Positions 1 to 64,000 of a stretch of DNA of 64,000 nucleotides are shown in pieces. Every line of letters starts with the position of its first letter. Position 1 is the stretch's first letter. A model generated the notes under the pieces. That model did not search any database. It was not told the DNA's origin and was given only the letters and a program-made list of their open reading frames with translations. Both the position numbers and the translations under genes were made by a program. Source of the stretch: Lactococcus cremoris subsp. cremoris NBRC 100676 (lineage in GTDB: Bacteria > Bacillota > Bacilli > Lactobacillales > Streptococcaceae); contig NZ_BCVK01000004.1 in assembly GCF_001591705.1 (NCBI RefSeq), positions 1 to 64,000 of the forward strand, read 5' to 3'.

Positions 1-195
1 GTGTTTAAAGTTTTTATGCGGTATTAGCATTCGTTTCCAAATGTTGTCCCCCGCTCAAAGGCAGATTCCCCACGCGTTACTCACCCGTTCGCTGCTCATC
101 CAGTTGGTACAAGTACCAACCTTCAGCGCTCAACTTGCATGTATTAGGCACGCCGCCAGCGTTCGTCCTGAGCCAGGATCAAACTCTCAAATAAA
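1..195 (-). rRNA. 16S ribosomal RNA, 5' end (partial)
   Basis: Read on the minus strand, the sequence holds the universal 16S start (AGAGTTTGATCCTGGCTCAG) at about 170-190, followed by the conserved GACGAACGCTGGCGGC block. Only about the first 195 nucleotides of the mature RNA are inside the window; the rest lies to the left. The mature 5' end is placed near 195 by comparison with other Firmicutes 16S genes. The leader from 195 to about 340 belongs to the pre-16S transcript and holds short hairpins that would take part in RNase III processing. Reading frames inside this stretch are not genes. Confidence 0.97.
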
Positions 196-348
196 GTATT
201 TAAGTCACCGAAGTGACTGGCTTGTCTTTCATTATTGATTGACAGATTTTTGATGTATTGCTACATCACATGAGTCATTCTTCTTTATTCAGTTTTCAAT
301 GGTCTAGCTTGTCGCGCTTCAACGCTCGTCTCTCGCGACAACTATTAT

Positions 349-377
349 ATTCTATCAAATCTATTTCTCCCTGTCAA
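349..377 (-). promoter_or_regulatory. rRNA operon promoter
   Basis: On the minus strand a perfect -35 TTGACA (372-377) is separated by 17 bases from TAGAAT (349-354). The start point would lie about 150 bases upstream of the mature 16S end, as expected for a pre-rRNA leader. No second promoter of similar quality was found between here and 480. Confidence 0.85.
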
Positions 378-475
378 GAATTTAATGTAACTTTTTAGAA
401 TTTCTTTTACTTTCGTTCGTTTTTAACGAACTTTGATAGCGTTTTATCGCGTGCTACCACTGGCTTAGAGAAAAT

Positions 476-508
476 AAAAAAATAAGTCAAAAAATGACTT
501 ATTTTTTT
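476..508 (-). terminator. Rho-independent terminator after gntP
   Basis: Arms A7-TAAGTCA and TGACTTA-T7 (476-489 and 495-508) form a perfect stem with a short A-rich loop. It sits directly beyond the gntP stop at 510 and separates that operon from the rRNA promoter. Its symmetry makes it potentially bidirectional. Confidence 0.85.
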
Positions 509-509
509 A

Positions 510-1917
510 TCAGTGAATCCAAATACTCATCAACATTACCATTCCTAAACCTACTACTGCGATAATTGTTTCTAAGACTGTCCATGTTTTTAAGGTTTGT
601 TTCACATCTAAATCAAAATACTCTTTAAACATCCAGAATCCAGCATCATTAACATGTGAAGCTGCAATTGAACCGGCACCTATCGCCAAAACCATCAAAG
701 CTGCTGTATTTGGAGATGCTGTAGCAAGGAACTAGACCTGCTGCTGTTAGGGCAGCCACTGTCGCTGATCCCAATGCAACCCTTAAGATAACTGTGATAA
801 TCCAAGCAAGCAATAAAGGAGAAAGGGGTGAATCTTTAAACATATTAGCGATTTGAACTGAGATTCCACCATCAATAAGAATTTGTTTGAGCGCTGCTCC
901 TCCACCAATGACTAATAAAAGCATGGCAATTGATTTAACTGAATCCGCAATTGAAGAAGCAATTTCAGAATTTTTCTTACGGCGCATCCAACCCATAGTA
1001 ACTAAGGCAAAGAGCAGGGAAATAATCATTGCTGACACTGGATTTCCGATGAACATCATCACATTTTCAACAATACTTGAAGGATAAGTCGTCGTCGTAA
1101 CTACTTTACCAGCTTTCATCGCACTTGTCGTTACTGCGGCAAAGGGTTTCCCATCATTAGTCGCAATAGAATAAACTGTACTAATTGCCATTAAAATTAC
1201 TGGCATAAGAGCTGTCAAGATAGATATTCCAAAGCCTGGTGTTTCTTCAAGTTTCCACTCTTTTATTTCACCAAAAGCAGAGAGTTTATTTTTTACAACA
1301 AAAGCTTCTGGTACCCATTTTCTAGCAATTTTTGTGAAAACTGGACCGGCAATAATAACTGTAGGAATCGCCGCGATTATCCCGTAAAGTAGAACTGTCC
1401 CGGGATTTGTACCAAGTACACCAGCAATAGCAATAGGTGCTGGATGCGGTGGCAAGAAGCCATGCGTAACTGAAAGCCCTGCAGCCATCGGAATCCCAAG
1501 ATAAATCAAAGGTACACTGGCTTCCAAGGCAACGGCAAAGACAATCGGAATCAATAGAACCATACCTACTTCAAAGAAGATAGCAATTTCAATGATAAAA
1601 CTGGCAACCATGATGGCCCATTGAATTCTCTTTTTACCAAAACTATTAATGAGAGTTTTGGAAATTCGGTAGGCACCGCCAGCGTCAGCAATTAAACGCC
1701 CAAGCATCGCACCAAAACCAAAGACGATTGCTAATTCTCCTAATGATCCTCCTATTCCGTTTTGGATGGAAACAGGAATTTGTCCTAGGGGCATCCCAAG
1801 ACCCAACCCAACTAGAACCGCTACAACAATTAGTGATACAAAGGTGTTAATCTTAAATTTGATAATCATCAACAGAAGAATTAACACTCCAATTAAAAGT
1901 ACAAGTAAATCAATCAT
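510..1917 (-). pseudogene. gntP: Gluconate permease GntP, frameshifted
   Basis: GntP-family H+/gluconate symporter with about a dozen hydrophobic segments. Frame one runs from 1917 to the family motif ending AALTAAGLVP and then becomes nonsense (CYSISKYSSFD). The expected continuation ATASPNTAALMVLAIG and the last 60 residues through HVNDAGFW are in the next frame, ending at 510. Removing one base of the CCTT run near 727-732 restores a continuous protein of roughly 450 residues. As given, the C-terminal transmembrane segments are lost, so uptake is probably abolished unless this is a sequencing error. It is the last gene of the gntK-gntP group and has a ribosome site (AAAGGA) before the ATG at 1917. 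Confidence 0.9.
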
Positions 1918-1964
1918 TTGTTTTTTCCTTTCAAAAATCTTGAAGACATTGTGTAAACATCAGT

Positions 1965-1978
1965 TGCTTGCGCTTACA
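1965..1978 (-). promoter_or_regulatory. Possible CcpA cre site upstream of gntP
   Basis: On the minus strand TGTAAGCGCAAGCA matches the catabolite-response consensus TGNAANCGNTNNCA at all defined positions but one. It lies 48-61 bases before the gntP start, a fitting place for catabolite repression of a gluconate permease. That CcpA acts here is inference from the sequence match. Confidence 0.5.
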
Positions 1979-1997
1979 ATTTGCATTTAAAATTTAA

Positions 1998-2036
1998 CTC
2001 AATACTTGCTTTATCTTAAGTATAGTAGGTATTGAG
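1998..2036 (-). terminator. Hairpin between gntK and gntP
   Basis: CTCAATAC (1998-2005) and GTATTGAG (2029-2036) form an 8-bp stem. The T-run follows it on the plus strand; on the minus strand it is followed only by TTAAATTTT. It may partly terminate gntK transcripts or uncouple gntP from gntK expression. Confidence 0.5.
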
Positions 2037-2053
2037 TTTTTTAGAATCTAAAT

Positions 2054-3562
2054 TTAGTCTTTTTCAAATTTTCTTTGAAAATTCGCGATATTTTCATATT
2101 CTGCTAAAAACGAGCGAGAAAGTCGGATAAATATTGGACTTATTTCTCGATAAATACTGAAATTTTCTGGATTGGGTTGGTAAGTTTGGTTAGTCCCTAC
2201 CATCTTTTCAATTTCACTAATGTCGTCAATGAGCCCTAATGCTTTCTCAGCCATAATAACTGCTGCTAAACAACCAGCTTCTCGACTTTCAGGAACATTA
2301 ATCGGTTGTTCAAAGATATCTGCAAGAATTTGTGTCCATAATTCAGAACTTGTGAATCCTCCTGTTGCTTGAATCATGTTGAAGTCACCCACTACTTCAA
2401 CAAGACTAAGAGCAACCATATAGATATTAAAAATAACTCCTTCAAGAACGCTACGCGCCATGTGACTTCGGTTATGACCATAATTCAAGCCAAAAAATGA
2501 ACCTCTGGCATTAGCATCCCAAATCGGTGCCCGTTCTCCACCGAGGTAAGGATGGAAAAGCAGACCGTCAGCTCCTGGTGAAATGTTTGCTGCAAGCTCA
2601 GTGACTTCATCAAAAGTGATTTTTCCATCAAAAATCTGGTCACGAGCCCATCGGAAAACATCACCTCCAGAATTAACTGGACCACCCACTACCCAATGCT
2701 CTCTGTCTAAAGCATATGTAAAGGTACGTCCTTTTTCATCTGTTTTTGGTCTGTCGGTCACCACTCGAATGGCCCCAGATGTTCCAATAGTTATGGCTGC
2801 AACACCCGGTTTGATGACATTGACTCCTAAGTTTGATAAAGGTCCGTCAGCTGCTCCCCAAATAAATTTTGTGCTACTTTGAATCCCCATTTTTTTTGCA
2901 TATTCGTGCGGAAGATTTTCTTCAATTTCATAAGGCTCAACCACGTTTGGTAACTGACTTTCCTTAATCCCAGTCATTTCCAGCGCTTCTTTATCCCACT
3001 GAAGTTCAAAAATATTGAAAACACCGGTTCCTGTTGCCGTTGATAAGTCAATTTTATTAGTTCCGAAAAGTCGCTGAAAAATGTAACCTTTCAACTCCAA
3101 GTAATGAGCTGCTTTTTGATAGATACTTGGGTATTCCGCTTGTAACCACATAAATTTAGATAAAGGAGCCATCGGATGAAGAGGGGTTCCTGTTCTCCGA
3201 TAAATATCGAATCCTTTTTTAGAGGCTTTGATTTGTTCTGTGTATTTCACAGCCCTCGTGTCTGCCCAAGTAATTAGTCTTGTAAGTGGTTGCCAATTTT
3301 CATCAAAAGCAATCAGTGAGTGCATTTGTGTACTAAAGGAAACTACTAGGAGTTCGTCTTCGTCTTCTAAATTAATTGAAACTTCTCGAATGGTTACTAA
3401 GACTGCTTCAAAAATTTCTTCGAGTGATTCTTCTGCCATTCCGCTAGCATCACGATGAAGAGGGTAGGCTTGACTACTACTTGCAATAATCTTACCATCT
3501 TTTTCAAAAAGCACTGCCTTGGTCGCCGTTGTCCCTAAATCTACGCCTATTAAATATTGCAT
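2054..3562 (-). CDS. gntK: Gluconate kinase, FGGY family
   Basis: Phosphorylates gluconate to 6-phosphogluconate in the cytoplasm. The N-terminal phosphate-1 motif DLGTTATKAVLF (about residues 8-19) and the C-terminal ATP-binding stretch QATGGFTSSELW mark an FGGY sugar kinase. Its 502 residues match gluconate and xylulose kinases. The upstream in-frame ATG at 3610 is less likely: the ATG at 3562 has AAGGAG six bases before it and yields the family's usual N-terminus MQYLIGVDLG. The neighbours (gluconate permease and 6-phosphogluconate dehydrogenase on the same strand) favour gluconate over xylulose as substrate. Confidence 0.9.
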   Translation of the reverse strand: MQYLIGVDLGTTATKAVLFEKDGKIIASSSQAYPLHRDASGMAEESLEEIFEAVLVTIREVSINLEDEDELLVVSFSTQMHSLIAFDENWQPLTRLITWADTRAVKYTEQIKASKKGFDIYRRTGTPLHPMAPLSKFMWLQAEYPSIYQKAAHYLELKGYIFQRLFGTNKIDLSTATGTGVFNIFELQWDKEALEMTGIKESQLPNVVEPYEIEENLPHEYAKKMGIQSSTKFIWGAADGPLSNLGVNVIKPGVAAITIGTSGAIRVVTDRPKTDEKGRTFTYALDREHWVVGGPVNSGGDVFRWARDQIFDGKITFDEVTELAANISPGADGLLFHPYLGGERAPIWDANARGSFFGLNYGHNRSHMARSVLEGVIFNIYMVALSLVEVVGDFNMIQATGGFTSSELWTQILADIFEQPINVPESREAGCLAAVIMAEKALGLIDDISEIEKMVGTNQTYQPNPENFSIYREISPIFIRLSRSFLAEYENIANFQRKFEKD

Positions 3563-3828
3563 TGGCGCTCCTTTTCTTCTATATATATTTGCTGACAGGT
3601 CCAAGTTCAAATTATAAACTGGAACTTACCACCCAAGAAGCTTAAGCACTTAAACGCCTGTCTTCTATGGAATTTCTGTCAGTTGATTATTTTGTTACTG
3701 ACGTCGATAAGAGCCTTATCGCCTGCTTCATTTCGGTAGATTTTAAGAAACCTAGTGCAATGAACAAGCCGTCAGAGGATAACCATACACAAAGCTTTTA
3801 TGGACCTACTCAACTTTTCGTCAGTAAC
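3563..3828. repeat. gntK-gnd intergenic region with interrupted terminator
   Basis: This 266-bp gap holds no gene. Perfect arms GTTACTGACG (3694-3703) and CGTCAGTAAC (3819-3828) look like a standard lactococcal terminator stem, but they are 115 bp apart. Between them lie a small hairpin (GATAAG/CTTATC near 3705-3720) and a stretch starting GTCAGAGGATA at about 3771. That stretch resembles the insert in the terminator at 50332-50413. The region probably marks a terminator into which a short repeat was inserted. Confidence 0.55.
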
Positions 3829-4737
3829 TTATTTTTGTTCTACTTCATGTCCACCAAAACCATTACGTAAAGCAGCAACGACTTTACCAGTCATTGTGTC
3901 TTCTTGTAATGAACGTTGGCGCATCATCAGGGATAAGGCGATAACCGGAGCCGGAACGCCTAAATCTAAACTTTCTTCAATGGTCCACTTTCCTTCTCCT
4001 GAGGATTGTACGCGGCCAATAATTTGGTCAAGTTTAGGGTCTTTGGAAAATTGATCTTGTGCAAGCTCCATCAACCAGCTTCGGATGACTGACCCGTGAT
4101 TCCATAATTTTGCCACGGCTTCATAATCATAATCAAATGGTGATTGTTCTAAAATTTCAAAACCCTCAGCAATGGCTTGCATCATGCCATACTCGATTCC
4201 ATTGTGAATCATCTTTAAGTAATGACCACTTCCAAGTTTTCCTGTATAAAGATAACCATTTTCTGTTGAAATTGCTTTGAAGATAGGCTCAATCACTGAC
4301 CAAGAATTTTCATCGTCGCCACCTATCATAAAGTTACCACCTTGACGAGCCCCAGCCATTCCACCAGAGGTTCCAACATCAAAAAATTTGATTCCTTTTT
4401 CTGTCAGTAATTTATTTTGTTCTAAGTTGTCTTTGTAATTAGAATTTCCACCATCAATAAGGATATCAGCTGCTGACAGCTTCTCTGATAGTAATTCAAT
4501 TGTTGAATTTGTTGCTTTCCCAGCTGGAAGCATCAACCAAATAATTTTTGGCTCTGACAACTCTGCCAGTAATTCGTCAATGCTTTTAACTGCTGTAATT
4601 TTTTCTGAATAATTCCCAGCCTCTTCCACAGCCTCAGCATTAACATCGTAGGCTACAACTTCTATCTCGTGATCAACTGCATTTTTCACAAGATTCATTC
4701 CCATTTTCCCTAAACCAATCATACCAAATTTCATCAC
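3829..4737 (-). CDS. gntZ: 6-phosphogluconate dehydrogenase, short type
   Basis: Oxidatively decarboxylates 6-phosphogluconate to ribulose 5-phosphate. The NAD(P)-binding motif GLGKMGMN is at residues 7-14, and the substrate loop reads VGTSGGMAGARQGGNFMIGGD. At 302 residues it belongs to the short (YqeC/GntZ-like) class rather than the about 470-residue Gnd; family knowledge suggests NAD preference. It follows a good ribosome site (GGAGGAAAAAGTG before ATG) and has its own promoter. Together with gntK and gntP it completes a gluconate-to-pentose-phosphate route. An exact CTGTCAGTAA repeat (4401-4410) falls inside the gene. Confidence 0.9.
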   Translation of the reverse strand: MMKFGMIGLGKMGMNLVKNAVDHEIEVVAYDVNAEAVEEAGNYSEKITAVKSIDELLAELSEPKIIWLMLPAGKATNSTIELLSEKLSAADILIDGGNSNYKDNLEQNKLLTEKGIKFFDVGTSGGMAGARQGGNFMIGGDDENSWSVIEPIFKAISTENGYLYTGKLGSGHYLKMIHNGIEYGMMQAIAEGFEILEQSPFDYDYEAVAKLWNHGSVIRSWLMELAQDQFSKDPKLDQIIGRVQSSGEGKWTIEESLDLGVPAPVIALSLMMRQRSLQEDTMTGKVVAALRNGFGGHEVEQK

Positions 4738-4775
4738 TTTTTCCTCCGTGGTATCGCTTTCTTTTTGCTAACTTT

Positions 4776-4803
4776 AGTATAAGTAATTTTTTTCATTTGT
4801 CAA
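4776..4803 (-). promoter_or_regulatory. Promoter of the gnt operon
   Basis: On the minus strand TTGACA (4798-4803) is followed after 16 bases by TATACT (4776-4781), about 40 bases upstream of the dehydrogenase start. It should drive gnd and gntK. Confidence 0.75.
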
Positions 4804-4909
4804 CAATATTTTTTGTAAAATATTTTCTGATTTGTCAAAACAATTTCAAGTGACTAATTCGGAATTTCTTATAAATCGGGGAATCGTATTTATGGTATAA
4901 GTATCACTG

Positions 4910-5030
4910 CTTATAACACGCTAAAGCGTGAACGCGCAGACGGAAGTCGCTATAGCGAGCTTCCTAGATACCTTATTACTCACTCAGCGGAAAATTATCG
5001 TTTTCGCATCGTTCGGTCATAATAAGATGA
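4910..5030 (-). repeat. Dispersed palindromic repeat, copy A
   Basis: The stretch between the gnt promoter and the regulator gene is built of nested short palindromes (ACGCTAAAGCGT, GGAAGTCGCTATAGCGAGCTTCC, and CGGAAAATTATCGTTTTCG). Its reverse complement matches 51160-51290 over most of its length: CCGAACGA-GCG--AACGATAATTT, then AAGGTATCTA, then a GAGCGACTT-type block, then TTTAGC. A shorter relative is at 7620-7690. No reading frame is present. Confidence 0.6.
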
Positions 5031-5068
5031 TAGCCAGTACACGAAATATTGTTTCGTGTTACTGGCTA
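5031..5068 (+). promoter_or_regulatory. Long inverted repeat at the RpiR-regulator promoter
   Basis: TAGCCAGTACACGAAA (5031-5046) and TTTCGTGTTACTGGCTA (5052-5068) pair with one extra T. The repeat ends one base before an extended -10 (TGGTATAAT, 5069-5077). It covers the -35 region, so it is placed to act as an operator, possibly for autoregulation; as DNA it could also terminate leftward transcripts. Confidence 0.55.
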
Positions 5069-5077
5069 TGGTATAAT
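5069..5077 (+). promoter_or_regulatory. Extended -10 promoter of the RpiR-family gene
   Basis: TGGTATAAT ends 25 bases before the start codon at 5103, and AAGGAGG lies in between. No -35 match is needed for an extended -10 promoter, and the region upstream is occupied by an inverted repeat. Confidence 0.75.
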
Positions 5078-5102
5078 GTAGTCAATTAGAAGGAGGCTTG
5101 AT

Positions 5103-5951
5103 ATGTCGCGTACTTTAATCAGCCGAATCCGAAGTTATTATGATAACCTCAGTAAATCAGACCAGGCAATTTCTGACTATTTAATTGCAAATATTGATAG
5201 CGCTGCGATGCTGTCAATTCAAGAATTTGCTCAGAAAACCCAAGTCTCAACCGCTACAATTTCCAGATTTTCCAAAAAAATCGGCTTTAATTCTTTCCAA
5301 GAATTGAAGCTGGCCATTCACGCCACTGATTCAACGCGAGATGATGAATTTTTTAGCGAACTTTCACCTACTGATGATTATAAAGAAATACTGACAAAAA
5401 ACTTCAACGGCAATATTTCATCACTAAATTCAACTTTAAATCTTATTAGTAACAGACAACTTGACCAAACAATGGAAATATTACTCAAAGCTAATACTTG
5501 TGGTTTTTTTGGTTTAGGTGGTTCAAACGCTGTCGCTTTGATTGCTTTTCATAAATTTTTGAGAATGCCTCTACACTGTGTCTATCATCAGGATTTCCAT
5601 TTTCAACAAATGCAAGCCGCAAAATTGACAAGCGAAGATTGTGCTTTTGTGATTTCACATACAGGAAAAAACAAAGATACGATGCATTTAGTCGAAATTT
5701 TGAAAAGTCGGGGTGTGCCAATTATTGCACTAACCTCCTTTGCCAGCTCTCCTTTAGCAAAGGCTGCTGATGTGGCGCTCATTTCTATTTCTGAAGAAAT
5801 TTCTTTCCGACCCGAGGCAGTAGCTTCGACCGTTTCTCAAATTAGTTTACTCGATGCTCTTTTCATGATGTATGGAATGAAAATGAAAGATGTTTCCGAG
5901 GGAACTTTATCTGAAATCCGAAAAGTAATTAGCGATTCACGTATTTCTTAG
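5103..5951 (+). CDS. RpiR-family transcriptional regulator
   Basis: 282 residues. The N-terminal helix-turn-helix (about 1-75) contains the RpiR signature AQKTQVSTATISRFSKKIGF. It is followed by a SIS sugar-phosphate-binding domain (about 115-260) with FFGLGGSNAVA and ISHTGKNKDTMHL. Such proteins sense phosphosugars. Lying divergently next to gntK, gntZ and gntP, it most likely controls gluconate use (a GntR analogue), which is inference from position. The start has AAGGAGG seven bases upstream. Confidence 0.88.
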   Translation: MSRTLISRIRSYYDNLSKSDQAISDYLIANIDSAAMLSIQEFAQKTQVSTATISRFSKKIGFNSFQELKLAIHATDSTRDDEFFSELSPTDDYKEILTKNFNGNISSLNSTLNLISNRQLDQTMEILLKANTCGFFGLGGSNAVALIAFHKFLRMPLHCVYHQDFHFQQMQAAKLTSEDCAFVISHTGKNKDTMHLVEILKSRGVPIIALTSFASSPLAKAADVALISISEEISFRPEAVASTVSQISLLDALFMMYGMKMKDVSEGTLSEIRKVISDSRIS

Positions 5952-5989
5952 AATTTATCCATTTCATTTTAGAGAAAGGATGTGATTTT

Positions 5990-6298
5990 ATGGCATTTTC
6001 TAACACTAGACGACGCTACGCAAGTTTTGATACCGTCGCGTCTATTCCTGGAGAAGTAATCGATGCTTTTTGGTTCATTATTGACCATCACTTAAAAGGC
6101 GTTTTTCCGATGGAAACCATTATTAATTTTGACTTAGTCAACTCTGATAATTTACTTTCGATTCGTTTCTCTCAAGATAATAGCCCAACCACTGTTCTAG
6201 TTGATTTTGGCTATCCATTTAATCCTGATTGGCCACTTCATTATCGAGCAGTGGACAATATGGGACGTGAAACAATCATGACTGCACGAGAAATGTAA
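5990..6298 (+). CDS. DUF960 family protein
   Basis: 102 residues starting MAFSNTRRRYAS, typical of the small DUF960 proteins of lactic acid bacteria and staphylococci, whose function is not known. It is acidic, soluble and lacks membrane segments or cysteines. It starts 38 bases after the RpiR regulator with an AAAGGATG ribosome site and probably shares its transcript. The terminator at 6341 follows. I see no link between DUF960 and gluconate metabolism beyond adjacency. Confidence 0.75.
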   Translation: MAFSNTRRRYASFDTVASIPGEVIDAFWFIIDHHLKGVFPMETIINFDLVNSDNLLSIRFSQDNSPTTVLVDFGYPFNPDWPLHYRAVDNMGRETIMTAREM

Positions 6299-6340
6299 TG
6301 ACAGAAAACTCAATCCATCTGTCAGTAATTTCAAAAATAA

Positions 6341-6372
6341 AAAAAACTGTCAAAATTACTGACAGTTTTTTT
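6341..6372. terminator. Bidirectional terminator
   Basis: AAAAAACTGTCA and TGACAGTTTTTT form a perfect 12-bp stem with a 7-base loop between the converging DUF960 gene and metallophosphoesterase. It includes an exact TTACTGACAG (6356-6365); another CTGTCAGTAA lies at 6319-6328. Confidence 0.9.
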
Positions 6373-7156
6373 AAATTTCATAATAGACAATTTCTGGCGG
6401 CACCCCAAAACGAATGGGTAAGAAAGTCAAGCCAATCCCACGGTTCACATATAATTTTGTCCGTTCATTCAGTTGATACAATCCACCATCAGCACTACTT
6501 GAACCCTTGTTATGTAGTCGCCAATTTCCAATCCGAATTTGTCCACCATGGCTATGCCCCGATAAAATCAAATCAAATTGATTGATTGTTTCCATATCTA
6601 AAACAGTATCAGGTTCATGAAGTGCTAAAAGCGAAAAAGACGCCTCAAGCGGATAAAGCTCCAAGTCGGGTTGCCCCTCGCGCCAGTCATCAACACCGGA
6701 AACAGATAATGTCCTTTGAGCATTATCCACTAATACTGATCTATTTTTTAAAAGAGTAAATCCAGCTTTTTCTAAAAACCCTTCAACAAAGCCAGAAGAT
6801 TTTTCATCATCAAAATCATGATTACCAAGTATCGCAAATTTTCCTAAAGGAGCGTTAAGCCCTGACAATATCACCAGTAACTCACTCCAATTCTTATCTT
6901 TTGCCCAAGCAACCTTATCAAACAAATCACCAGAAAAAATAATTAAGTCTGGTTTTTCGTCAGCAATATTTCGAGCAAATTTTATAAATCGTCGACTACT
7001 TGTATGCCAAGCAAAATGCGTATCGGTAAAATGAGCAATTTTTATATTTTGTTTTTGAGCGATTTTTACATGTCTTACTTTCATGACATGTGGTTCTATA
7101 AAAACACCATAAATTAACAAAATCAAGAGCAATGCTCCTATTATCAATCCAATCAT
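6371..7156 (-). CDS. Membrane-anchored metallophosphoesterase
   Basis: 261 residues with one N-terminal transmembrane helix (about 2-20), then a calcineurin-like phosphoesterase domain. The metal ligands appear in order as DTHF (about residue 45), GDLFD, GNHDFD and a late SGHSHGGQ. This is the YkuE/YaeI-like group, which acts on the membrane surface on phosphoester or lipid substrates; the true substrate cannot be read from sequence. The start codon has no Shine-Dalgarno sequence: TGATAGAAT ends only six bases before the ATG, predicting a leaderless message. Confidence 0.85.
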   Translation of the reverse strand: MIGLIIGALLLILLIYGVFIEPHVMKVRHVKIAQKQNIKIAHFTDTHFAWHTSSRRFIKFARNIADEKPDLIIFSGDLFDKVAWAKDKNWSELLVILSGLNAPLGKFAILGNHDFDDEKSSGFVEGFLEKAGFTLLKNRSVLVDNAQRTLSVSGVDDWREGQPDLELYPLEASFSLLALHEPDTVLDMETINQFDLILSGHSHGGQIRIGNWRLHNKGSSSADGGLYQLNERTKLYVNRGIGLTFLPIRFGVPPEIVYYEI

Positions 7157-7256
7157 TTGTCTATTCTATCATAAATTTACTGACAAAAACATAGCATTAA
7201 TTAAAAAAATGCTGACAAAATCATTTGAGTAAAGCTGTCAGTAAATTTTGTATAAA

Positions 7257-7280
7257 AAAAGACTACCAAAGTAGTCTTTT
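7257..7280 (-). terminator. Terminator of the rpsF-ssb-rpsR operon
   Basis: AAAAGACTAC and GTAGTCTTTT form a perfect 10-bp stem around the loop CAAA, just beyond the rpsR stop. On the minus strand it is followed by a T-run. Confidence 0.9.
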
Positions 7281-7286
7281 CATTTA

Positions 7287-7532
7287 TTAGTTTTGGTCTT
7301 CAGCTACGAATGGAAGCAAAGCCATTACGCGCGCGCGTTTGATTGCATTAACCACTTTACGTTGGTTTTTAGCAGATGTACCAGTTACGCGACGTGGCAA
7401 GATTTTACCACGTTCTGAGATGAAACGTTTCAAAAGTTCAGTGTCTTTGTAGTCAACGACTTCGATTTTGTTTGCAGCGATGAAGTCAACTTTTTTACGG
7501 CGTTTGAAGCCGCCACGACGTTGTTGTGCCAT
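7287..7532 (-). CDS. rpsR: 30S ribosomal protein S18
   Basis: 81 residues, very basic, with the S18 core [24 protein letters not shown] and [15 protein letters not shown]18 binds S6 and 16S rRNA on the platform of the small subunit. This is the last gene of the conserved order rpsF-ssb-rpsR. A 171-bp gap filled with palindromic repeats separates it from ssb, unusually long for this operon. The start has a GGAG ribosome site. Confidence 0.98.
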
Positions 7533-7559
7533 TTTATTTCTCCTTATATTATTTTTTAG

Positions 7560-7700
7560 ATGCCTGTTTAAAGTTTTCTAGGTACGACGTTATTATGAAA
7601 AGCCGATTCTGCTTTTCATAATAACTAATAAGAGGACTAGGAAATCCGCCATAGCGGTTTCCGTGAAATAATTAGGCGCTTTAGCGTCAATTATTCCGCC
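7560..7700 (-). repeat. Palindromic repeats inside the rpsF operon
   Basis: Between ssb and rpsR lie three inverted repeats: TTATTATGAAAAG with CTTTTCATAATAA (13 bp arms, about 7589-7623), GGAAATCCGCCATAGCGGTTTCC (about 7639-7661), and TAATTAGGCGCTTTAGCGTCAATTA (about 7669-7693). The last two resemble part of copy A at 4910-5030. They would fold in the mRNA and may attenuate rpsR or set RNA processing points. Confidence 0.6.
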
Positions 7701-7703
7701 CTA

Positions 7704-8204
7704 TTAGAATGGAAGGTCATCATCCGAGATTTCCATAGGTGAGCTACCAAATGGGTCAGCATCACGACCGAAATTCGGTGTTGCACTATTATTATTCGTT
7801 TGTGGACGTGGAGTATTATTTGTAGATTGGCTTGGTGCAGAATATGAACCGGCAGAAGCTCCGCCTCCCATACCATCGCGAGCAGATCTACTTTCCAACA
7901 TTTGGAAACTATCAGCCACAACCTCAGTCACATAAACGCGTTGACCTTGTTGATTTTCATAATTACGTGTTTGAATTCGACCAGTTACACCGATCAAAGC
8001 TCCTTTTTTAGCCCAATTTGCCAAATTTTCAGCTTGTTGGCGCCAAATAACGCAGTTAATGAAATCAGCCTCACGTTCACCGTTAGCATTTTTAAATTGA
8101 CGATTTACAGCCAATGAAAAAGTAGCAACAGCTTGATTTTGAGGGGTGTAACGAAGTTCAGGATCGCGAGTAATGCGTCCCACTAATACAACATTGTTAA
8201 TCAT
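7704..8204 (-). CDS. ssb: Single-stranded DNA-binding protein
   Basis: 166 residues. The OB-fold spans about 1-105 (starts [20 protein letters not shown]), followed by a low-complexity Gly/Ser/Asn/Gln linker. The C-terminal acidic tip DDDLPF recruits partner repair and replication proteins. Coats single-stranded DNA during replication, repair and transformation. It is translated from an AAGGAG site between rpsF and rpsR, the usual Firmicutes arrangement. Confidence 0.97.
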
Positions 8205-8233
8205 AATGAACTTCTCCTTAGAAATAAAAGCTC

Positions 8234-8527
8234 TTAAGCTTCAACTTTAACGATCATATGACGAAGAATGTCAAGGTTGATCTTAGCAAGACGGTCAAAT
8301 TCGCTCAAAGCTTCTGAAGTTGTTTCAGCTTCAAAAGTTGCGATGTGGTAGATACCTTCGCGGAAATCATTGATTTCGTAAGCAAGTTTGCGTTTTTCCC
8401 AGTCTTTAGACTCAAGATTTGCAGCTCCGTTTTCAGTCAAGATAGCATCGAAACGTTCAACGAGGGCAGTTTTTGCTTCTTCATCAATGTTTGGGCGAAT
8501 AATATAAAGAATTTCGTATTTAGTCAT
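8234..8527 (-). CDS. rpsF: 30S ribosomal protein S6
   Basis: 97 residues starting [14 protein letters not shown] longer in-frame start at 8611 is rejected: AAAAGGAGG lies just before the ATG at 8527, and the upstream residues do not belong to S6. The family motifs [20 protein letters not shown] and the C-terminal ILRHMIVK are present. S6 pairs with S18 on the 30S platform. First gene of the rpsF-ssb-rpsR operon. Confidence 0.97.
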
Positions 8528-8554
8528 TGATTTTTCCTCCTTTTGGACTAATGA

Positions 8555-8572
8555 CGCAGGTTGAGTCCTGCG
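8555..8572 (-). promoter_or_regulatory. Leader hairpin of rpsF
   Basis: CGCAGG and CCTGCG pair perfectly around a 6-base loop in the 5' leader, 28 bases upstream of the start. S6-S18 complexes are known to bind the rpsF leader in many bacteria. The position fits, but I do not see the diagnostic CCG bulge, so autoregulation here is only suggested. Confidence 0.4.
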
Positions 8573-8601
8573 CAAGTTGTGAGTTTTTCCCACAGAGTTA
8601 T

Positions 8602-8630
8602 ATTCTATCACTTTTTTTTGTTTTTCGCAA
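8602..8630 (-). promoter_or_regulatory. Promoter of the rpsF operon
   Basis: On the minus strand TTGCGA (8625-8630) and TAGAAT (8602-8607) are 17 bases apart. The transcript would begin about 70 bases before rpsF and include the leader hairpin. Confidence 0.75.
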
Positions 8631-8720
8631 GAATAGATTTAAAACTATTGGGCAGTAACTATTATCTATTTAAAAAGAAAAACAGCCTCCAGAAAATGGT
8701 TACTGTTATCTTTTTAACTT

Positions 8721-9575
8721 TTATCCTAAAAAGGCTTTAAAGGCTGCATAAATAAGGAGAACAATCCCTAGGACAATACGATATTTCCCAAAGAAAGTAA
8801 AATCGTGTTTTTTCACATAATCCGTCAAGAACTTAATAGCAATCATTGATACCCCAAAGGCAACCAGACAGGCAACCAGTAAGACGCCAAATTGCTCAAG
8901 ATTTAAAGAGTTTCCATTTTTAAAGAAGTGAAGAATTTTGATAAAACTTGCTCCAAACATGACTGGAATTCCTAGGAAAAAGGTAAATTCTGCAGAAACT
9001 TCACGACTTACTCCAATTAACAAGGCACCCACAATAGTCGCGCCAGAACGTGAAGTTCCCGGAAGCAAAGATAACACTTGGAACAAACCAATATAAAGGG
9101 CCGCACGATATGGCAAGCGGTCAATGTCCATCACGGAAAATTCATGATTCGGTACCCAACGTCGTTCAATAACAATGAAGGCTACCCCATAGATAATTAA
9201 CATAAAGGCAACCGGAACAAAGTGATAAAAATGCTTATCTAACCAATCATTAAGTGGCAATCCAATAATTGCTGCCGGTAAAGCGGCAATCAAAACTTTC
9301 AACCACAAACGCCAAGTTAATTGAATTTCACGTGGTGTCTTTTGTTTGTCAGCGGGATTTAACTTATTAAATGGATTCAACTTATGAAAATATAAAACAA
9401 CGACCGACAAAATCGCTCCCAATTGAATCACAACATCAAACATTTCTTTAAAAGCAGCTGATTGATTAAGCCGAATGAACTCATCAGCGATAATCAAATG
9501 CCCCGTTGAAGAAATAGGTAACCACTCAGTGATCCCTTCAATAATACCTAAAATAATGGCACGAATAAAATCCAT
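8721..9575 (-). CDS. uppP: Undecaprenyl-diphosphatase
   Basis: 284 residues, polytopic membrane protein. It carries both UppP (BacA) signatures: [16 protein letters not shown] near residue 13 and [17 protein letters not shown] near 170. It recycles undecaprenyl pyrophosphate to the monophosphate carrier for peptidoglycan and wall polymer synthesis and gives bacitracin tolerance. Single-gene unit with an AGGAG site. An extended -10 (TGATATACT on the minus strand, near 9648) lies some 70 bases upstream. Confidence 0.96.
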
Positions 9576-9719
9576 ATTTTGCTCCTAGAAAATTTCAGTA
9601 AAAAGACTGATTTTTATCGACTGACAGAGCAGTCTTACTTTCTAAGTATATCATATAAAGGGGAATGAATAAACTTACAAAAAAACTGATTACTTGTAAC
9701 TAATTTTACATTCTCATCC

Positions 9720-9748
9720 TTGACATCATTCCAAAATTGCGCTAGAAT
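9720..9748 (+). promoter_or_regulatory. Promoter of the lysine riboswitch transcript
   Basis: Perfect TTGACA (9720-9725), 17-base spacer, TAGAAT (9743-9748). The start point falls just before the riboswitch. Confidence 0.85.
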
Positions 9749-9761
9749 TACAACTAACACA

Positions 9762-9935
9762 TCGATAGAGGTCGCAACTGATATGAATCTACGCCGAGTT
9801 GGAGCACAACAAAGACGCGTATTAGAGGGGGAGAAGTTGCCGAAAGAATTTTGACGCTCAGCAAAGTTCTTGGGCTAGTGAGGAAAACTCACTAGACTGT
9901 CGCAAATGGTTAAGAACCATGCGGAGGGCTATTCG
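9762..9935 (+). ncRNA. Lysine riboswitch (L box)
   Basis: The leader carries the L-box landmarks in order: GATAGAGGTCGC, ACTGATATGAA, a GGGGGAGAAGTTGCCGAAAG block, a strong GCTAGTGAGG/CTCACTAG hairpin, GACTGTCGCAAATGG with the TGGTTAAGAACCA hairpin, and closing GCGGAGGGCTATTCG that pairs with the 5' strand. In this class lysine binding favours a downstream terminator. The terminator at 9970 and the permease gene behind it match that arrangement. Confidence 0.93.
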
Positions 9936-9969
9936 TTCAAGAAAATTTTTAAAATTTTGTCGGACCTTT

Positions 9970-10004
9970 AGCAATCTATTCTATCTAGTAGGATTGCTTT
10001 TTTT
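9970..10004 (+). terminator. Riboswitch expression-platform terminator
   Basis: AGCAATC (9970-9976) and GATTGCT (9992-9998) form the stem, followed by a T-run to 10004. It lies between the L box and lysP and should stop transcription when lysine is plentiful. Confidence 0.85.
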
Positions 10005-10096
10005 GTTTTTCTCAGACTTTTCTAAACTAAACAGGAGTGAGGGTAAGTCTGAGTCTAACAAGTCGGTGTAGAATAAATTTTATTAGGGAGAGAATT

Positions 10097-11563
10097 TTGG
10101 AAAATTCTTCAAACTCAACTACTGAGACGCAAGTAAAACGCGGCTTAAAATCACGTCATGTATCCATGATTGCCCTTGGTGGGACAATCGGAACTGGTTT
10201 ATTTCTCACTTCAGGCGATGTCATTCACACGGCAGGACCATTTGGGGCACTGACTGCCTATGTTCTTATCGGAGCAATGGTTTACTTCCTCATGACTTCA
10301 CTCGGCGAAATGGCCACTTATCTACCAACGTCTGGTTCTTTTTCAGACTATGGAACACGTTATGTTGATCCAGCATTTGGTTTTGCTCTAGGTTGGAATT
10401 ATTGGTTAAACTGGGCAATTACAGTAGCAGTTGATTTAACCGCCGTTGCTCTTTGTATCAAATTCTGGTTACCTGATGTTCCAAGTTGGATTTTTTCACT
10501 GATTGCTTTGATTATCGTCTTTTCAATCAATGCCTTATCAGTTAAAACTTTTGGTGAAACAGAGTATTGGTTGTCAGCCATTAAAATTACCGTCGTTGTT
10601 TTATTCTTGATTATTGGCTTCTTATCTATTTTTGGAATTATGGGCGGACATATTGATGTCGCTAAAAATCTTTCAGTTGGTAATCATGGATTTGTCGGAG
10701 GACTTGGTAGCTTCACGACTGGTGGAGGAATTCTTGGTGTTCTCTTAGTTGCTGGTTTCTCTTTCCAAGGAACAGAGCTACTCGGAATTACTGCTGGTGA
10801 AGCCGAAAATCCAGAAAAATCAATTCCCAAAGCCATGAACTCGATTTTCTGGCGTATCCTTGTCTTTTATATTTTATCGATATTTGTAATGGCAGCAATC
10901 ATTCCATTCACAGACCCACATTTGGTCGGTGGTAATTCGGCAGCTCAAAGTCCGTTCACAATTGTATTTGAACGTGTTGGATTTTCTATCGCAGCCTCTA
11001 TCATGAATGCCGTTGTTTTAACATCTGTTGTTTCTGCGGCCAATTCTGGAATGTACGCCTCTACTCGAATGCTTTATTCTTTGGCTAAAGATGGTGGTGC
11101 ACCAAAAATCTTCTCAAAAACTTCTAAAAACGGGATTCCTTTCATCGCCTTGTTGGCAACAACCGCTGTTGCATTGCTCACATTCTTAACTTCAATTTAT
11201 GGGGTCAGCTTCTTTACTTTCCTAGCCTCTGCTTCTGGTTTAACTGGTTTCATTGCTTGGATTGGAATTGCGATTAGCCATTTCCGCTTCCGTCGGGCTT
11301 ATGTTGCTCAAGGAAAAGACGTGAAAAAACTTCCTTATCATGCTAAACTCTTCCCATTTGGTCCGATTTTAGCTCTCATTATGACCGTTTTAGTAACGTT
11401 AGGTCAAGACCCAATGTTATTGTTTGGAAAAACTTGGGTGCAAGGGGTGGTCATGTATGCCGCAATTCCACTCTTCTTTATTCTTTACTTAGGTTATAAA
11501 TTTAAAAACAAAACAAAACTTATTCCACTAAAAGATGTAGATTTAAGTCGTCATAAAGATTAA
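10097..11563 (+). CDS. lysP: Lysine permease
   Basis: Amino-acid permease of the APC/AAT family, 488 residues from a TTG start at 10097, with about 12 transmembrane segments. The family start SRHVSMIALGGTIGTGLFL is at residues 20-38, and GFSFQGTELLGITAGEAENPEKSIP lies mid-protein. The TTG is preceded by AGGGAGAG at the right distance. The reading frame is open up to an ATG at 10037, but that extension is basic, unlike any permease N-terminus, and closer to the riboswitch terminator. The L box upstream identifies the substrate as lysine and predicts repression by it. Confidence 0.93.
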   Translation: MENSSNSTTETQVKRGLKSRHVSMIALGGTIGTGLFLTSGDVIHTAGPFGALTAYVLIGAMVYFLMTSLGEMATYLPTSGSFSDYGTRYVDPAFGFALGWNYWLNWAITVAVDLTAVALCIKFWLPDVPSWIFSLIALIIVFSINALSVKTFGETEYWLSAIKITVVVLFLIIGFLSIFGIMGGHIDVAKNLSVGNHGFVGGLGSFTTGGGILGVLLVAGFSFQGTELLGITAGEAENPEKSIPKAMNSIFWRILVFYILSIFVMAAIIPFTDPHLVGGNSAAQSPFTIVFERVGFSIAASIMNAVVLTSVVSAANSGMYASTRMLYSLAKDGGAPKIFSKTSKNGIPFIALLATTAVALLTFLTSIYGVSFFTFLASASGLTGFIAWIGIAISHFRFRRAYVAQGKDVKKLPYHAKLFPFGPILALIMTVLVTLGQDPMLLFGKTWVQGVVMYAAIPLFFILYLGYKFKNKTKLIPLKDVDLSRHKD

Positions 11564-11567
11564 AAAA

Positions 11568-11586
11568 AGTCGCTCAATGAGCGGCT
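11568..11586. terminator. Bidirectional terminator lysP/dnaX
   Basis: AGTCGCTC and GAGCGGCT pair around AAT with A-run and T-run on either side. It serves the converging lysP and dnaX transcripts. Confidence 0.88.
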
Positions 11587-11596
11587 TTTTTATTTA

Positions 11597-13258
11597 TTAA
11601 TCATTAATTTCAACAACTTTCTCACCAAAAAGCTCTTTAGCTAATGTAACTGTTTCATCTATTTTTTCGTCTTCTTGCTCTTCATCTTCTTGGGGGCTCT
11701 CTGATTTTAGATTAGACACATATTCTGCTCGAACTTCTTGCCAATCTTGTTCAGCAAGCGAAATTATTTCTGGAGCAAAACCAATAATCGAACTTAAGAG
11801 ATTACCACAAAAATTTTGCAACTCTTCGTTTTCACTGACTCTTTTTGCAAGATTTTCATGAGGAAAGGTCACAACAACAAAGTTCTCTGAGGCAGCGACT
11901 GGAGAGGTATTATTAAGTAAAGCTCGGTCTGCCGGTTTAGTCACCGAGGCAACAAGTTCAGGCCAAGCGCTTAATGCAGCCTTTCTAGCCTCATTTGTTG
12001 CTTCAGCCAGAGCTTTATAAATTAAATCTTTATTAATCTGTCGTTTTTTAGGCGCTACCGCTTTTGGACGTTCTCTAACTTCTCGTGTTAAAGGATTATT
12101 TTGAGAATCTGAACTTTCTTGAACTTGACCTGTTGAAATCTGAGCTTTCAACTGATTGATTTCTGCTTTTAGGGCAGCAATTTCAGCACCTATTTCATTA
12201 GGAACTTCTGCTTGCGAAGCTGTCAGCAAATGTGTTTGACCCACTTCGGCCAAACGCATAGTCATGACATCTGCCGCAATCTTCGTTTGTGTTGTTTCCT
12301 TTATCGTTTTCAAGCTCTCAATCGCAATATCTATCCAAGAAAAAATTTGATTGCGTTCATATTGAGCATTCTTATCCAAAAGCAAATCGCGAAGATAGGC
12401 AAGTAAATCTTCTGTAAAACGAAGCATATTTTTACCTTCGGCAAAAATCTTATCCAGTTCTGTCAGCGCTTTTTCTTCGTCATTTTCAAAAAGTGCTGAG
12501 ACATAACTCACTAAAGCATCCGCCGCAATTGAGCCTGTGACAAGCAAGGCGTCTTCTTCTTCCAATTTTCCTGCTGAAAAAGATAAGGCTTGGTCTAGCA
12601 AGGACAAAGCATCTCGCATCCCGCCCTCAGCTGCTTTAGCAATCACATCAAGGGCTTTATCTTCAAATTCAACCCCTTCGTCCCCAAGAATTTTTCCTAA
12701 ATAAGTCCGAATATCGGCCGTCGTGATTGATTTAAAGGCAAAGCGTTGAACTCTTGAGATGATGGTTGCTGGAATTTTTTGCAATTCAGTCGTAGCCAAA
12801 ACGAAAACCACATTTTCTGTAGGTTCTTCAAGGGTTTTCAAAAGTGCATTAAAGGCGCCTGTCGAAAGCATATGCACTTCATCAATGATATAAACTTTAT
12901 AAGTTGCTTGACTTGCCGCATAAGTTGACTTGTCGCGAATTTCACGAATTTCATCCACCCCATTATTTGAAGCAGCATCAAGTTCAATAACATCATCTAA
13001 GCTTCCTTTTGTGATTGAATCACAAATAAAACAATTATTACAAGGTTCTCCATCCACTTGATTAGGGCAGTTAATTGCCTTGGCAAAAATTTTAGCTGCA
13101 GAGGTTTTCCCTGTTCCTCTTGGACCAGAAAAAAGATAAGCATGTGAAATTTGATGATTGACAATCGCATTTTTAAGCGTCGTCGCTACAACTTCTTGTC
13201 CCACCATTTCATCAAATCTCTGACTTCGATATTTTCTATATAATGCTTGATATGCCAT
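11597..13258 (-). CDS. dnaX: DNA polymerase III gamma/tau subunit
   Basis: 553 residues. The clamp-loader AAA+ domain carries Walker A GPRGTGKTS (about 45-53), a four-cysteine zinc module (CPNQVDGEPCNNCFIC), the DEVHM box and sensor ATTELQKIPATIISR. A charged linker and a C-terminal acidic tail follow. It loads the sliding clamp and couples polymerases at the fork. Start has GGAAGAG upstream. It is the last gene of a group with an APH-like gene and the free-methionine-sulfoxide reductase. Confidence 0.96.
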   Translation of the reverse strand: MAYQALYRKYRSQRFDEMVGQEVVATTLKNAIVNHQISHAYLFSGPRGTGKTSAAKIFAKAINCPNQVDGEPCNNCFICDSITKGSLDDVIELDAASNNGVDEIREIRDKSTYAASQATYKVYIIDEVHMLSTGAFNALLKTLEEPTENVVFVLATTELQKIPATIISRVQRFAFKSITTADIRTYLGKILGDEGVEFEDKALDVIAKAAEGGMRDALSLLDQALSFSAGKLEEEDALLVTGSIAADALVSYVSALFENDEEKALTELDKIFAEGKNMLRFTEDLLAYLRDLLLDKNAQYERNQIFSWIDIAIESLKTIKETTQTKIAADVMTMRLAEVGQTHLLTASQAEVPNEIGAEIAALKAEINQLKAQISTGQVQESSDSQNNPLTREVRERPKAVAPKKRQINKDLIYKALAEATNEARKAALSAWPELVASVTKPADRALLNNTSPVAASENFVVVTFPHENLAKRVSENEELQNFCGNLLSSIIGFAPEIISLAEQDWQEVRAEYVSNLKSESPQEDEEQEDEKIDETVTLAKELFGEKVVEIND

Positions 13259-13303
13259 TTTTCTCTTCCAATTTTTTACTTACTATTCTTTTTAAATCGC
13301 CGT

Positions 13304-13945
13304 TTAGTACAAATCTTGTCCGAGGCTATAATTTAAATCTTTCAAAATTTCTGTCGAGGCATCACGAGATTGAATCAATTCATCAATATCTTGTGACTGA
13401 TAGTTTCTTAACGCCTGTCTGAGTGCAAACATTCTCGCTCTATCAATCGTTGCTTGATCTGCTTCAGCAGATGCAAAAAATATTTTACGACTTTTTTCGT
13501 CAAAAATTGTCCAGGCAATCGCCAAATCATATGCTGGATCACCACTAACAGCTTTGTCAGTAATTTTTACATTAACTAATTTTCCGTCAGAAACAATTAA
13601 ATTTTGCGGAATCAATTCGCCTAAAACCCAGACGGGCGCTTTTGTCCATTTTGTTTTTGCAGCAAAATCGAACTTTTCTTGCAATAAATCGGCAGGGACT
13701 ACTTTTTGATAAAGTTTCAAAAGCTCTATCATTTCTGCTTCAAAGAAAATCAAGTCAGAACCAGCAAAAGCATTTCCAAAATTAGGTACTCCCGCCTCTT
13801 TTGTTGGTAGATGATGCAATTGATACAAAAAACTTCCTAATTCTTGTGCAAATTCACGAGAATCACCAATGTTATCTGGATTTACAGAAAATCCTTTTTT
13901 TCCATCAAAGCGGTCAGCAATAAACTTTTTAACTATTTCACTCAT
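13304..13945 (-). CDS. Degenerate APH-like protein, C-lobe only
   Basis: 213 residues. Residues 105-145 (VWVLGELIPQNLIV, then ITD, then GDPAYDLAIAW) line up with the catalytic region of aminoglycoside/choline phosphotransferases, where HGDxxxxN, the metal Asp and GDPAxDLA are expected. The catalytic HGD reads LGE here (108-110), so the base is Glu rather than Asp and the His is gone; N115 and D130 remain. The nucleotide-binding N-lobe (about 100 residues) is missing. Kinase activity is therefore doubtful. It lies 45 bases upstream of dnaX and 31 downstream of the reductase gene, in one transcription unit. An internal TGTCAGTAA repeat lies near 13555. Confidence 0.6.
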   Translation of the reverse strand: MSEIVKKFIADRFDGKKGFSVNPDNIGDSREFAQELGSFLYQLHHLPTKEAGVPNFGNAFAGSDLIFFEAEMIELLKLYQKVVPADLLQEKFDFAAKTKWTKAPVWVLGELIPQNLIVSDGKLVNVKITDKAVSGDPAYDLAIAWTIFDEKSRKIFFASAEADQATIDRARMFALRQALRNYQSQDIDELIQSRDASTEILKDLNYSLGQDLY

Positions 13946-13976
13946 TTTTCTCTCCGATATTCTTCAAATTTTTGAC

Positions 13977-14465
13977 TTAACCTACTTCGAAAAATTTAAA
14001 ATCGGTCATGTCACATAAAATACTAGCAAATTCTTCAAGGTATTTTTGGTCAATTTCATCATAAAAACCAACCTCAGAGCTGTCCAAATCAAGAACTCCC
14101 ACCAAGTTGCCATCTTTAACCATTGGTACCACAATTTCAGACATCGCACGTCCGTCACAGGAAATATAATTTTTGTGTTTTTTTACATCTTCAACAATCA
14201 TTGTTTGACGAGTTTGAGCTGCTTCTCCACAAACTCCTTTACCCATCACAATTTCAACACAAGAAACTGAACCTTGAAAGGGTCCTAAAATTAGTTTATC
14301 CCCATTATATAGATAAAAACCAGTGTAGACTTGCTCAGGCAAGAAGCTCCAAAGCAAACTACTTGCATTTGCTAAATTCGAGAGTGTATAATTTTGTTCA
14401 CTCAACAGTGCTTTTAGTTGCAAATTAAGCAACTCATAACCTTCGATTTTTTCTTGTTTATTCAT
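13977..14465 (-). CDS. Free methionine-(R)-sulfoxide reductase, GAF domain
   Basis: 162 residues, a single GAF domain of the YebR/fRMsr family, which reduces free methionine-R-sulfoxide. The family cysteines are present in SVSCVEIVMGKGVCGEAA and YISCDGRAMSEIVVP, and GVLDLDSSE closes the pocket. An in-frame TTG at 14480 precedes, but ATG at 14465 has GAGGAG at good spacing and is chosen. It protects the methionine pool from oxidation. It is first in a co-directional set with the APH-like gene and dnaX. Confidence 0.85.
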   Translation of the reverse strand: MNKQEKIEGYELLNLQLKALLSEQNYTLSNLANASSLLWSFLPEQVYTGFYLYNGDKLILGPFQGSVSCVEIVMGKGVCGEAAQTRQTMIVEDVKKHKNYISCDGRAMSEIVVPMVKDGNLVGVLDLDSSEVGFYDEIDQKYLEEFASILCDMTDFKFFEVG

Positions 14466-14548
14466 CTTGTTGCTCCTCAAAAATAATATAACTCATTATA
14501 TCATTTTTTAAAGGCAAATTTTAGATTAGTTTTGATATAATAAAAACC

Positions 14549-14821
14549 ATGAATAAACTAGAAGAACTTCGAAACAATATTGATCAAGTGGACCAAGAAA
14601 TCGTTCGACTTCTTGAAAAACGTATGACAATTGTTCAAGAAATTAGCCAAGAAAAACAAAAGCAAGAAATTACTATTTTAGATGCTTCACGCGAACAAGC
14701 CGTTTTGGATTTAGCGCGAAAAAATACTGAAAATCCTGCTTATCAAGAAACAATTATTAATACATATAAAGATATAATGAAAAATTCTCGTCTCTATCAA
14801 AAAGAAAAACGAGAAAAATAA
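14549..14821 (+). CDS. Chorismate mutase, AroQ class
   Basis: 90 residues, a monofunctional AroQ-type chorismate mutase (chorismate to prephenate, for Phe and Tyr). The three-helix fold is recognisable by LRNNIDQVDQEIVRLLEKR (about 6-24), a basic KQKQ segment, and the C-terminal ARKNTENPAYQETIINTYKDIM. Active-site Arg8 and Arg24 equivalents are visible. No ribosome site exists: TGATATAAT ends seven bases before the ATG, so the mRNA is probably leaderless. It stands alone, diverging from the reductase group. Confidence 0.88.
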   Translation: MNKLEELRNNIDQVDQEIVRLLEKRMTIVQEISQEKQKQEITILDASREQAVLDLARKNTENPAYQETIINTYKDIMKNSRLYQKEKREK

Positions 14822-14858
14822 AAAGTTACTGACAAAAATTCGTCAGTAATTTTTTTAT
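14822..14858. terminator. Bidirectional terminator with TTACTGAC arms
   Basis: AAAGTTACTGAC and GTCAGTAATTTTTTT form the stem between the converging chorismate mutase and the 149-residue gene. One arm is a TTACTGACA repeat copy. Confidence 0.85.
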
Positions 14859-15304
14859 AATTTAAATTGTCCAGCTAAACTGTCTCGCAACATCATATAT
14901 TCTAATTGTGGTAAATCAAGTAAAATCAATTTACTATTTTCTAAAAGGCCCTGTTCTTTCAAAGCATTTAAAAATCCCTTGATTTCAGTCGTTCCTAAAT
15001 AAAGACACTCAACCAAAACAATGTGTTTTTCCTTAGTCATTTGACCAATAAAGTGAGCAAAGTCTTCTGTCGTTAAAGCACGGTCAATATCTGAGCGCCC
15101 AACTACCACTAAATCTTCATCTTTATCCTTAACTATTGCAGCCAATTCTTTAAAAACTCCTGAATCGACCTTTGAATCATCTTTAGTTTCTGCTTCAATC
15201 GACTCCTCAATTTCCGCATATGCCCCTCGGTCAATCATTGCAACTGTAGCAATTTCACCATATTTCAAAGTAGTCAGTGAATCTTTCAAATTATTAAGTT
15301 CCAT
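14855..15304 (-). CDS. Hypothetical protein, 149 residues
   Basis: I do not recognise the family. The protein is soluble and acidic with no cysteine-rich or nucleotide-binding motif. An N-terminal part (MELNNLKDSLTTLKYGEIATVAMIDRGAYAEIEE) is followed by an acidic stretch (AETKDDSKVDSG). An alpha/beta-looking C-terminal half follows (DLVVVGRSDIDRALTTEDFA, HIVLVECLYLGTTEIKGFLNAL, LILLDLPQLEYMMLRDSL), suggesting a Rossmann-like or Asp/Glu-rich regulatory fold. AGGAAAAT precedes the ATG. It is a single-gene unit and codon use is like its neighbours. Confidence 0.7.
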   Translation of the reverse strand: MELNNLKDSLTTLKYGEIATVAMIDRGAYAEIEESIEAETKDDSKVDSGVFKELAAIVKDKDEDLVVVGRSDIDRALTTEDFAHFIGQMTKEKHIVLVECLYLGTTEIKGFLNALKEQGLLENSKLILLDLPQLEYMMLRDSLAGQFKL

Positions 15305-15483
15305 ATTTTCCTATGCAAACCTACTTTTTATCAAAAGTATTAGGATTCGCTTCCTTTCTCCTTTTAAATTCATAAAACCTATCTCAAGTTTACACTGACT
15401 TTGTGAAATTTTCAAAAAATCTGGCTCTTTTTGTAACTTCAAACCTGATGTAAAGTTTTATCAATAAAAAATAAGGGCCATTT

Positions 15484-15491
15484 GCTATAAT
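15484..15491 (+). promoter_or_regulatory. Extended -10 promoter of the 66-residue gene
   Basis: TGCTATAAT lies about 30 bases upstream of the start at 15522, followed by an AAAGGA ribosome site. Confidence 0.7.
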
Positions 15492-15521
15492 AAAACTATA
15501 ACAAAGAAAGGACTTTTTATT

Positions 15522-15722
15522 ATGAAATTTAAATTTAAAGGAATCAATTACTACGAGGACTCTGAAAACAATTATGTCGGCGCAGTAAACACTTGCTCAA
15601 TCGTTAAAGAATTCGCTGATTTTCAAGCAGCAATTGATTACGTTGCAGACCACAAAGGATTTTTAATTGCTGAAGACGGAAAAACTGCTTTCAACGTCTT
15701 GATAATTACTGAAATTGATTAA
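15522..15722 (+). CDS. Small conserved protein, paralogue of 44552-44755
   Basis: 66 residues of unknown function. It shares MKF-FKG at the start, NYVG, AI-YV--H-GF and EDGK-AF-V--I with the 67-residue protein at 44552-44755, so the two are paralogues. No membrane segment or known motif; a single cysteine (NTCS) occurs here and not in the paralogue. It is monocistronic, with its own promoter and terminator, next to glnA but convergent with it. The paralogue sits in front of a universal stress gene, so a stress or small regulatory role is conceivable. Confidence 0.75.
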   Translation: MKFKFKGINYYEDSENNYVGAVNTCSIVKEFADFQAAIDYVADHKGFLIAEDGKTAFNVLIITEID

Positions 15723-15737
15723 AAAATTGAATGAAAT

Positions 15738-15768
15738 AAAAACACTGACAGACATTGTCAGTGTTTTT
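15738..15768. terminator. Bidirectional terminator
   Basis: AAAAACACTGACA and TGTCAGTGTTTTT form a 13-bp perfect stem around a 5-base loop, between the small gene and glnA. Confidence 0.92.
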
Positions 15769-15782
15769 TATATATTTATATA

Positions 15783-17123
15783 TTAGTAAAGTTCTAAGTA
15801 ATTATCAATTTCCCATTGTGATACAAATTGTGCATAGCTTGCCCATTCGATACGCTTCGCCTCAACAAAGTTAACCAAAACGTGTTCGCCAAGTGCTTCC
15901 GTTACGATTGTGTCTTCGCGCAAAGCCTTAACCGCATTGTGTAAAGTAGAAGGCAAATCTGTAATTCCATGTGCTTTGCGTTCTTCTTCAGTCATCACAT
16001 AGATGTTTGATTCAATTGCTTCTGGTGCTTCCAATTTATTTTCAACACCGTCAAGACCTGCTGCCAAAAGAACAGCCAAAGCAAGATATGGATTTGCTGT
16101 TGGGTCAACGGCACGAAGTTCTACACGAGTTGACAAACCACGTGAAGCAGGAACGCGAATCAAAGGCGATCTGTTACGTCCAGCCCAAGCAACATAAACT
16201 GGGGCTTCATAACCAGGAACCAAACGTTTGTATGAGTTAACAGTTGGGTTTGTGATGGCTGTAAAGTTATAAGCATGTTTCAAAAGTCCGGCGATAAAGC
16301 TATGAGCAACATCTGAAAGTCCCATATCTCCAGCTGGATCAGCAAAAGCATTGGCACCATCTTCAGTAAATAAAGACATGTTACAGTGCATTCCAGAACC
16401 ATTGATCCCATGAACTGGTTTTGCCATGAACGTTGCATGTAAACCATGTTTACGCGCAATTGTTTTAACAACAAGTTTAAAGATTTGAATATTATCACAC
16501 GCTTTTAAAGCATTAGTGTATTTAAAGTCAATTTCATGTTGACCGATAGCTACCTCATGGTGAGAAGCTTCCACTTCAAATCCAAGGTCTGTCAATACAT
16601 TAACGATTTCACGTCTTGTATTTCCTGCAAGGTCTGTTGGGGCAAGGTCAAAATATCCACCTTTGTCATTTACTTCAAGTGTTGGTTCGTAATTTTCATT
16701 AAGTTTGAAAAGGAAGAACTCAGGCTCAGGCCCAAGGTTAAAGTTCTTAAAACCTAATTTCTCCATTGATTTGAGGTTACGTTTCAAGACACCACGTGGG
16801 TCACCAGCGAAAGGTTCACCTTCCGGAGTGTAAACATCACAAATTACACCTGCGACTTTACCATACTCGTCACCCCAAGGAAAAACAATCCAAGTGTCAA
16901 GGTCTGGATAAAGATACATGTCTGATTCATTGATACGAACGAATCCTTCAATTGACGAACCATCAAACATCATTTTGTTTTCAAATAATTTGTCCAATTG
17001 TTCATCTGTTGCTGGAACTTCAACGTTTTTAAGTGTTCCAAGAATGTCTGTAAACATCAAACGCAAGAATTTGATATCCTTTTCTTTGACGTCGCGACGA
17101 ATGTCTGCTGCTGTGATTGTCAT
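15783..17123 (-). CDS. glnA: Glutamine synthetase, type I
   Basis: 446 residues. Joins ammonia to glutamate using ATP. Beta-grasp N-domain contains [11 protein letters not shown]-type sequence ([14 protein letters not shown] at about 50-63). The catalytic core shows [34 protein letters not shown] and the [10 protein letters not shown] region. The length fits the low-GC Gram-positive GSI-alpha type, which is feedback-controlled by glutamine and binds GlnR rather than being adenylylated. It lies directly behind glnR in one operon with a 61-bp gap. Confidence 0.97.
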
Positions 17124-17161
17124 GCTTTACTCTCCTAGTTAAATTTTCGCTGTAAACTTGC

Positions 17162-17178
17162 TTGACAAATTATGTCAA
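17162..17178. promoter_or_regulatory. Inverted repeat between glnR and glnA
   Basis: TTGACA and TGTCAA are separated by 5 bases. It lies 39-55 bases upstream of the glnA start. The half-site order is opposite to a GlnR box, so it may simply be a weak hairpin or secondary promoter element. Confidence 0.35.
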
Positions 17179-17184
17179 CCAAAT

Positions 17185-17550
17185 TTACATCCGCGGTTGG
17201 GTAAAATGAGTGGGATTAGGAGTCCCGAATCTCCCTTGTTGGGCAAATTCGCGTTCAAGTGCATGGTGGACTTCTCCGATAGATAAAGTTTGAGCTTTTT
17301 TAGCATCCCTTTTTGCATAAATTTCCTTGATATCCGCAATATTATTGCCTTCTTGCAGTAAATCAGCAATATCAAAAAGGGCATCTATGTCATTGAGCGA
17401 ATACATGCGACGATTACCGTCACTTCGCTCTGGGAAAATAAGCTCTTGCTCTTCGTAGTAACGAATCTGCCTTGCGCTTAAGTCAGTGAGTTTCATGACA
17501 GTTCCTATTGGAAGTACCGCCATAGAGCGTCTTAATTCACGTTCTTTCAC
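17185..17550 (-). CDS. glnR: Nitrogen regulator GlnR
   Basis: 121 residues, MerR-family. The winged helix-turn-helix holds GTVMKLTDLSARQIRYYEEQELIFPERSDGNRRMYSLNDID (about 17-57), followed by the GlnR-specific C-terminal tail that senses glutamine synthetase. It represses glnRA and other nitrogen genes when nitrogen is ample. GTG at 17550 is chosen because GGAGG lies eight bases upstream; the TTG one codon earlier is an alternative. The operator at 17610 indicates autoregulation. Confidence 0.94.
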   Translation of the reverse strand: MKERELRRSMAVLPIGTVMKLTDLSARQIRYYEEQELIFPERSDGNRRMYSLNDIDALFDIADLLQEGNNIADIKEIYAKRDAKKAQTLSIGEVHHALEREFAQQGRFGTPNPTHFTQPRM

Positions 17551-17573
17551 CAAATCTCGCCTCCATAGGTATC

Positions 17574-17602
17574 ATTATAGACCTTGTCTTTCGCAAAGTC
17601 AA
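17574..17602 (-). promoter_or_regulatory. glnRA promoter
   Basis: TTGACT (17597-17602), 17-base spacer, TATAAT (17574-17579) on the minus strand. Confidence 0.85.
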
Positions 17603-17609
17603 GCTTCAA

Positions 17610-17626
17610 TGTGAGATTTTCTCACA
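17610..17626 (-). promoter_or_regulatory. GlnR operator
   Basis: TGTGAGATTTTCTCACA is a perfect inverted repeat fitting the GlnR/TnrA box TGTNA-N7-TNACA. It ends eight bases upstream of the -35 of glnRA. Confidence 0.9.
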
Positions 17627-17650
17627 TCAGTTCTTTTTATTTGAAATTTA

Positions 17651-18088
17651 TTAGACAATTTTATCTAATAATTTTTGACAACCTGCATTAACTAGTTGAT
17701 AAGTCTCTTGAAAATCTCCCGTAAACCAAGGGTCTGGAACGTCATTATCTAAAAGCATTTCAATTTTATGAGCCGTTCCAGCGGGCGCCATCTCCCTTAG
17801 ATTTTTTAAGTTAGATTCATCCATTGCGATAATTTTATCAAACGCATAGAAATCAATGCTAGTAATTTTTTGGCTGCTTTTATGAATATCAAAGTCAATC
17901 CCTTGTTCTCTCAGCTTTTCTTGAGTACCACTGTGAATTAGATTACCGTGCTCCCAAGAAGATGTTGCACGACTTTCAATGATAAATTCGGACTCGTGTT
18001 CTGATTTCAGCACTAAATTTTTCATGACAAATTCTGCCATTGGACTACGACAAATATTTCCTAAACAGACAAAAACAATTTTTTCCAT
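17651..18088 (-). CDS. Low-molecular-weight protein-tyrosine phosphatase
   Basis: 145 residues. The P-loop CLGNICRS is at residues 8-15 and the acid loop DPWFTGD near 118-124 supplies the general-acid Asp, with KIIAMDESNLKNL between. Such enzymes remove phosphate from tyrosine or arginine residues; the substrate is not evident. It lies downstream of ruvB on the same strand but behind a strong terminator. AAGGAA precedes the ATG. No tyrosine kinase gene is nearby. Confidence 0.9.
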   Translation of the reverse strand: MEKIVFVCLGNICRSPMAEFVMKNLVLKSEHESEFIIESRATSSWEHGNLIHSGTQEKLREQGIDFDIHKSSQKITSIDFYAFDKIIAMDESNLKNLREMAPAGTAHKIEMLLDNDVPDPWFTGDFQETYQLVNAGCQKLLDKIV

Positions 18089-18175
18089 GAGTTCCTTACT
18101 TTATATAATTTATAGATTAACTAATTTTGAGCATTTATTCTATTATACCTTATTTCATCAGATATTACTGACAGA

Positions 18176-18227
18176 ATTCTAAAAGGAAAAAGCTTGCCAA
18201 AATCTGACAAACTTTTCCTTTTAGAAT
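18176..18227 (-). terminator. Terminator of the mutS-ruvB gene run
   Basis: ATTCTAAAAGGAAAA and its complement TTTTCCTTTTAGAAT form a long stem with a partly paired interior. It lies just beyond the ruvB stop. A TTACTGACAG copy (18165-18174) adjoins it. Confidence 0.85.
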
Positions 18228-18232
18228 TTCTA

Positions 18233-19234
18233 TCATTCCTCTTCATTATAAACGTAACCCAAATGCTCATAAGCTCTTTGGGTAACTTTACGTCCCTGTT
18301 TAGTTCTCATCAAAAATCCTTTTTGAATCAAGTAGGGCTCATACATGTCTTCGACAGTTTCGCGGTCCTCAGCAATATTTACTGCCAAAGTCCCAATTCC
18401 AACAGGTCCACCGTGATACATTTCAATCATTGTGCGCAATATTTTTTGGTCAATATAATCCAAACCAGCAGCATCAACATCAAGAATTGTCAAGGCTTTG
18501 TCTGTAATAACTTTATCCACTCGTCCATCACCCATGATTTGGGCAAAATCACGCACTCGTTTAAGTAAACGATTGGCAATCCGCGGAGTCCCACGACTGC
18601 GTAAAGCAATTTCCATAGCAGCATTATCAATGACTTCAACCTCAAAAATATCGGCTGTTCTTTTAACAATTTCCTCTAAATCACGCTCTTGATAATATTC
18701 CATGTGACTAGAAATACCAAAGCGGGCCCGCAATGGATTAGAAAGCATCCCAGCTCTCGTTGTTGCGCCAACCAAAGTAAAAGGTGGTAAGTCTAAATGG
18801 ACCGAACGTGAGCCGTCACCAGAACCAAGCATGATATCAATGTAGAAGTCTTCCATGGCGCTATAAAGCACTTCTTCAATCTGCATGGGCATCCGATGAA
18901 TTTCATCAATAAATAGGACATCCCCAGGTTCTAATTCATTCAAAATTGCGACTAAATCACCTGGTTTCTCAATAGCAGGACCAGCGGTTTGTTTAATATT
19001 AACCCCAAGTTCATTGGCAATCACAAAAGCCATGGTTGTTTTTCCAAGTCCGGGAGGACCAAAGAGTAAAACATGGTCCAAAACTTCTTCCCGCATTTTT
19101 GCCGCTTTAATAAAGATTTCTAACTGTTCCTTGACTTTGTCTTGACCAATGTATTGATTGAAAAATTGGGGGCGAAGAGATTTTTCAATGCCATAATCCT
19201 CTTCCATTGGCTCTTTATTTAATATATCATTCAT
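18233..19234 (-). CDS. ruvB: Holliday junction helicase RuvB
   Basis: 333 residues. AAA+ motor with Walker [10 protein letters not shown] (about 61-69), Walker B DEIHR, sensor VGATTRAG and the arginine finger in LRARFG. The C-terminal winged helix ends in QRAYEHLGY. RuvB drives branch migration with RuvA. It lies 147 bp downstream of ruvA in the mismatch-repair and recombination cluster mutS, mutL, ruvA, ruvB. GGAAG precedes the ATG. Confidence 0.97.
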
Positions 19235-19381
19235 CGTTTCGACTTCCTTTTAGAAATTCATGTGCTGTCAGGGCTTTTATCAACTTTAAAGATTCACTTA
19301 CGAATAACAATTACTTCTCTAGCTGTTTGTATTTTACTGACAGCCTGATCACAGGACAACTAGATTTTTTGTCAGTAATTT

Positions 19382-19975
19382 TTATTTCATCATAAGTTTT
19401 AAGGCTGATTTGATATATTCTTCACTGGTTAATCCGGCTTCTTGCTCCAATTTTTTCTCAATTTTCTTGAGTTCTGTCGCCTTATAGCCCAAAGCTTGCA
19501 AAGCTTCAATGGCTTCTTCTAAAGCCAGATTACCAGCAGGCGCAGCATCAAGAAGGGAAATCCCAACAGCTCCTGTCGCATCAAATTTCCCAGCTAAATC
19601 GAGCACCATTTGCATGGCCGTTTTTTTACCAACTCCTGGAAATTTCGTCAAATACTTAATATCGCTATTATCGATAGCATTGATTAAACCTTCATTGTCA
19701 GCTGCCGCAATAATAGCTAGAGCTGACTTTGGGCCGATTCCTGAAACACTAATCAGGCGCAAGAATAAAGCTTTTTCGGACTCATTAACAAAACCATATA
19801 AGCTATGTGCATCTTCCCGAATAACTTGATGAACATAAATCTTTACTTCTGTATTCATTAAAGCAGACCAAGCATAAGGATTGGCTACGCTGATAAGATA
19901 ACCTATTCCCGATAGGTCAATCACGATATTTGTTGGGGAAATTTTAACTAATTTTCCATTTAGATATTCAAACAT
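19382..19975 (-). CDS. ruvA: Holliday junction protein RuvA
   Basis: 197 residues. N-terminal OB domain ([28 protein letters not shown]), helix-hairpin-helix pairs [15 protein letters not shown] and [15 protein letters not shown], and a C-terminal domain ([13 protein letters not shown]) that contacts RuvB. It binds the four-way junction as a tetramer. It follows mutL by 51 bp and probably depends on the same transcript; its ribosome site is weak (AGAAAAG). Confidence 0.97.
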
Positions 19976-20026
19976 TTTTTACTTTTCTAATTTTTTGATT
20001 AACTGACCGCTGTCAGTCCTTTTCTT

Positions 20027-21997
20027 TTACTCAAAATCTTTCCAAGAGGCCGCTTTTGAACGATGCGTTTCTTGGATCCTGCGGAACATTTTTTGAATGT
20101 CATCTCCTGAAAAATGGACAATCGTTGGCCGTCCATGTGCACAACTATAAGGATTTTTACAAGTGGCTAATTCTCTAAGCAAAGCTCTAGCAGACTCGGC
20201 ATCAAGGGGATGGTTGGCTTTGATTGAGCTTTTACAAGCAACCATTGCGGCTAAATCATGCCGATATTTTTTGAGTGAAAATTCTTTTGATGAGAGAATA
20301 ATATCAATCATTTCATTAATTGATTTCTCTATCTCAGTTTCTTTTAACCAAATCGGATGTTCTCTTAATATGAATTGATTTTCTCCGTATTCTTCCAAGA
20401 AAACCCCTGCTTCATGTAACAAATCCTTTTTCTCAGCTAAAACAATAAAATCATTTTTGGGTAAAGTAAATAAATATGGCGCAAGTAAAATTTGTTGCTC
20501 CATGCTCACTTCGCCGATTTTATCTTTCCAATATTCATACTTGATTCGCTCCTGAGCCGCATGTTGGTCAACCAAATAAAGACCCTCTTTTGACTGACAA
20601 AGTAAATAAGTCGCATGCAATTGTGCCAAGTATTCTAGTTGGGGAAAAGTTGATTGCTGACTCAGCTTCTCAATATTATCAAAATCAACTCCAAAGTTAC
20701 TGACAGAATTTTTTGGGGTTCTGTCAGTAAATTCATTTGAACTTTCGACAGTTCTGTCAGTAATTTTTTCACTGACAGAACCAGTTTCTGGCTGATTAAC
20801 TGTATAATCAGTAGAATTTTGTTCAGTCAGAGAATCTGAATTATCGTTTTTATTGATTTCAAAAATCGCTTCTTCTCTGACAAAAAAATCTTGACGAACA
20901 TTGTCATAGTATAAAGGATTATTCTGTAAAGGAAGTTCCGTTTGAACAGAAACAGTCTCTTTTTCCTTGACTCTACCTTGCAAATTTTCCAAAGCTTCTG
21001 GAATCAAAACCCCTTCTGATAAGGCCTCATCAATCGCTTTAGAAATTAAAGTCATCAATTCACGTTCCTTAGACAAACGTACTTCTTGTTTTGTCGGATG
21101 GACATTGACATCTGCTAATTTAGGGTCAATTTTAATTGATAAAACAGCAAAAGGAAAACGTCCAACCATCAATCGGTTCCCGTAACCTTCTAAAATTGCT
21201 CGATTCAACAAAAAATTCTTGATAAATCGACCATTAATCAAAATCGTGATATAGTTGCGATTCGCTCTTGTCAGCTCGGGTAAACTGACATAACCTGTCA
21301 GTTCAAAATCTAAGTCCGAGCCATTAATCTCACGCATTTTTTTCGCCGTTCCAATGCCATAAATTGCAGCAATCACTTGACGCAAGTCTCCATTTCCCGC
21401 CGTTTTCAAAAATTCTTTACCCTCATTAACCAAAGTAAAAGAAATCTCTGGATGAGCGAGGCTCAAACGATTGATAATATCTGTAATATGAGAAAGTTCA
21501 GCCTGTAAAGACTTGATATACTTGAGCCTTGCTGGTGTATTATAAAAAAGATTCGCAACAGAAATTTTTGTCCCTAACCGCTTTGCAAGTGGTTCTAAAG
21601 TTTCAATCGTCCCACCTTTAGCAATCAGTTTTGTCCCAGCTTCTTCCTGAGCATTACTTGTTTCAATCGTCATCTGACTGACAGAAGCGATTGACGGCAG
21701 AGCCTCACCCCGAAAACCGAGCGTTCTAATTCGAAATAAATCAGCTGAATCTTTGATTTTACTTGTCGCATGACGACGCAAAGCCAAAGCCACATCTTCT
21801 TTTTCTAAGCCCAAACCATTATCTGTGACTTCGATTAAGCGCAGGCCAGCCTCTTCAACACTAACGGTAATTTTACTGCTTCCAGCATCAATTGAGTTTT
21901 CGACTAATTCTTTGACAACACTAGCAGGCCGCTCAACCACCTCTCCAGCAGCAATTTGATTGGCGAGCGCTTCATTTAGTTCAATAATTTTTCCCAC
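20027..21997 (-). CDS. mutL: DNA mismatch repair protein MutL
   Basis: 656 residues from a GTG start. The N-terminal GHKL ATPase shows [19 protein letters not shown] and [15 protein letters not shown]. The C-terminal endonuclease motif [24 protein letters not shown] and CAHGRPT are all present, so this is the nicking type used by bacteria without MutH. Between the domains an acidic, low-complexity linker (about residues 345-440) contains three exact copies of the TTACTGACAG repeat in its DNA. Second repair gene of the mutS-mutL-ruvAB run. Confidence 0.97.
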
Positions 21998-22081
21998 AAT
22001 AATCTCGCTCTCTTGTTTTTATAAAATTAATTCTAATTATAACACAAAAAGCAAGGGCTCGCTTTTCATTTTTTACTGACA

Positions 22082-22119
22082 AAAAATGATAGACAAGATG
22101 AAAATTGTCTATCATTTTT
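22082..22119 (-). terminator. Terminator after the 231-residue membrane protein
   Basis: AAAAATGATAGACAA and TTGTCTATCATTTTT form a perfect 15-bp stem with an 8-base loop, just beyond the stop at 22127. A TTACTGACA copy flanks it. Confidence 0.9.
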
Positions 22120-22126
22120 GCATTAA

Positions 22127-22822
22127 TTAGTAGTTTCCAAAATCGCGGTAACCATTATCAAAATTATTATAGTTGTTAAAAGCAAAAACTAATATGAAAA
22201 TAAGAATCAAAATTGAAATCACAAATAATACAATTCCAATAATGAATGCAACAAATCCTGCTCGGTTCCAACCGTCCATGACCTTACGGAACTCTTCCTC
22301 ATCACGATATTTATTATCTCGGTTTTCAAGTGCCCATTTTTCACCATGGAAACCAAAAACAATCATCCATACAATCCCAAAAATCCAACCTACCCATGGT
22401 ACCAAAGTAAGTAGAATCAAAAGTCCCAAATAAGCGCGATTGGCAATCCCAAACCACATTGTTAAAGCGAAAGCTCCCCAGTTCCATTTGGTCTTAATTT
22501 CATCCCCCTCTTCAGATAAAGTCTGAACGGGAATATCAGCGTAGGCAGATTGTTTAGATAAATCCGGACTTACAATTGAACTAAAATCAGAAGTTTCACT
22601 TTCTTCTTGAAGAGGTTTTGAAATGACAGCTTCTTCAATCACCGGCTCAGAAACTTCTCCTTCTGCAATCACTGGTTCTGAGATTATTTCTTCTCCAATT
22701 TCAGCTTTAGAAGGCTCTTCTTGTGAAGTCTGATTTTCAGTTTTCGCCTCTACTACTGTCTCTTCTTGTCTTTCAGGACTCTCATTGATTTCTTGTCCTT
22801 GAATCTCTTTTTCATTTTCCAT
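22127..22822 (-). CDS. Acidic-tailed membrane protein
   Basis: 231 residues, family not firmly recognised. Residues 1-110 are strongly acidic and Glu/Ser-rich, with imperfect repeats of the form EPVI-E-EVS, and look disordered. Residues about 112-160 (WNWGAFALTMWFGIANRAYLGLLILLTLVPWVGWIFGIVWMIVFGFHGEKWAL) hold two hydrophobic segments resembling DUF2628-like proteins. After a charged stretch (NRDNKYRDEEEFRKVMDGWNRAG) there is a third transmembrane helix near 193-218 and an Asn/Asp-rich end. The cytoplasmic acidic arm might bind a partner. It has a good ribosome site and lies between mutS and mutL, although a mismatch repair role is not indicated. Confidence 0.75.
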   Translation of the reverse strand: MENEKEIQGQEINESPERQEETVVEAKTENQTSQEEPSKAEIGEEIISEPVIAEGEVSEPVIEEAVISKPLQEESETSDFSSIVSPDLSKQSAYADIPVQTLSEEGDEIKTKWNWGAFALTMWFGIANRAYLGLLILLTLVPWVGWIFGIVWMIVFGFHGEKWALENRDNKYRDEEEFRKVMDGWNRAGFVAFIIGIVLFVISILILIFILVFAFNNYNNFDNGYRDFGNY

Positions 22823-22931
22823 GTTAGCTCCTTTTTTCGTTAGCTCCGCTCAATTCATTTTTAAATGAATTTCTTTTAAACAATTATAGCGTTTTTTCTT
22901 AACTTATTTGTAAAATAAGCTTGTTACCTAA

Positions 22932-25454
22932 TCAGAGTGAATCTTTAAGTTCCCACAAGAAATTCAAGGCTTCTCTTGCAGTCATATTATCAACATTCTG
23001 TCCTTTTATTTTTTCAATAATTTCAGAAGAATTTTCAGCAAAATCAAATAAACTGAGTTGTTCTTGTTCGTCAGCAATTTTTTTTGCTGGTAAAGGTTTA
23101 TTTTCTAACTTCTGCAAAATCAAATCTGCTCGCTCTAACAAAGTCTGTGGCAGGCCAGCGATTTTTGCCACATGAATCCCATAGGATTTATCGGCTGGTC
23201 CATCTGTAATCTTATGCAAAAAGGTTACATTTCCATTTTGCTCCAAAGTTGCAACATGAACATTATCTAAATGATCAAGTTCTTTGTCTAAATCAGTCAA
23301 TTCATGATAATGAGTAGCAAAAAGTGTTTTTGCTCCAATATATTCGTGAACATATTCAATAATCGCTTGAGCGAGAGCCATCCCGTCATAAGTTGCCGTT
23401 CCTCTCCCCAGCTCATCAAAGATAATCAAAGAGCGACTTGTCGCCTTTTGAATGGCATGATTGGACTCAGACATCTCAACCATAAAGGTTGATTCCCCTG
23501 AAATCAAGTTATCACTGGCACCAATCCGTGTAAAGATGGCATCAAAAATTGGTAAATTAGCTGTTTTGGCTGGGACAAAAGATCCAATCTGAGCCATAAT
23601 CACTGTCAGAGCAAACTGACGCATATAAGTCGATTTCCCAGACATATTCGGACCTGTGATGAGCTGAATATCAGTTTGTTCAGGCAGTTCAATATCATTT
23701 GGGACATATTCTTGAGCTCCCATGACCGCTTCAACTACGGCATGACGTCCCCCTTTGATTTCAACAATTCTTGAGCCTTCTGTAAGCGTCGGACGGATAT
23801 ATCCTTGTTTTTCTGCAACCACAGAAAGACTTTGCAGACAGTCAATTTCAGCAATAGTTTTGGCTAGAGCTTGAAGTCTGCCAATATACTGTTCTGTTTC
23901 AGCCCGAAGTCCCATGAATAAATCATATTCCAGAGAAGATGATTTTTCACGCGCTTCCAGCATAATTTCTTCAATTTCAGTCAATTCCTGAGAACCAAAA
24001 CGCTCAGAATTTTTCAGAGTTGCCTTACGATAAAAATGTTCAGGTACACTATTCAACTGACTTTGGGTGATATGGAAATAATAACCATCCTTGCGATTAT
24101 AATCAATTCGCAGTGTAGAAATACCTGTTTTTGCTTTTTCATCTGCTTCCAATTTTGCAATCCACGAAGTTCCATTTTCAAGAGCCTCACGATATTTATC
24201 TAATTGAACATTGTAGCCTTTTTTAATAATGCCCCCTTCGGTAATCGTTCTTGAGGCATTTTCACTAATGGCAGAATTAATCAAGCCAGACAATTCCGGA
24301 ATTTCATCTAATTGGCTTCTTAACTCATTTAAGGACGTTTCATCAAGAACTTCCAAAATATTTTTGATGGCAGGCACATTTGATAAGGAATTAGCCAGCT
24401 GCAAAAAGTCAACAGGAACAGCCTTACCAAAAGAAACCCGAGAAGCTAAACGTTCTAAATCGTAAACTCCTTTAAGTGCCTCTATTAAATCAGAACGTTC
24501 AAAGAAATGGTCTAAGAAAACTTGGACAATTTCCATTCTTTTTTGAATAGCTGAATTTGAAACTAAAGGACGGTCAATCCACGAACGTAACATGCGCGTC
24601 CCCATCGCTGTTTTTGTTTCATCAAGCAACCAGTAAAGGGTCCCATGTTTTTTGTTTTCTCTTTTATTTGCTGTCAGCTCTAAAGAAGATTTCGTCGCAA
24701 AGTCCATTTGCAAAAAATCTTTAATTTCATAGTGCTCAACTTCTTGTAAGTGACTCAAGTCACGCATTTGCGTTTCTTTAACATAAGCCAATAATTTTGA
24801 AGCGGCTTGATTTTCTAAGGCGGTCAGTCCTGATAATTCTATCAGTAAATTTTCAGGAATCTCAAATTGTTCTGAAATCAAAAGATTCATTTGTCTTTCA
24901 AAAACTTTTACTTGAGCCTCATCTAAAGGAAAACCAACAACAATCTCACGCGCTTTGAGCGAGGCAATTTCCCCGACGACTGCTGAAAATTCACTGAGTT
25001 CCGTTACTTTGAATTCCCCAGTTGATAAGTCCATATAAGAGAGGGCGTAACGTTTAGCTTTAAAATCAATCGCTACTAAGAAATTATTATCAACTGAATT
25101 TGCAGTATCAATTGTCGTCCCTGGTGTAATGACTTGTGTCACGGCACGTTTGACAATTCCTACCGCTTTTTTCGGGTCTTCCATTTGCTCAGCAACTGCC
25201 ACTTTATAGCCTAAGTCAACCAATTTATCAATATATTCAGTTGCCGCATGGTGGGGCACCCCAGCCATCGGAATTGGATTTTCGGAATTCTTGTTTCTTG
25301 AAGTCAGGGTCAACTCTAATATTTGAGCGGCATTTACCGCATCCTCATAGAAAAGTTCATAAAAATCACCCATCCGAAAGAGCAAAAAAGCATCGGGATA
25401 ATCCTGTTTGATGTCTAAATATTGTTGCATTCCTGGTGAAATTTTTTCAGCCAT
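22932..25454 (-). CDS. mutS: DNA mismatch repair protein MutS
   Basis: 840 residues. The mismatch-binding domain carries [11 protein letters not shown] at about 30-40. The ATPase has Walker [15 protein letters not shown] (about 605-618), Walker [13 protein letters not shown] and the FATHYHEL switch. It recognises mispairs and recruits MutL. Start has GGAAG upstream, and a TATAAT-type promoter lies within the preceding TACTGACA-rich gap. It heads the run mutS, membrane protein, mutL, ruvA, ruvB. Two Chi heptamers (GCGCGTG on the minus strand) fall inside it at 23948 and 24947. Confidence 0.97.
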
Positions 25455-25569
25455 TTTTTTCTTCCTATCCCATCTAAATTATACTGACAAAAGATACTAA
25501 CCTATCTGTCAGCAAGTCTGTCAGTATTTTTTCATTACATTTCTACTGACAGATTTTCTTCAGCATTTT

Positions 25570-25917
25570 TTATTCACCAGTTCCTAGCAAAAGATTTACT
25601 TTTTCTTCTAATTCACCGGTGATATACTGCACCAAATCATTCACATCTTCTAATTTTGTGGCATAATCCTCAACTAAGGGGTGATGTTTGATTCGTTTTT
25701 CAATCATTTGGGCAGCTTGTGATGTTTTTTTATAGGCCTGTATTTTGCCAATTTTTTGATATAAAACAGCTTCTTTTTGTAAATTTTTCATTTCATCTTG
25801 TGATTTAAAAAGTTCTTGATTTGCCATCAATGCTTCTTCTGCTTGTTGAAATTCTTTAACATAATCGAGATTTTTAATTTTCTTAACAAGCAAGTCCACT
25901 AAATCATCATAGTGCAT
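25570..25917 (-). CDS. YlbF/YmcA family protein
   Basis: 115 residues, predicted all-helical. It contains the Com_YlbF pattern of long amphipathic helices (YVKEFQQAEEALMANQEL, then MKNLQKEAVLYQKIGK, then AAQMIEKRIKHHPLVEDY). In Bacillus such proteins (YlbF, YmcA) form the Y complex that affects RNA processing, competence and biofilm; the partner YaaT is not in this window. ATG at 25917 is chosen since AAGGAGG lies seven bases upstream; an earlier ATG at 25935 overlaps that site. It sits just upstream of mutS, as in many streptococci. Confidence 0.82.
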   Translation of the reverse strand: MHYDDLVDLLVKKIKNLDYVKEFQQAEEALMANQELFKSQDEMKNLQKEAVLYQKIGKIQAYKKTSQAAQMIEKRIKHHPLVEDYATKLEDVNDLVQYITGELEEKVNLLLGTGE

Positions 25918-26038
25918 TCTCAAGCCCTCCTTCAATTTTCATTAATTACTAATTATTTCTTTCATTAAAACTCTTAGACTTTATAAGATAATTATAACAT
26001 TTTTTCAATCAATCCATAACCTGTTTTTTGATATCTGT

Positions 26039-26067
26039 AAAAAAAGCCTGAATAATCAGGCTTTTTT
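26039..26067 (-). terminator. Terminator after the dehydrogenase pseudogene
   Basis: AAAAAGCCTGA and TCAGGCTTTTT form the stem (about 26041-26066) with a T-run on either strand. Confidence 0.88.
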
Positions 26068-26080
26068 TATTTTGACTTTA

Positions 26081-26962
26081 TCATTCTGGGCGATGTCCCT
26101 CTGGCCACCAAAGTTTAATCAAAGCTTGTGTTCCATCATTTTCAAAACCTTTGTCAGCTAATTGCTCATAAAGTTCCTTTGCCCCTTTAGTTGCCGGAAG
26201 TTCAAGATTCATTTTATCAGCCTCAGCAAGTGCAATCCCTAAGTCCTTGATGAAATGCTTAACAAAAAATCCAGCACTATAATCTTCACGGAGTATACGA
26301 GGACCATAATTAGCTAAAGACCAAGTGGCACCTGAACCTCCTCCAACAGTATTTAAAACTTTGTCCAAATCTAATCCAGCTTTTTGGGCATAAGCTAAAA
26401 GCTCTGTCATTCCAGTCATTGTTCCTGCAATACAAATTTGATTAGCCATTTTGGTATGTTGACCACTCCCAGCCACACCTTGATGAGTGATTGTTTTTCC
26501 CATTTTTTCAAACAAAGGCAAAGCTTTTTGATAAGTTGCCAAATCACTACCAACCATAATGGTCAATGTCGCATTTTTGGCCCCCAAATCGCCACCAGAA
26601 ACAGGAGCATCAAGTGTAAAGGCACCAGCTTTTTTGGCTTCTTGATAAATTTCTTGAGCCAAAGTCGGTTCAGTTGTGGTCATATCGATAAGAATTTTTC
26701 CTGAACAATCATTTTAAAAAATTCCTTCTGTACCAAAATAAACTTCGCGAACATCCTTAGGATATCCAACAATTGTAATAACAAAATCGGCTTGGGATAC
26801 GGCCTTTTGTTGATTTTCAGCATAAACTGCCCCACGCGCTACAAGACCATCCGTTTTTGATTTTGTACGATTATAGACAATTAAATCATGCCCAGCGTCC
26901 ATCAGATGACCTGCCATAGCAGCTCCCATCACGCCTGTACCAATAAATGCAATTTTTGACAT
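26081..26962 (-). pseudogene. Beta-hydroxyacid dehydrogenase with in-frame stop
   Basis: Tartronate-semialdehyde/3-hydroxyisobutyrate reductase-like protein, 293 codons. The NAD-binding start FIGTGVMGAAMAGHLMDAGH and, later, DAPVSGGDLGAKNATLTIMVG and the catalytic-Lys segment GSGQHTKMANQ are intact. Codon 83 is TAA (26714-26716) between GIF and NDCSGKILIDMTTTEP. Reading continues in the same frame afterwards, so a single base substitution (from AAA, CAA or GAA) accounts for it. The gene is thus a nonsense pseudogene in this strain, unless the stop is a sequencing error. The second half could be restarted at ATG 26683 but would lack the Rossmann fold. A Chi heptamer occurs at 26833. Confidence 0.9.
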
Positions 26963-27004
26963 AAGCTCTCCTTTTAATTATCAGACTTCTAAAATCTGTT
27001 TAAT

Positions 27005-27211
27005 TTAGTTTTGGTAATCACGACGTTTACGGGCTTTATCACCCCGCAAACGTTTGATTTTCCGATTACGATATTCATCTAACTGATAAGTTTTCAACCA
27101 TTTTTCAATAGCCACTCGTGAATTCCCTGTTTCTTCGCCAATACTTGATAAAGAACGTAAAGGATTTTCATCAATGATTTTCTCTAGTTCTTCTCTTGTT
27201 AGTCTAGTCAT
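27005..27211 (-). CDS. Small helix-turn-helix protein
   Basis: 68 residues from ATG at 27211. MTRLTREELEKIIDENPLRSLSSIGEETGNSRVAIEKWLKTY suggests an N-terminal helix and a helix-turn-helix, followed by a very basic tail (RNRKIKRLRGDKARKRRDYQN) suited to nucleic acid binding. Family not recognised. The frame is open further upstream, but that part would run through the tRNA and its terminator, so it is rejected. The ribosome site is weak (GAGATGG). Possible co-transcription with the dehydrogenase remnant, 42 bp downstream. Confidence 0.6.
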   Translation of the reverse strand: MTRLTREELEKIIDENPLRSLSSIGEETGNSRVAIEKWLKTYQLDEYRNRKIKRLRGDKARKRRDYQN

Positions 27212-27248
27212 AATTTTCCATCTCTTAAAAAGCTCAAAAGAGCAAAAA

Positions 27249-27271
27249 ACGGCCAGCTTCCAGCCAACCGT
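27249..27271 (-). terminator. Terminator of tRNA-Leu
   Basis: A 10-bp stem with G-T pairs (ACGGTTGGCT and AGCTGGCCGT on the minus strand) and a GGA loop, followed by six T, 12 bases beyond the tRNA 3' end. Confidence 0.88.
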
Positions 27272-27282
27272 CCACTTAATCA

Positions 27283-27365
27283 TGGGGAAGAAGGGATTTG
27301 AACCCTCACGCGATTTCTCGCACATGCACCTGAAGCATGCGTGTCTGCCATTCCACCACTTCCCC
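27283..27365 (-). tRNA. tRNA-Leu (anticodon CAG)
   Basis: On the minus strand GGGGAAG (27359-27365) pairs with CTTCCCC (27284-27290) as acceptor stem. D-arm GTGGTGGAATGGCAGAC, anticodon stem CATGC/GCATG with loop TTCAGGT, the long variable arm of a leucine tRNA, and GGTTCAAATCC in the T-arm are all visible. The anticodon CAG reads CUG codons. CCA is not encoded. It is a single tRNA gene with its own terminator. Confidence 0.95.
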
Positions 27366-27470
27366 TTCGGGTCATAACCTTGTCCTTTTACGTAAGTCGC
27401 TTAAGTGACTACTCCAAAGGCACTTCCCCTTCGGGGGACCTTATCCTTTTTGTAACTCACCTTGATGAGC
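27352..27470. repeat. Imperfect duplication beside tRNA-Leu
   Basis: CACTTCCCCTTCGGG followed by an ACCTTGTCCTTTT-ACGTAAG-type stretch (from about 27357) recurs as CACTTCCCCTTCGGGGGACCTTATCCTTTTTGTAAC from about 27420. The two copies lie about 63 bp apart and the first begins within the 5' end of the tRNA. The rest of the region up to 27555 holds no gene. Confidence 0.5.
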
Positions 27471-27555
27471 CGTAAGAGATAAGCCCCACAACACTTTTCT
27501 ATAATATCAGTTTCATAGAAAAAATGCAAGTTGAAAATCCGCTATGACGCCCTAT

Positions 27556-27933
27556 CTAAGCACCTCCATGCCCTACAAACATTGCAACAATTAATATAAT
27601 CAAAACCAAAGTTGTAATTGCCACATAGAGTTTATCTCCTTCTTTAGCAAAAGCCACAATTGAAGCAACCACTCGCAAAACAGGAGTCAAAATTAAGAGG
27701 AATAAACCAGTCATTAACCAAGCCAATGCTTTAAATTCAACTAAACCACTTAAAATTTCCTTAAATTTATCTGGCCAAACTCCTTCAGCGTAGCCTGAAT
27801 GACCACTTAAAAGAAACATCAAAATTCCAATAATAATGACTGTAGTACTCACGAATACACCAACACGAAGAATTTTCCCGATATTTCGCTCTATTTTGAG
27901 TAATTCTTCTTTTGTCAATTCTTTACTTACCAT
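27556..27933 (-). CDS. DUF1634 membrane protein
   Basis: 125 residues with three hydrophobic segments (about 20-43, 68-90 and 100-120) of the DUF1634 family. This family is very often encoded next to TauE/SafE permeases, as here, and may be an accessory subunit; function unproven. The start overlaps the stop of the permease gene by one base, so the two are translationally coupled. It is followed by the repeat region and tRNA-Leu. Confidence 0.85.
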   Translation of the reverse strand: MVSKELTKEELLKIERNIGKILRVGVFVSTTVIIIGILMFLLSGHSGYAEGVWPDKFKEILSGLVEFKALAWLMTGLFLLILTPVLRVVASIVAFAKEGDKLYVAITTLVLIILIVAMFVGHGGA

Positions 27934-28784
27934 TAGAATGATACCCCCAATCCTTTAAGCAACATTTGCAATGCCATAATTAAAATAACTGGAATGAAAA
28001 TCAAACGAATTGTTTTCGCTGGCAATTTAGGCATAATTTTTGAACCTAAAGCAGCACCAGCAACAATCCCTATAGCAAGAGGTCCTGCTAAACTTGGATT
28101 AACATAACCATTGAAAAAATAAACCGTTGCAGAAGCTGCCGCCGTCACCCCAATCATCAAATTTGAAGTCGCTGTTGACGCTTTTAAAGGCATTTTCATC
28201 ATTGAATCCATCGCCATAACCTTGAAGACACCTGAACCAATCCCCAAAAGTCCCGATGCCACACCAGCACCAAGCATAACAGCCGCACCGCCAGGAACTT
28301 TTTCTACTTGGTAAGGAATCTCTTTGCCAAGTTGCTTATCATAATAGCTTGAGTTTAATTTTAATTTTTCAGCTATTTTATCTGACTCAACATTTTGAAC
28401 GACTTCTTCACCTTTGTGCATTTTTCGCCACATATTGTAGCCTTGGAAAATCAAAAGGCAACCAAATAAGATATTCAAAATCGTAGCATCAAAAAATCCA
28501 GCTAGGACTGCACCAACTAAACCACCAATTGTGGTAAATATTTCTAAAAACATAGCCGTACGGACATTAATCATATCATCTTTCAAATAAGAAATGGCTG
28601 CACCAGAACTTGTTGCAATAACGGCAACAATACTTGCACCAATGGCGTATTTAATATCCACACCAAAAAATGTCGTAATAACAGGCGTGATAATAATTCC
28701 ACCCCCAAGACCCAAAATTGAGCCAAAAACCCCTGCGACGAAACCAAGAAGTAACATCAACAGAGTAAATACTAATAAAGACAT
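27933..28784 (-). CDS. TauE/SafE family permease
   Basis: 283 residues with about eight transmembrane segments. N-terminal GFVAGVFGSILGLGGGIIITPVI and the internal repeat GVASGLLGIGSGVFKVMAMDSMMKMPLKASTATSN are typical of TauE/SafE sulfite or sulfoacetate exporters and related anion permeases. The substrate cannot be told from sequence. It is first of a two-gene operon with the DUF1634 protein. A TAGAAT -10 lies about 30 bases upstream, with GGAG before the ATG. Confidence 0.88.
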   Translation of the reverse strand: MSLLVFTLLMLLLGFVAGVFGSILGLGGGIIITPVITTFFGVDIKYAIGASIVAVIATSSGAAISYLKDDMINVRTAMFLEIFTTIGGLVGAVLAGFFDATILNILFGCLLIFQGYNMWRKMHKGEEVVQNVESDKIAEKLKLNSSYYDKQLGKEIPYQVEKVPGGAAVMLGAGVASGLLGIGSGVFKVMAMDSMMKMPLKASTATSNLMIGVTAAASATVYFFNGYVNPSLAGPLAIGIVAGAALGSKIMPKLPAKTIRLIFIPVILIMALQMLLKGLGVSF

Positions 28785-28903
28785 GTGTTCTCCAATCTAA
28801 CATCCCTATTCTACCAAAAACTTTTTAAAGCTGCTTGTTCGTTTGATTAAGAAGCTTATCAAGAACATTTAAATCTTATTCTATTTTTTACAATACCAAT
28901 TTA

Positions 28904-28912
28904 TGATATAAT
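28904..28912 (+). promoter_or_regulatory. Extended -10 promoter of the 59-residue gene
   Basis: TGATATAAT lies about 55 bases upstream of the start at 28968. Confidence 0.65.
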
Positions 28913-28967
28913 TCTTATAAGATTAATGCTTCACAAGAGTTTTTGAGGCAACTTATTGGAGGTTAAA

Positions 28968-29147
28968 ATGAATAGACAAGAACTTGAAGCGCGACTTCGT
29001 CAGGAGTTAGCCATTCGCTTTTATAATGCTAAAGTAGCCGAACGTGAATATAGTGAGGCTGAGTTTCAAGAAATGAAAGCAGAACTTAAAGCTGATATTG
29101 AACAGTATGCTCATGACTATGTCAACGAAAGTAATGCTAATGGTTAA
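28968..29147 (+). CDS. Small hypothetical protein
   Basis: 59 residues, charged and probably helical (RQELEARLRQELAIRFYNAKVAEREYSEAEFQEMKAE). No known family. ATG at 28968 follows GGAGG by the right distance; a TTG four codons earlier overlaps that site. It lies between a TauE permease and zwf. A TTACTGACAG-rich gap separates it from zwf and could terminate it. Confidence 0.7.
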   Translation: MNRQELEARLRQELAIRFYNAKVAEREYSEAEFQEMKAELKADIEQYAHDYVNESNANG

Positions 29148-29150
29148 ATT

Positions 29151-29234
29151 TTACTGACAGAAATTCTAATAAGTCTGTCAGTGAATTAGGATTTCTAATT
29201 TTAATGATATCTAGCTTTTTATTTCTGTCAGTAA
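29151..29234. repeat. Cluster of TTACTGACAG repeats upstream of zwf
   Basis: An exact TTACTGACAG (29151-29160), a near match CTGTCAGTGA, and an exact CTGTCAGTAA (29225-29234) form inverted pairs between the small gene and zwf. They can serve as its terminator. Confidence 0.7.
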
Positions 29235-29266
29235 ATAAATTATTGTTTTTTAAAAAAGGAAAAAAT

Positions 29267-30778
29267 ATGACCGAACAAAAACAAGCACTTTTCACCATTT
29301 TTGGAGCAACTGGTGACCTCGCTAAGAGAAAGCTCTACCCTTCACTCTTTCGTCTTTTCAAAAAAGGCGAATTGGCTGAAAATTTTGCCGTAATTGGAAC
29401 AGCCCGTCGTCCTTGGACAAATGATTATTATCGTGAAGTTGTTTTAGAATCAATCAAAGATTTGATGAATTCAAAAACAGAGGCCGAAAACTTCGCAAGC
29501 CATTTTTACTATCAAAGTCATGACGTTAGTGACAGTTCACATTATGTTAATTTGAAAGACTTGGGCGAAAGTCTACGTAAACAATATAAAACAGCTGGAA
29601 ATCAAGTTTTCTTTCTCGCCATGGCTCCCCAATTCTTTGGCACTATTGCCGAACACCTCAAATCAGAAAATATTTTGACAGGTGAAGGTTTTGAACGAAT
29701 CGTTATCGAAAAACCATTCGGTACAAGTTACAATACTGCAAAATCACTCAATGACAGCCTCTCTAAAGTTTTTACTGAAGAACAAATCTTCCGAATTGAC
29801 CACTATCTCGGTAAAGAAATGATTCAAGCTGTTTCAGCTGTACGATTTGCCAACCCTATTTTTGAGTCTATTTGGAATAATCAGCACATTGACAATGTCC
29901 AAATAACTTTTGCTGAATTTATCGGCGTTGAAGACCGCGGAGGTTATTACGAAACTTCTGGTGCTTTGAAAGATATGATTCAAAATCACGTTTTACAGGT
30001 CCTCAGTCTGATTGCGATGGAAAAACCTCAAAAATTTGATGAAGCCCATATTGTCAAAGAAAAAGTTAAGGCACTCAATACCATGCGTCAATATTCTCCA
30101 GAGGAAGCTTTAAATAACTTTGTACGTGGTCAATATGTAGCTGGTCGCTTTGATGGCGAAGATTACTCAGGCTATCGTGAAGAAGATTCCGTTGCTCCAG
30201 ATAGCCGAACTGAAACTTTCGCCGCAGGGAAGTTTGTTATTGATAACGAACGTTGGTCAGGTGTTCCTTTCTATGTTCGCTCAGGAAAAAGAATGACTGA
30301 AAAAGGAACTCGCATTAATATTGTATTCAAAAAAGACCCTGATAATCTTTTTGCTGACAATTGCGATGACCAGTCTGTACAAAATATTTTAACTATTTAT
30401 ATTCAACCAACAGAAGGTTTTTCACTTTCTGTTAACGGCAAAGCAGCCGGTCAAGGTTTCCACTTAGAACCTTTGCGCTTGAATTTCCGTCACGACAGTG
30501 AATTCCTTGGAAATTCTCCTGAAGCGTATGAAAAACTCTTTTTAGATGTTCTTAATGGAGATGGTACGAACTTCTCTCACTGGGAAGAAGCCGCTCGTGC
30601 CTGGGAACTTATTGATGTTATTCGCGAAGCTTGGGATAAAGAAACCTCTGAACTCCCAACTTATGCCGCTCGTACTATGGGACCTAAAGCTGCCTTTGAT
30701 TTACTCGAAAAAGAAGGGCATGAATGGGCTTGGCAGCCTGATGTCTGGTATCAAGAACGTGGTTACTACGATAAATAA
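29267..30778 (+). CDS. zwf: Glucose-6-phosphate 1-dehydrogenase
   Basis: 503 residues. Oxidises glucose 6-phosphate to 6-phosphogluconolactone, entry of the oxidative pentose phosphate route. The NADP fold begins LFTIFGATGDLAKRKLYPSLF, and the catalytic signature RIDHYLGKEM is near residue 180. ATG at 29267 has AAAAAAGGA upstream and is preferred to the open extension from 29204, which begins in the repeat cluster. Its product feeds the 6-phosphogluconate dehydrogenase step also seen in the gluconate locus at 3829. Confidence 0.96.
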   Translation: MTEQKQALFTIFGATGDLAKRKLYPSLFRLFKKGELAENFAVIGTARRPWTNDYYREVVLESIKDLMNSKTEAENFASHFYYQSHDVSDSSHYVNLKDLGESLRKQYKTAGNQVFFLAMAPQFFGTIAEHLKSENILTGEGFERIVIEKPFGTSYNTAKSLNDSLSKVFTEEQIFRIDHYLGKEMIQAVSAVRFANPIFESIWNNQHIDNVQITFAEFIGVEDRGGYYETSGALKDMIQNHVLQVLSLIAMEKPQKFDEAHIVKEKVKALNTMRQYSPEEALNNFVRGQYVAGRFDGEDYSGYREEDSVAPDSRTETFAAGKFVIDNERWSGVPFYVRSGKRMTEKGTRINIVFKKDPDNLFADNCDDQSVQNILTIYIQPTEGFSLSVNGKAAGQGFHLEPLRLNFRHDSEFLGNSPEAYEKLFLDVLNGDGTNFSHWEEAARAWELIDVIREAWDKETSELPTYAARTMGPKAAFDLLEKEGHEWAWQPDVWYQERGYYDK

Positions 30779-30784
30779 TAAATA

Positions 30785-30818
30785 AAAAATCCTATCAGTA
30801 AGCAAGATAGGTTTTTTT
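30785..30818 (+). terminator. zwf terminator
   Basis: CCTATC (30791-30796) and GATAGG (30806-30811) with flanking A- and T-runs, directly after the zwf stop. Confidence 0.85.
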
Positions 30819-30821
30819 ACG

Positions 30822-30993
30822 TTTTCCACAAACTTTTACACAGTTTTCCACATATTTGTGGAAAGACTTCACAATTCTGTGGAAAACTTTATGTTTTCAA
30901 TAGTAAAATAGGATAAAAAAAGGACTTTACTTGTGGATTTATTTTTCCACAGGTAAAATTCCTTTTAATTTTTTTATAGACTTGTTTTCCACA
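30822..30993. other. Cluster of DnaA-box-like nonamers
   Basis: Five perfect TTTTCCACA nonamers occur in 172 bp: plus strand at 30822, 30844, 30943 and 30985, minus strand at 30878-30886. Near matches lie at 30857-30865 and 30932. A sixth exact copy lies in the yqeG-like gene at 31257. TTTTCCACA differs by one base from the DnaA consensus TTATCCACA. Two copies form the perfect inverted repeat TTTCCACA-TATT-TGTGGAAA. The cluster fills the gap between zwf and the HAD gene and could titrate DnaA. Confidence 0.5.
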
Positions 30994-31501
30994 CAGGTTC
31001 ACCGTCACGTTTTATCAATTTGCTCCAAACTCGTCGTTCACGCCAACGGTTAACTTGAGTACTCCAAGCATCTGATTCGACCAAAGGTTTCACCAAAATA
31101 CTTCTCACGCCAGCTCTGTGAGCAGCTCTGATATCTGTCATTAATTGGTCACCAACCATAATCACATTTTCAGGACGCTCATCAAGTAATCTTAAAGCTT
31201 TTTTTATCCCCCAGGCAAAAGGCTTCATTGCTCGCCAGATATAATCAACCCCAAACTTTTCCACAGCTCGAGCGACTCTTGCTTGTTTATTATTTGATAC
31301 AACAACAACTTTCAAGCCATTCTCACGCATTTCTGAAAGCCAAGCCAAAAGCTCTGGAGTTCCGTCAGGATTATCCCAGGCAATTAAAGTATTGTCCAAA
31401 TCCACCATTACTGCACGAACATTTAGTGCTTGTAGACGTTTCGGATCCAGTTGATAGACAGCTTCCACTAAATAATCAGGCTTATAATTATCAATTTTCA
31501 T
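30974..31501 (-). CDS. YqeG-type HAD phosphatase
   Basis: 175 residues, HAD superfamily subclass IIIA. Motif I is VDLDNTLIAWD (about 33-43), motif II VVVSNN, and motif IV IMVGDQLMTDI. The YqeG group is conserved beside yqeH/aroE in most Firmicutes; here it stands alone. In-frame ATG at 31501 carries no ribosome site: TGATATAAT ends six bases upstream, predicting a leaderless message. The 3' end contains one DnaA-box-like nonamer. Confidence 0.88.
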   Translation of the reverse strand: MKIDNYKPDYLVEAVYQLDPKRLQALNVRAVMVDLDNTLIAWDNPDGTPELLAWLSEMRENGLKVVVVSNNKQARVARAVEKFGVDYIWRAMKPFAWGIKKALRLLDERPENVIMVGDQLMTDIRAAHRAGVRSILVKPLVESDAWSTQVNRWRERRVWSKLIKRDGEPVWKTSL

Positions 31502-31604
31502 GCCCTTATTATATCAAAAACTGACAGAAATTCCTGTTTTCCTCCCTAGAATTACTGACAGCTCTATCATCAGTAAACAGAATCATCAAATTAATGACAG
31601 AAGA

Positions 31605-31629
31605 AAAAAGTCGCATCAAGCGACTTTTT
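31605..31629 (-). terminator. dnaJ terminator
   Basis: AAAAAGTCGC and GCGACTTTTT form a 10-bp stem around ATCAA, just beyond the dnaJ stop. Confidence 0.9.
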
Positions 31630-31630
31630 C

Positions 31631-32770
31631 TTATTTAAACTTATCAAAGAATCCTTTTTTACCAGAACCAGAAACTTCAATACCACTTGCCTTGGCAAAA
31701 GCTTGAAGAGCTTCTTTTTGAGCTTGGTTCATGTTCTTAGGAGTGACAATATTAATAATGACATATTGATCACCATTACCAGAACCACGGAGTTTTGGAG
31801 CTCCTTTTCCTTTTAGACGGAAATTAGCGCCAGTTTGTGTTCCCGCAGGAATTTTTAATTTCACATTACCATGTACAGTTGGAACTTCAACTTCATCCCC
31901 TAAGGCCGCTTGAACAAAGTCCATCGGCATCTTATAGTAGATTTCTGCGCCATCGCGTTCAAATTTATCTGAAGCTTCTACTTGGAAGACAACATACAAA
32001 TCACCGTAAGGGCCACCATTTACACCAGCATCACCTTGACCTTGTAAACGCATTTTTTGACCAGTTTCAACACCAGCAGGTACAGTCACTTTAACAGTAT
32101 GTGCAACTTTTTCATGACCTGAACCATGACAAGTTGTACATTTTTCTTTAATTTCCTTACCTGTTCCATGACAGACATCACAAGTTGTTTGAGTTTGCAT
32201 CCGACCAAGCGGTGTATCACGAACAACATTAATTTGTCCACGACCTCCACACTTATGACAAGTTTCCGGATGCGTTCCAGCTTTCGCTCCTGAGCCATCA
32301 CAAGTATGACAGAGTTCTTCACGATTATACTTCACTTGCTTTTCAACACCGAAAATAGCTTCTTCAAATTTTAAATTGATTCGATATTGTAAATCATCAC
32401 CCTGACGTGGTACATTTGGATTAACTTGCGCTCCTCCTCCACCAAAGAAACTTGAGAAGATATCCTCAAAACCACCGAAACCGCCAGAAGCTCCGCCAAA
32501 GCCTGAGAATCCAGAAGCTCCACCGAAACCGCCGCCGCCAAAGCCACCATTAGCTCCCGCTTCACCATATTGGTCATAGGCTGCTCGTTTTTGTTCATCA
32601 GAAAGCGTTTCGTAAGCTTCTTGAACCTCTTTGTACTTATCCTCAGCACCCTCTTCTTTATTTAAATCGGGGTGATATTTTTTGGACATTTTACGATAAG
32701 CTTTTTTTATTTCATCTTGACTGGCATTTTTATCAACACCCAGTCGTTCATAATATTCAGTATTATTCAT
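31631..32770 (-). CDS. dnaJ: Chaperone protein DnaJ
   Basis: 379 residues from ATG at 32770. J-domain (1-70) with the HPD tripeptide (KYHPDLN), a Gly/Phe-rich region (about 75-125), four zinc repeats ([32 protein letters not shown]) and the C-terminal client-binding domains. It delivers clients to DnaK and stimulates its ATPase. A GTG five codons upstream lies on top of the ribosome site and is rejected. dnaK is not adjacent; dnaJ forms its own heat-shock unit with a CIRCE operator. Confidence 0.97.
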
Positions 32771-32817
32771 TTCTAAATTACTCACTTCCTTTACTAAATC
32801 AATTTTTCAATAGCACT

Positions 32818-32846
32818 ATTTTACCACGTTTTTCCACTTTTGGCAA
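32818..32846 (-). promoter_or_regulatory. dnaJ promoter
   Basis: TTGCCA (32841-32846), 17-base spacer, TAAAAT (32818-32823) on the minus strand. Confidence 0.75.
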
Positions 32847-32851
32847 AAAAA

Positions 32852-32878
32852 TTAGCACTCTTTTTATCAGAGTGCTAA
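32852..32878. promoter_or_regulatory. CIRCE operator (HrcA site)
   Basis: The canonical TTAGCACTC-N9-GAGTGCTAA is perfect here. It lies just upstream of the dnaJ promoter and three bases after the stop of the C39-like gene, so it may also act as the terminator hairpin of that operon. It places dnaJ under HrcA repression. Confidence 0.97.
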
Positions 32879-32880
32879 TT

Positions 32881-33627
32881 TTATTTTAAAAATTCAATCG
32901 CAAATTGATTTGTTTCATTGTAAACTGAGGCAACCGTAGATTCAGCTAACCAGTATTTCCCTTTGATTGGGTCAGTTACATGAAACTCTTTTGTCGCTTC
33001 ATTGTAGCCATCTAATATTACTGCATGAGTATTAACCACGACCTTATAACCGTAGTATTCATCATAAGTAATATCAGGACTATCAAAATCAATTGTCACC
33101 CACATCTCAACTAAATGTTCTGATAGAACAGCTTGTTCAATTGCATCCAGACTCTGACCAGACAAATCAGCCACCTGAATATTATTATCTTGAGCGAATT
33201 TCATCAGAGCGGCTGGCCAAATTGTCGGAAATCCTCCATCAGGAATCTCATCATCAGCTGGCCACGGATTCCCAGCATAACCACTGTTAGGATCGCCTCC
33301 CCAGCCAACATAAGGTAAATCTTCAATCCAATCAGTCACTGTTTTCCCTTGCGTTTTATCCAGATAAACCAGAGCATTATAAAAAGAAACAATTTCACAC
33401 CCCTGGTAAGCACCAATGTTAAGCTGATTTATATTTCCTGTTTTCATTAAAACATAATCATCTTTTCCTTGACTATCCGTTTTATAAAATGTTTTGGATG
33501 CAGGGCTTAATTGTTTGTCCTCTTGATTTTTTGGATTCAACAAATAGGTCACAAGAACTAACAAAGCCACAAGAACGAATAAAATTACGATATTTTTTTT
33601 AAAAAGTTTTTTCTTTTTAATTGTCAT
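32881..33627 (-). CDS. C39-like membrane-anchored protein
   Basis: 248 residues. A basic start and one transmembrane helix (about 12-31, IVILFVLVALLVLVTYLL) anchor an extracellular domain of the peptidase C39-like (BtrH/C39_2) fold. The Cys region is GAYQGCEIVSFYNAL, and the His region NTHAVILDGYNE is followed by DPIKGKYWL. A cysteine-protease or cross-bridge-related role is possible but unproven. Its start overlaps the racD stop by 11 bases, so it belongs to the asnH-aslA-racD operon. Confidence 0.8.
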   Translation of the reverse strand: MTIKKKKLFKKNIVILFVLVALLVLVTYLLNPKNQEDKQLSPASKTFYKTDSQGKDDYVLMKTGNINQLNIGAYQGCEIVSFYNALVYLDKTQGKTVTDWIEDLPYVGWGGDPNSGYAGNPWPADDEIPDGGFPTIWPAALMKFAQDNNIQVADLSGQSLDAIEQAVLSEHLVEMWVTIDFDSPDITYDEYYGYKVVVNTHAVILDGYNEATKEFHVTDPIKGKYWLAESTVASVYNETNQFAIEFLK

Positions 33628-34342
33628 CTAGTAGGTCATTTTTTCCCATCATGGATAAAGTTCGATGTACAGTTTCAGCTTGTGCATCAATTATATTATA
33701 TTCTTTTGTTAAATCATAAGCATCATACAAAACTGACAGTTCTGTGCAGCCTAATATCGTTACTTCACAGTTCATTTTAGAAGCAACATCAGATAAAATT
33801 TCATGATAAAGTTCAAAGTTGAGATTTCTATTTTCCTTGACTTCTTGATAAATCAATCGATTAACTTTTTCTTGTAACTCTTCATCTGGAATTACCGCTT
33901 CATAACCTTGTTCTTCCAAGGCCTCACGATAAACTCCCGTCAAAATCGTTCCTTCTGTTGCCAAAACAGCGACTCTCTTAGCATCCGAAAAGTGACGACC
34001 AATACTATCAACCGCAATCCGAGGCATATGTAAAATTGGAATCTCTGTCGCCTTTTGCATTTCATCAAAATAATAATGAGCAGTGTTACAAGGAACCACA
34101 AAGAACTTTGGTGAAAGTTGACTATGAATTTTTATATCATCAATCAATTTTTCTTCCGGATTTTCTAATGAAGGATTTTTAATATACTCTGTCCGGTCAG
34201 GAATCGTCGCATGGTTAACCACGATATAATTTAAATAATCCTGATCACGATGAGCTTCTGTTCGTTTATTCAAAGTATGAATAAAACTTTCGGTAGCAAG
34301 AGTACCCATTCCTCCCAAGATTGTAAAGAAGTTTTCCATCAC
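33617..34342 (-). CDS. racD: Aspartate racemase
   Basis: 241 residues, Asp/Glu racemase family. The two catalytic cysteines lie in VVPCNTAHY (about 84) and ILGCTELSVL (about 194), with GGMGTLATESF at the start. It makes D-aspartate, the precursor of the lactococcal interpeptide bridge. It lies directly downstream of aslA (28 bp) and overlaps the C39-like gene. That order is what the D-Asp cross-bridge pathway predicts. Confidence 0.9.
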   Translation of the reverse strand: MMENFFTILGGMGTLATESFIHTLNKRTEAHRDQDYLNYIVVNHATIPDRTEYIKNPSLENPEEKLIDDIKIHSQLSPKFFVVPCNTAHYYFDEMQKATEIPILHMPRIAVDSIGRHFSDAKRVAVLATEGTILTGVYREALEEQGYEAVIPDEELQEKVNRLIYQEVKENRNLNFELYHEILSDVASKMNCEVTILGCTELSVLYDAYDLTKEYNIIDAQAETVHRTLSMMGKNDLLDDN

Positions 34343-34370
34343 ATCCCCCTGTCCTTCTTATTCTTAATTT

Positions 34371-35597
34371 TTATTTGTGAAAATATGTTTTAAAGGCCCC
34401 AATATAACGATGGAAAGCATACTTCATCAAAAGGTAACGCTTAGGAGAGTTATCCTTGGAATAAAATAAAGTTGTTCCATAGTTTCCTGAGCTAACAAAA
34501 CGACGAATTTCCTCTTTAAAGCTCGGATTCACATATTTAAGCAATACTTTTTTAGGAACTCCCAACCAAAGCTTAGTCCCTTTACCATAAACTGTTTCAG
34601 TAAAAGCTTCGTTGTAAATACGGTCAGCCACCAAATAACGGGTCAAATTATACCCATTTAAGGTAACATAAAATGAACTGCGCCCTTGACGTAAGTTAAT
34701 TTCAAAAAGTTTATAAGAACCATCACGCGGATCATACTTCATATCGAAATTCGCAAAGCCTGTGTACTCAATTTTCTCAAGAAATTCCTGAATTTGCTGA
34801 TAGACTTGTTCATTATAATCAGGCAAAATCGCAACATAGTTTCCAATTGCTTTTGGACTTGGATCTTCAAGCAAAGGATGACCTAAACACATCATTCTTA
34901 CCTTATGATTTTTATCTACATAAGCATTCAAAACGCGCATATTTTCATCGCCACCAGGAATAAAGTCTTGGATAATCATTTCATCAGGATAACCGGCTTC
35001 ATAACAACGATGAAGCATTAACTTCATTTCTTCATTTGATTCAATCGTGAAAGCCTTCTTTTGTCCTTCAAAATGAACGTCCAAGTAAGAAATGGAATTC
35101 CCTGGTTTTAAAATCATTGGGTAAGGGAAAGTTAAACTGTCCACTAGAGAATCTATTTCTGATTCAGGATTAACCAATACCGTTTTAGGATATGGCAAGC
35201 CATACTGCTCACAGATATTGTAAAAATCAGGTTTATTTTCTAATTGTTGATAAAGAGAGTACTCAATATAAGGCACTTCAAAAAATTCGGAAAGTTCATC
35301 ACGATATTTCGAAGCAAGTAAAGCATAGCCATCCCCACAAGCCACTAAAAGATATTTTTTATGATCATCCTTATGTTTACTTGCGAAATCACGAAGAACT
35401 TGGATAAAAGTTTCCTCATGGTCAAAATTTTCATGTGTTTGCACTTCAACGATTTTCGAATACTTTGTGGGTGCCAATCCAGAAGCACTTAAAGCAAGGG
35501 AAGTAATCCCAAATTCTTCATGAAATGAACGAGCCATTCCATATACGTTGATATCAGAACCTAACAGAATAGGTTGAAATTCAATTGTTTGTGACAC
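34371..35597 (-). CDS. aslA: D-aspartate ligase, ATP-grasp
   Basis: 408 residues. ATP-grasp enzyme that activates D-aspartate as beta-aspartyl phosphate and adds it to the lysine side chain of UDP-MurNAc-pentapeptide. Visible are the lid segment YPMILKPGNSISYLDV (about 168-183), the hinge MIIQDFIPGGDE, and the metal site FEINLRQGR. It lies between asnH and racD with short gaps (11 and 28 bp), typical of the Lactococcus D-Asp bridge operon. Confidence 0.9.
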   Translation of the reverse strand: MSQTIEFQPILLGSDINVYGMARSFHEEFGITSLALSASGLAPTKYSKIVEVQTHENFDHEETFIQVLRDFASKHKDDHKKYLLVACGDGYALLASKYRDELSEFFEVPYIEYSLYQQLENKPDFYNICEQYGLPYPKTVLVNPESEIDSLVDSLTFPYPMILKPGNSISYLDVHFEGQKKAFTIESNEEMKLMLHRCYEAGYPDEMIIQDFIPGGDENMRVLNAYVDKNHKVRMMCLGHPLLEDPSPKAIGNYVAILPDYNEQVYQQIQEFLEKIEYTGFANFDMKYDPRDGSYKLFEINLRQGRSSFYVTLNGYNLTRYLVADRIYNEAFTETVYGKGTKLWLGVPKKVLLKYVNPSFKEEIRRFVSSGNYGTTLFYSKDNSPKRYLLMKYAFHRYIGAFKTYFHK

Positions 35598-35608
35598 AAA
35601 AACCTCCC

Positions 35609-37486
35609 TTAAAAATTAACCACAGCAGGTTTTTCACCATTATTGATGAAGTAAACATCATACCAAGTCAAGAATGAATAAATTGTCCAGAGTTTACGAC
35701 GAGCATCATTTTTATCTGCAAAGTTATCATCCAACATCTTCAAAAGTTTTTCTTGGTCGAAAAATTCTGCAACAAAGTCTTGTTCAAACAATTGACGAAC
35801 AACTTTATAATACTTCTCTTCCCTTAACCAGTCTTTAATTGGCACTGGGAATCCCAATTTTTTACGATTTGACCATTCTTCTGGCAAATGACGACGAGCT
35901 GCTTGACGGAAAGCATATTTTGTATTGTGTTCATTCAAAAGGAATTTAGAAGGAATTTGTTCGGCTGTGTGCATCAATTCAATGTCTAACAATGGGACAC
36001 GTAATTCAAGTGAATGTGCCATAGCCATTTTATCTGCTTTAAGCAAGATATCTCCTGGCATCCATTGGTGCATATCAAGATATTGCATTTTACGAAGTTC
36101 AGAACCTTCTGGTGCTTTTTTATAAGTTTTTCCAACAATTTCTTTGACTGTTAGAGCCGCTTGAAATTCTTCTTTCAAAAGCTCAACTGATTCAGACTCA
36201 TCAAATACTTTTGCTTGCCCGATGAAGAAGTCCTCAGCTGGTGCAAGTGATTCATATAGATGCTTTTGTCCTTTGAAATGTTTATTTTCAATTCCACGAG
36301 CAATTGAGAAACGTAAAGATTTTGGTAATTTCTTCAAACCTTCTGCAAAAACACGAACCGCGCGAGAATTGGTACTAAATCCATAAGACTCATAACCAGC
36401 AAAGAGCTCATCTGCTCCTTCACCACTCATTACAACCCGTACATCACGAGCTGCCAATTCAGCAAGGAAAAAGAGAGGAACACAAGAAGGATTTGAATCT
36501 GGTTCATCTAAATAATATTGAATTTGTGGGAAATATTTAAAAGCTTCGTCCCCATGAATTTCACGAGAAGTATTATTCAAACCAATCATATCAGTTAATT
36601 GTTTGGCTTGTTTAGACTCATTGAAAGTTCCTTGACCGAAACCAATAGAATAAGTGTGTTCAGGACGAAGCGTTGAAGCAACATAACTAGAATCTACACC
36701 ACTTGATACAAAAGCACCCACTTCAACATCAGCGAACTTATGAGCATCAACAGAACCCAAAACGGTCTTATCAATCAAATCAATTGATTCTTCCAAGCTC
36801 ATATCTTTTTCATCAACTTTCATATCCCAATAAGGCTTAATATCTAAAACCCCATCTTTATATGTAAAGTAGTGTCCTTCTTTGATACGAAAAACATTTT
36901 TAAAGAAAGTTTCATCAAGAGCAGAATATTGGAAAGTCATATAAGGTTTCAAAGCTTCTTTATTTAATTCTTTTTTGAAGTTTGGATGTTTCAAAAAGCT
37001 TTTAATTTCAGAACCATACATGAAAGTTCCGTTCATTTGAGTATAGTAAAGAGGCTTGATCCCGAAATGATCGCGTGCACCAAACAATTCTTGTTTTTCT
37101 CTATCCCAAATCACGAAAGCAAACATTCCACGAAGTTTTTGAAGAAGCTCTACACCGTATTCTTCGTAACCATGTAAAAGCACTTCTGTATCAGCATGAG
37201 TAGTAAAATCATGACCTTTAGAGATAAGGTCTTCACGCAATTCACGGAAATTATAAATTTCGCCATTAAAGGTTATAAGTTTAGTTTTATCTTCATTAAA
37301 GATAGGTTGATCTCCACCCTCAAGGTCAATAATACTCAGGCGACGAAAACCAATTGCTGCTCCTTCGTCAATAAATTCACCTGAACTACTTGGACCTCGG
37401 TGAGCGATTGTATCCATCATTTCTTCTAAAGTTTTTGATTTATCATTTTGATCCATCCGGTCAATAAAGCCGACAATTCCACACAT
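35609..37486 (-). CDS. asnH: Asparagine synthase-like amidotransferase AsnH
   Basis: 625 residues. Glutaminase domain begins with catalytic Cys2 (MCGIVGFIDR), and the synthetase domain carries the PP-loop SSGVDSSYVAS (about 255-265). In Lactococcus AsnH is known to amidate the D-Asp cross-bridge of peptidoglycan, changing wall charge and autolysis. The location upstream of aslA and racD supports that assignment over free-asparagine synthesis. It is first in its operon. Confidence 0.92.
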   Translation of the reverse strand: MCGIVGFIDRMDQNDKSKTLEEMMDTIAHRGPSSSGEFIDEGAAIGFRRLSIIDLEGGDQPIFNEDKTKLITFNGEIYNFRELREDLISKGHDFTTHADTEVLLHGYEEYGVELLQKLRGMFAFVIWDREKQELFGARDHFGIKPLYYTQMNGTFMYGSEIKSFLKHPNFKKELNKEALKPYMTFQYSALDETFFKNVFRIKEGHYFTYKDGVLDIKPYWDMKVDEKDMSLEESIDLIDKTVLGSVDAHKFADVEVGAFVSSGVDSSYVASTLRPEHTYSIGFGQGTFNESKQAKQLTDMIGLNNTSREIHGDEAFKYFPQIQYYLDEPDSNPSCVPLFFLAELAARDVRVVMSGEGADELFAGYESYGFSTNSRAVRVFAEGLKKLPKSLRFSIARGIENKHFKGQKHLYESLAPAEDFFIGQAKVFDESESVELLKEEFQAALTVKEIVGKTYKKAPEGSELRKMQYLDMHQWMPGDILLKADKMAMAHSLELRVPLLDIELMHTAEQIPSKFLLNEHNTKYAFRQAARRHLPEEWSNRKKLGFPVPIKDWLREEKYYKVVRQLFEQDFVAEFFDQEKLLKMLDDNFADKNDARRKLWTIYSFLTWYDVYFINNGEKPAVVNF

Positions 37487-37607
37487 TTGTATCTATCCCC
37501 TTATCATTTTTCCTTATTATTATACCACAATAATAAAAAATGATTTGACAGAAGGAAAATTATTCCCCACTATCAAACCACTATTTTTTATTTATTAAGA
37601 CTTTTTT

Positions 37608-38942
37608 CTAGTTTGGCATCAAGAAAGTAACACCAGACGCACTTACAGTACGTTCATGTCCCCACCAAGTTGTACCATATCCGCCTTCTTTGATAGTAAT
37701 TGTACCATCTGAATTAACTGATTTTACAATAGCTACGTGACCGTAAGGTGAGTTTGCATATCCAACAAAATCAGCTGAGAAGCTTGATACGATAACACCA
37801 GGAGCAGCTCCTACAACATGGAGTACGCCTTGGGCAGGTCCATTAGAAGCCCATTGTCCACCATTACCAGGCATGATATTTCTGATATAAATTCCTTGTG
37901 CAGCAAAGTATTGCCATACATAGTCAGTACATCCACCACCAGCATAAGGATTTCCAATTGGTGAACTATTTATACCGCTACCACCAGTAGATGGAGGTGT
38001 TGGTGTTGGTGTTGGTGTTGGTGTTGTATCATTGTTAGAGCTAGAGCTACTTGATGAAGTAGAACTGCTTGAACTTGATGATGTATTATTGCTACTTGTA
38101 CTTGAACTCGATTGTGAAGCTTGTGCTTGGCTAGATGAAGCAGAAGCTGATGAAGTTGCTGCTTCTACAGCTTTAGCAGTTGCTGCTGTTGAAGCTGCTT
38201 GTGCTTGTGCTGCTTCTTTTTGTTGAGCTTCATAAGCCGCTTGTTTTTTAGCTGCTTCTTGAGCTGCTTTTTCTGCAGCCGCTTTTTCATCTAATAAAGC
38301 TTGTTTTTTATCTTGTGCAGTTGCAATTGTTGCTTGATAGTTCAAAGTCGCAACTTTGAGTTCAGCTTGTTGTGAAGTCAATTCTTGAGCTTGAGAATCC
38401 AAACTTTGTGAAAGAGAAACGAACTGGTTGTAGTTCTTTTTAACAGTTTCTGACTTTTGGCTAAGCTCTTTTTGCTCTTTTTCTTGTTGTTCCAACATTT
38501 GTTTGTTGGCACTAGAAACAGTAGCAATAGCTGTTACTTTTTGAATAACATCTGTCAAAGATTTTGAATTAACAACAGTATCCATATAATTTGTTGCTGA
38601 GCTGTTAACTTGAGCACTACGTGCTTGAGCTTCCAATGTCTTTGTGCGTTCTTTGATACTTTCGTTCAAAGTAGCAATTTGAGCATTAAGTGCTTTAGCT
38701 TCGCTTTCGATTTTAGCGATTTGTGCTTTAGTACTTGTTTGCTTTTGTTGTAAGCTGTCAACTTTTGATTGCAAGCTATCAACTTGTGCTTGTGCTTGTG
38801 CTTTAGCAGATTGCGCGCTTGAAATTGTCGCATCTTGTTTAGCAATATCTGAATTTGTGTCAGCGTAAACCCCTGACAACGGCGCTGCAGCAGAAAGTAC
38901 CACTGTAGACATTAAAATAGCTGAGATAATCTTTTTTTTCAT
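37608..38942 (-). CDS. usp45: Secreted CHAP-domain protein Usp45
   Basis: 444 residues. Classical signal peptide (1-27, MKKKIIS...GVYA-D). A long coiled coil (about 30-235) is rich in Gln/Ala/Ser, then a Ser/Thr/Asn linker with a PTPTPTPTP run (about 285-325). The C-terminal CHAP amidase domain has GGGCTDYVWQY (Cys) and PYGHVAIVKSV (His). Main secreted protein of Lactococcus, related to PcsB, thought to split septal peptidoglycan. GGAGG lies about 22 bases upstream, further than usual. The linker is the fast-evolving part of this protein. Confidence 0.97.
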   Translation of the reverse strand: MKKKIISAILMSTVVLSAAAPLSGVYADTNSDIAKQDATISSAQSAKAQAQAQVDSLQSKVDSLQQKQTSTKAQIAKIESEAKALNAQIATLNESIKERTKTLEAQARSAQVNSSATNYMDTVVNSKSLTDVIQKVTAIATVSSANKQMLEQQEKEQKELSQKSETVKKNYNQFVSLSQSLDSQAQELTSQQAELKVATLNYQATIATAQDKKQALLDEKAAAEKAAQEAAKKQAAYEAQQKEAAQAQAASTAATAKAVEAATSSASASSSQAQASQSSSSTSSNNTSSSSSSSTSSSSSSSNNDTTPTPTPTPTPPSTGGSGINSSPIGNPYAGGGCTDYVWQYFAAQGIYIRNIMPGNGGQWASNGPAQGVLHVVGAAPGVIVSSFSADFVGYANSPYGHVAIVKSVNSDGTITIKEGGYGTTWWGHERTVSASGVTFLMPN

Positions 38943-39045
38943 AACTGTTCTTTTTTAATTTTTCCTCCCATTAAGTTCGGTTGAATAAACATATTATACT
39001 ATTCCTGCCCCACCATAATATTTCTTTATGATTACAAAACACTTT

Positions 39046-39573
39046 CTAATTGTATCTTACATGACTTTTCTTTAATCTGTAAAAGATTTCTAAAGGGAAT
39101 TGTAAGGCTACAGCTAAGATAATATTGAGCAAGAGTGTAGGCGCTAACTGGTAAACAACAAATTTGATAAACTGAAGTTGGGCAAATCCGAAAGCTGTCA
39201 TAATGATTGCACTAAAAACCTCAAAAGCGGTCACAATAATAATTGTTGTAAAAAGCCTTGTCCAGCGATTAGTAAATATAGTTATTTGTATATTATATAC
39301 AAAAAGAGCAATAAGTGGGAACAATAAGGTCGCAATTCCGTAAATACCTAAATAATAGCTATCATAGATTGCACCCAAAATCGCCGCTAAGATAACGATA
39401 TAGCTTGGTCTGTGCTGAGTGACACTATACATTAGAAAAATCAAAAATAAATGACTCACTGGTACCCACGTCCCACTGCTTAACCCCGTTAAAAGATGGG
39501 TAATCTGACCGTCCAAAATCATTAACAAAAAAAGAATAATTGGACTAAAAAATTGAAATGTAAATCGACTCAC
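39046..39573 (-). CDS. mreD: Rod-shape protein MreD
   Basis: 175 residues, five to six hydrophobic segments, start MSRFTFQFFSPIILFLLMILDGQI. Membrane partner of MreC in peripheral cell-wall synthesis; in ovococci without MreB it works with PBP2b and RodA. It follows mreC by 78 bp and precedes usp45, an order conserved in streptococci where pcsB follows mreCD. Confidence 0.92.
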   Translation of the reverse strand: MSRFTFQFFSPIILFLLMILDGQITHLLTGLSSGTWVPVSHLFLIFLMYSVTQHRPSYIVILAAILGAIYDSYYLGIYGIATLLFPLIALFVYNIQITIFTNRWTRLFTTIIIVTAFEVFSAIIMTAFGFAQLQFIKFVVYQLAPTLLLNIILAVALQFPLEIFYRLKKSHVRYN

Positions 39574-39651
39574 TACTTAATTCCTTGTATTCTAGTTATT
39601 TTCTAAACAAATTGATGTTTATGTTTAACCTGTAAAAAGTCATCTTTTAAA

Positions 39652-40527
39652 TTACTGACCGTCAATTTTGCTCTTAATAACAAAGACAAATCTAATATCA
39701 TAAAGATTCGTTTCGGGTTTAACATAGACCATTTTGCCAAGTCCATCACTGTCTTGCTTTTCGCCAATGACAGTCCCTATCAAAAGTCCACTTGGTGTTC
39801 CACCCTCACTGCCTGAGTTAGTACCCAAACCACTGGTAAATACCGAATCACCATTTTTGAATTTTCCTTGAGAATCTATATTCTTAATAACATAGGCTTG
39901 TTGTTGAGAATCATAACTACTCAAAATACCATAAATTGGAGAACCGTCACTTTCAATTCTGACAGGAATTTTATTTTCAATTCCTTTAGATGAGCTTAAC
40001 AGAGCAACTTTTGCGCTACTTTTATTGACTTGGGTAACGCGCCCGACAACACCAACATTCGCCATTACAATCATGCCATTTTTCAAGCCATCCTTGCTTC
40101 CGCTATCAATAACCAGTGTATCATTCCATGACGCTGGCTCACGAGTAATGACATTAGCTGCAACTGTCTGATAGTCAGTAAGTGTTTCTTGAAGTTTCAG
40201 AGCTTTCTTTAATTCTTTATTCTCCGACTCAAGACCACTTAATTTATTATCATCATCTTTTGATTTTGCTAGTTGTGTTTTCAGGCTTTGATTTTGCTGA
40301 TAAGTATCCATCAAGTTTGAAAGCTCATTTGCTTTGTCTTGTACAAAATGGATTGGTGCAACAAGAACTCGGTCAACAAAACTCGTCCCGTCATTAATTG
40401 TTTGGGTCATTGCTGACGGATTTTTATTGGACTTAAAATTTTTGGCTGAAATAAAAATTGCTGACATCGCTGCAATAATGATAATGAGTGCAATAATAAT
40501 AAGCTTACTTAAGTTAATTTTTTTCAC
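39652..40527 (-). CDS. mreC: Cell-shape protein MreC
   Basis: 291 residues. One N-terminal transmembrane helix (about 9-27), a coiled coil (about 70-110, with ENKELKKALKLQ), then the beta-barrel domain with VITREPASWNDTLVIDSGSKDGLKNGMIVMANVGVVGRV. Periplasm-facing scaffold of the elongation machinery. No clear stop in the 290-bp gap upstream, which holds hairpins and the diverging Nudix promoter. Confidence 0.95.
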   Translation of the reverse strand: MKKINLSKLIIIALIIIIAAMSAIFISAKNFKSNKNPSAMTQTINDGTSFVDRVLVAPIHFVQDKANELSNLMDTYQQNQSLKTQLAKSKDDDNKLSGLESENKELKKALKLQETLTDYQTVAANVITREPASWNDTLVIDSGSKDGLKNGMIVMANVGVVGRVTQVNKSSAKVALLSSSKGIENKIPVRIESDGSPIYGILSSYDSQQQAYVIKNIDSQGKFKNGDSVFTSGLGTNSGSEGGTPSGLLIGTVIGEKQDSDGLGKMVYVKPETNLYDIRFVFVIKSKIDGQ

Positions 40528-40724
40528 TATTCTAGGTTCCCTTCAGTAATATGTTTCAAACCCTTCTCTTTTAGGTTCGAAAGCCATGTGATTTCACATC
40601 GCTTTTTGCCCAATGCAAAAACACCTCTTATAACATCTCTCTTCTTGAATTATCTTTTTTTCACTATGATCATTGTATAAGTTCTTCTTACTCGTACCTT
40701 ATTTTATCAAATTTGACAGAATTT

Positions 40725-40733
40725 TGATAGAAT
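40725..40733 (+). promoter_or_regulatory. Extended -10 promoter of the Nudix gene
   Basis: TGATAGAAT, 85 bases upstream of the start. Within the leader, CATGAT and ATCATG (about 40766-40793) can pair. An off-register cre-like TGTAAGCGGTTTTCACA is at about 40750. The remainder of 40528-40818 shows only short hairpins. Confidence 0.55.
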
Positions 40734-40818
40734 AGTAGTAATAAATTTTTGTAAGCGGTTTTCACATGATGAAATATTTAACTTTTATCATGTAAATCAA
40801 TTTGGGGGGAAAATTTTT

Positions 40819-41259
40819 ATGAATCATATTCCAGTTTTTGGCGAAAAGAATGAAGGAAAAGACTATCAAGCAAGATATGGCGTCTACTCAATTGTAGCAA
40901 GAGAGAACAAAGAAATTTGCCTTGTTCAAGCCCCTAACGGAGCTTACTTTCTTCCCGGAGGTGAAATTGAAGCTGGAGAAGATCAAGAAAAAGCGCTTCA
41001 CCGTGAACTTATGGAAGAATTGGGAGCTACTGCTGAAATCGGAGAATTCCTAGGCCAAGCTGATGAGTATTTTTATAGTTCACATCGAAATAAATATTTT
41101 TATAATCCTGCTTATATCTATGAGACTAAAAATGTTCACTTTGATTCTAAACCACTCGAGGATTTCAATCACATCAGTTGGTTTGATCCAGAAACAGCTA
41201 TCAGCAAACTCAAACGTGGCTCCCATAAATGGGGAGTTCAAGAATGGTTGAAAAAATAA
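40819..41259 (+). CDS. Nudix hydrolase
   Basis: 146 residues. A complete Nudix box lies at about 51-73 (GGEIEAGE, then REL-EELG), with LPGG just before. Cleaves a nucleoside diphosphate linked to another group; the exact substrate cannot be deduced, though the MutT-like N-terminus (YGVYSIVARENKEICLVQAPNGAYFLPGG) suggests oxidised nucleotides or related. GGGGGGA ribosome site. Single-gene unit facing rpiA. Confidence 0.88.
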   Translation: MNHIPVFGEKNEGKDYQARYGVYSIVARENKEICLVQAPNGAYFLPGGEIEAGEDQEKALHRELMEELGATAEIGEFLGQADEYFYSSHRNKYFYNPAYIYETKNVHFDSKPLEDFNHISWFDPETAISKLKRGSHKWGVQEWLKK

Positions 41260-41286
41260 AAAATCGTCAGTAAGACGATTTTTTTA
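41257..41286. terminator. Bidirectional terminator Nudix/rpiA
   Basis: AAAAATCGTC and GACGATTTTT pair around AGTAA. Confidence 0.9.
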
Positions 41287-41958
41287 TTGACTGATTATTT
41301 TTACTCCGTCAGAACCGGCGACAATCACTTTTTTCACCATATCATTAAAGAGACCATGTTCCACAACTCCGACCATTAAATCAAGTTCATCAGCAAGTTT
41401 TTGGGGATTTTCAATTTTTGCAATATGAAGGTCAATAATAAAGTGTTGCATATCTGTTATTAATTTCTCCCCTTCCTCATTTAAACGCCAAGTGGGAGCA
41501 TAAGCAGCTCTTTCAAACTCTTTAAATAATTGCTCTGAGCCATAACGAATAACTTCTACCGGAACTTTAAAAGAACCAAGATTTTCTGATAATTTACTCT
41601 CATCAACAATCCAAATATAATCTTTTGAGTAAGTGGCAACGATTTTTTCCATTAAAAGTGCCGCTCCGCCTCCTTTAATACCATTCAAGTGAGAATCAAT
41701 TTCGTCCGCTCCATCAACAGTCAAGTCAACATAATCTACTTCATCAATTGAAGCTAAAGGAATTCCCAGCGCTTTTGCTTGTTCACTTGTCACACTAGAA
41801 GTTGTCACGCCTGTAATTTCTAATTGTTCTTCAGCAACTCGTCTCCCTAATTCTTCTACAAAATAGGCTGCTGTTGACCCTGTTCCTAAGCCGACAACCA
41901 TTCCTGATTTAACAAATTCAGCCGCTTTTATCCCAACTTGTTTTTTTAAATTTTCCAT
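41284..41958 (-). CDS. rpiA: Ribose-5-phosphate isomerase A
   Basis: 224 residues. Interconverts ribose 5-phosphate and ribulose 5-phosphate. [19 protein letters not shown] (about 20-38), DGADEID (about 82-88) and [13 protein letters not shown] are the RpiA signatures with catalytic Asp and Lys. AAGGAGG precedes the ATG. It is downstream of the Crp/Fnr operon in position only by convergence of strands; a terminator at 42004 separates them. Confidence 0.96.
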
Positions 41959-42003
41959 TTTACCTCCTTGAATATTTCGATATCACGCTGACTTAATTAT
42001 AGC

Positions 42004-42030
42004 AAAAAAGCTACTTAAAGTAGCTTTTTT
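42004..42030 (-). terminator. Terminator of the Usp-MFS-Crp/Fnr operon
   Basis: AAAAAGCTAC and GTAGCTTTTT form a perfect stem around TTAAA, 12 bases beyond the regulator's stop. Confidence 0.9.
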
Positions 42031-42041
42031 ATTTATTTATA

Positions 42042-42725
42042 TTAACTAATATATTCTTCAAGGTATTGAGGATTATAAATCATAATTTTATTATCAATCA
42101 CTCCAATTACTTTTTCATCCTTTAAATCATGAAGAATACGGTTAACACTATTTCGTGTAGAAATGCCACAAAAACCTGCAATATCTTCATTAGTGACAGT
42201 AAAATCAATCAGAATTCCATCTTTTTTTCTTATTCCGAAATCATCAATCAAACTGTGAAGACAAGCGCAAACCGCTCCCTTCTTACCATTGATTGTCATC
42301 TTTTGAAGAATTTCTAAATTAAGTGCTAGTCTTCGTTTATAAAAGTCATCAACAACTCTGAATAAATTCAAATCCTCACGAACCCAATTCCAAAAATCAC
42401 TGCGTGAAATTTTGTAAAAACTGGCTGTTGGAGACTCAATTCGTACATTAAATAATGCTGAAATTCCATCGTTTTGTTTCTCTTCCAATAAAGAAACAAA
42501 GTCTGGCTCCGCAACATAGGCAATATTAAATTCACGACCATCTCTTAAAATATTGCTAATCTTCGCTACACCATCTTTGAGTACATAGATATATTCTGAT
42601 TCAATCCCTTGATACATGATATAACTATGTTTTTTGCGTGTTACAATACTCACTTTTTTTTGTTCCAGTGTATTGATTAGATATTCAATGTTTACGTTTG
42701 CCATTTCTTTCATTTTAAAACTCAT
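42042..42725 (-). CDS. Crp/Fnr family regulator
   Basis: 227 residues. cNMP-binding-like beta roll (about 25-115, KHSYIMYQGIESEYIYVLKDGVAKI, GREFNIAYV) and a C-terminal HTH (NEDIAGFCGISTRNSVNRILHDLKDEKVI). Cys residues occur in the helix region (GAVCACLHSL) and HTH (GFCG). Lactococcus has FNR-like proteins FlpA and FlpB encoded last in operons with a UspA-like gene, and this arrangement is similar; I do not assign the name. Start could also be ATG at 42704 or 42713. Likely an oxygen, redox or stress sensor. Confidence 0.85.
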   Translation of the reverse strand: MSFKMKEMANVNIEYLINTLEQKKVSIVTRKKHSYIMYQGIESEYIYVLKDGVAKISNILRDGREFNIAYVAEPDFVSLLEEKQNDGISALFNVRIESPTASFYKISRSDFWNWVREDLNLFRVVDDFYKRRLALNLEILQKMTINGKKGAVCACLHSLIDDFGIRKKDGILIDFTVTNEDIAGFCGISTRNSVNRILHDLKDEKVIGVIDNKIMIYNPQYLEEYIS

Positions 42726-42826
42726 CTACTCGCTATTTTTTATTCATTTATTTCGCCATATACAGGGCTGTAGCCCCTTTATTATAACATGTTTTATGTA
42801 AATCATTTAAATCAAACTTCAGAGCT

Positions 42827-44044
42827 TTATTTTTGATGTTTACCGTGAATAAGATAGTATATTATCCAAACAATTACAACTGCTGGCGCACTATAAAGAT
42901 ATAAGTTTCGGAAACCTATCATCCCATTTCCCAACATCGGAATAATCGCTCCAAGAACGATTGGTCCTCCACCAACCCCTAAGTCTAAAAAGCCAAAGAA
43001 GGTAGAAGTTGCGACACCAATACGGTCCTTACTTGAATCCCGAATTGCAATTGCTTGACCAAATGGTGCGACACCACCGTACCCAAGTCCGAAAGCTCCC
43101 CCAGCAATCAACAAGACAACGAATCCAATGGCTGGGCTAAAGAATCCGGCAAGTCCAACAAGAAGCATGGCAACAGCAAAGAAAATAAAGGTTGGATTAA
43201 AGATCCAGTTATCACCTTTAGTATCGAATAGACGACCAGTAAATGGACGTGATACAAAAATTAAAATTGCATACACGGTAAAGAATAATGAACCTGCAAG
43301 TGGAATCTTGAGGTCTGCAGAAAATGAACCCATTCCCGTTAAGATGGCCGAGTCAATAAATCCAGCTAAGAATGCAATAATTGAGATAGGAAGAGCTGAT
43401 TTTTCAATATAACGCTCAACCCCTTTGGGTTCATGTTCTAAAGCATAGGCACGCTCTGCATCTGAAAATTCTTTGACACGAACAAAGAAAATCAAGATGA
43501 ACGTAACAACTAGCAAACCAAGAGCAATTCCAAGTAAAGAGCCAAAGCCAAGTGAAGAATAAATCATGATTGATAATGCTGGACCAACTGCAGCTGCAAG
43601 GGTAACGGATAAGGCATAATAACCAATCCCTTCACCACGACGTGAAGCTGGCACAACGTGTCCAGCAATTGTTCCTGACGCCGTTGCCCCAATCCCAAAA
43701 CCAGCTCCTTGAATCACTCGAATCAAAAAGAGTAAGGGAATATTGGTTGTCAAATAATAGCCAAAGGTTAAAACAAGAAAAATAATTCCACCAATATAAA
43801 GCAAACGTTTCATTCCGATACGTGTGATATTAATCCCTGTCCAGACCCGACCAATAAGGGCCCCGATAACAAAAACGCTTGACAAGGAAAGACTTACAAC
43901 TGTTGATTGATGCAGTTGTTGAAGTGCATAAGTTCCTATTGAAGAAGTTAAGACATAAAAAACAATATAAAATAAAAAACTAATAAGCGTGTTGATTACG
44001 AAAGTAGGTGTAAAAATACTTTCTTTTTCCATGATTTTTTCCAT
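42827..44044 (-). CDS. MFS transporter
   Basis: 405 residues, 12 transmembrane segments, major facilitator with GRVWTGINITRIGMKRLL between helices 2 and 3 and GRLFDTKGDNWIF at the symmetric loop. Resembles drug/solute efflux proteins of the YfkF/staphyloferrin-export type; substrate unknown. ATG at 44032 (four codons later) is an alternative start with GGAAAAAA upstream. Second-last gene of the operon behind the UspA gene, 50 bp apart. Confidence 0.85.
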   Translation of the reverse strand: MEKIMEKESIFTPTFVINTLISFLFYIVFYVLTSSIGTYALQQLHQSTVVSLSLSSVFVIGALIGRVWTGINITRIGMKRLLYIGGIIFLVLTFGYYLTTNIPLLFLIRVIQGAGFGIGATASGTIAGHVVPASRRGEGIGYYALSVTLAAAVGPALSIMIYSSLGFGSLLGIALGLLVVTFILIFFVRVKEFSDAERAYALEHEPKGVERYIEKSALPISIIAFLAGFIDSAILTGMGSFSADLKIPLAGSLFFTVYAILIFVSRPFTGRLFDTKGDNWIFNPTFIFFAVAMLLVGLAGFFSPAIGFVVLLIAGGAFGLGYGGVAPFGQAIAIRDSSKDRIGVATSTFFGFLDLGVGGGPIVLGAIIPMLGNGMIGFRNLYLYSAPAVVIVWIIYYLIHGKHQK

Positions 44045-44094
44045 TTCTAAGTAAGAGCTTCTGCTCTTTTTTGTAAGTGAATTAAGTAAATATG

Positions 44095-44532
44095 TTATTT
44101 TCTAACGATGAGTGTGTTGCATTTGGCATGATTAACAATATATGCTGCAACTGACCCAACAACTACACGCTCTATATAACTAATCCCTGTTGCGCCAATA
44201 ACAATCAAATCGACGTTCTCTTGTTTGGGAATCTTTGTTGCCATTGCTACTTTAGGTGAGCCATATTCCAGAAGGGTTCTAACATCAGTTAATCCTTCCT
44301 CAAGGGCTTCCTTAGCAAACTGTTGCAATAAAAGTTTTGTCCCATTTTCATGCTGTTCTTCGGCAATTGTGTCGTAAGTGTTCACAGCAAGAAATGAACG
44401 TTTTTCAATAACATTAGCAAGAATAAGTTCAGCATCATTACGTTTAGCTATTCTAACTGCTTCATCGAAAGCTTTAAGTGATTCTGCTGAACCATCCATA
44501 CCAACTAAAATTCTTGAATATTTTTGTTCCAT
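44095..44532 (-). CDS. Universal stress protein UspA family
   Basis: 145 residues. SRILVGMDGSAESLKAFDEA at the start and the ATP-binding G-2x-G-9x-G(S/T) stretch VIGATGISYIERVVVGSVAAYIVNHAKCNTLIVRK near the end. Usually nucleotide-binding stress proteins. Encoded 19 bases after the 67-residue protein gene and before the MFS transporter. Confidence 0.92.
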   Translation of the reverse strand: MEQKYSRILVGMDGSAESLKAFDEAVRIAKRNDAELILANVIEKRSFLAVNTYDTIAEEQHENGTKLLLQQFAKEALEEGLTDVRTLLEYGSPKVAMATKIPKQENVDLIVIGATGISYIERVVVGSVAAYIVNHAKCNTLIVRK

Positions 44533-44551
44533 ACTAGCTATCCTTATCTAA

Positions 44552-44755
44552 TTAACCGATGGCAGAGATGTTTCTTACTTCAAAAGCAAATTTGCCATCT
44601 TCGGTTTTTACAAAACCGTGGTGATTTGAAACATATTCGATTGCTTCATCCATGTTGACAAAGTCTTGAATGACGCTACGTACTTTTGTATCGCCGACAT
44701 AGTTTGGTGTTGAATTTTCTTCGTATGAAGAGAGTCCTTTAAATTCAAATTTCAT
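44552..44755 (-). CDS. Small conserved protein, paralogue of 15522-15722
   Basis: 67 residues, MKFEFKGLSSYEEN start, NYVGDT, AIEYVSNHHGF, EDGKFAFEV. It matches the 66-residue protein at 15522 over its whole length but has no cysteine. First gene of the operon Usp-MFS-Crp/Fnr, with AAAGGAA before the ATG. Promoter: TAGAAT (44837-44842 on the minus strand) without a good -35, suggesting activator dependence. Function unknown. Confidence 0.8.
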   Translation of the reverse strand: MKFEFKGLSSYEENSTPNYVGDTKVRSVIQDFVNMDEAIEYVSNHHGFVKTEDGKFAFEVRNISAIG

Positions 44756-44836
44756 TTTGAAATTCCTTTCTTAAATAACAATATTTTTTGAGAAACAAAG
44801 GTCAGATGTTCTCAAATGTTTTTAAGTTACTCAATC

Positions 44837-44842
44837 ATTCTA
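44837..44842 (-). promoter_or_regulatory. -10 box of the small-protein/Usp operon
   Basis: TAGAAT on the minus strand with no recognisable -35 at 16-18 bases. The repeats at 44875-44926 lie just upstream. Confidence 0.5.
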
Positions 44843-44874
44843 AACAAAAATGATACGAAGCGCGACAACAATTT

Positions 44875-44926
44875 TTGATATCAATCTTTGATACCAAAAA
44901 TTGATACCAAGAATTGATAACATTTG
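44875..44926. repeat. Four 13-bp direct repeats, probable operator
   Basis: TTGATA begins at 44875, 44888, 44901 and 44914, exactly 13 bases apart. The unit is TTGATAYCAA plus three bases; the first unit is the perfect palindrome TTGATATCAA and the next two differ by one base. They lie about 50 bases upstream of the predicted start of the Usp-MFS-Crp/Fnr operon, on its promoter side. A regulator, perhaps the Crp/Fnr protein itself, could bind here. Confidence 0.6.
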
Positions 44927-44942
44927 TTACTATTCGGAAAAA

Positions 44943-44990
44943 GAAAATATAAAAGATACTGACAAAACTGTCAGTATCTTTTATATTTTC
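44943..44990. terminator. Long perfect hairpin terminator
   Basis: Arms of 22 bases (44943-44964 and 44969-44990) pair without mismatch around AAAC, containing GATACTGACA/TGTCAGTATC. It terminates the 1436-residue gene, whose stop is at 44994. Confidence 0.92.
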
Positions 44991-44993
44991 TTT

Positions 44994-47900
44994 TTAATAT
45001 GCTTGAGCAGTTTCTAATTTGGACTCTGTTTCTGATTTTTCAACTGAATCAGAAACTTTGTTCATTCTTTTTTTAGCAGTGGTCATCATTAAACGAATTC
45101 GATTCAATTGATTGACAGCAGAAACTCCTGGGTCATAATCAATCGGCGCAAGATTAGCCCCTGGATACTGACGACGAAGTTCTTTCATCATTCCTTTACC
45201 GACAATGTGATTTGGGAGACAACCAAAAGGTTGAAGACAAATAATATTATTCACTCCTTTTTGCAAAAGTTCAATCATTTCACCAGTAAGGAACCAGCCC
45301 TCACCAGTGTGATTTCCTATTGAAATCACTTCTTCAGTAGAGGATGCAACGTCATAAATTGACTCTATTGAATCAAAACGATTTGATGCCTTCAAAGCTT
45401 TATTCATTGGCTTTTCTAGCATATTGATGATTCCAATAAAGGTTTTAGCCATGAGTTTATTTTTCTTACTAAAGGCAATCTCATCTGCTTTCCAGATTTG
45501 ATTGTATAAACTGTAATTCATAAAACCAATTAAATCAAGAACAACAGCTTCGCCGCCCTCTTCTTCAATAATGGAAACAATATCATTATTAGCAGTTTTA
45601 CTATATTTGACTAAGATTTCGCCGACGACACCCACTCGTGGCTTTTGAATATCAAGAAGTTCAATTTGGTCAAATTCTGCAACGATTTTTTTCATGTTGC
45701 GATAAAATTCAAAGATTGACCCTGATTCTACATTTTTTCGAGCTTTTTCTAGCCATTTTGCATGTAAATCATTGACCGAACCTTCTACTGCTTCGTAGGG
45801 GCGTGTCCGATAGACAACTCGTTCAAACAAATCTCCGTAAAGCACAGCAATCATAAAGCGTGTCAATAATGGAACCGTGAATTTAAAGCCTTTTTCTGTC
45901 CCTTGATTTCCCATTGAGAGAGAAACTACTGGAACTTGCGGGAAACCTGCATCAATCAGAGCTTTACGCAACAAAGGAATATAGTTAGTTGCACGGCAAC
46001 CACCACCGGTTTGGGTCATCATGACGGAGGTATTGTCAAGGTCATATTCTCCTGACTGGAGAGCTTCGATAAGTTGACCGATAGTAATAATGGCTGGATA
46101 ACAAGAATCGTTATTAACAAATTTCAAGCCGTTATTTACAGAAGTATTTGTTTCTGGCAGAGAAACTACATTATAACCTGCAGCAGCAAAAGCTGTATCC
46201 AATAGTCCTTCTTGGTGAATTGGCGACAACATTGGCAAGAGCAGGGTATGTTTTTTAGCCATTTCTTTTGTGAATGCTGGTGTTTCTGGGACTAATTCAT
46301 GAACTTCAGTCGTTGCTTCAATATTGTGACGTGTCCGCTCTGAAACTGCTGCCTTAAGGCTACGCAAGCGAATCCGAACGGCTCCCATATTTGAACCTTC
46401 ATCAATTTTTAGAACGGTATAAAGCTTGTTGTGTCCACGCATGATTTCTTCAACTTGGTCTGTCGTTACGGCATCAAGACCACAACCAAAGGAATTAAGT
46501 TGCACAAGTTCTAGATTTTTATTTTTGCAAACAACATTTGCGGCTGCATAAAGACGACTGTGGTAAACCCATTGATTGACCACGCGCAGACCAGAAACTT
46601 CGGCCAAATGACTGATAGAGTCTTCTGTCAGCACATGGAATCCTTCTTGAGTAATGATGTCAGCAATTCCGTGATTGATTTCTGGATCCAAATGATAAGG
46701 ACGTCCTGCAAGGACAATGGCTTTTTCATTGTTCAAATTGATTTGCATCAGTAAATCTTCGGCTTTAAGACGTAAGTCTTCTTTGAATTTATCCATTTCT
46801 TCAAAACCATGTTGAACGGCAGCTTTTACTTCTTCAAGACTGACAGTAAATCCTTGAGCCGTCAAAGACTTATGGATATTGACTGCCACACCGTCAGGAT
46901 TTGCCAAATTAATAAATGGATGAAGATAATTGACTTGTCCTTCACGAATTTCGTCAATATTATTTTTAAGAACTTCTGGATAAGATTGGACAATTGGACA
47001 GTTGAAATGATTTTGAGCATTTTTTTGTTCTTCTTGTTCAAAAAGAACTGAAGGATAAAAGATAGTTGGCACACCTTGTTTAATCAAAGCCATGATATGT
47101 CCGTGACTCATTTTTGCTGGGTAACAAACAGTATCAGACGGAATAGTTTCAATTCCCTCTTCAAAGAGTTCTTTGTCTGAGCGTGGGCTCAAAAAAACAC
47201 GGAAGCCAAGGTCTGTTAGCATCGTGTGCCAAAGCGGATAATTTTCGTACATGTTAAGCACGCGCGGAATCCCAATCTCTCCACGAGTTTGTTTTTTCTT
47301 ACTTAAACTATGGTAACGGAATAGTTTTTTATATTTATAATCAACTAAATTAACTTTTTTGTCTTTTTTAGCGACTTTAACTTTTGTTGCTTTTTCAGCT
47401 CCACGTTCGCAACGGTTCCCGGTTACAAATTTATTGCCATCATTGAAGACCGTCAGTGTCATTTTACAGTTATTTTCGCAAAGTCCACAGACCATAAATT
47501 CTTTATGAGTGGTAAATTTTTCTAATTCATCAAGCTTTAAAAGCTCTGATTCTTTGTGCGTTTCTTCATTGTCTAAAGAAATCAAAGCACAACCATAAGC
47601 TCCCATCAATCCGGCAATACTTGGACGGACAACTTCACGTTCAGAAATTTTTTCAAAGGCACGCAATACGGCTTCATTGTAAAAAGTTCCGCCTTGAACA
47701 ACGATTTTCTTATCAAGTTCTTCGGGACGTTTTACCTTGATAACTTTATAGAGGGCATTTTTTATGACACTGTATGAAAGACCAGCAGAAATATCACCAA
47801 CTGTTGCTCCTTCTTTTTGAACTTGTTTAACTTTTGAGTTCATAAAGACGGTACAGCGTGATCCAAGATTTACTGGGTGTTCGGCTAAAAGCGCTTTTTG

Positions 47901-49304
47901 TGAAAATTCACGAACGTCATGTTTGAGCGAATGGGCGAAAGTTTCAATGAAGGAACCACAACCTGATGAACAAGCTTCATTGAGCTGAATACTAGATAAA
48001 GCACCATCACGGATTCGCATGGCTTTCATATCTTGGCCGCCGATATCGAGAATGAAATCAACGCCGGGATTGAAATAATCAGCAGCTTTGTAGTGAGCCA
48101 TTGTTTCAACTTCGCCGTAATCCACGTGAAGACCAGCTTTAATCAAGTGTTCGCCATAACCGGTTACGGTTGATTTGGCAATGTAAACGTCCGCTGGAAG
48201 TTTAGCATAAACATCTTTTAAAATATTAATAACTGATTCAAGTGGTTCTCCGTTGTTAGATCCATAATGGTCATAAAGAATATTTCCCGCGTCATCAATA
48301 AGGACAAGTTTTGTCGTGGTTGAACCTGCGTCAATTCCTAAAAAGGCCGCGCCGTGATGCTCATTGAGTTCTTTATAGCTAGCTGTTGCTTTGGCATGGC
48401 GCGCACGAAATTCATCAAGTTCAGCTTGGTTTTCAAAAAGTTTATCCATAGTATCTTGGGGAATTAAACTATCAGAATCATCAGTTTCCAAACTATGAAT
48501 GAGTTCGGTTGCTGTTTTTTGGCTTGTTTCTTCGTAGAGAGCAGCTCCCATTGCCACAAAAAGTTGTGGATTTTCTGGGAAGATAATATTTTCTTCTTTT
48601 AAATCCAACGTTTCAATGAAACGTTTGCGCAGTTCACTCATAAAGAAAAGAGGTCCGCCAAGAAAGGCAACATTGCCTTTGATTTTTCGACCACTGGCTA
48701 ATCCGGCAATGGTTTGATTGACAACAGCTTGGAAAATACTGGCTGCTATATCTTCACGACGCACTCCTTCGTTCAAAAGGGGTTGAACGTCAGTTTTGGC
48801 AAAAACGCCACAACGTGAAGCGATTGGATAGAGTTTTTCATAGTTTTTAGCTAATTCATTGACACCATTAGCATCAACTTTCAAAAGGGCAGCCATTTGG
48901 TCAATGAAAGCACCTGTCCCACCGGCACAAGTTCCGTTCATCCGTAATTCTTGAGTCCCATTGTCAAAAAAAGTCATCTTGGCATCTTCGCCGCCAAGCT
49001 CAATCATGACATCTGTTTGTGGAATGAATTTTTCGATGGTAATGGATGAGGCAATCACTTCTTGGACAAAGGGAACGTCAATGACTTCTGCAAGTCCCAT
49101 TCCTCCTGAACCGGTAATGGCTAATTCTAAATTTAAATCTCCGTGTTCGGCAATAAAATCATTGAATACTTTAATGGTTGCTGCTTTAACGTCAGAAAAG
49201 TGGCGCTCGTAACGTGAAAAAATGAGTTTATAATTTTCGTCAAAAACGACGAGTTTTACTGTGGTTGAACCAACGTCAATCCCTGTTTTATAAATTTGTG
49301 TCAA
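44994..49304 (-). CDS. Acyl-CoA dehydratase activase-type protein, 1436 residues
   Basis: Two BadF/BcrA-type ASKHA ATPase domains in tandem: GIDVGSTTVKLVVF (residues 8-21) with GGEDAKM and GTCAGGTGAFIDQM, then FLGIDAGSTTTKLVLID (about 322) with DIGGQDMKAM and ACSSGCGSFIETFAHSL. A cysteine motif follows (CGLCENNCKM, about 611), then DUF2229 and a region like the 2-hydroxyacyl-CoA dehydratase subunits (CYPAIITIGQLIEAL, GGGCRATNY, QPFGCLPNHIVGKG). The ATPase cysteine ligands suggest a [4Fe-4S] cluster between domains. No dehydratase genes are nearby; physiological role unknown. The divergent TetR gene may control it. Confidence 0.88.
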   Translation of the reverse strand: MTQIYKTGIDVGSTTVKLVVFDENYKLIFSRYERHFSDVKAATIKVFNDFIAEHGDLNLELAITGSGGMGLAEVIDVPFVQEVIASSITIEKFIPQTDVMIELGGEDAKMTFFDNGTQELRMNGTCAGGTGAFIDQMAALLKVDANGVNELAKNYEKLYPIASRCGVFAKTDVQPLLNEGVRREDIAASIFQAVVNQTIAGLASGRKIKGNVAFLGGPLFFMSELRKRFIETLDLKEENIIFPENPQLFVAMGAALYEETSQKTATELIHSLETDDSDSLIPQDTMDKLFENQAELDEFRARHAKATASYKELNEHHGAAFLGIDAGSTTTKLVLIDDAGNILYDHYGSNNGEPLESVINILKDVYAKLPADVYIAKSTVTGYGEHLIKAGLHVDYGEVETMAHYKAADYFNPGVDFILDIGGQDMKAMRIRDGALSSIQLNEACSSGCGSFIETFAHSLKHDVREFSQKALLAEHPVNLGSRCTVFMNSKVKQVQKEGATVGDISAGLSYSVIKNALYKVIKVKRPEELDKKIVVQGGTFYNEAVLRAFEKISEREVVRPSIAGLMGAYGCALISLDNEETHKESELLKLDELEKFTTHKEFMVCGLCENNCKMTLTVFNDGNKFVTGNRCERGAEKATKVKVAKKDKKVNLVDYKYKKLFRYHSLSKKKQTRGEIGIPRVLNMYENYPLWHTMLTDLGFRVFLSPRSDKELFEEGIETIPSDTVCYPAKMSHGHIMALIKQGVPTIFYPSVLFEQEEQKNAQNHFNCPIVQSYPEVLKNNIDEIREGQVNYLHPFINLANPDGVAVNIHKSLTAQGFTVSLEEVKAAVQHGFEEMDKFKEDLRLKAEDLLMQINLNNEKAIVLAGRPYHLDPEINHGIADIITQEGFHVLTEDSISHLAEVSGLRVVNQWVYHSRLYAAANVVCKNKNLELVQLNSFGCGLDAVTTDQVEEIMRGHNKLYTVLKIDEGSNMGAVRIRLRSLKAAVSERTRHNIEATTEVHELVPETPAFTKEMAKKHTLLLPMLSPIHQEGLLDTAFAAAGYNVVSLPETNTSVNNGLKFVNNDSCYPAIITIGQLIEALQSGEYDLDNTSVMMTQTGGGCRATNYIPLLRKALIDAGFPQVPVVSLSMGNQGTEKGFKFTVPLLTRFMIAVLYGDLFERVVYRTRPYEAVEGSVNDLHAKWLEKARKNVESGSIFEFYRNMKKIVAEFDQIELLDIQKPRVGVVGEILVKYSKTANNDIVSIIEEEGGEAVVLDLIGFMNYSLYNQIWKADEIAFSKKNKLMAKTFIGIINMLEKPMNKALKASNRFDSIESIYDVASSTEEVISIGNHTGEGWFLTGEMIELLQKGVNNIICLQPFGCLPNHIVGKGMMKELRRQYPGANLAPIDYDPGVSAVNQLNRIRLMMTTAKKRMNKVSDSVEKSETESKLETAQAY

Positions 49305-49455
49305 GATGGTCTCCTAGTTATGTGAGAAATATCACTTGAACAAGTCCTCTAAATCCTTAATATTCATTTTTCGGCAAATTAGATTTTTTATCTAATTTAT
49401 CTTTTAGGCACAGAATTTTGATAAAAAGTAATTTAAACGGTCTGTTGCTTATCTT

Positions 49456-49483
49456 ATTATATGTTCATTTTATCATTTGTCAT
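49456..49483 (-). promoter_or_regulatory. Promoter of the activase-type gene
   Basis: ATGACA (49478-49483), 16-base spacer, TATAAT (49456-49461) on the minus strand, 150 bases before the start. Confidence 0.6.
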
Positions 49484-49512
49484 AAGAAAATCAACCAGCA
49501 AAAAGGGCGTGG

Positions 49513-49530
49513 TTGTCACATAAACGACAA
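49513..49530. promoter_or_regulatory. Possible TetR operator
   Basis: TTGTC-N8-GACAA is an inverted repeat in the 400-bp gap between the divergent activase-type and TetR genes, upstream of the activase promoter. TGACA half-sites recur at 49564 and 49574. Binding is inference. The rest of 49305-49705 shows AT-rich stretches and no gene. Confidence 0.35.
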
Positions 49531-49603
49531 TTTAAAACAAGCTGTTGATTATGTTAAAAGACTTTGACATCGAATGACAAAATGTTTTGACTAAATACTT
49601 AAA

Positions 49604-49631
49604 TGACTTTAAGCTTTTTTTTGATTATAAT
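49604..49631 (+). promoter_or_regulatory. Promoter of the TetR-family gene
   Basis: TGACTT (49604-49609), 16-base spacer, TATAAT (49626-49631). Confidence 0.5.
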
Positions 49632-49714
49632 GGAGATAATCGCATGATGTGAAAAATTAGACAAAGCAGATTACATAATTTCTTTGCCCACTAGATAATG
49701 GAAAGATGGTTCTT

Positions 49715-50329
49715 ATGGTTAAATCAGATGATTTGCGCGTAAAACGAACAAGAAAATTGATAAGTCAGGCTTTTTTTACTTTGTTGCACAAGAAAAAATT
49801 TGAAAAAATTTCAATTCAAGAAATTGCCGATTCAGCCATGATTAATCGAGCAACTTTTTATGCTCATTATGCTGACAAACAAGATTTATATGATAGTTTG
49901 ATTGACCAATTTTTGGCTAGTTTTACTGGTATTTTGGATGAACAAAATTTGGTCGATGGAAATAATGTTCACGTCAAGGAAATTGAAACTGTCCTGAGTC
50001 GCTTTTACGAATTTGTTCAGGATAAACCAGAGGTTGCACAAATGATTACTGACAGAGCACATGATCAACGTTTGAAAAATAGATTTCTGGAAATTTTATC
50101 TGAGCGTTATACTGAGTTATTTGAGAAATTGGAAGTTAGAGAAAAAGATGTTGTAGTTCCTAATGACTTCGTGATTTCTTATATTAGTTCAATTTTGGTC
50201 GGAACATTAGATTGGTGGGTCTCTTCTTCGACACAAATGTCCGCTCGGGATTTTGCTCATCTCATCATCAAATTAATTTCTAATGGTCATCTGACTGTGC
50301 TTGGAGTTAATATTAATCGTGAAAATTAA
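49715..50329 (+). CDS. TetR/AcrR-family regulator
   Basis: 204 residues from ATG at 49715 (GGAAAG nine bases upstream; ATG at 49706 is too close to it). The N-terminal HTH (RTRKLISQAFFTLLHKKKFEKISIQEIADSAMINRATFYAHYADKQDLYDSL, about 10-62) is the classic TetR signature, followed by a helical ligand/dimer domain with TetR_C_33-like ending. Divergent from the 1436-residue activase-type gene, which it probably regulates. An exact TTACTGACAG repeat (50046-50055) is inside the gene. Confidence 0.88.
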   Translation: MVKSDDLRVKRTRKLISQAFFTLLHKKKFEKISIQEIADSAMINRATFYAHYADKQDLYDSLIDQFLASFTGILDEQNLVDGNNVHVKEIETVLSRFYEFVQDKPEVAQMITDRAHDQRLKNRFLEILSERYTELFEKLEVREKDVVVPNDFVISYISSILVGTLDWWVSSSTQMSARDFAHLIIKLISNGHLTVLGVNINREN

Positions 50330-50331
50330 AA

Positions 50332-50413
50332 AAGTTACTGACGAAAAATTCTGTCAGAGGATAGCCGTTGCACTTTAGCTTACGGATACCTTCGAATTTT
50401 CATCAGTAACTTT
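50332..50413. terminator. Terminator carrying a palindromic insert
   Basis: AAAGTTACTGACGAAAAATTC and its near complement GAATTTTCATCAGTAACTTT form a long stem. Between them lies an insert (about 50351-50392) starting TGTCAGAGGATAGCCG and ending CGGATACC, itself an imperfect palindrome with GCACTTTAGC at its centre. It separates the converging TetR and pseudouridine synthase genes. Confidence 0.75.
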
Positions 50414-51141
50414 TATTTTTTTAAGTTTTCAATCTCTTCGATTGTTAAAGGACGATAAGCTCCCAGAGCTAAATCTGAATCCAAAGCTAAATTGCCCATC
50501 CGAATTCGTTTGAGATAAAGGACATACATCTCAACTGCCTCAAACATCCGTTTGACTTGGTGGAATTTTCCTTCATGAATAATAACTCGAATTTCACTGA
50601 CCCAGCCGGATTGGCTATCGCCTTTGTAAGTTTTCTCAACAAATAATTCTCCTGGTCTTGCTTTTTCACCATTTTTCAAAGTCAAACCTTCAGCAAATTT
50701 ATTGATAATCTCGTCAGTAACTTTTCCATCAATTCGTGCAAAATATTCTTTTTCAACGTGTTTTTTGGGTTGAGTTAAATCATGGCCAAGAGCCCCATCA
50801 TTGCTTAAAATCAAAAGTCCTTCGGTATTTTTATCTAAACGTCCGACCGGGAAAATATCCTTACGAACATCTTTTTCTGATAAAAGTTGAACAACTGTTT
50901 TAAAAACATTATCTTTCGTAGCGGATACGACTCCTTGCGGTTTATTCAATAAGTAATAATAATATTCTTGGTAATCTAAAATTTGACCGTCAAAAGCCAC
51001 CTGTCTGGAATTCTTATCCACTTGAAATCTGCCATCTCGCTGAATTTCACCAGCAACGGTCACGCGCCCTTTTTTCAATAAAACTTTGACTTCACTCCGG
51101 CTTCCGAGGCCACTTTCTGCTAAAAATTTATCTAGTCTCAT
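50413..51141 (-). CDS. RsuA-family pseudouridine synthase
   Basis: 242 residues. N-terminal S4 RNA-binding domain (MRLDKFLAESGLGSRSEVKVLLKKGRVTVAG) and the catalytic motif GRLDKNTEGLLILSNDG (about 100-116) with the active Asp. It converts uridine to pseudouridine in rRNA, probably 16S, by RsuA likeness. The start codon lacks a ribosome site: TGCTATAAT ends six bases upstream, so a leaderless message is expected. A Chi heptamer lies at 51061. Confidence 0.9.
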   Translation of the reverse strand: MRLDKFLAESGLGSRSEVKVLLKKGRVTVAGEIQRDGRFQVDKNSRQVAFDGQILDYQEYYYYLLNKPQGVVSATKDNVFKTVVQLLSEKDVRKDIFPVGRLDKNTEGLLILSNDGALGHDLTQPKKHVEKEYFARIDGKVTDEIINKFAEGLTLKNGEKARPGELFVEKTYKGDSQSGWVSEIRVIIHEGKFHQVKRMFEAVEMYVLYLKRIRMGNLALDSDLALGAYRPLTIEEIENLKK

Positions 51142-51159
51142 GCCTTTATTATAGCATAG

Positions 51160-51290
51160 CTAATAACCGAACGAAGCGGGAACGATAATTTCCCACTTAG
51201 GGTAGTCCTTGTCAGCTTGCTGACTAAGGCATCTAAAAAATCACTTGAGCGACTTTTGTCTGCGAATTCACACTTTAGCCTATTACAAGT
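51160..51290 (+). repeat. Dispersed palindromic repeat, copy B
   Basis: Matches the reverse complement of 4910-5030: TAATAACCGAACGA-GCG, AACGATAATTT, AAGGCATCTA, GAGCGACTT, GTCTGCG and TTTAGCCTATTACAAG occur in the same order. It includes an extra hairpin GTCAGCTTGCTGAC near 51211-51224. It fills the gap between two minus-strand genes and holds no reading frame. Confidence 0.6.
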
Positions 51291-51321
51291 ATTGATACTC
51301 CTTATTTTATTGGCGAAAATT

Positions 51322-51371
51322 CTGTCAGTAAAAATAAAAGTTACTGACAGAAATCTGGTCTGTAACTTTTT
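51322..51371 (-). terminator. Terminator with repeat pair
   Basis: CTGTCAGTAA (51322-51331) and TTACTGACAG (51341-51350) form an inverted pair, followed by AAAAGTTAC/GTAACTTTT arms closing just before the stop of the next gene. Confidence 0.75.
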
Positions 51372-52007
51372 TTATTCTCCATAAATATCAGCATCTGTAA
51401 GTTTAAAAATAACCATTGTTTCAGGTGGATAAGCTGCCAATTGATTTGCAAAACTGTCATCATCATCTTTTTTGACTTTTGCTTTAATATTGATTGTCAC
51501 CTTTTGATGCTCTTCAACAAGTGCGTCATAGAGTGTCTTTAAGTCAGCAATATCTTGACTACTTGCTTTGGGCAAAATGGTATATTTGGTATAATCTTTG
51601 TCAAACCAAGAACCTTCTTTTTCAAAATCAACCGATGAATTCTCGCGAATTTGCAATTTAGCTGAGATATCATAATCATAATCTTGCTGTTCAATCATTT
51701 TAGCGATTTTTACCATTGATTCATAATCACCACTTGCTTTTAATTTTAAAGTGGCTTTATAAGGAATTCCCGCGAGCTCTAAGCGTCCAGCAATCATAAA
51801 AGGATCTGGTTCAGTTCCTTTATCATCAAGTTGAGGGGGAGCAAAATTGACCGAGATTGAGTAGCCCTTGGTCAGTAATTGTTCATATTGCGTGATGACT
51901 TCTTCTAATTCGAGTCCATCAATAAACTCATTAAAAGTCCGTTCAGTCAGTTTGTTGTTTTCAGCTGCTTCTTCTTTTGGATAGATAATTTTTACTTGAT
52001 AAGTCAT
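51372..52007 (-). CDS. Hypothetical protein, 211 residues
   Basis: No family recognised. A soluble acidic protein with two similar-looking halves: KGYSISVNFAPPQLDDKG and KVTINIKAKVKKDDDD, each with alternating hydrophobic strands. ATG at 52007 is preferred to the open extension to 52085, since TGATATAAT ends seven bases before it, which implies a transcript starting at the ATG itself. There is no ribosome site. No cysteines of note and no membrane segment. Confidence 0.7.
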   Translation of the reverse strand: MTYQVKIIYPKEEAAENNKLTERTFNEFIDGLELEEVITQYEQLLTKGYSISVNFAPPQLDDKGTEPDPFMIAGRLELAGIPYKATLKLKASGDYESMVKIAKMIEQQDYDYDISAKLQIRENSSVDFEKEGSWFDKDYTKYTILPKASSQDIADLKTLYDALVEEHQKVTINIKAKVKKDDDDSFANQLAAYPPETMVIFKLTDADIYGE

Positions 52008-52126
52008 GTCTACTATTATATCAAGATTGTGTGCACAAATGGGAAAAAAGGTGAAGAAAAATAGTAAATTTTTTTGGTTCAGCAAGTCATTTTGCCTCGA
52101 ATTGTAGTTCCACTATACTCTTATTT

Positions 52127-52200
52127 TGTAAGTCAACTAGGCGCTTTAGCACCCTATCACAATTGGACAGCTTAACCTAAACGCAGAAATCTCTTTTTCA
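52127..52200. repeat. Palindromic repeat relative upstream of mnmE
   Basis: The stretch contains AGGCGCTTTAGCACCCTAT, sharing GGCGCTTTAGC with the element at 7670-7690, and CAATTGGACAGCTTAACC. It lies between the two divergent, apparently leaderless genes at 52007 and 52306. Nothing else is seen in 52086-52260. Confidence 0.4.
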
Positions 52201-52305
52201 GCATTTTTATGTGTGGAAACTCAAGCTTAATAGAATTTTATTTTTTATAAAAAAATAAATTAAATAGGCTAGGAAATTCAAGCTTTTTGCGTTAAAATAG
52301 TCTTT

Positions 52306-53673
52306 ATGACATTAACACAAGAATTTGATACGATTGCGGCGATTTCGACACCGCTTGGTGAAGGAGCAATTGCCATTGTTCGTTTATCAGGAACAGATGC
52401 CCTGAAAATTGCTCAATCTGTCTATAAAGGAAAAAATTTAGCTCAAGTTGCTAGCCATACGATTAATTACGGCCACATCTTTGAAGAAGAACGTCTGGTT
52501 GACGAAGTGATGGTTTCAGTCATGCGTGCGCCTAAAACTTTCACTCGTGAAGATATTGTTGAAATCAACACACACGGTGGGATTGCAGTCACACAAGAAA
52601 TCTTGCAATTACTTTTACGTAATGGTGCAAGACTTGCTGAACCTGGTGAATTTACCAAGCGTGCTTTCTTAAATGGACGGATTGACTTGGCACAAGCTGA
52701 GTCTGTCATGGATTTAATCCGCGCAAAAACCGATAAAGCAGCGAATATTGCCGTAAAACAACTTGACGGAAGTCTCTCAAAAATGATTAATAATATTCGT
52801 CAAGATATTCTCGAAAGTTTAGCACAAGTCGAGGTCAATATTGATTATCCAGAGTATGATGATGTAGAAACTATGACTTCACAAATGCTCCTTGAAAAGA
52901 CTGCTCATTTTGAACAGCTTTTGGAAAATCTTTTATCAACAGCTAAACGCGGAAAAATTTTGCGCGAAGGCTTAAAAACGGCCATTATTGGACTTCCAAA
53001 CGTTGGAAAATCAAGCTTACTCAATCAATTATTACGTGAAGAAAAAGCCATTGTCACTGACATTGCTGGAACAACACGTGATGTTATTACCGAGTTTGCC
53101 AATATTGGTGGCGTACCTCTTGAATTAGTAGACACCGCTGGGATTCGTGAAACAGATGATTTAGTCGAAGCGATTGGGGTTGAACGTTCTAAAAAGGCCT
53201 TAGCCGAAGCTGATTTGGTTTTGCTAGTTTTGGACGCCTCACTGGAATTGACTGATAAAGATTTGGAACTTTTAGAGCTATCTAAAAATGCCAATCGTAT
53301 TGTTTTACTTAACAAAACTGATTTGCCCGAAAAACTTGATATTAATCAAATTTCCGGTGATTTTATTCGAATTTCAGCCCTTAAAAATGAGAATTTATCT
53401 GCTGTTGAAGAAAAAATCAATCAAATTTTCTTCGCTGGTGAGATTGAAGCCAAAGACGCAACCGTCTTATCAAATGCTCGTCACATTTCGCTTGTTGAAG
53501 AAGCTTTAAAAGCACTCAAGGAAGCAAATAACGGGCTTGCTCTTGGCTTACCTGTTGATTTGATTCAAGTCGATGTCACACGTTGTTGGCAATTACTTGG
53601 AGAAATCACAGGCGAAGCCGCTCCTGATGAATTGATTACACAACTTTTCTCACAATTTTGTTTAGGGAAATAA
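52306..53673 (+). CDS. mnmE: tRNA modification GTPase MnmE
   Basis: 455 residues. N-terminal tetrahydrofolate-binding domain ([22 protein letters not shown]), helical domain, inserted G domain with GLPNVGKSS (about 227-235), [12 protein letters not shown] and NKTD, and the C-terminal FCLGK (family CIGK with Ile to Leu). With MnmG it makes 5-carboxymethylaminomethyl uridine at wobble position 34 in tRNA. TAAAAT lies seven bases before the ATG and no ribosome site is present, suggesting a leaderless transcript. Confidence 0.97.
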
Positions 53674-53699
53674 AAAAGAGTTCAATTGAACTCTTTTTT
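53672..53699. terminator. Bidirectional terminator mnmE/MFS
   Basis: A perfect 28-bp palindrome: AAAAAAGAGTTCAA followed by its complement. It overlaps the last base of the mnmE stop and closes the RiPP locus on the minus strand. Confidence 0.92.
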
Positions 53700-54918
53700 A
53701 TTGGCGAAAAATTACTGATAGTAAAAGTAAAAAGACAAGAAGAGCAAAAATAGAAATAATGTAAAATGTGAGAGCAACGCCTATTAAATTTGCCAAAAAC
53801 ACAAAGATAGCTCCACCAAATGGTACTGAAAATGTAAAAATAGTCGTAATTCCTCCACCAATTTTTCCCAAATTTTCCGAAGAAATGTTTTCCATAATGA
53901 GCCGGTTGACTTTAGGGCTTGCTTTGGCGGAAATGTAAGCCAAAGCAAAGAGGAATATCAGAGAAAGCAAACCAAAATGAGTCACCAAAGCTGCAAAAAG
54001 TGCAATCATCAAAAAGGTAGCAATCATTAATTTGGGAAGTTCCCAATCTTTTAGTTTATCCCCCATAATAAATGAGCCCGCGAGCATTCCTAGCATCAAA
54101 ACAACGTTGAAAATCATGATAGCCGTCCCGTAACTGACGGGAAATGGATTAAATTTTAACATTGCCAAGCTGGTCAAAGGCCCAATACCCGCCAAAATAA
54201 AGTTGATAAAAACTAATGAAAAAACTAACACTAAAAAATTTGATGAATTATTTCCAGTGATAACATCACGAATTTGTGAAAAGCTTTCTTTGATATTAAA
54301 TTTGAATTTTTCATCAAAATAAACGGTCTTAAAAGTCAAATTTTTTCGGAAAATCAATAAAAAGAATCCACTAAGTAAATATAAAATCCCATTAATCAAA
54401 ACCACCAAAGAAAAAGACTGGTGAGAAAGAGCCAAAATTGTTACCCCCAAAGGCTGCCCGATAATTTCTATAATAGATGATAGGCCTTGTATTTGCCCAA
54501 AAGCTGGTTGTATCTCCTCTGCGTTTAGATTATTTTGTAAAATTGGTGCGCGTAAACCAGATTTATAGCTGGTAATCAGGTCGGTCAAAATTTTCACACC
54601 AGCTATGCCAAAAAAAGTGATAAAATTTTTCTCCATCATCAAAAAAATCAATAAAAAGAATAATATCGCTTGAATCCAGCTCGCACGAATCATAAAATTT
54701 GCTTTATTTTTTGTTTTATCAGCTAAAAAACCCGTGTAAGCGGCAAATAAAACCGGTAATAACAGGCATATTTCGGCCAACGAAATCATCATTTTTGGAT
54801 TGGGCAAACTACTCGCATAAATCAGAAAAACAATATTAAATAAACTCGTTCCCAACATAGAAAAAATCGAGCTAGACAGCAAGGAAGTAAATGTTTTATT
54901 TTTTCTTAGTAAGTTCAT
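53698..54918 (-). CDS. MFS transporter, candidate peptide exporter
   Basis: 406 residues, 12 hydrophobic segments, MFS fold of the MefA/enterobactin-export type (SSIFSMLGTSLFNIVFLIYASSLP start, YTGFLADKTKNKANFMIRASW between helices 2 and 3). Its ATG overlaps the stop of the LanKC-like gene (ATGA), implying coupled translation. In class III lanthipeptide loci the exporter is often an ABC protein; here an MFS protein is the only transporter. Export or self-protection is inference from the operon. Confidence 0.8.
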   Translation of the reverse strand: MNLLRKNKTFTSLLSSSIFSMLGTSLFNIVFLIYASSLPNPKMMISLAEICLLLPVLFAAYTGFLADKTKNKANFMIRASWIQAILFFLLIFLMMEKNFITFFGIAGVKILTDLITSYKSGLRAPILQNNLNAEEIQPAFGQIQGLSSIIEIIGQPLGVTILALSHQSFSLVVLINGILYLLSGFFLLIFRKNLTFKTVYFDEKFKFNIKESFSQIRDVITGNNSSNFLVLVFSLVFINFILAGIGPLTSLAMLKFNPFPVSYGTAIMIFNVVLMLGMLAGSFIMGDKLKDWELPKLMIATFLMIALFAALVTHFGLLSLIFLFALAYISAKASPKVNRLIMENISSENLGKIGGGITTIFTFSVPFGGAIFVFLANLIGVALTFYIISIFALLVFLLLLSVIFRQ

Positions 54919-56759
54919 AGTTTTCTCCTTAGCTCTTTGGTAAATTTATATCCCTCATAACCTTTTAAAAAGCTTTCTTCATATCTTTTAGTATAAAAAT
55001 TATATAGCTTTTTATTTTTAACAAATAACTCGCAAGTTTTTAACTGTTCATCAGCCCAATACAAATATTTTTTATTTCCAGTTTTCTGATAGAGTATTAA
55101 TAAAAAATATGAAATTCCTGATAACCCTTTCTCAAAATCCATTGATTTTGCAAATTTTACATTCATTCCATTTGCTATTTTAATAATCTGCTTTTCATAT
55201 TTTTCAAAATTATAGATCAGCAAAAAGAGTGCCAAACCACTAGAGCCATTTAATATGTAGGGAGAGTAATGTTTCCCAGATAAATGTAAAAATGAATCAC
55301 TTAATTGTGAAAGTAAATATTCAATTTTTTCATTAATTAATTCATTTTTTTCTAAAATTGATAATTTCCACAAATAACCAGTTAAACCATTTAGTCCTAG
55401 ATGTTCAAATTTATTTTCTTTGATAAATGTGACCAAGTTCTTTGGTTCTTCCAAGTACTCTTTAGAAATATGTAAAAAAATATCTGATTTATAAAAATAA
55501 AGTTTTTTAGAAATTTCTAAAGCTTTTTTTGTAGAACTTCCAGTAAATAAATAAATTAATAAGTCAGAAATATTTGTTTCAACTTCAAATCTCTCAAAGA
55601 TTTTAGCAGCTAAAATAATCGTTTCTTCAAGGCTTCTTTCTTGCTGATTGAACACATTTAATTGCCCAATTAGAAATAAAATCAGCTGACCAACTTTTCT
55701 TAGGTCTTTTTCCGTTTCCGTCAATTTTGACCAAATTTTTAAATAGAATCCTTTTGTTTTTGCAGTAACTTTTTCCAATTCATTAAACTTATGAGCAGAT
55801 TCTAAATCAATAAAATGAATTTTATAAGCTTTGTCAATCAAAAAGTTATCGGGGTGAATATCATCTAAAATTACCATTTTATGATGTGCTTCTCCCAAAA
55901 TTTCAATTAATTGTTTAATAATTTTTGAAAAAATCACTAATTTATTCTCAGTCAGATTATCAAATAAGGAAAATTTGCTTTGAAATTCTCTAAGTGTTTG
56001 TCCATCAATAAACTTATAAACATAATAATGATTAATCCAAGCAGAAAATTTTTCAATTGGTTGTAAAAAATCAGCTGAATTTAACAGCTCACTCATAAAA
56101 AATTCGTTTTCGCGTAATTCTTCTGATTTTAAATTCACAAAAGTTAATATATTGGCCCGACTTTCTTTTACAATTATTTTTTGATTTTTTACAGTTCCAA
56201 AATAAATGTTTCCTCCATTATTTTGTCGGATAATTTTCGTCAAATCTAAATCATTTAACCTATTTTTTTCATTCATTTCCTTATTTTCTTGATAAAAGGG
56301 GTCAGATATCCAAGCCGGTAAATCAAAATACGTTTTTTGAAAGTCTTCCCAAATTTTCCCATTTTTTACGATTGTACATTCATCTATATTTTGAAAAAAA
56401 CCAAATCGATAAAAAACCGTTTTAGAATTATTAAAATTTCTATCGCTTAAGATATAGACCCCCTCAAATTTGACTAAAATCTCTGATAAATCCACTAAAA
56501 TCCTCTCAGTAGCCTTTATATTTTCAGGATAAATGGTAAATAATTTTCCACTTTCTGCTGGAGCTGCAGTTTTAGAAATATTTTCGATAAAATCCTCACG
56601 AGTTGATAGATATTTATAAAATACTTCTTGTTTTGACAAAAAATTTGTTGCTAATCCAAAAACTTCTTCATAACTTTCAATTGTCGCAGATACGTGAATT
56701 TTAAATCCATATTTTGGAAGTTTATAACTTTCTGTTGTGAAATAAGTAAATTTTCCCAT
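54915..56759 (-). CDS. LanKC-like class III lanthipeptide synthetase, short
   Basis: 614 residues. Residues 1-170 match the LanKC lyase part (KLPKYGFKIHVSATIESYEEV; VFYKYLSTRE). A protein-kinase-like domain (about 175-395) shows K198 in IIVKES, the catalytic loop DDIHPDNFLI with D300 and N305, and FIDLE with D318. A C-terminal LanC-like helical part (about 445-614) has GSSGLALFLL and GLSGISYFLLILYQKTG repeats but none of the Cys/Cys/His zinc ligands. Typical LanKC are some 850-900 residues, so the cyclase part is short. AAGGA precedes the ATG. It would phosphorylate and eliminate Ser/Thr of the peptide encoded just upstream. Confidence 0.78.
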   Translation of the reverse strand: MGKFTYFTTESYKLPKYGFKIHVSATIESYEEVFGLATNFLSKQEVFYKYLSTREDFIENISKTAAPAESGKLFTIYPENIKATERILVDLSEILVKFEGVYILSDRNFNNSKTVFYRFGFFQNIDECTIVKNGKIWEDFQKTYFDLPAWISDPFYQENKEMNEKNRLNDLDLTKIIRQNNGGNIYFGTVKNQKIIVKESRANILTFVNLKSEELRENEFFMSELLNSADFLQPIEKFSAWINHYYVYKFIDGQTLREFQSKFSLFDNLTENKLVIFSKIIKQLIEILGEAHHKMVILDDIHPDNFLIDKAYKIHFIDLESAHKFNELEKVTAKTKGFYLKIWSKLTETEKDLRKVGQLILFLIGQLNVFNQQERSLEETIILAAKIFERFEVETNISDLLIYLFTGSSTKKALEISKKLYFYKSDIFLHISKEYLEEPKNLVTFIKENKFEHLGLNGLTGYLWKLSILEKNELINEKIEYLLSQLSDSFLHLSGKHYSPYILNGSSGLALFLLIYNFEKYEKQIIKIANGMNVKFAKSMDFEKGLSGISYFLLILYQKTGNKKYLYWADEQLKTCELFVKNKKLYNFYTKRYEESFLKGYEGYKFTKELRRKL

Positions 56760-56779
56760 AGTTGTTCCTTATAATAAAA

Positions 56780-56800
56780 CCCAAACCTAAAAAGGTCGGG
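56780..56800 (-). terminator. Leaky hairpin between peptide gene and LanKC
   Basis: On the minus strand CCCGACC and GGTTTGGG form an imperfect stem with loop TTTTTA, followed by TTTTAT. Such partial terminators often sit between a RiPP precursor gene and the enzyme gene and give excess precursor mRNA. Confidence 0.55.
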
Positions 56801-56810
56801 TACACTTAGA

Positions 56811-56909
56811 TTAAACTTCCACAATAGGACAATAAAAGGTAATATTAACATCTTCTTCATTTTCAACTTCTTTAGGAAGAAGATTAAGCTCAATCACTTG
56901 TTCTTTCAT
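56811..56909 (-). CDS. Candidate lanthipeptide precursor, 32 residues
   Basis: An ORF too short for usual gene calling, with an excellent ribosome site (AAGGAGG, eight bases before ATG at 56909), stop at 56811. The N-terminal part MKEQVIELNLLPKEVE is leader-like: the IELNLL helix resembles class III recognition motifs of the I-x-L/L-D-L-Q kind. An acidic NEEDV stretch follows. The end reads NITFYCPIVEV. It contains a single Thr (24) and a single Cys (27), and no Ser, so one methyllanthionine ring T-x-x-C is the only possible one. It lies 51 bp before the LanKC-like gene. Confidence 0.7.
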   Translation of the reverse strand: MKEQVIELNLLPKEVENEEDVNITFYCPIVEV

Positions 56910-56992
56910 TTTGAAAACCTCCTTAATTTAATAAATTTATTTTACTGCAAAAAAATATCGATTTTTATCATTTCCTATATATAATAAAAAAA

Positions 56993-57832
56993 TCACAACT
57001 TTTGCTGCAATTTTTTTATTTCTTCGCGATAAATTTTTGCTTTTTCTGGCATAAAGAACGCTTCATAAGTTTTTGCAATACGTTTTAAAATGGTAATCGT
57101 GGCTTGAATATTACCCGACATTTCATACAAATCTGCTTCTTGTATTGCATATGAAATTCCGATTTCGATATTTCCAATCTGGGGAATCCGGACCTTAAAC
57201 TGCTCTAAATAATTTTTCACTTTTTCAGTTTGATTATTATGCGACAAAATATAGATTGCATTTCTCAAAATCATCAGAATTAAATTATTATCTAAATTAT
57301 TTTGCTCTAAAATATTATCCAAATAAAAAACAATGGATTTATTATCAAGTTGCGTTAAGGCAATCGCAAAAAATCGAAGATTTGAGGGTTTCCATTCTTC
57401 TATTTCGTAAAAATAATTTTCTAAGATCTCCTGTTCAATTGTCGTCAGACTTTTAACTTTCCCATAATTAATCAGCATAGATTTTAGTGCAATTGCATTT
57501 AATTGATGCTGTCTTTCATTCGTTTTTCGATATATTTTTCGTTCATTTTCATACAATTTGACTAATTCATCAATTTTCCCAGCCTGTTCTAACCTTCCAG
57601 CTTGCTCAAATAAGAGTGATGAAGCATCATTTGTTAAAATTGCCGAAAATTCATCGATTGAAATATCAATATTTTTAATCAAAGCAAAGAACTTGCCAGT
57701 TGTTAAATCACCCTTTCCACGTTCAAAATGCGAAAGTTGTGAAATTGATATAACTCCTTCACTTGCTTTTTCTAATGACAGTCCTTTTTCTTGTCTTAGT
57801 TCTCGAAAGATCTTTCCAATTTCTTTATCCAT
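56993..57832 (-). CDS. Rgg-family transcriptional regulator
   Basis: 279 residues. N-terminal HTH_3 (GKIFRELRQEKGLSLEKASEGVISISQLSHFERGKGDLTTGKFFALI, about 6-52) and a C-terminal tetratricopeptide-like helical domain typical of Rgg/MutR proteins. Rgg proteins bind small hydrophobic peptides and control peptide and bacteriocin genes. It is the first gene of the RiPP locus, 83 bp upstream of the precursor gene, on the same strand. Its own ATG lacks a ribosome site: TGATATAAT ends six bases before it, so the mRNA is predicted leaderless. Confidence 0.85.
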   Translation of the reverse strand: MDKEIGKIFRELRQEKGLSLEKASEGVISISQLSHFERGKGDLTTGKFFALIKNIDISIDEFSAILTNDASSLLFEQAGRLEQAGKIDELVKLYENERKIYRKTNERQHQLNAIALKSMLINYGKVKSLTTIEQEILENYFYEIEEWKPSNLRFFAIALTQLDNKSIVFYLDNILEQNNLDNNLILMILRNAIYILSHNNQTEKVKNYLEQFKVRIPQIGNIEIGISYAIQEADLYEMSGNIQATITILKRIAKTYEAFFMPEKAKIYREEIKKLQQKL

Positions 57833-57883
57833 AAAATTATTATATCAGAGAATTCAAAAAATTGAACAAAATCATTTGTTTTT

Positions 57884-57909
57884 TTACTGACAGAAATTCC
57901 TGTCAGTAA
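57884..57909. terminator. Perfect TTACTGACAG inverted pair
   Basis: TTACTGACAG (57884-57893) and CTGTCAGTAA (57900-57909) with a 6-base loop, next to the stop of the UDG-like gene. A model example of the repeat as a terminator stem. Confidence 0.88.
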
Positions 57910-57910
57910 T

Positions 57911-58648
57911 TTACATCATCTTTTTAATTTCCCTCAAACACTTTTGCACAAAGAGGTCAGCCATTCCACCAAAATAAGTGCCTTGGAAATTGCGACCGTT
58001 GATGACGATTAATTTTTTATCAAGTCGATAAGCCCGAACATACTTGGCCGATTTTCCTAGCTCTTCTTCGTTGAAAATTTCTTCGATTTCGGTTCCTGCA
58101 TTTTTAAGTAAAATTTTTAAATTACTTACTGACAGACTGGTCAACAAAATATCAGGCTTTAAAATCTGCATAATTTGTGGAAATTTCATTACGAATTGAG
58201 ATTGTTGACTTTTGGTTAAATTCGGCCAGACTGGCTCTGTTGGAATTGGTGTAAACAAGTCAATATGCAAGGCTCGGTTAATTTGATTTTCAGACTGTTT
58301 GTAAGCTGCATCAAAAATTGGAAAAAATTTTGCTAACTGATTGAACCAAGAACTGGGATTATATTCAAAATATTGATTAAGATTTGACTTGTAAATTTCC
58401 AGATTTACTGACGAAAGTTCTGTCAGTAATTTTTCAAAACGTTGATTTTCACCAAATTCGGCATAAGATGCATTTTTACTGACGGTCAGTATTTTTAAGT
58501 CCGATTTTTCATAGGCTGGTAAATCTCCGAACCATAAAAGTGGCATGCTGTTCGGAATTAAGACCTCAGCACTTTCGGGATTTACTTTTAATTCTTCAAA
58601 ATCTAACCAAATATCCAAAATCAAATCATTCAATTCATTCTCATTCAT
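57911..58648 (-). CDS. Uracil-DNA glycosylase-like superfamily protein
   Basis: 245 residues. LLWFGDLPAYEKSDLKILTVSKNASYAEFG (about 39-68) resembles the UDG-fold start (P-x-x-x-G, then TVG-NPS-EF), and a late segment RLDKKLIVINGRNFQGTYFGGM could hold the C-terminal loop. Activity on uracil cannot be claimed: the key Asn/His residues are not clear to me. The gene's start overlaps recG's last bases (58648), so it is probably coupled to recG. TTACTGACAG copies occur at 58126 and 58420, plus near copies. Confidence 0.55.
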   Translation of the reverse strand: MNENELNDLILDIWLDFEELKVNPESAEVLIPNSMPLLWFGDLPAYEKSDLKILTVSKNASYAEFGENQRFEKLLTELSSVNLEIYKSNLNQYFEYNPSSWFNQLAKFFPIFDAAYKQSENQINRALHIDLFTPIPTEPVWPNLTKSQQSQFVMKFPQIMQILKPDILLTSLSVSNLKILLKNAGTEIEEIFNEEELGKSAKYVRAYRLDKKLIVINGRNFQGTYFGGMADLFVQKCLREIKKMM

Positions 58649-60648
58649 CAGTCAAATCCACCCTCAACGTTCACTTGCGCAATCAAATCAGGAAACTCGT
58701 CTGCCTTTTTAAAAATTTCAACTGCTTCTTGTCTGGCTACTTCTAAAATATTATAATCATTGACCAAATCTGCCGCAATAAATTCTGGAAGTCCTGATTG
58801 ACGAAGTCCAAAAATTTCCCCAGAACCACGCATTTTCAAATCTTCTTCGGCTAAAACGAAACCATTTTGCGTCTCTGTCATAATTTTCATCCGTTGTTTT
58901 CCTGAATCCGACTTAGGATTTGCCACTAAAATGGCGTAAGATTTTTTTGTTCCCCGACCAACACGTCCTCGTAACTGATGAAGTTGTGATAGTCCAAAAC
59001 GGTCAGCATCCATAATGACCATGATGGTTGCATTAGGCACGTCAACCCCTACTTCGATTACAGTAGTTGACACTAAAATATCCAATTTTTTAGCCTTAAA
59101 TTCTTGCATAATTTGGTCTTTTTCATCATTTTTCATTTTTCCATGTAAAAGCCCAATTTTGGCAAATAAACCAAAGTAGTCATTTAATTCCGCAAATAAG
59201 GCTTCTGCATTTTTCAGGTCTAGGGTTTCGCTCTCCTCAATCAATGGTGAAATAAAGTAGACTTGAGAATCATTAGCAACCTCACCTTTTACCCAACTTA
59301 AAACTTCAGAAAACTGTTCATGTTTAACCCATCTTGTGGTAATGGGTTGACGCCCCTTTGGCAGTTCATCAATAATTGAAACATCCATATCTCCAAAAGC
59401 CGTAATCGCAAGCGTTCTTGGAATTGGCGTTGCCGTCATCATTAATACATCTGGATTTTGCCCTTTTTCCCGCAAAATTTTCCGCTGATTGACCCCAAAA
59501 CGGTGTTGTTCATCTGTAATCACTAGACCTAAGTTATAAAAATCAACTCCTTCTTGAATCAACGCATGCGTTCCCACTACCATGTGCGTATGCCCACTAG
59601 CTAAATCAGCTAATATTTTCCGTCTTTCAGCTGCTTTTAAGCCTGAAACTAATAGTGAGATTTGCAACTCAGGAAAGAGTGCCTGTAAATTTGCAAAATG
59701 CTGACGAGCCAAAATTTCCGTTGGAACCATGATTGCTGCTTGAAAATTTGCCAGACAAGCCGCATACATTGAAAGCGAAGCGACAACTGTCTTACCAGAT
59801 CCCACATCACCTTGCAAAAGCCGATTCATGTGGTAAGGAGATTTCATGTCATCCAGAATCTCGGTCAAAGCCCGGGATTGGCCACCAGTCAATTCAAAAG
59901 GTAAGTCCGAAATTTTTTTATCAATTTCTTCTTGCTCAAATATAACTTGTAAACCTGCTCGTCCTGATTTTTCTTTATTTTTCAGTGCCTGCAATTTCAA
60001 CTGAAACATGAATAATTCTTCAAATTTTACACGTCGCAATGCCTGCTTATGAGCTTCCATATCTTCTGGAAAATGCATGGCCAAAACGGCTTCTTGCCTG
60101 TTCATCAGACGATATTTTTCTATCAAAAATTCTGGTAAGTTCTCAGGTAATTCTGACAGAAGCCCTGATTCAAAAACTTGATGAATCACTTTGACCAATT
60201 GACTTTGTTTCATACCCGCTGTCAAATGATAAACAGGTTCTAATCCATCGTCCACCTGAGCCACAACTTTCATTCCCATCAGTTGTTGCTTTGCCTGTTC
60301 CCATTTTCCATAAACCGCAATTTCTTTTCCAACCTCCACTTTATTAGCCAAATAGGGTTGATTAAAAAAACTGACAGCAACGACGGCTTCACCTTCTTTA
60401 ATTTTAAATGAAAGTCGATTACGTTTAAATCCGTAATACTGAACATTGGCTGGGGTCACTACCGTTCCAATAATCGTTGCTTTTTCTCCGTCAACAAGCT
60501 CAAAAACCGAACGACTTGCGAAATCTTCATAACGAAAAGGGAAATAAAGCAGTAAATCTTGAACTGTGAAAATTCCTAACTTATGGAAATTTTCCACAGA
60601 CTTTGGCCCCACACCTTTTAAAAATTGCACTGAATCTGTTAATTTCAT
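58648..60648 (-). CDS. recG: ATP-dependent DNA helicase RecG
   Basis: 666 residues. Wedge OB-domain N-terminus (MKLTDSVQFLKGVGPKSVENFHKLG), helicase motor with Walker A GDVGSGKTVVA (about 285), DEQHRFG, TATPIPRTLA and QLRGRVGRG. Reverses stalled forks and handles branched DNA. ATG at 60648 rather than the open frame from 60693: TGGTATAAT ends six bases before it, and no ribosome site exists, so a leaderless message is predicted. Confidence 0.95.
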   Translation of the reverse strand: MKLTDSVQFLKGVGPKSVENFHKLGIFTVQDLLLYFPFRYEDFASRSVFELVDGEKATIIGTVVTPANVQYYGFKRNRLSFKIKEGEAVVAVSFFNQPYLANKVEVGKEIAVYGKWEQAKQQLMGMKVVAQVDDGLEPVYHLTAGMKQSQLVKVIHQVFESGLLSELPENLPEFLIEKYRLMNRQEAVLAMHFPEDMEAHKQALRRVKFEELFMFQLKLQALKNKEKSGRAGLQVIFEQEEIDKKISDLPFELTGGQSRALTEILDDMKSPYHMNRLLQGDVGSGKTVVASLSMYAACLANFQAAIMVPTEILARQHFANLQALFPELQISLLVSGLKAAERRKILADLASGHTHMVVGTHALIQEGVDFYNLGLVITDEQHRFGVNQRKILREKGQNPDVLMMTATPIPRTLAITAFGDMDVSIIDELPKGRQPITTRWVKHEQFSEVLSWVKGEVANDSQVYFISPLIEESETLDLKNAEALFAELNDYFGLFAKIGLLHGKMKNDEKDQIMQEFKAKKLDILVSTTVIEVGVDVPNATIMVIMDADRFGLSQLHQLRGRVGRGTKKSYAILVANPKSDSGKQRMKIMTETQNGFVLAEEDLKMRGSGEIFGLRQSGLPEFIAADLVNDYNILEVARQEAVEIFKKADEFPDLIAQVNVEGGFD

Positions 60649-60700
60649 ACTTTTATTATACCAAGATATAAGGCTAAATGCTTCAAAAATCAAATATAAT

Positions 60701-60754
60701 TTACTGACAGAGTATTTTATCAGTAAATTTTGCTGATAAATTCTCTGTCAGTAA
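60701..60754. repeat. Nested inverted TTACTGACAG repeats upstream of recG
   Basis: Outer arms TTACTGACAGAG and CTCTGTCAGTAA, inner arms TATCAG and CTGATA, giving a long nested stem between recG and the PhnA-type gene. Confidence 0.8.
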
Positions 60755-60760
60755 AAAAAA

Positions 60761-60782
60761 TAATCAGAAAATTTTCTGATTA
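60761..60782 (-). terminator. Terminator of the PhnA-type gene
   Basis: TAATCAGAAAA and TTTTCTGATTA, a perfect palindrome, followed on the minus strand by a T-run. Confidence 0.85.
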
Positions 60783-60786
60783 CTTT

Positions 60787-61131
60787 TTATGCTTTTTTAA
60801 CAACCGAACCCTTCAAACTAATCGCTCCAAATCCTGGAATTTTTGAATCAATAAAATGTTCATTTTTCCCTTCTGGATTGATACGAATGTTTTTCACTTT
60901 TGTACCCTGTTTAATTGGTTTTGGCATTCCTTTAACCGGCAAATCTTGTACAATGACAAGATCATCCCCAGTTTCTAACTCATTTCCTAGACTATCAAGG
61001 ACAATAAATTTTCCAGCTGCTTCAATTTCTTCAAGCGTAAATTCATTCCCACATTCAGAACAGCCAAAGCTCGTATCTGATAATTCATAAGTATATTCAC
61101 TTGAGCAATGAATACATTTTGGTGTCTCCAT
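60787..61131 (-). CDS. PhnA/YjdM-type zinc-ribbon protein
   Basis: 114 residues. An N-terminal zinc ribbon (CIHCSSEYTYELSD, then GCSECGNEF) and the conserved body LDSLGNELETGDDLVIVQDLPVKG, ending in KIPGFGAISLKGSVVKKA, match the YjdM/PhnA family. Named for phosphonate use but without phosphonate genes nearby; the real role is unknown. GGAG site before the ATG at 61131. Confidence 0.88.
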   Translation of the reverse strand: METPKCIHCSSEYTYELSDTSFGCSECGNEFTLEEIEAAGKFIVLDSLGNELETGDDLVIVQDLPVKGMPKPIKQGTKVKNIRINPEGKNEHFIDSKIPGFGAISLKGSVVKKA

Positions 61132-61153
61132 TTTTTCTCCTTTATAAAATAAA

Positions 61154-61179
61154 AAAACCAGCCCGAAGACTGGTTTTTA
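61154..61179 (-). terminator. gap terminator
   Basis: AAAAACCAG and CTGGTTTTT form the stem around CCCGAAGA, just beyond the gap stop. Confidence 0.9.
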
Positions 61180-61198
61180 TACCGTTAAAATCGGAAAA

Positions 61199-62209
61199 TT
61201 ATTTAGCGATTTTAGCGAAGTATGCAAGTGTACGAACAAGGTTTGAAGTGTATGACATTTCGTTATCGTACCAAGATACAGTTTTAACAAGTTGAGCTCC
61301 GTTAGCTGAAGTAACTTCAGTTTGAGTAGCATCAAAGAGTGAAGAGTTTGAGATACCAACGATATCAGATGAAACGATTTGGTCTTCGTTGTAACCAAAT
61401 GATTCATTTGAAGCAGCTTTCATAGCTGCGTTGATTTCGTCAACTGTAACTTCTTTATCAAGGATAGTAACAAGTTCAGTCAATGAACCAGTTGGAACTG
61501 GTACACGTTGAGCATGTCCTTGAAGTTTACCTTGAAGTTCTGGCAACACAAGACCGATAGCTTTAGCAGCACCTGTTGAGTTAGGTACGATGTTTTCAGC
61601 TGCAGCACGTGCGCGACGGAAATCTCCACCACGGTGTGGGCCATCAAGAGTCATTTGGTCACCAGTGTAACCGTGAACTGTAGTCATTGTACCAACTTTG
61701 ATACCGAATTGTTTGTTCAAAGTATCAGCCATTGGAGCAAGACAGTTAGTTGTACATGAACCAGCTGAAATTACTGTTTCAGTTCCATCAAGTACTTCGT
61801 GGTTAGTGTTGAAAACGATTGTTTTAACATCTGATCCACCAGGTGCAGTGATAACAACTTTCTTAGCACCGTTAGCGTGCAAGTGTTGTTCAGCTTTTTC
61901 TTTAGTTGCGAAGAAACCAGTTGCTTCAAGAACGATTTCTGCACCAACTTCAGCCCAGTTGATGTTAGCTGGGTTAGATTCAGCAGTAACTTTAACGAAT
62001 TTACCGTTAACTTCAAAACCACCATCTTTAACTTCAACTTTACCATCAAAACGACCTTGAGTTGTATCGTATTTAAGCAAGTGAGCAAGCATTGCTGGAT
62101 CTGTCAAGTCGTTGATTGCAACAACTTCAACACCTTCAACATTTTGAATACGACGGAAAGCAAGACGACCGATACGACCGAAACCGTTAATACCAACTTT
62201 AACTACCAT
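61199..62209 (-). CDS. gap: Glyceraldehyde-3-phosphate dehydrogenase
   Basis: 336 residues. NAD-binding [16 protein letters not shown] at the start and catalytic Cys in [13 protein letters not shown] (about 148-160). Glycolytic oxidation of glyceraldehyde 3-phosphate. Strongly codon-biased compared with its neighbours (GGT, GTA, AAC-type choices), as expected for a very highly expressed gene. AGGAGG site before the ATG. A cre-like core (AGAAAGCGCTCTAC, 62337-62350, two mismatches) is upstream. Confidence 0.97.
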
Positions 62210-62449
62210 TAGTAGTTTCCTCCTTATAGGGATTAGATTTTATAAAAGGCAAACCTTTTAAATTGACTAAGTTAACAATTTAACTTACTCTTTTATTTTA
62301 ACACTTTTTTTAAAATTTGCAAACATAAACTACCTTAGAAAGCGCTCTACAAAAGCAAATGAACTCCCCTTCTCCTGAAAGCGGTTAACATTAAAAAAGC
62401 TAATACTTTTGGCAATAATCTTTGACTTTCCACCTAAAAATATGACTAA

Positions 62450-62482
62450 AAAAATTACTGAGCAGGCTGTCAGTAATTTTTA
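62450..62482. terminator. TTACTGA terminator of the DUF536 gene
   Basis: ATTACTGA and TCAGTAAT with A/T-runs; one arm is an exact CTGTCAGTAA (62467-62476). Confidence 0.8.
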
Positions 62483-62485
62483 TTC

Positions 62486-62998
62486 TTATTTTTTTCCAAA
62501 TAAGCGCCCAAAAAAGCCTTTATTTTCCGTTGTTTTCAACTGTTCTTGTAAATCAGTGAAAAATTGATTTTGATCTGTCAAAGCTTTTTCCATTAATTCT
62601 TGCTGTTTTTTGATCTGTTCATCTTTTTCAGCGATTTGTGCATCTTTAACATTTATTTGTTGATCTTTAGAGATAAGTTGACTATTCAAACGCTCAATCT
62701 CAGCGTTTTTGTCTTTCATCAACGCACTAATCATTTCATAAGCTGCAGATGTTGCATCATCTGCTTTAATGGCAATCTCAGAACCTTTGTCAGTATTTTC
62801 TTCTAAAACTTCGGCCTTAGCAGTGACTACTTTTCCATATAAACCTTCAAGTTCATGGATTCCTTCGGCATTGACGACTGTTACATTTTTCTCATTTTTT
62901 TCAACAAATTTAGTATCTAGCGATTTTACCCGTTTATTCATCGCTTGGCGAGTGACTCCAAAAAGCTCTGCCAATTCACTTACTGTTTTAGTTTTCAT
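62486..62998 (-). CDS. DUF536-type HTH/coiled-coil protein
   Basis: 170 residues. N-terminal helix-turn-helix (TVSELAELFGVTRQAMNKRVKSLDTKF, about 4-30), a central region, and a long coiled coil (about 95-155, ERLNSQLISKDQQINVKDAQIAEKDEQIKKQQELM). The basic amphipathic tip GFFGRLFGKK could bind membrane. Proteins of this design are common beside replication genes on lactic acid bacterial plasmids. Here it lies on the chromosome next to gap. TATTAT with TGG before it ends seven bases before the ATG and there is no ribosome site: leaderless is likely. Confidence 0.75.
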   Translation of the reverse strand: MKTKTVSELAELFGVTRQAMNKRVKSLDTKFVEKNEKNVTVVNAEGIHELEGLYGKVVTAKAEVLEENTDKGSEIAIKADDATSAAYEMISALMKDKNAEIERLNSQLISKDQQINVKDAQIAEKDEQIKKQQELMEKALTDQNQFFTDLQEQLKTTENKGFFGRLFGKK

Positions 62999-63135
62999 AT
63001 CATCAATAATACCATATTTTCGGCTAATTATACAGACTTTTGTAAAAATTTTATTTGTATATCGTTAAGAGAATTATTAAAAATATATTATAATTAAATT
63101 ATAATGTAATTTCCCAAAAGAAAGGACTGACAGAT

Positions 63136-64000
63136 ATGAAATATAAAACAGAAGCCATTGAAAATATAAAAAAGTTTTATGATATTAATGCGAAAACTGG
63201 GCTGAGTCCAACTCAAGTCACAAACTCTCGCATCAAGTATGGCCACAATAATTTTGAAGATCAAAAAGGACCTAATTTTCTCCAAAAACTTCTCCACCAT
63301 CTTTTAGAAGTTATGAATATCATCCTGATTTTGGTCGGCCTCCTCTCTGCATATTTAGCATATATCAGCAACGGAAACTATACCAAGACAATTGTTGTTC
63401 TCCTTATTGTCATCATTAATATTTTCATTTCCATTTTTCAAGAAAACAGGGCAGAAAACGCCCTTGCTGCCCTAAAAAAACTCTCTTCTCCCACTTCGAC
63501 CGTTCTTCGCTCTGGAAAGCGTCAGACCATCCCTTCAAGCGAGCTGGTCTGCGGTGACCTTATTGAACTGACCGCCGGCGTGCAAGTCGGTGCCGACATT
63601 CGCCTTCTTACAAGCAATAGCCTCCAAGTTGACGAATCATCACTGACAGGTGAATCCGAACCAATTGATAAGAATGCTGACCTTGAAATCACTGATGAAG
63701 TTCCTTTGGGAGACCAACTCAACATGGTTTTTTCTGGAACAAATATCCTTAACGGAACAGCCGAAGGAATTGTCGTAGCAGTTGGTTCTAAATCGCAAAT
63801 GGGTCAAATTGCAACACTCATCGGCGAACAAATCAAAGGAAAAACGCCACTTCAAAAACGAATTGATAAACTTGCAAAACGTTTAGCAATTATAGCCTTT
63901 GCTGCCGGAATTTTGATTTTCGTCATCAACCTTTTATATGCTAATGTTCCTCTAGTTGATAATTTAATGACTGCCGTTGTTCTCGGAGTTGCTGCTGTTC
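63136..64000 (+). CDS. P-type cation-transporting ATPase (partial, runs off the edge)
   Basis: The first 288 codons are in the window and the frame is open to the end. N-terminal cation_ATPase_N region (MKYKTEAIENIKKFYDINAKTGLSP), two transmembrane helices (about 52-95), the E1-E2 actuator domain with DESSLTGESEPIDK (TGES motif), and the next helices near 250-285. Resembles calcium-type P2 ATPases (PMR1/YoaB-like). The phosphorylated Asp lies beyond the window. AAAGGA lies about 11 bases before the ATG, and a TATAAT-rich promoter region precedes. Confidence 0.9.
   Translation, partial: MKYKTEAIENIKKFYDINAKTGLSPTQVTNSRIKYGHNNFEDQKGPNFLQKLLHHLLEVMNIILILVGLLSAYLAYISNGNYTKTIVVLLIVIINIFISIFQENRAENALAALKKLSSPTSTVLRSGKRQTIPSSELVCGDLIELTAGVQVGADIRLLTSNSLQVDESSLTGESEPIDKNADLEITDEVPLGDQLNMVFSGTNILNGTAEGIVVAVGSKSQMGQIATLIGEQIKGKTPLQKRIDKLAKRLAIIAFAAGILIFVINLLYANVPLVDNLMTAVVLGVAAV

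Follow-up and report, generated by a model that had tools for sequence, protein, structure and literature searches.

A conserved 32-residue peptide beside a short class III-like synthetase in Lactococcus, probable precursor of a minimal lanthipeptide

Nisin ring B (T-P-G-C), one of five rings in a class I lantibiotic, is a four-residue methyllanthionine ring, and in synthetic work such rings close readily without an enzyme. In the class III synthetase ThurKC the lyase–kinase part is inactive alone, the cyclase domain is required even for dehydration, and the F770A and D771A variants still dehydrate but fail to cyclise (PMC10604976). Class III systems are already known in streptococci, where family III 3 has been described (PMC7268733); the existing structures of PneKC and SalKC belong to the same picture. 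The locus considered here lies in 64,000 nucleotides of Lactococcus cremoris subsp. cremoris NBRC 100676 (contig NZ_BCVK01000004.1, positions 1 to 64,000; the window) and encodes a shorter enzyme of this type. The small open reading frame next to the enzyme gene probably encodes the LanA precursor for a minimal lanthipeptide of class III-like type, in which the adjacent short LanKC would build a single ring between Thr24 and Cys27.

The locus is a cassette of four minus-strand genes in the order rgg, peptide, short lanKC, MFS. The first encodes an Rgg-family regulator of 279 aa (56993..57832; Rgg_C 32.9 bits, cut-off 27; HTH_3 36.5, cut-off 23). The synthetase gene (54915..56759, 614 aa) is followed by an MFS transporter gene (53698..54918, 406 aa) whose start overlaps the lanKC stop and which holds the same position in most relatives; its product is presumed to serve in export and/or immunity. 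The cassette as a whole (53677..57861) is shared with plasmid pMRC01, known as the lacticin 3147 plasmid, at 87.6% DNA identity. Homology runs from 21–29 bp outside the rgg start to a point some 21 bp downstream of the MFS stop, with none beyond, and since it ends at those boundaries the cassette has neither a protease gene nor a further peptide gene. No radical SAM enzyme is present among its four genes. Elsewhere in the window, a 1436-aa minus-strand frame with a TTG start (44994–49304) resembles a fused 2-hydroxyacyl-CoA dehydratase activator/dehydratase protein.

The precursor gene (56811..56909, minus strand) starts with ATG and encodes MKEQVIELNLLPKEVENEEDVNITFYCPIVEV, present in a single copy in its own genome. 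The original prediction, which gave no strand, had drawn attention to its AAGGAGG ribosome site; this site lies 8 nt 5' of the ATG on the minus strand (56918..56924) and is identical at the other lactococcal loci. As predicted, the peptide contains a single Thr (T24) and a single Cys (C27) and lacks Ser, so far as the window is concerned; as a trait of the family, this composition is not upheld among relatives. The codons of the putative methyllanthionine ring, T24-F25-Y26-C27, occupy 56829..56840 on the same strand. The peptide matches none of the NCBIfam and Pfam models, and a phage origin for it or the cassette was considered and set aside, the phage collection giving no match.

In-frame orthologues occur in four other lactococcal variants, MKEQVIELNLLPKEVDNEEDIVITFMCPVTGS, MKEQVSELNLLPKEVDNEEDIVITFICPVTGS, MKEQVIELHLLPKEVENEEEVTITLGCPVF and MKQEVLNLNHLPKKINDEEINITFGCPIF. 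The precursor evolves under purifying selection, with dN/dS of about 0.1–0.24 (dN 0.13–0.19, dS 0.67–2.4, over 30 codons) and a dN of 0.02–0.06 in the leader part. Loss of the frame or of the ring residues in close relatives had been named in advance as the observation that would count against the gene; both are kept. Two finer expectations fared unevenly. The aromatic pair proposed within the ring is half right: position 2 is usually aromatic, but Y26 is replaced by M, I or G. In the tail, Cys-Pro-[I/V] is kept but the residues beyond vary (PIVEV, PVTGS, PVF).

Among 18 genomes of the genus, three have the enzyme gene: it is intact in the window, split in G001 and reduced to 75 aa in G005; both decayed loci retain the peptide. 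Fifteen Lactococcus plasmids, including pMRC01, pNZ712 and pUL8B, carry the cassette enzyme. The peptide is found in all 15 and has an annotated feature under it in none, where unannotated means absent from the PLSDB gene table, which is itself incomplete. The variant MKEQVIELNLLPKEVDNEEDIVITFMCPVTGS is carried by pMRC01, other plasmids and two goat metagenome contigs, and MKQEVLNLNHLPKKINDEEINITFGCPIF stands in two tandem copies on plasmid CP129298, where the enzyme is 60% identical. Three goat-gut contigs binned as Clostridia (L011, L012, L013) encode the enzyme at 87–88%; the two that extend to the peptide, L011 and L012, are 99.9% identical to pMRC01 over the cassette and are, by sequence, mis-binned plasmid DNA.

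The short enzyme is also found more widely, in 25 of 335 Streptococcaceae species (23 Streptococcus-type genomes and two of the window's genus). In most of them rgg precedes the enzyme gene and MFS follows it, and the chromosomal sites vary. All 19 streptococcal cassettes that were fully read contain a peptide of 27–32 aa that bears a ribosome site and a C-terminal [T/S]xxC; two further genomes, G083 and G207, were left out of the count (the enzyme is broken in both, and the G207 peptide has TRKC in a longer frame). With the five lactococcal variants added, 24 of 24 cassettes have such a frame in the stretch before lanKC, as against 0.24% of shuffled sequences (300 dinucleotide shuffles per upstream stretch). 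All 26 distinct peptides have [T/S]xxC; the first ring position is Thr in 23 and Ser in three, the second is aromatic in 20, and the third is mostly Lys, Gly or Arg. Several loci show tandem duplication of the peptide. Taken with the purifying selection, the linkage to a LanKC-like enzyme and the unannotated state of the gene in 15 plasmids, this conservation strongly supports the original proposal that a precursor with one T-x-x-C ring had been overlooked.

Longer relatives, with synthetases of 732–790 aa, branch near the short-enzyme clade in an order that is weakly supported, and three of them likewise have single [T/S]xxC peptides (ITIYCPSK twice at L102, FTFKCQIS at L103, SIKCP at L117). 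Across L100, L102, L103 and L117, in Streptococcus and other Lactobacillales, synthetases of 667–790 aa accompany such peptides, with ABC transporters at three loci and cyclase lengths ranging between the short and full forms. Compared with the L-x-L-Q type leader helix of class III precursors, the leader motif is a loose L-x-L type in lactococci (VIELNLLP, VLNLNHLP), VLNLQ and LQKLQEL in the longer-enzyme relatives, and MTxF without L-x-L in streptococci. The loose lactococcal motif and its absence in streptococci weigh against the class III-like reading.

Nine loci (L042, L045, L046, L051, L052, L053, L054, L060 and L096) have a second small gene, of 44–70 aa, that follows the peptide gene and abuts or overlaps the start of lanKC. 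Its product always has T-x-x-C within the first 10 residues (TKYC, TRYC, THYC, TKNC, TKAC, TLSC or TKSC), an occurrence of 0.4–1.5% each by residue shuffling in sequences that are partly related, and ends in a charged, helical-looking part. The gene is absent from lactococci; its product may be a helper, or else a second substrate that carries a follower. At L059 (5007–8887) a 627-aa M13-peptidase-like frame takes the usual MFS place, and an 88-aa acidic, secreted-looking frame precedes lanKC.

The 614-aa enzyme comprises a lyase, a kinase and half a cyclase. Pfam RamC_N scores 119 bits, the protein kinase model is weak, and LANC_like reaches 28.7 bits; the NCBIfam class III LanKC model NF038151 gives 250 bits, below its cut-off of 575. 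A RamC/LanL-type lyase is fused to the kinase, with the catalytic residues kept: lyase K20, H22, K72 and R118 and kinase K198, E219, D300, N305 and D318 do not vary among the 19 short enzymes, which form one clade with 100/100 support. In this clade the kinase has D-I-H, with His two residues past the catalytic Asp; most relatives carry Ser or Gln there.

Among solved structures, ThurKC is the closest. The full-length model is of moderate quality (pLDDT 73, poor over 99–165), and because structure searches with it were filled by kinase domains, the C-terminal part (residues 420–614; 54918..55502, minus strand) was modelled alone. It forms half a LanC fold (pLDDT 81, pTM 0.82) that aligns to ThurKC 530–742 with Z 14.0 over 169 residues at 2.7 Å, in a register that repeats make uncertain. 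The F770/D771 pair of ThurKC is missing in either register, and there is no full-length cyclase of about 370 aa with the cyclisation residues. Since ThurKC needs its cyclase domain even for dehydration (PMC10604976), the truncation could impair the enzyme. The lyase–kinase part of ThurKC is inactive alone, however, while F770 and D771 are needed only for cyclisation, so the half domain that is left may have the task of activating the kinase and not of closing rings.

What we infer of dehydration, ring formation, export, regulation and biological role would run as follows. The neighbouring short LanKC would recognise the leader (about residues 1–20); its kinase domain would phosphorylate Thr24 and its lyase domain eliminate the phosphate to leave dehydrobutyrine. 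Addition of the Cys27 thiol would then close a single methyllanthionine ring of four residues, T24-F25-Y26-C27. As the half cyclase is without the residues that ThurKC needs, the ring probably closes spontaneously or with templating only. The cassette encodes no protease to trim the leader, a task that may fall to a housekeeping protease of the host; the MFS protein would export the product, protect the producer, or both. Rgg would control the promoter that lies between its own gene and that of the peptide. Downstream of the precursor, a hairpin ahead of lanKC (56779..56801, minus strand), likely a partial terminator or processing stem, would hold precursor output above enzyme output, in what is presumably a common arrangement. 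It occupies the same place in diverged loci, where its sequence differs; its z is −1.45 in the window, and at three further lactococcal loci it ranges from −2.75 to −3.08.

As to the role of the product, the idea that it is a narrow-spectrum bacteriocin, with the MFS protein acting mainly in self-immunity and export, is a serious one, though we lean somewhat against it. The cassette resides on many mobile plasmids, among them the bacteriocin plasmid pMRC01. LanKC is also often broken beside a sound MFS gene, which would follow if immunity outlasts production; damaged copies occur in G001, G005, pNZ712, CP094477 and some streptococci. Against this, the imbalance of broken genes lies within what gene length predicts, and the product would be very small. 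As proof of immunity the survival of MFS was rejected; the counts are too small, and gene length explains the imbalance. At L009, L010, L078, L074, L050, L053 and L119, lanKC is split, frameshifted or internally deleted with peptide, rgg and MFS still open, in lactococci as well as streptococci. That lanKC is so often lost while the other genes stay intact shows the pathway to be dispensable or social, a point that also weighs against the main reading.

It is less probable, though worth keeping in view, that the mature peptide, modified or plain, is the ligand of Rgg, exported by MFS, taken back up through the oligopeptide permease and sensed within the cell. The idea stays alive because the shared cassette reaches no more than about 30 bp beyond rgg and MFS and contains no other pheromone candidate. 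Nor does any SHP-like frame recur around 15 streptococcal rgg genes; a classic SHP pheromone near rgg was sought at these loci and discarded, the candidates being isolated and non-recurring. The regulator is of the Rgg family, with Rgg_C above cut-off; neither the shared cassette nor the 15 loci showed a recurring adjacent gene for a short hydrophobic peptide. Between rgg and the peptide, directly after the rgg stop, lies the 20-bp element TTTTTTATTATATATAGGAA (56972..56991, minus strand), a possible operator that is identical in four diverged lactococcal loci and has one exact site in the whole genome; the regulator may bind there. An operator shared by all streptococci was considered too, and dropped, as GAATATATTC-like sequences occur in only some loci. 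Against a signalling role, three of the 19 Streptococcus cassettes (L054–L056) are without an adjacent rgg and have a purB-like gene (identified by eye) upstream instead, and the tail after the ring, which would be the signal, is variable. Some Rgg proteins, moreover, are not under peptide control.

Thr24 might instead be dehydrated without ring formation, leaving dehydrobutyrine and a free Cys in the peptide, or the product might be a phosphopeptide. A half cyclase lacking equivalents of F770 and D771 would fit either outcome, but the invariant [T/S]xxC spacing would then have no obvious reason, and we regard both as unlikely. That the frame arose by chance in the 5' leader of lanKC, as its missing annotation in public plasmid records might suggest, is scarcely credible, being contradicted by its occurrence in 24 of 24 cassettes against 0.24% of shuffles, by purifying selection and by the tandem copies.

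If the predicted precursor is what it appears to be, food-grade lactococci harbour a minimal four-gene, plasmid-borne lanthipeptide system that has stood unannotated on well-studied plasmids. It would allow a direct test of whether class III enzymes can do without a full cyclase, of whether a single four-residue ring closes unaided in vivo, and of whether a lanthipeptide can act as an intracellular Rgg signal. A more sweeping proposal, which we hold to be quite doubtful, is that the peptides form the smallest lanthipeptide family, widespread in Streptococcaceae, with one [T/S]-aromatic-x-C ring closed spontaneously beside a synthetase without a cyclase site. The ringed peptide would be the ligand of its own Rgg, and some streptococci would add a second substrate with an N-terminal T-x-x-C and a C-terminal follower.

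In the open-access literature, which our survey covered, class III systems in Streptococcus are described, but no pairing of a half-size cyclase with a single-TxxC precursor was found; a 2026 review of Rgg and RaS-RiPPs does not mention LanKC, lanthipeptides or Lactococcus. The predicted ring shares its four-residue methyllanthionine form with nisin ring B, and two relatives, L052 and L060, have SPGC. The streptococcal RaS-RiPPs controlled by Rgg/SHP (PMC13361665, PMC11002830) also place Rgg beside a cassette that modifies a short peptide, but here there is no radical SAM enzyme, no SHP gene was found, and kinase and lyase chemistry takes their place. The His-butyrine peptides of NorKC (PMC11002830, PMC10206099) share a class III-type enzyme and an atypical precursor, with three Ser/Thr and one Cys; NorKC, however, requires His as the crosslink partner, and the cassette peptides have no conserved His. 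The S. pneumoniae family III 3 (PMC7268733) is likewise a class III system of streptococci but differs in its Sx2Sx3C core and clustered prolyl oligopeptidase (LanPB).

The nearest counterparts are the LanKC enzymes ThurKC, PneKC and SalKC, which have the same fusion of lyase and kinase with catalytic residues, an adjoining precursor gene and no zinc ligands. They measure about 860–870 aa, whereas the present enzymes are 614–658 aa with about half a cyclase, and the cassette has one MFS protein, no protease and a single [T/S]xxC in place of the Sx2Sx3C core. The original expectation of a product simpler than those with labionin is supported: the core has no S-x2-S-x3-C motif, nor the looser S-x2-S-x(2-5)-C. 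Because two class III features, the full cyclase and the SxxSxxxC core, are thus missing, the cassette is not filed here as a standard LanKC system, though it would work like one.
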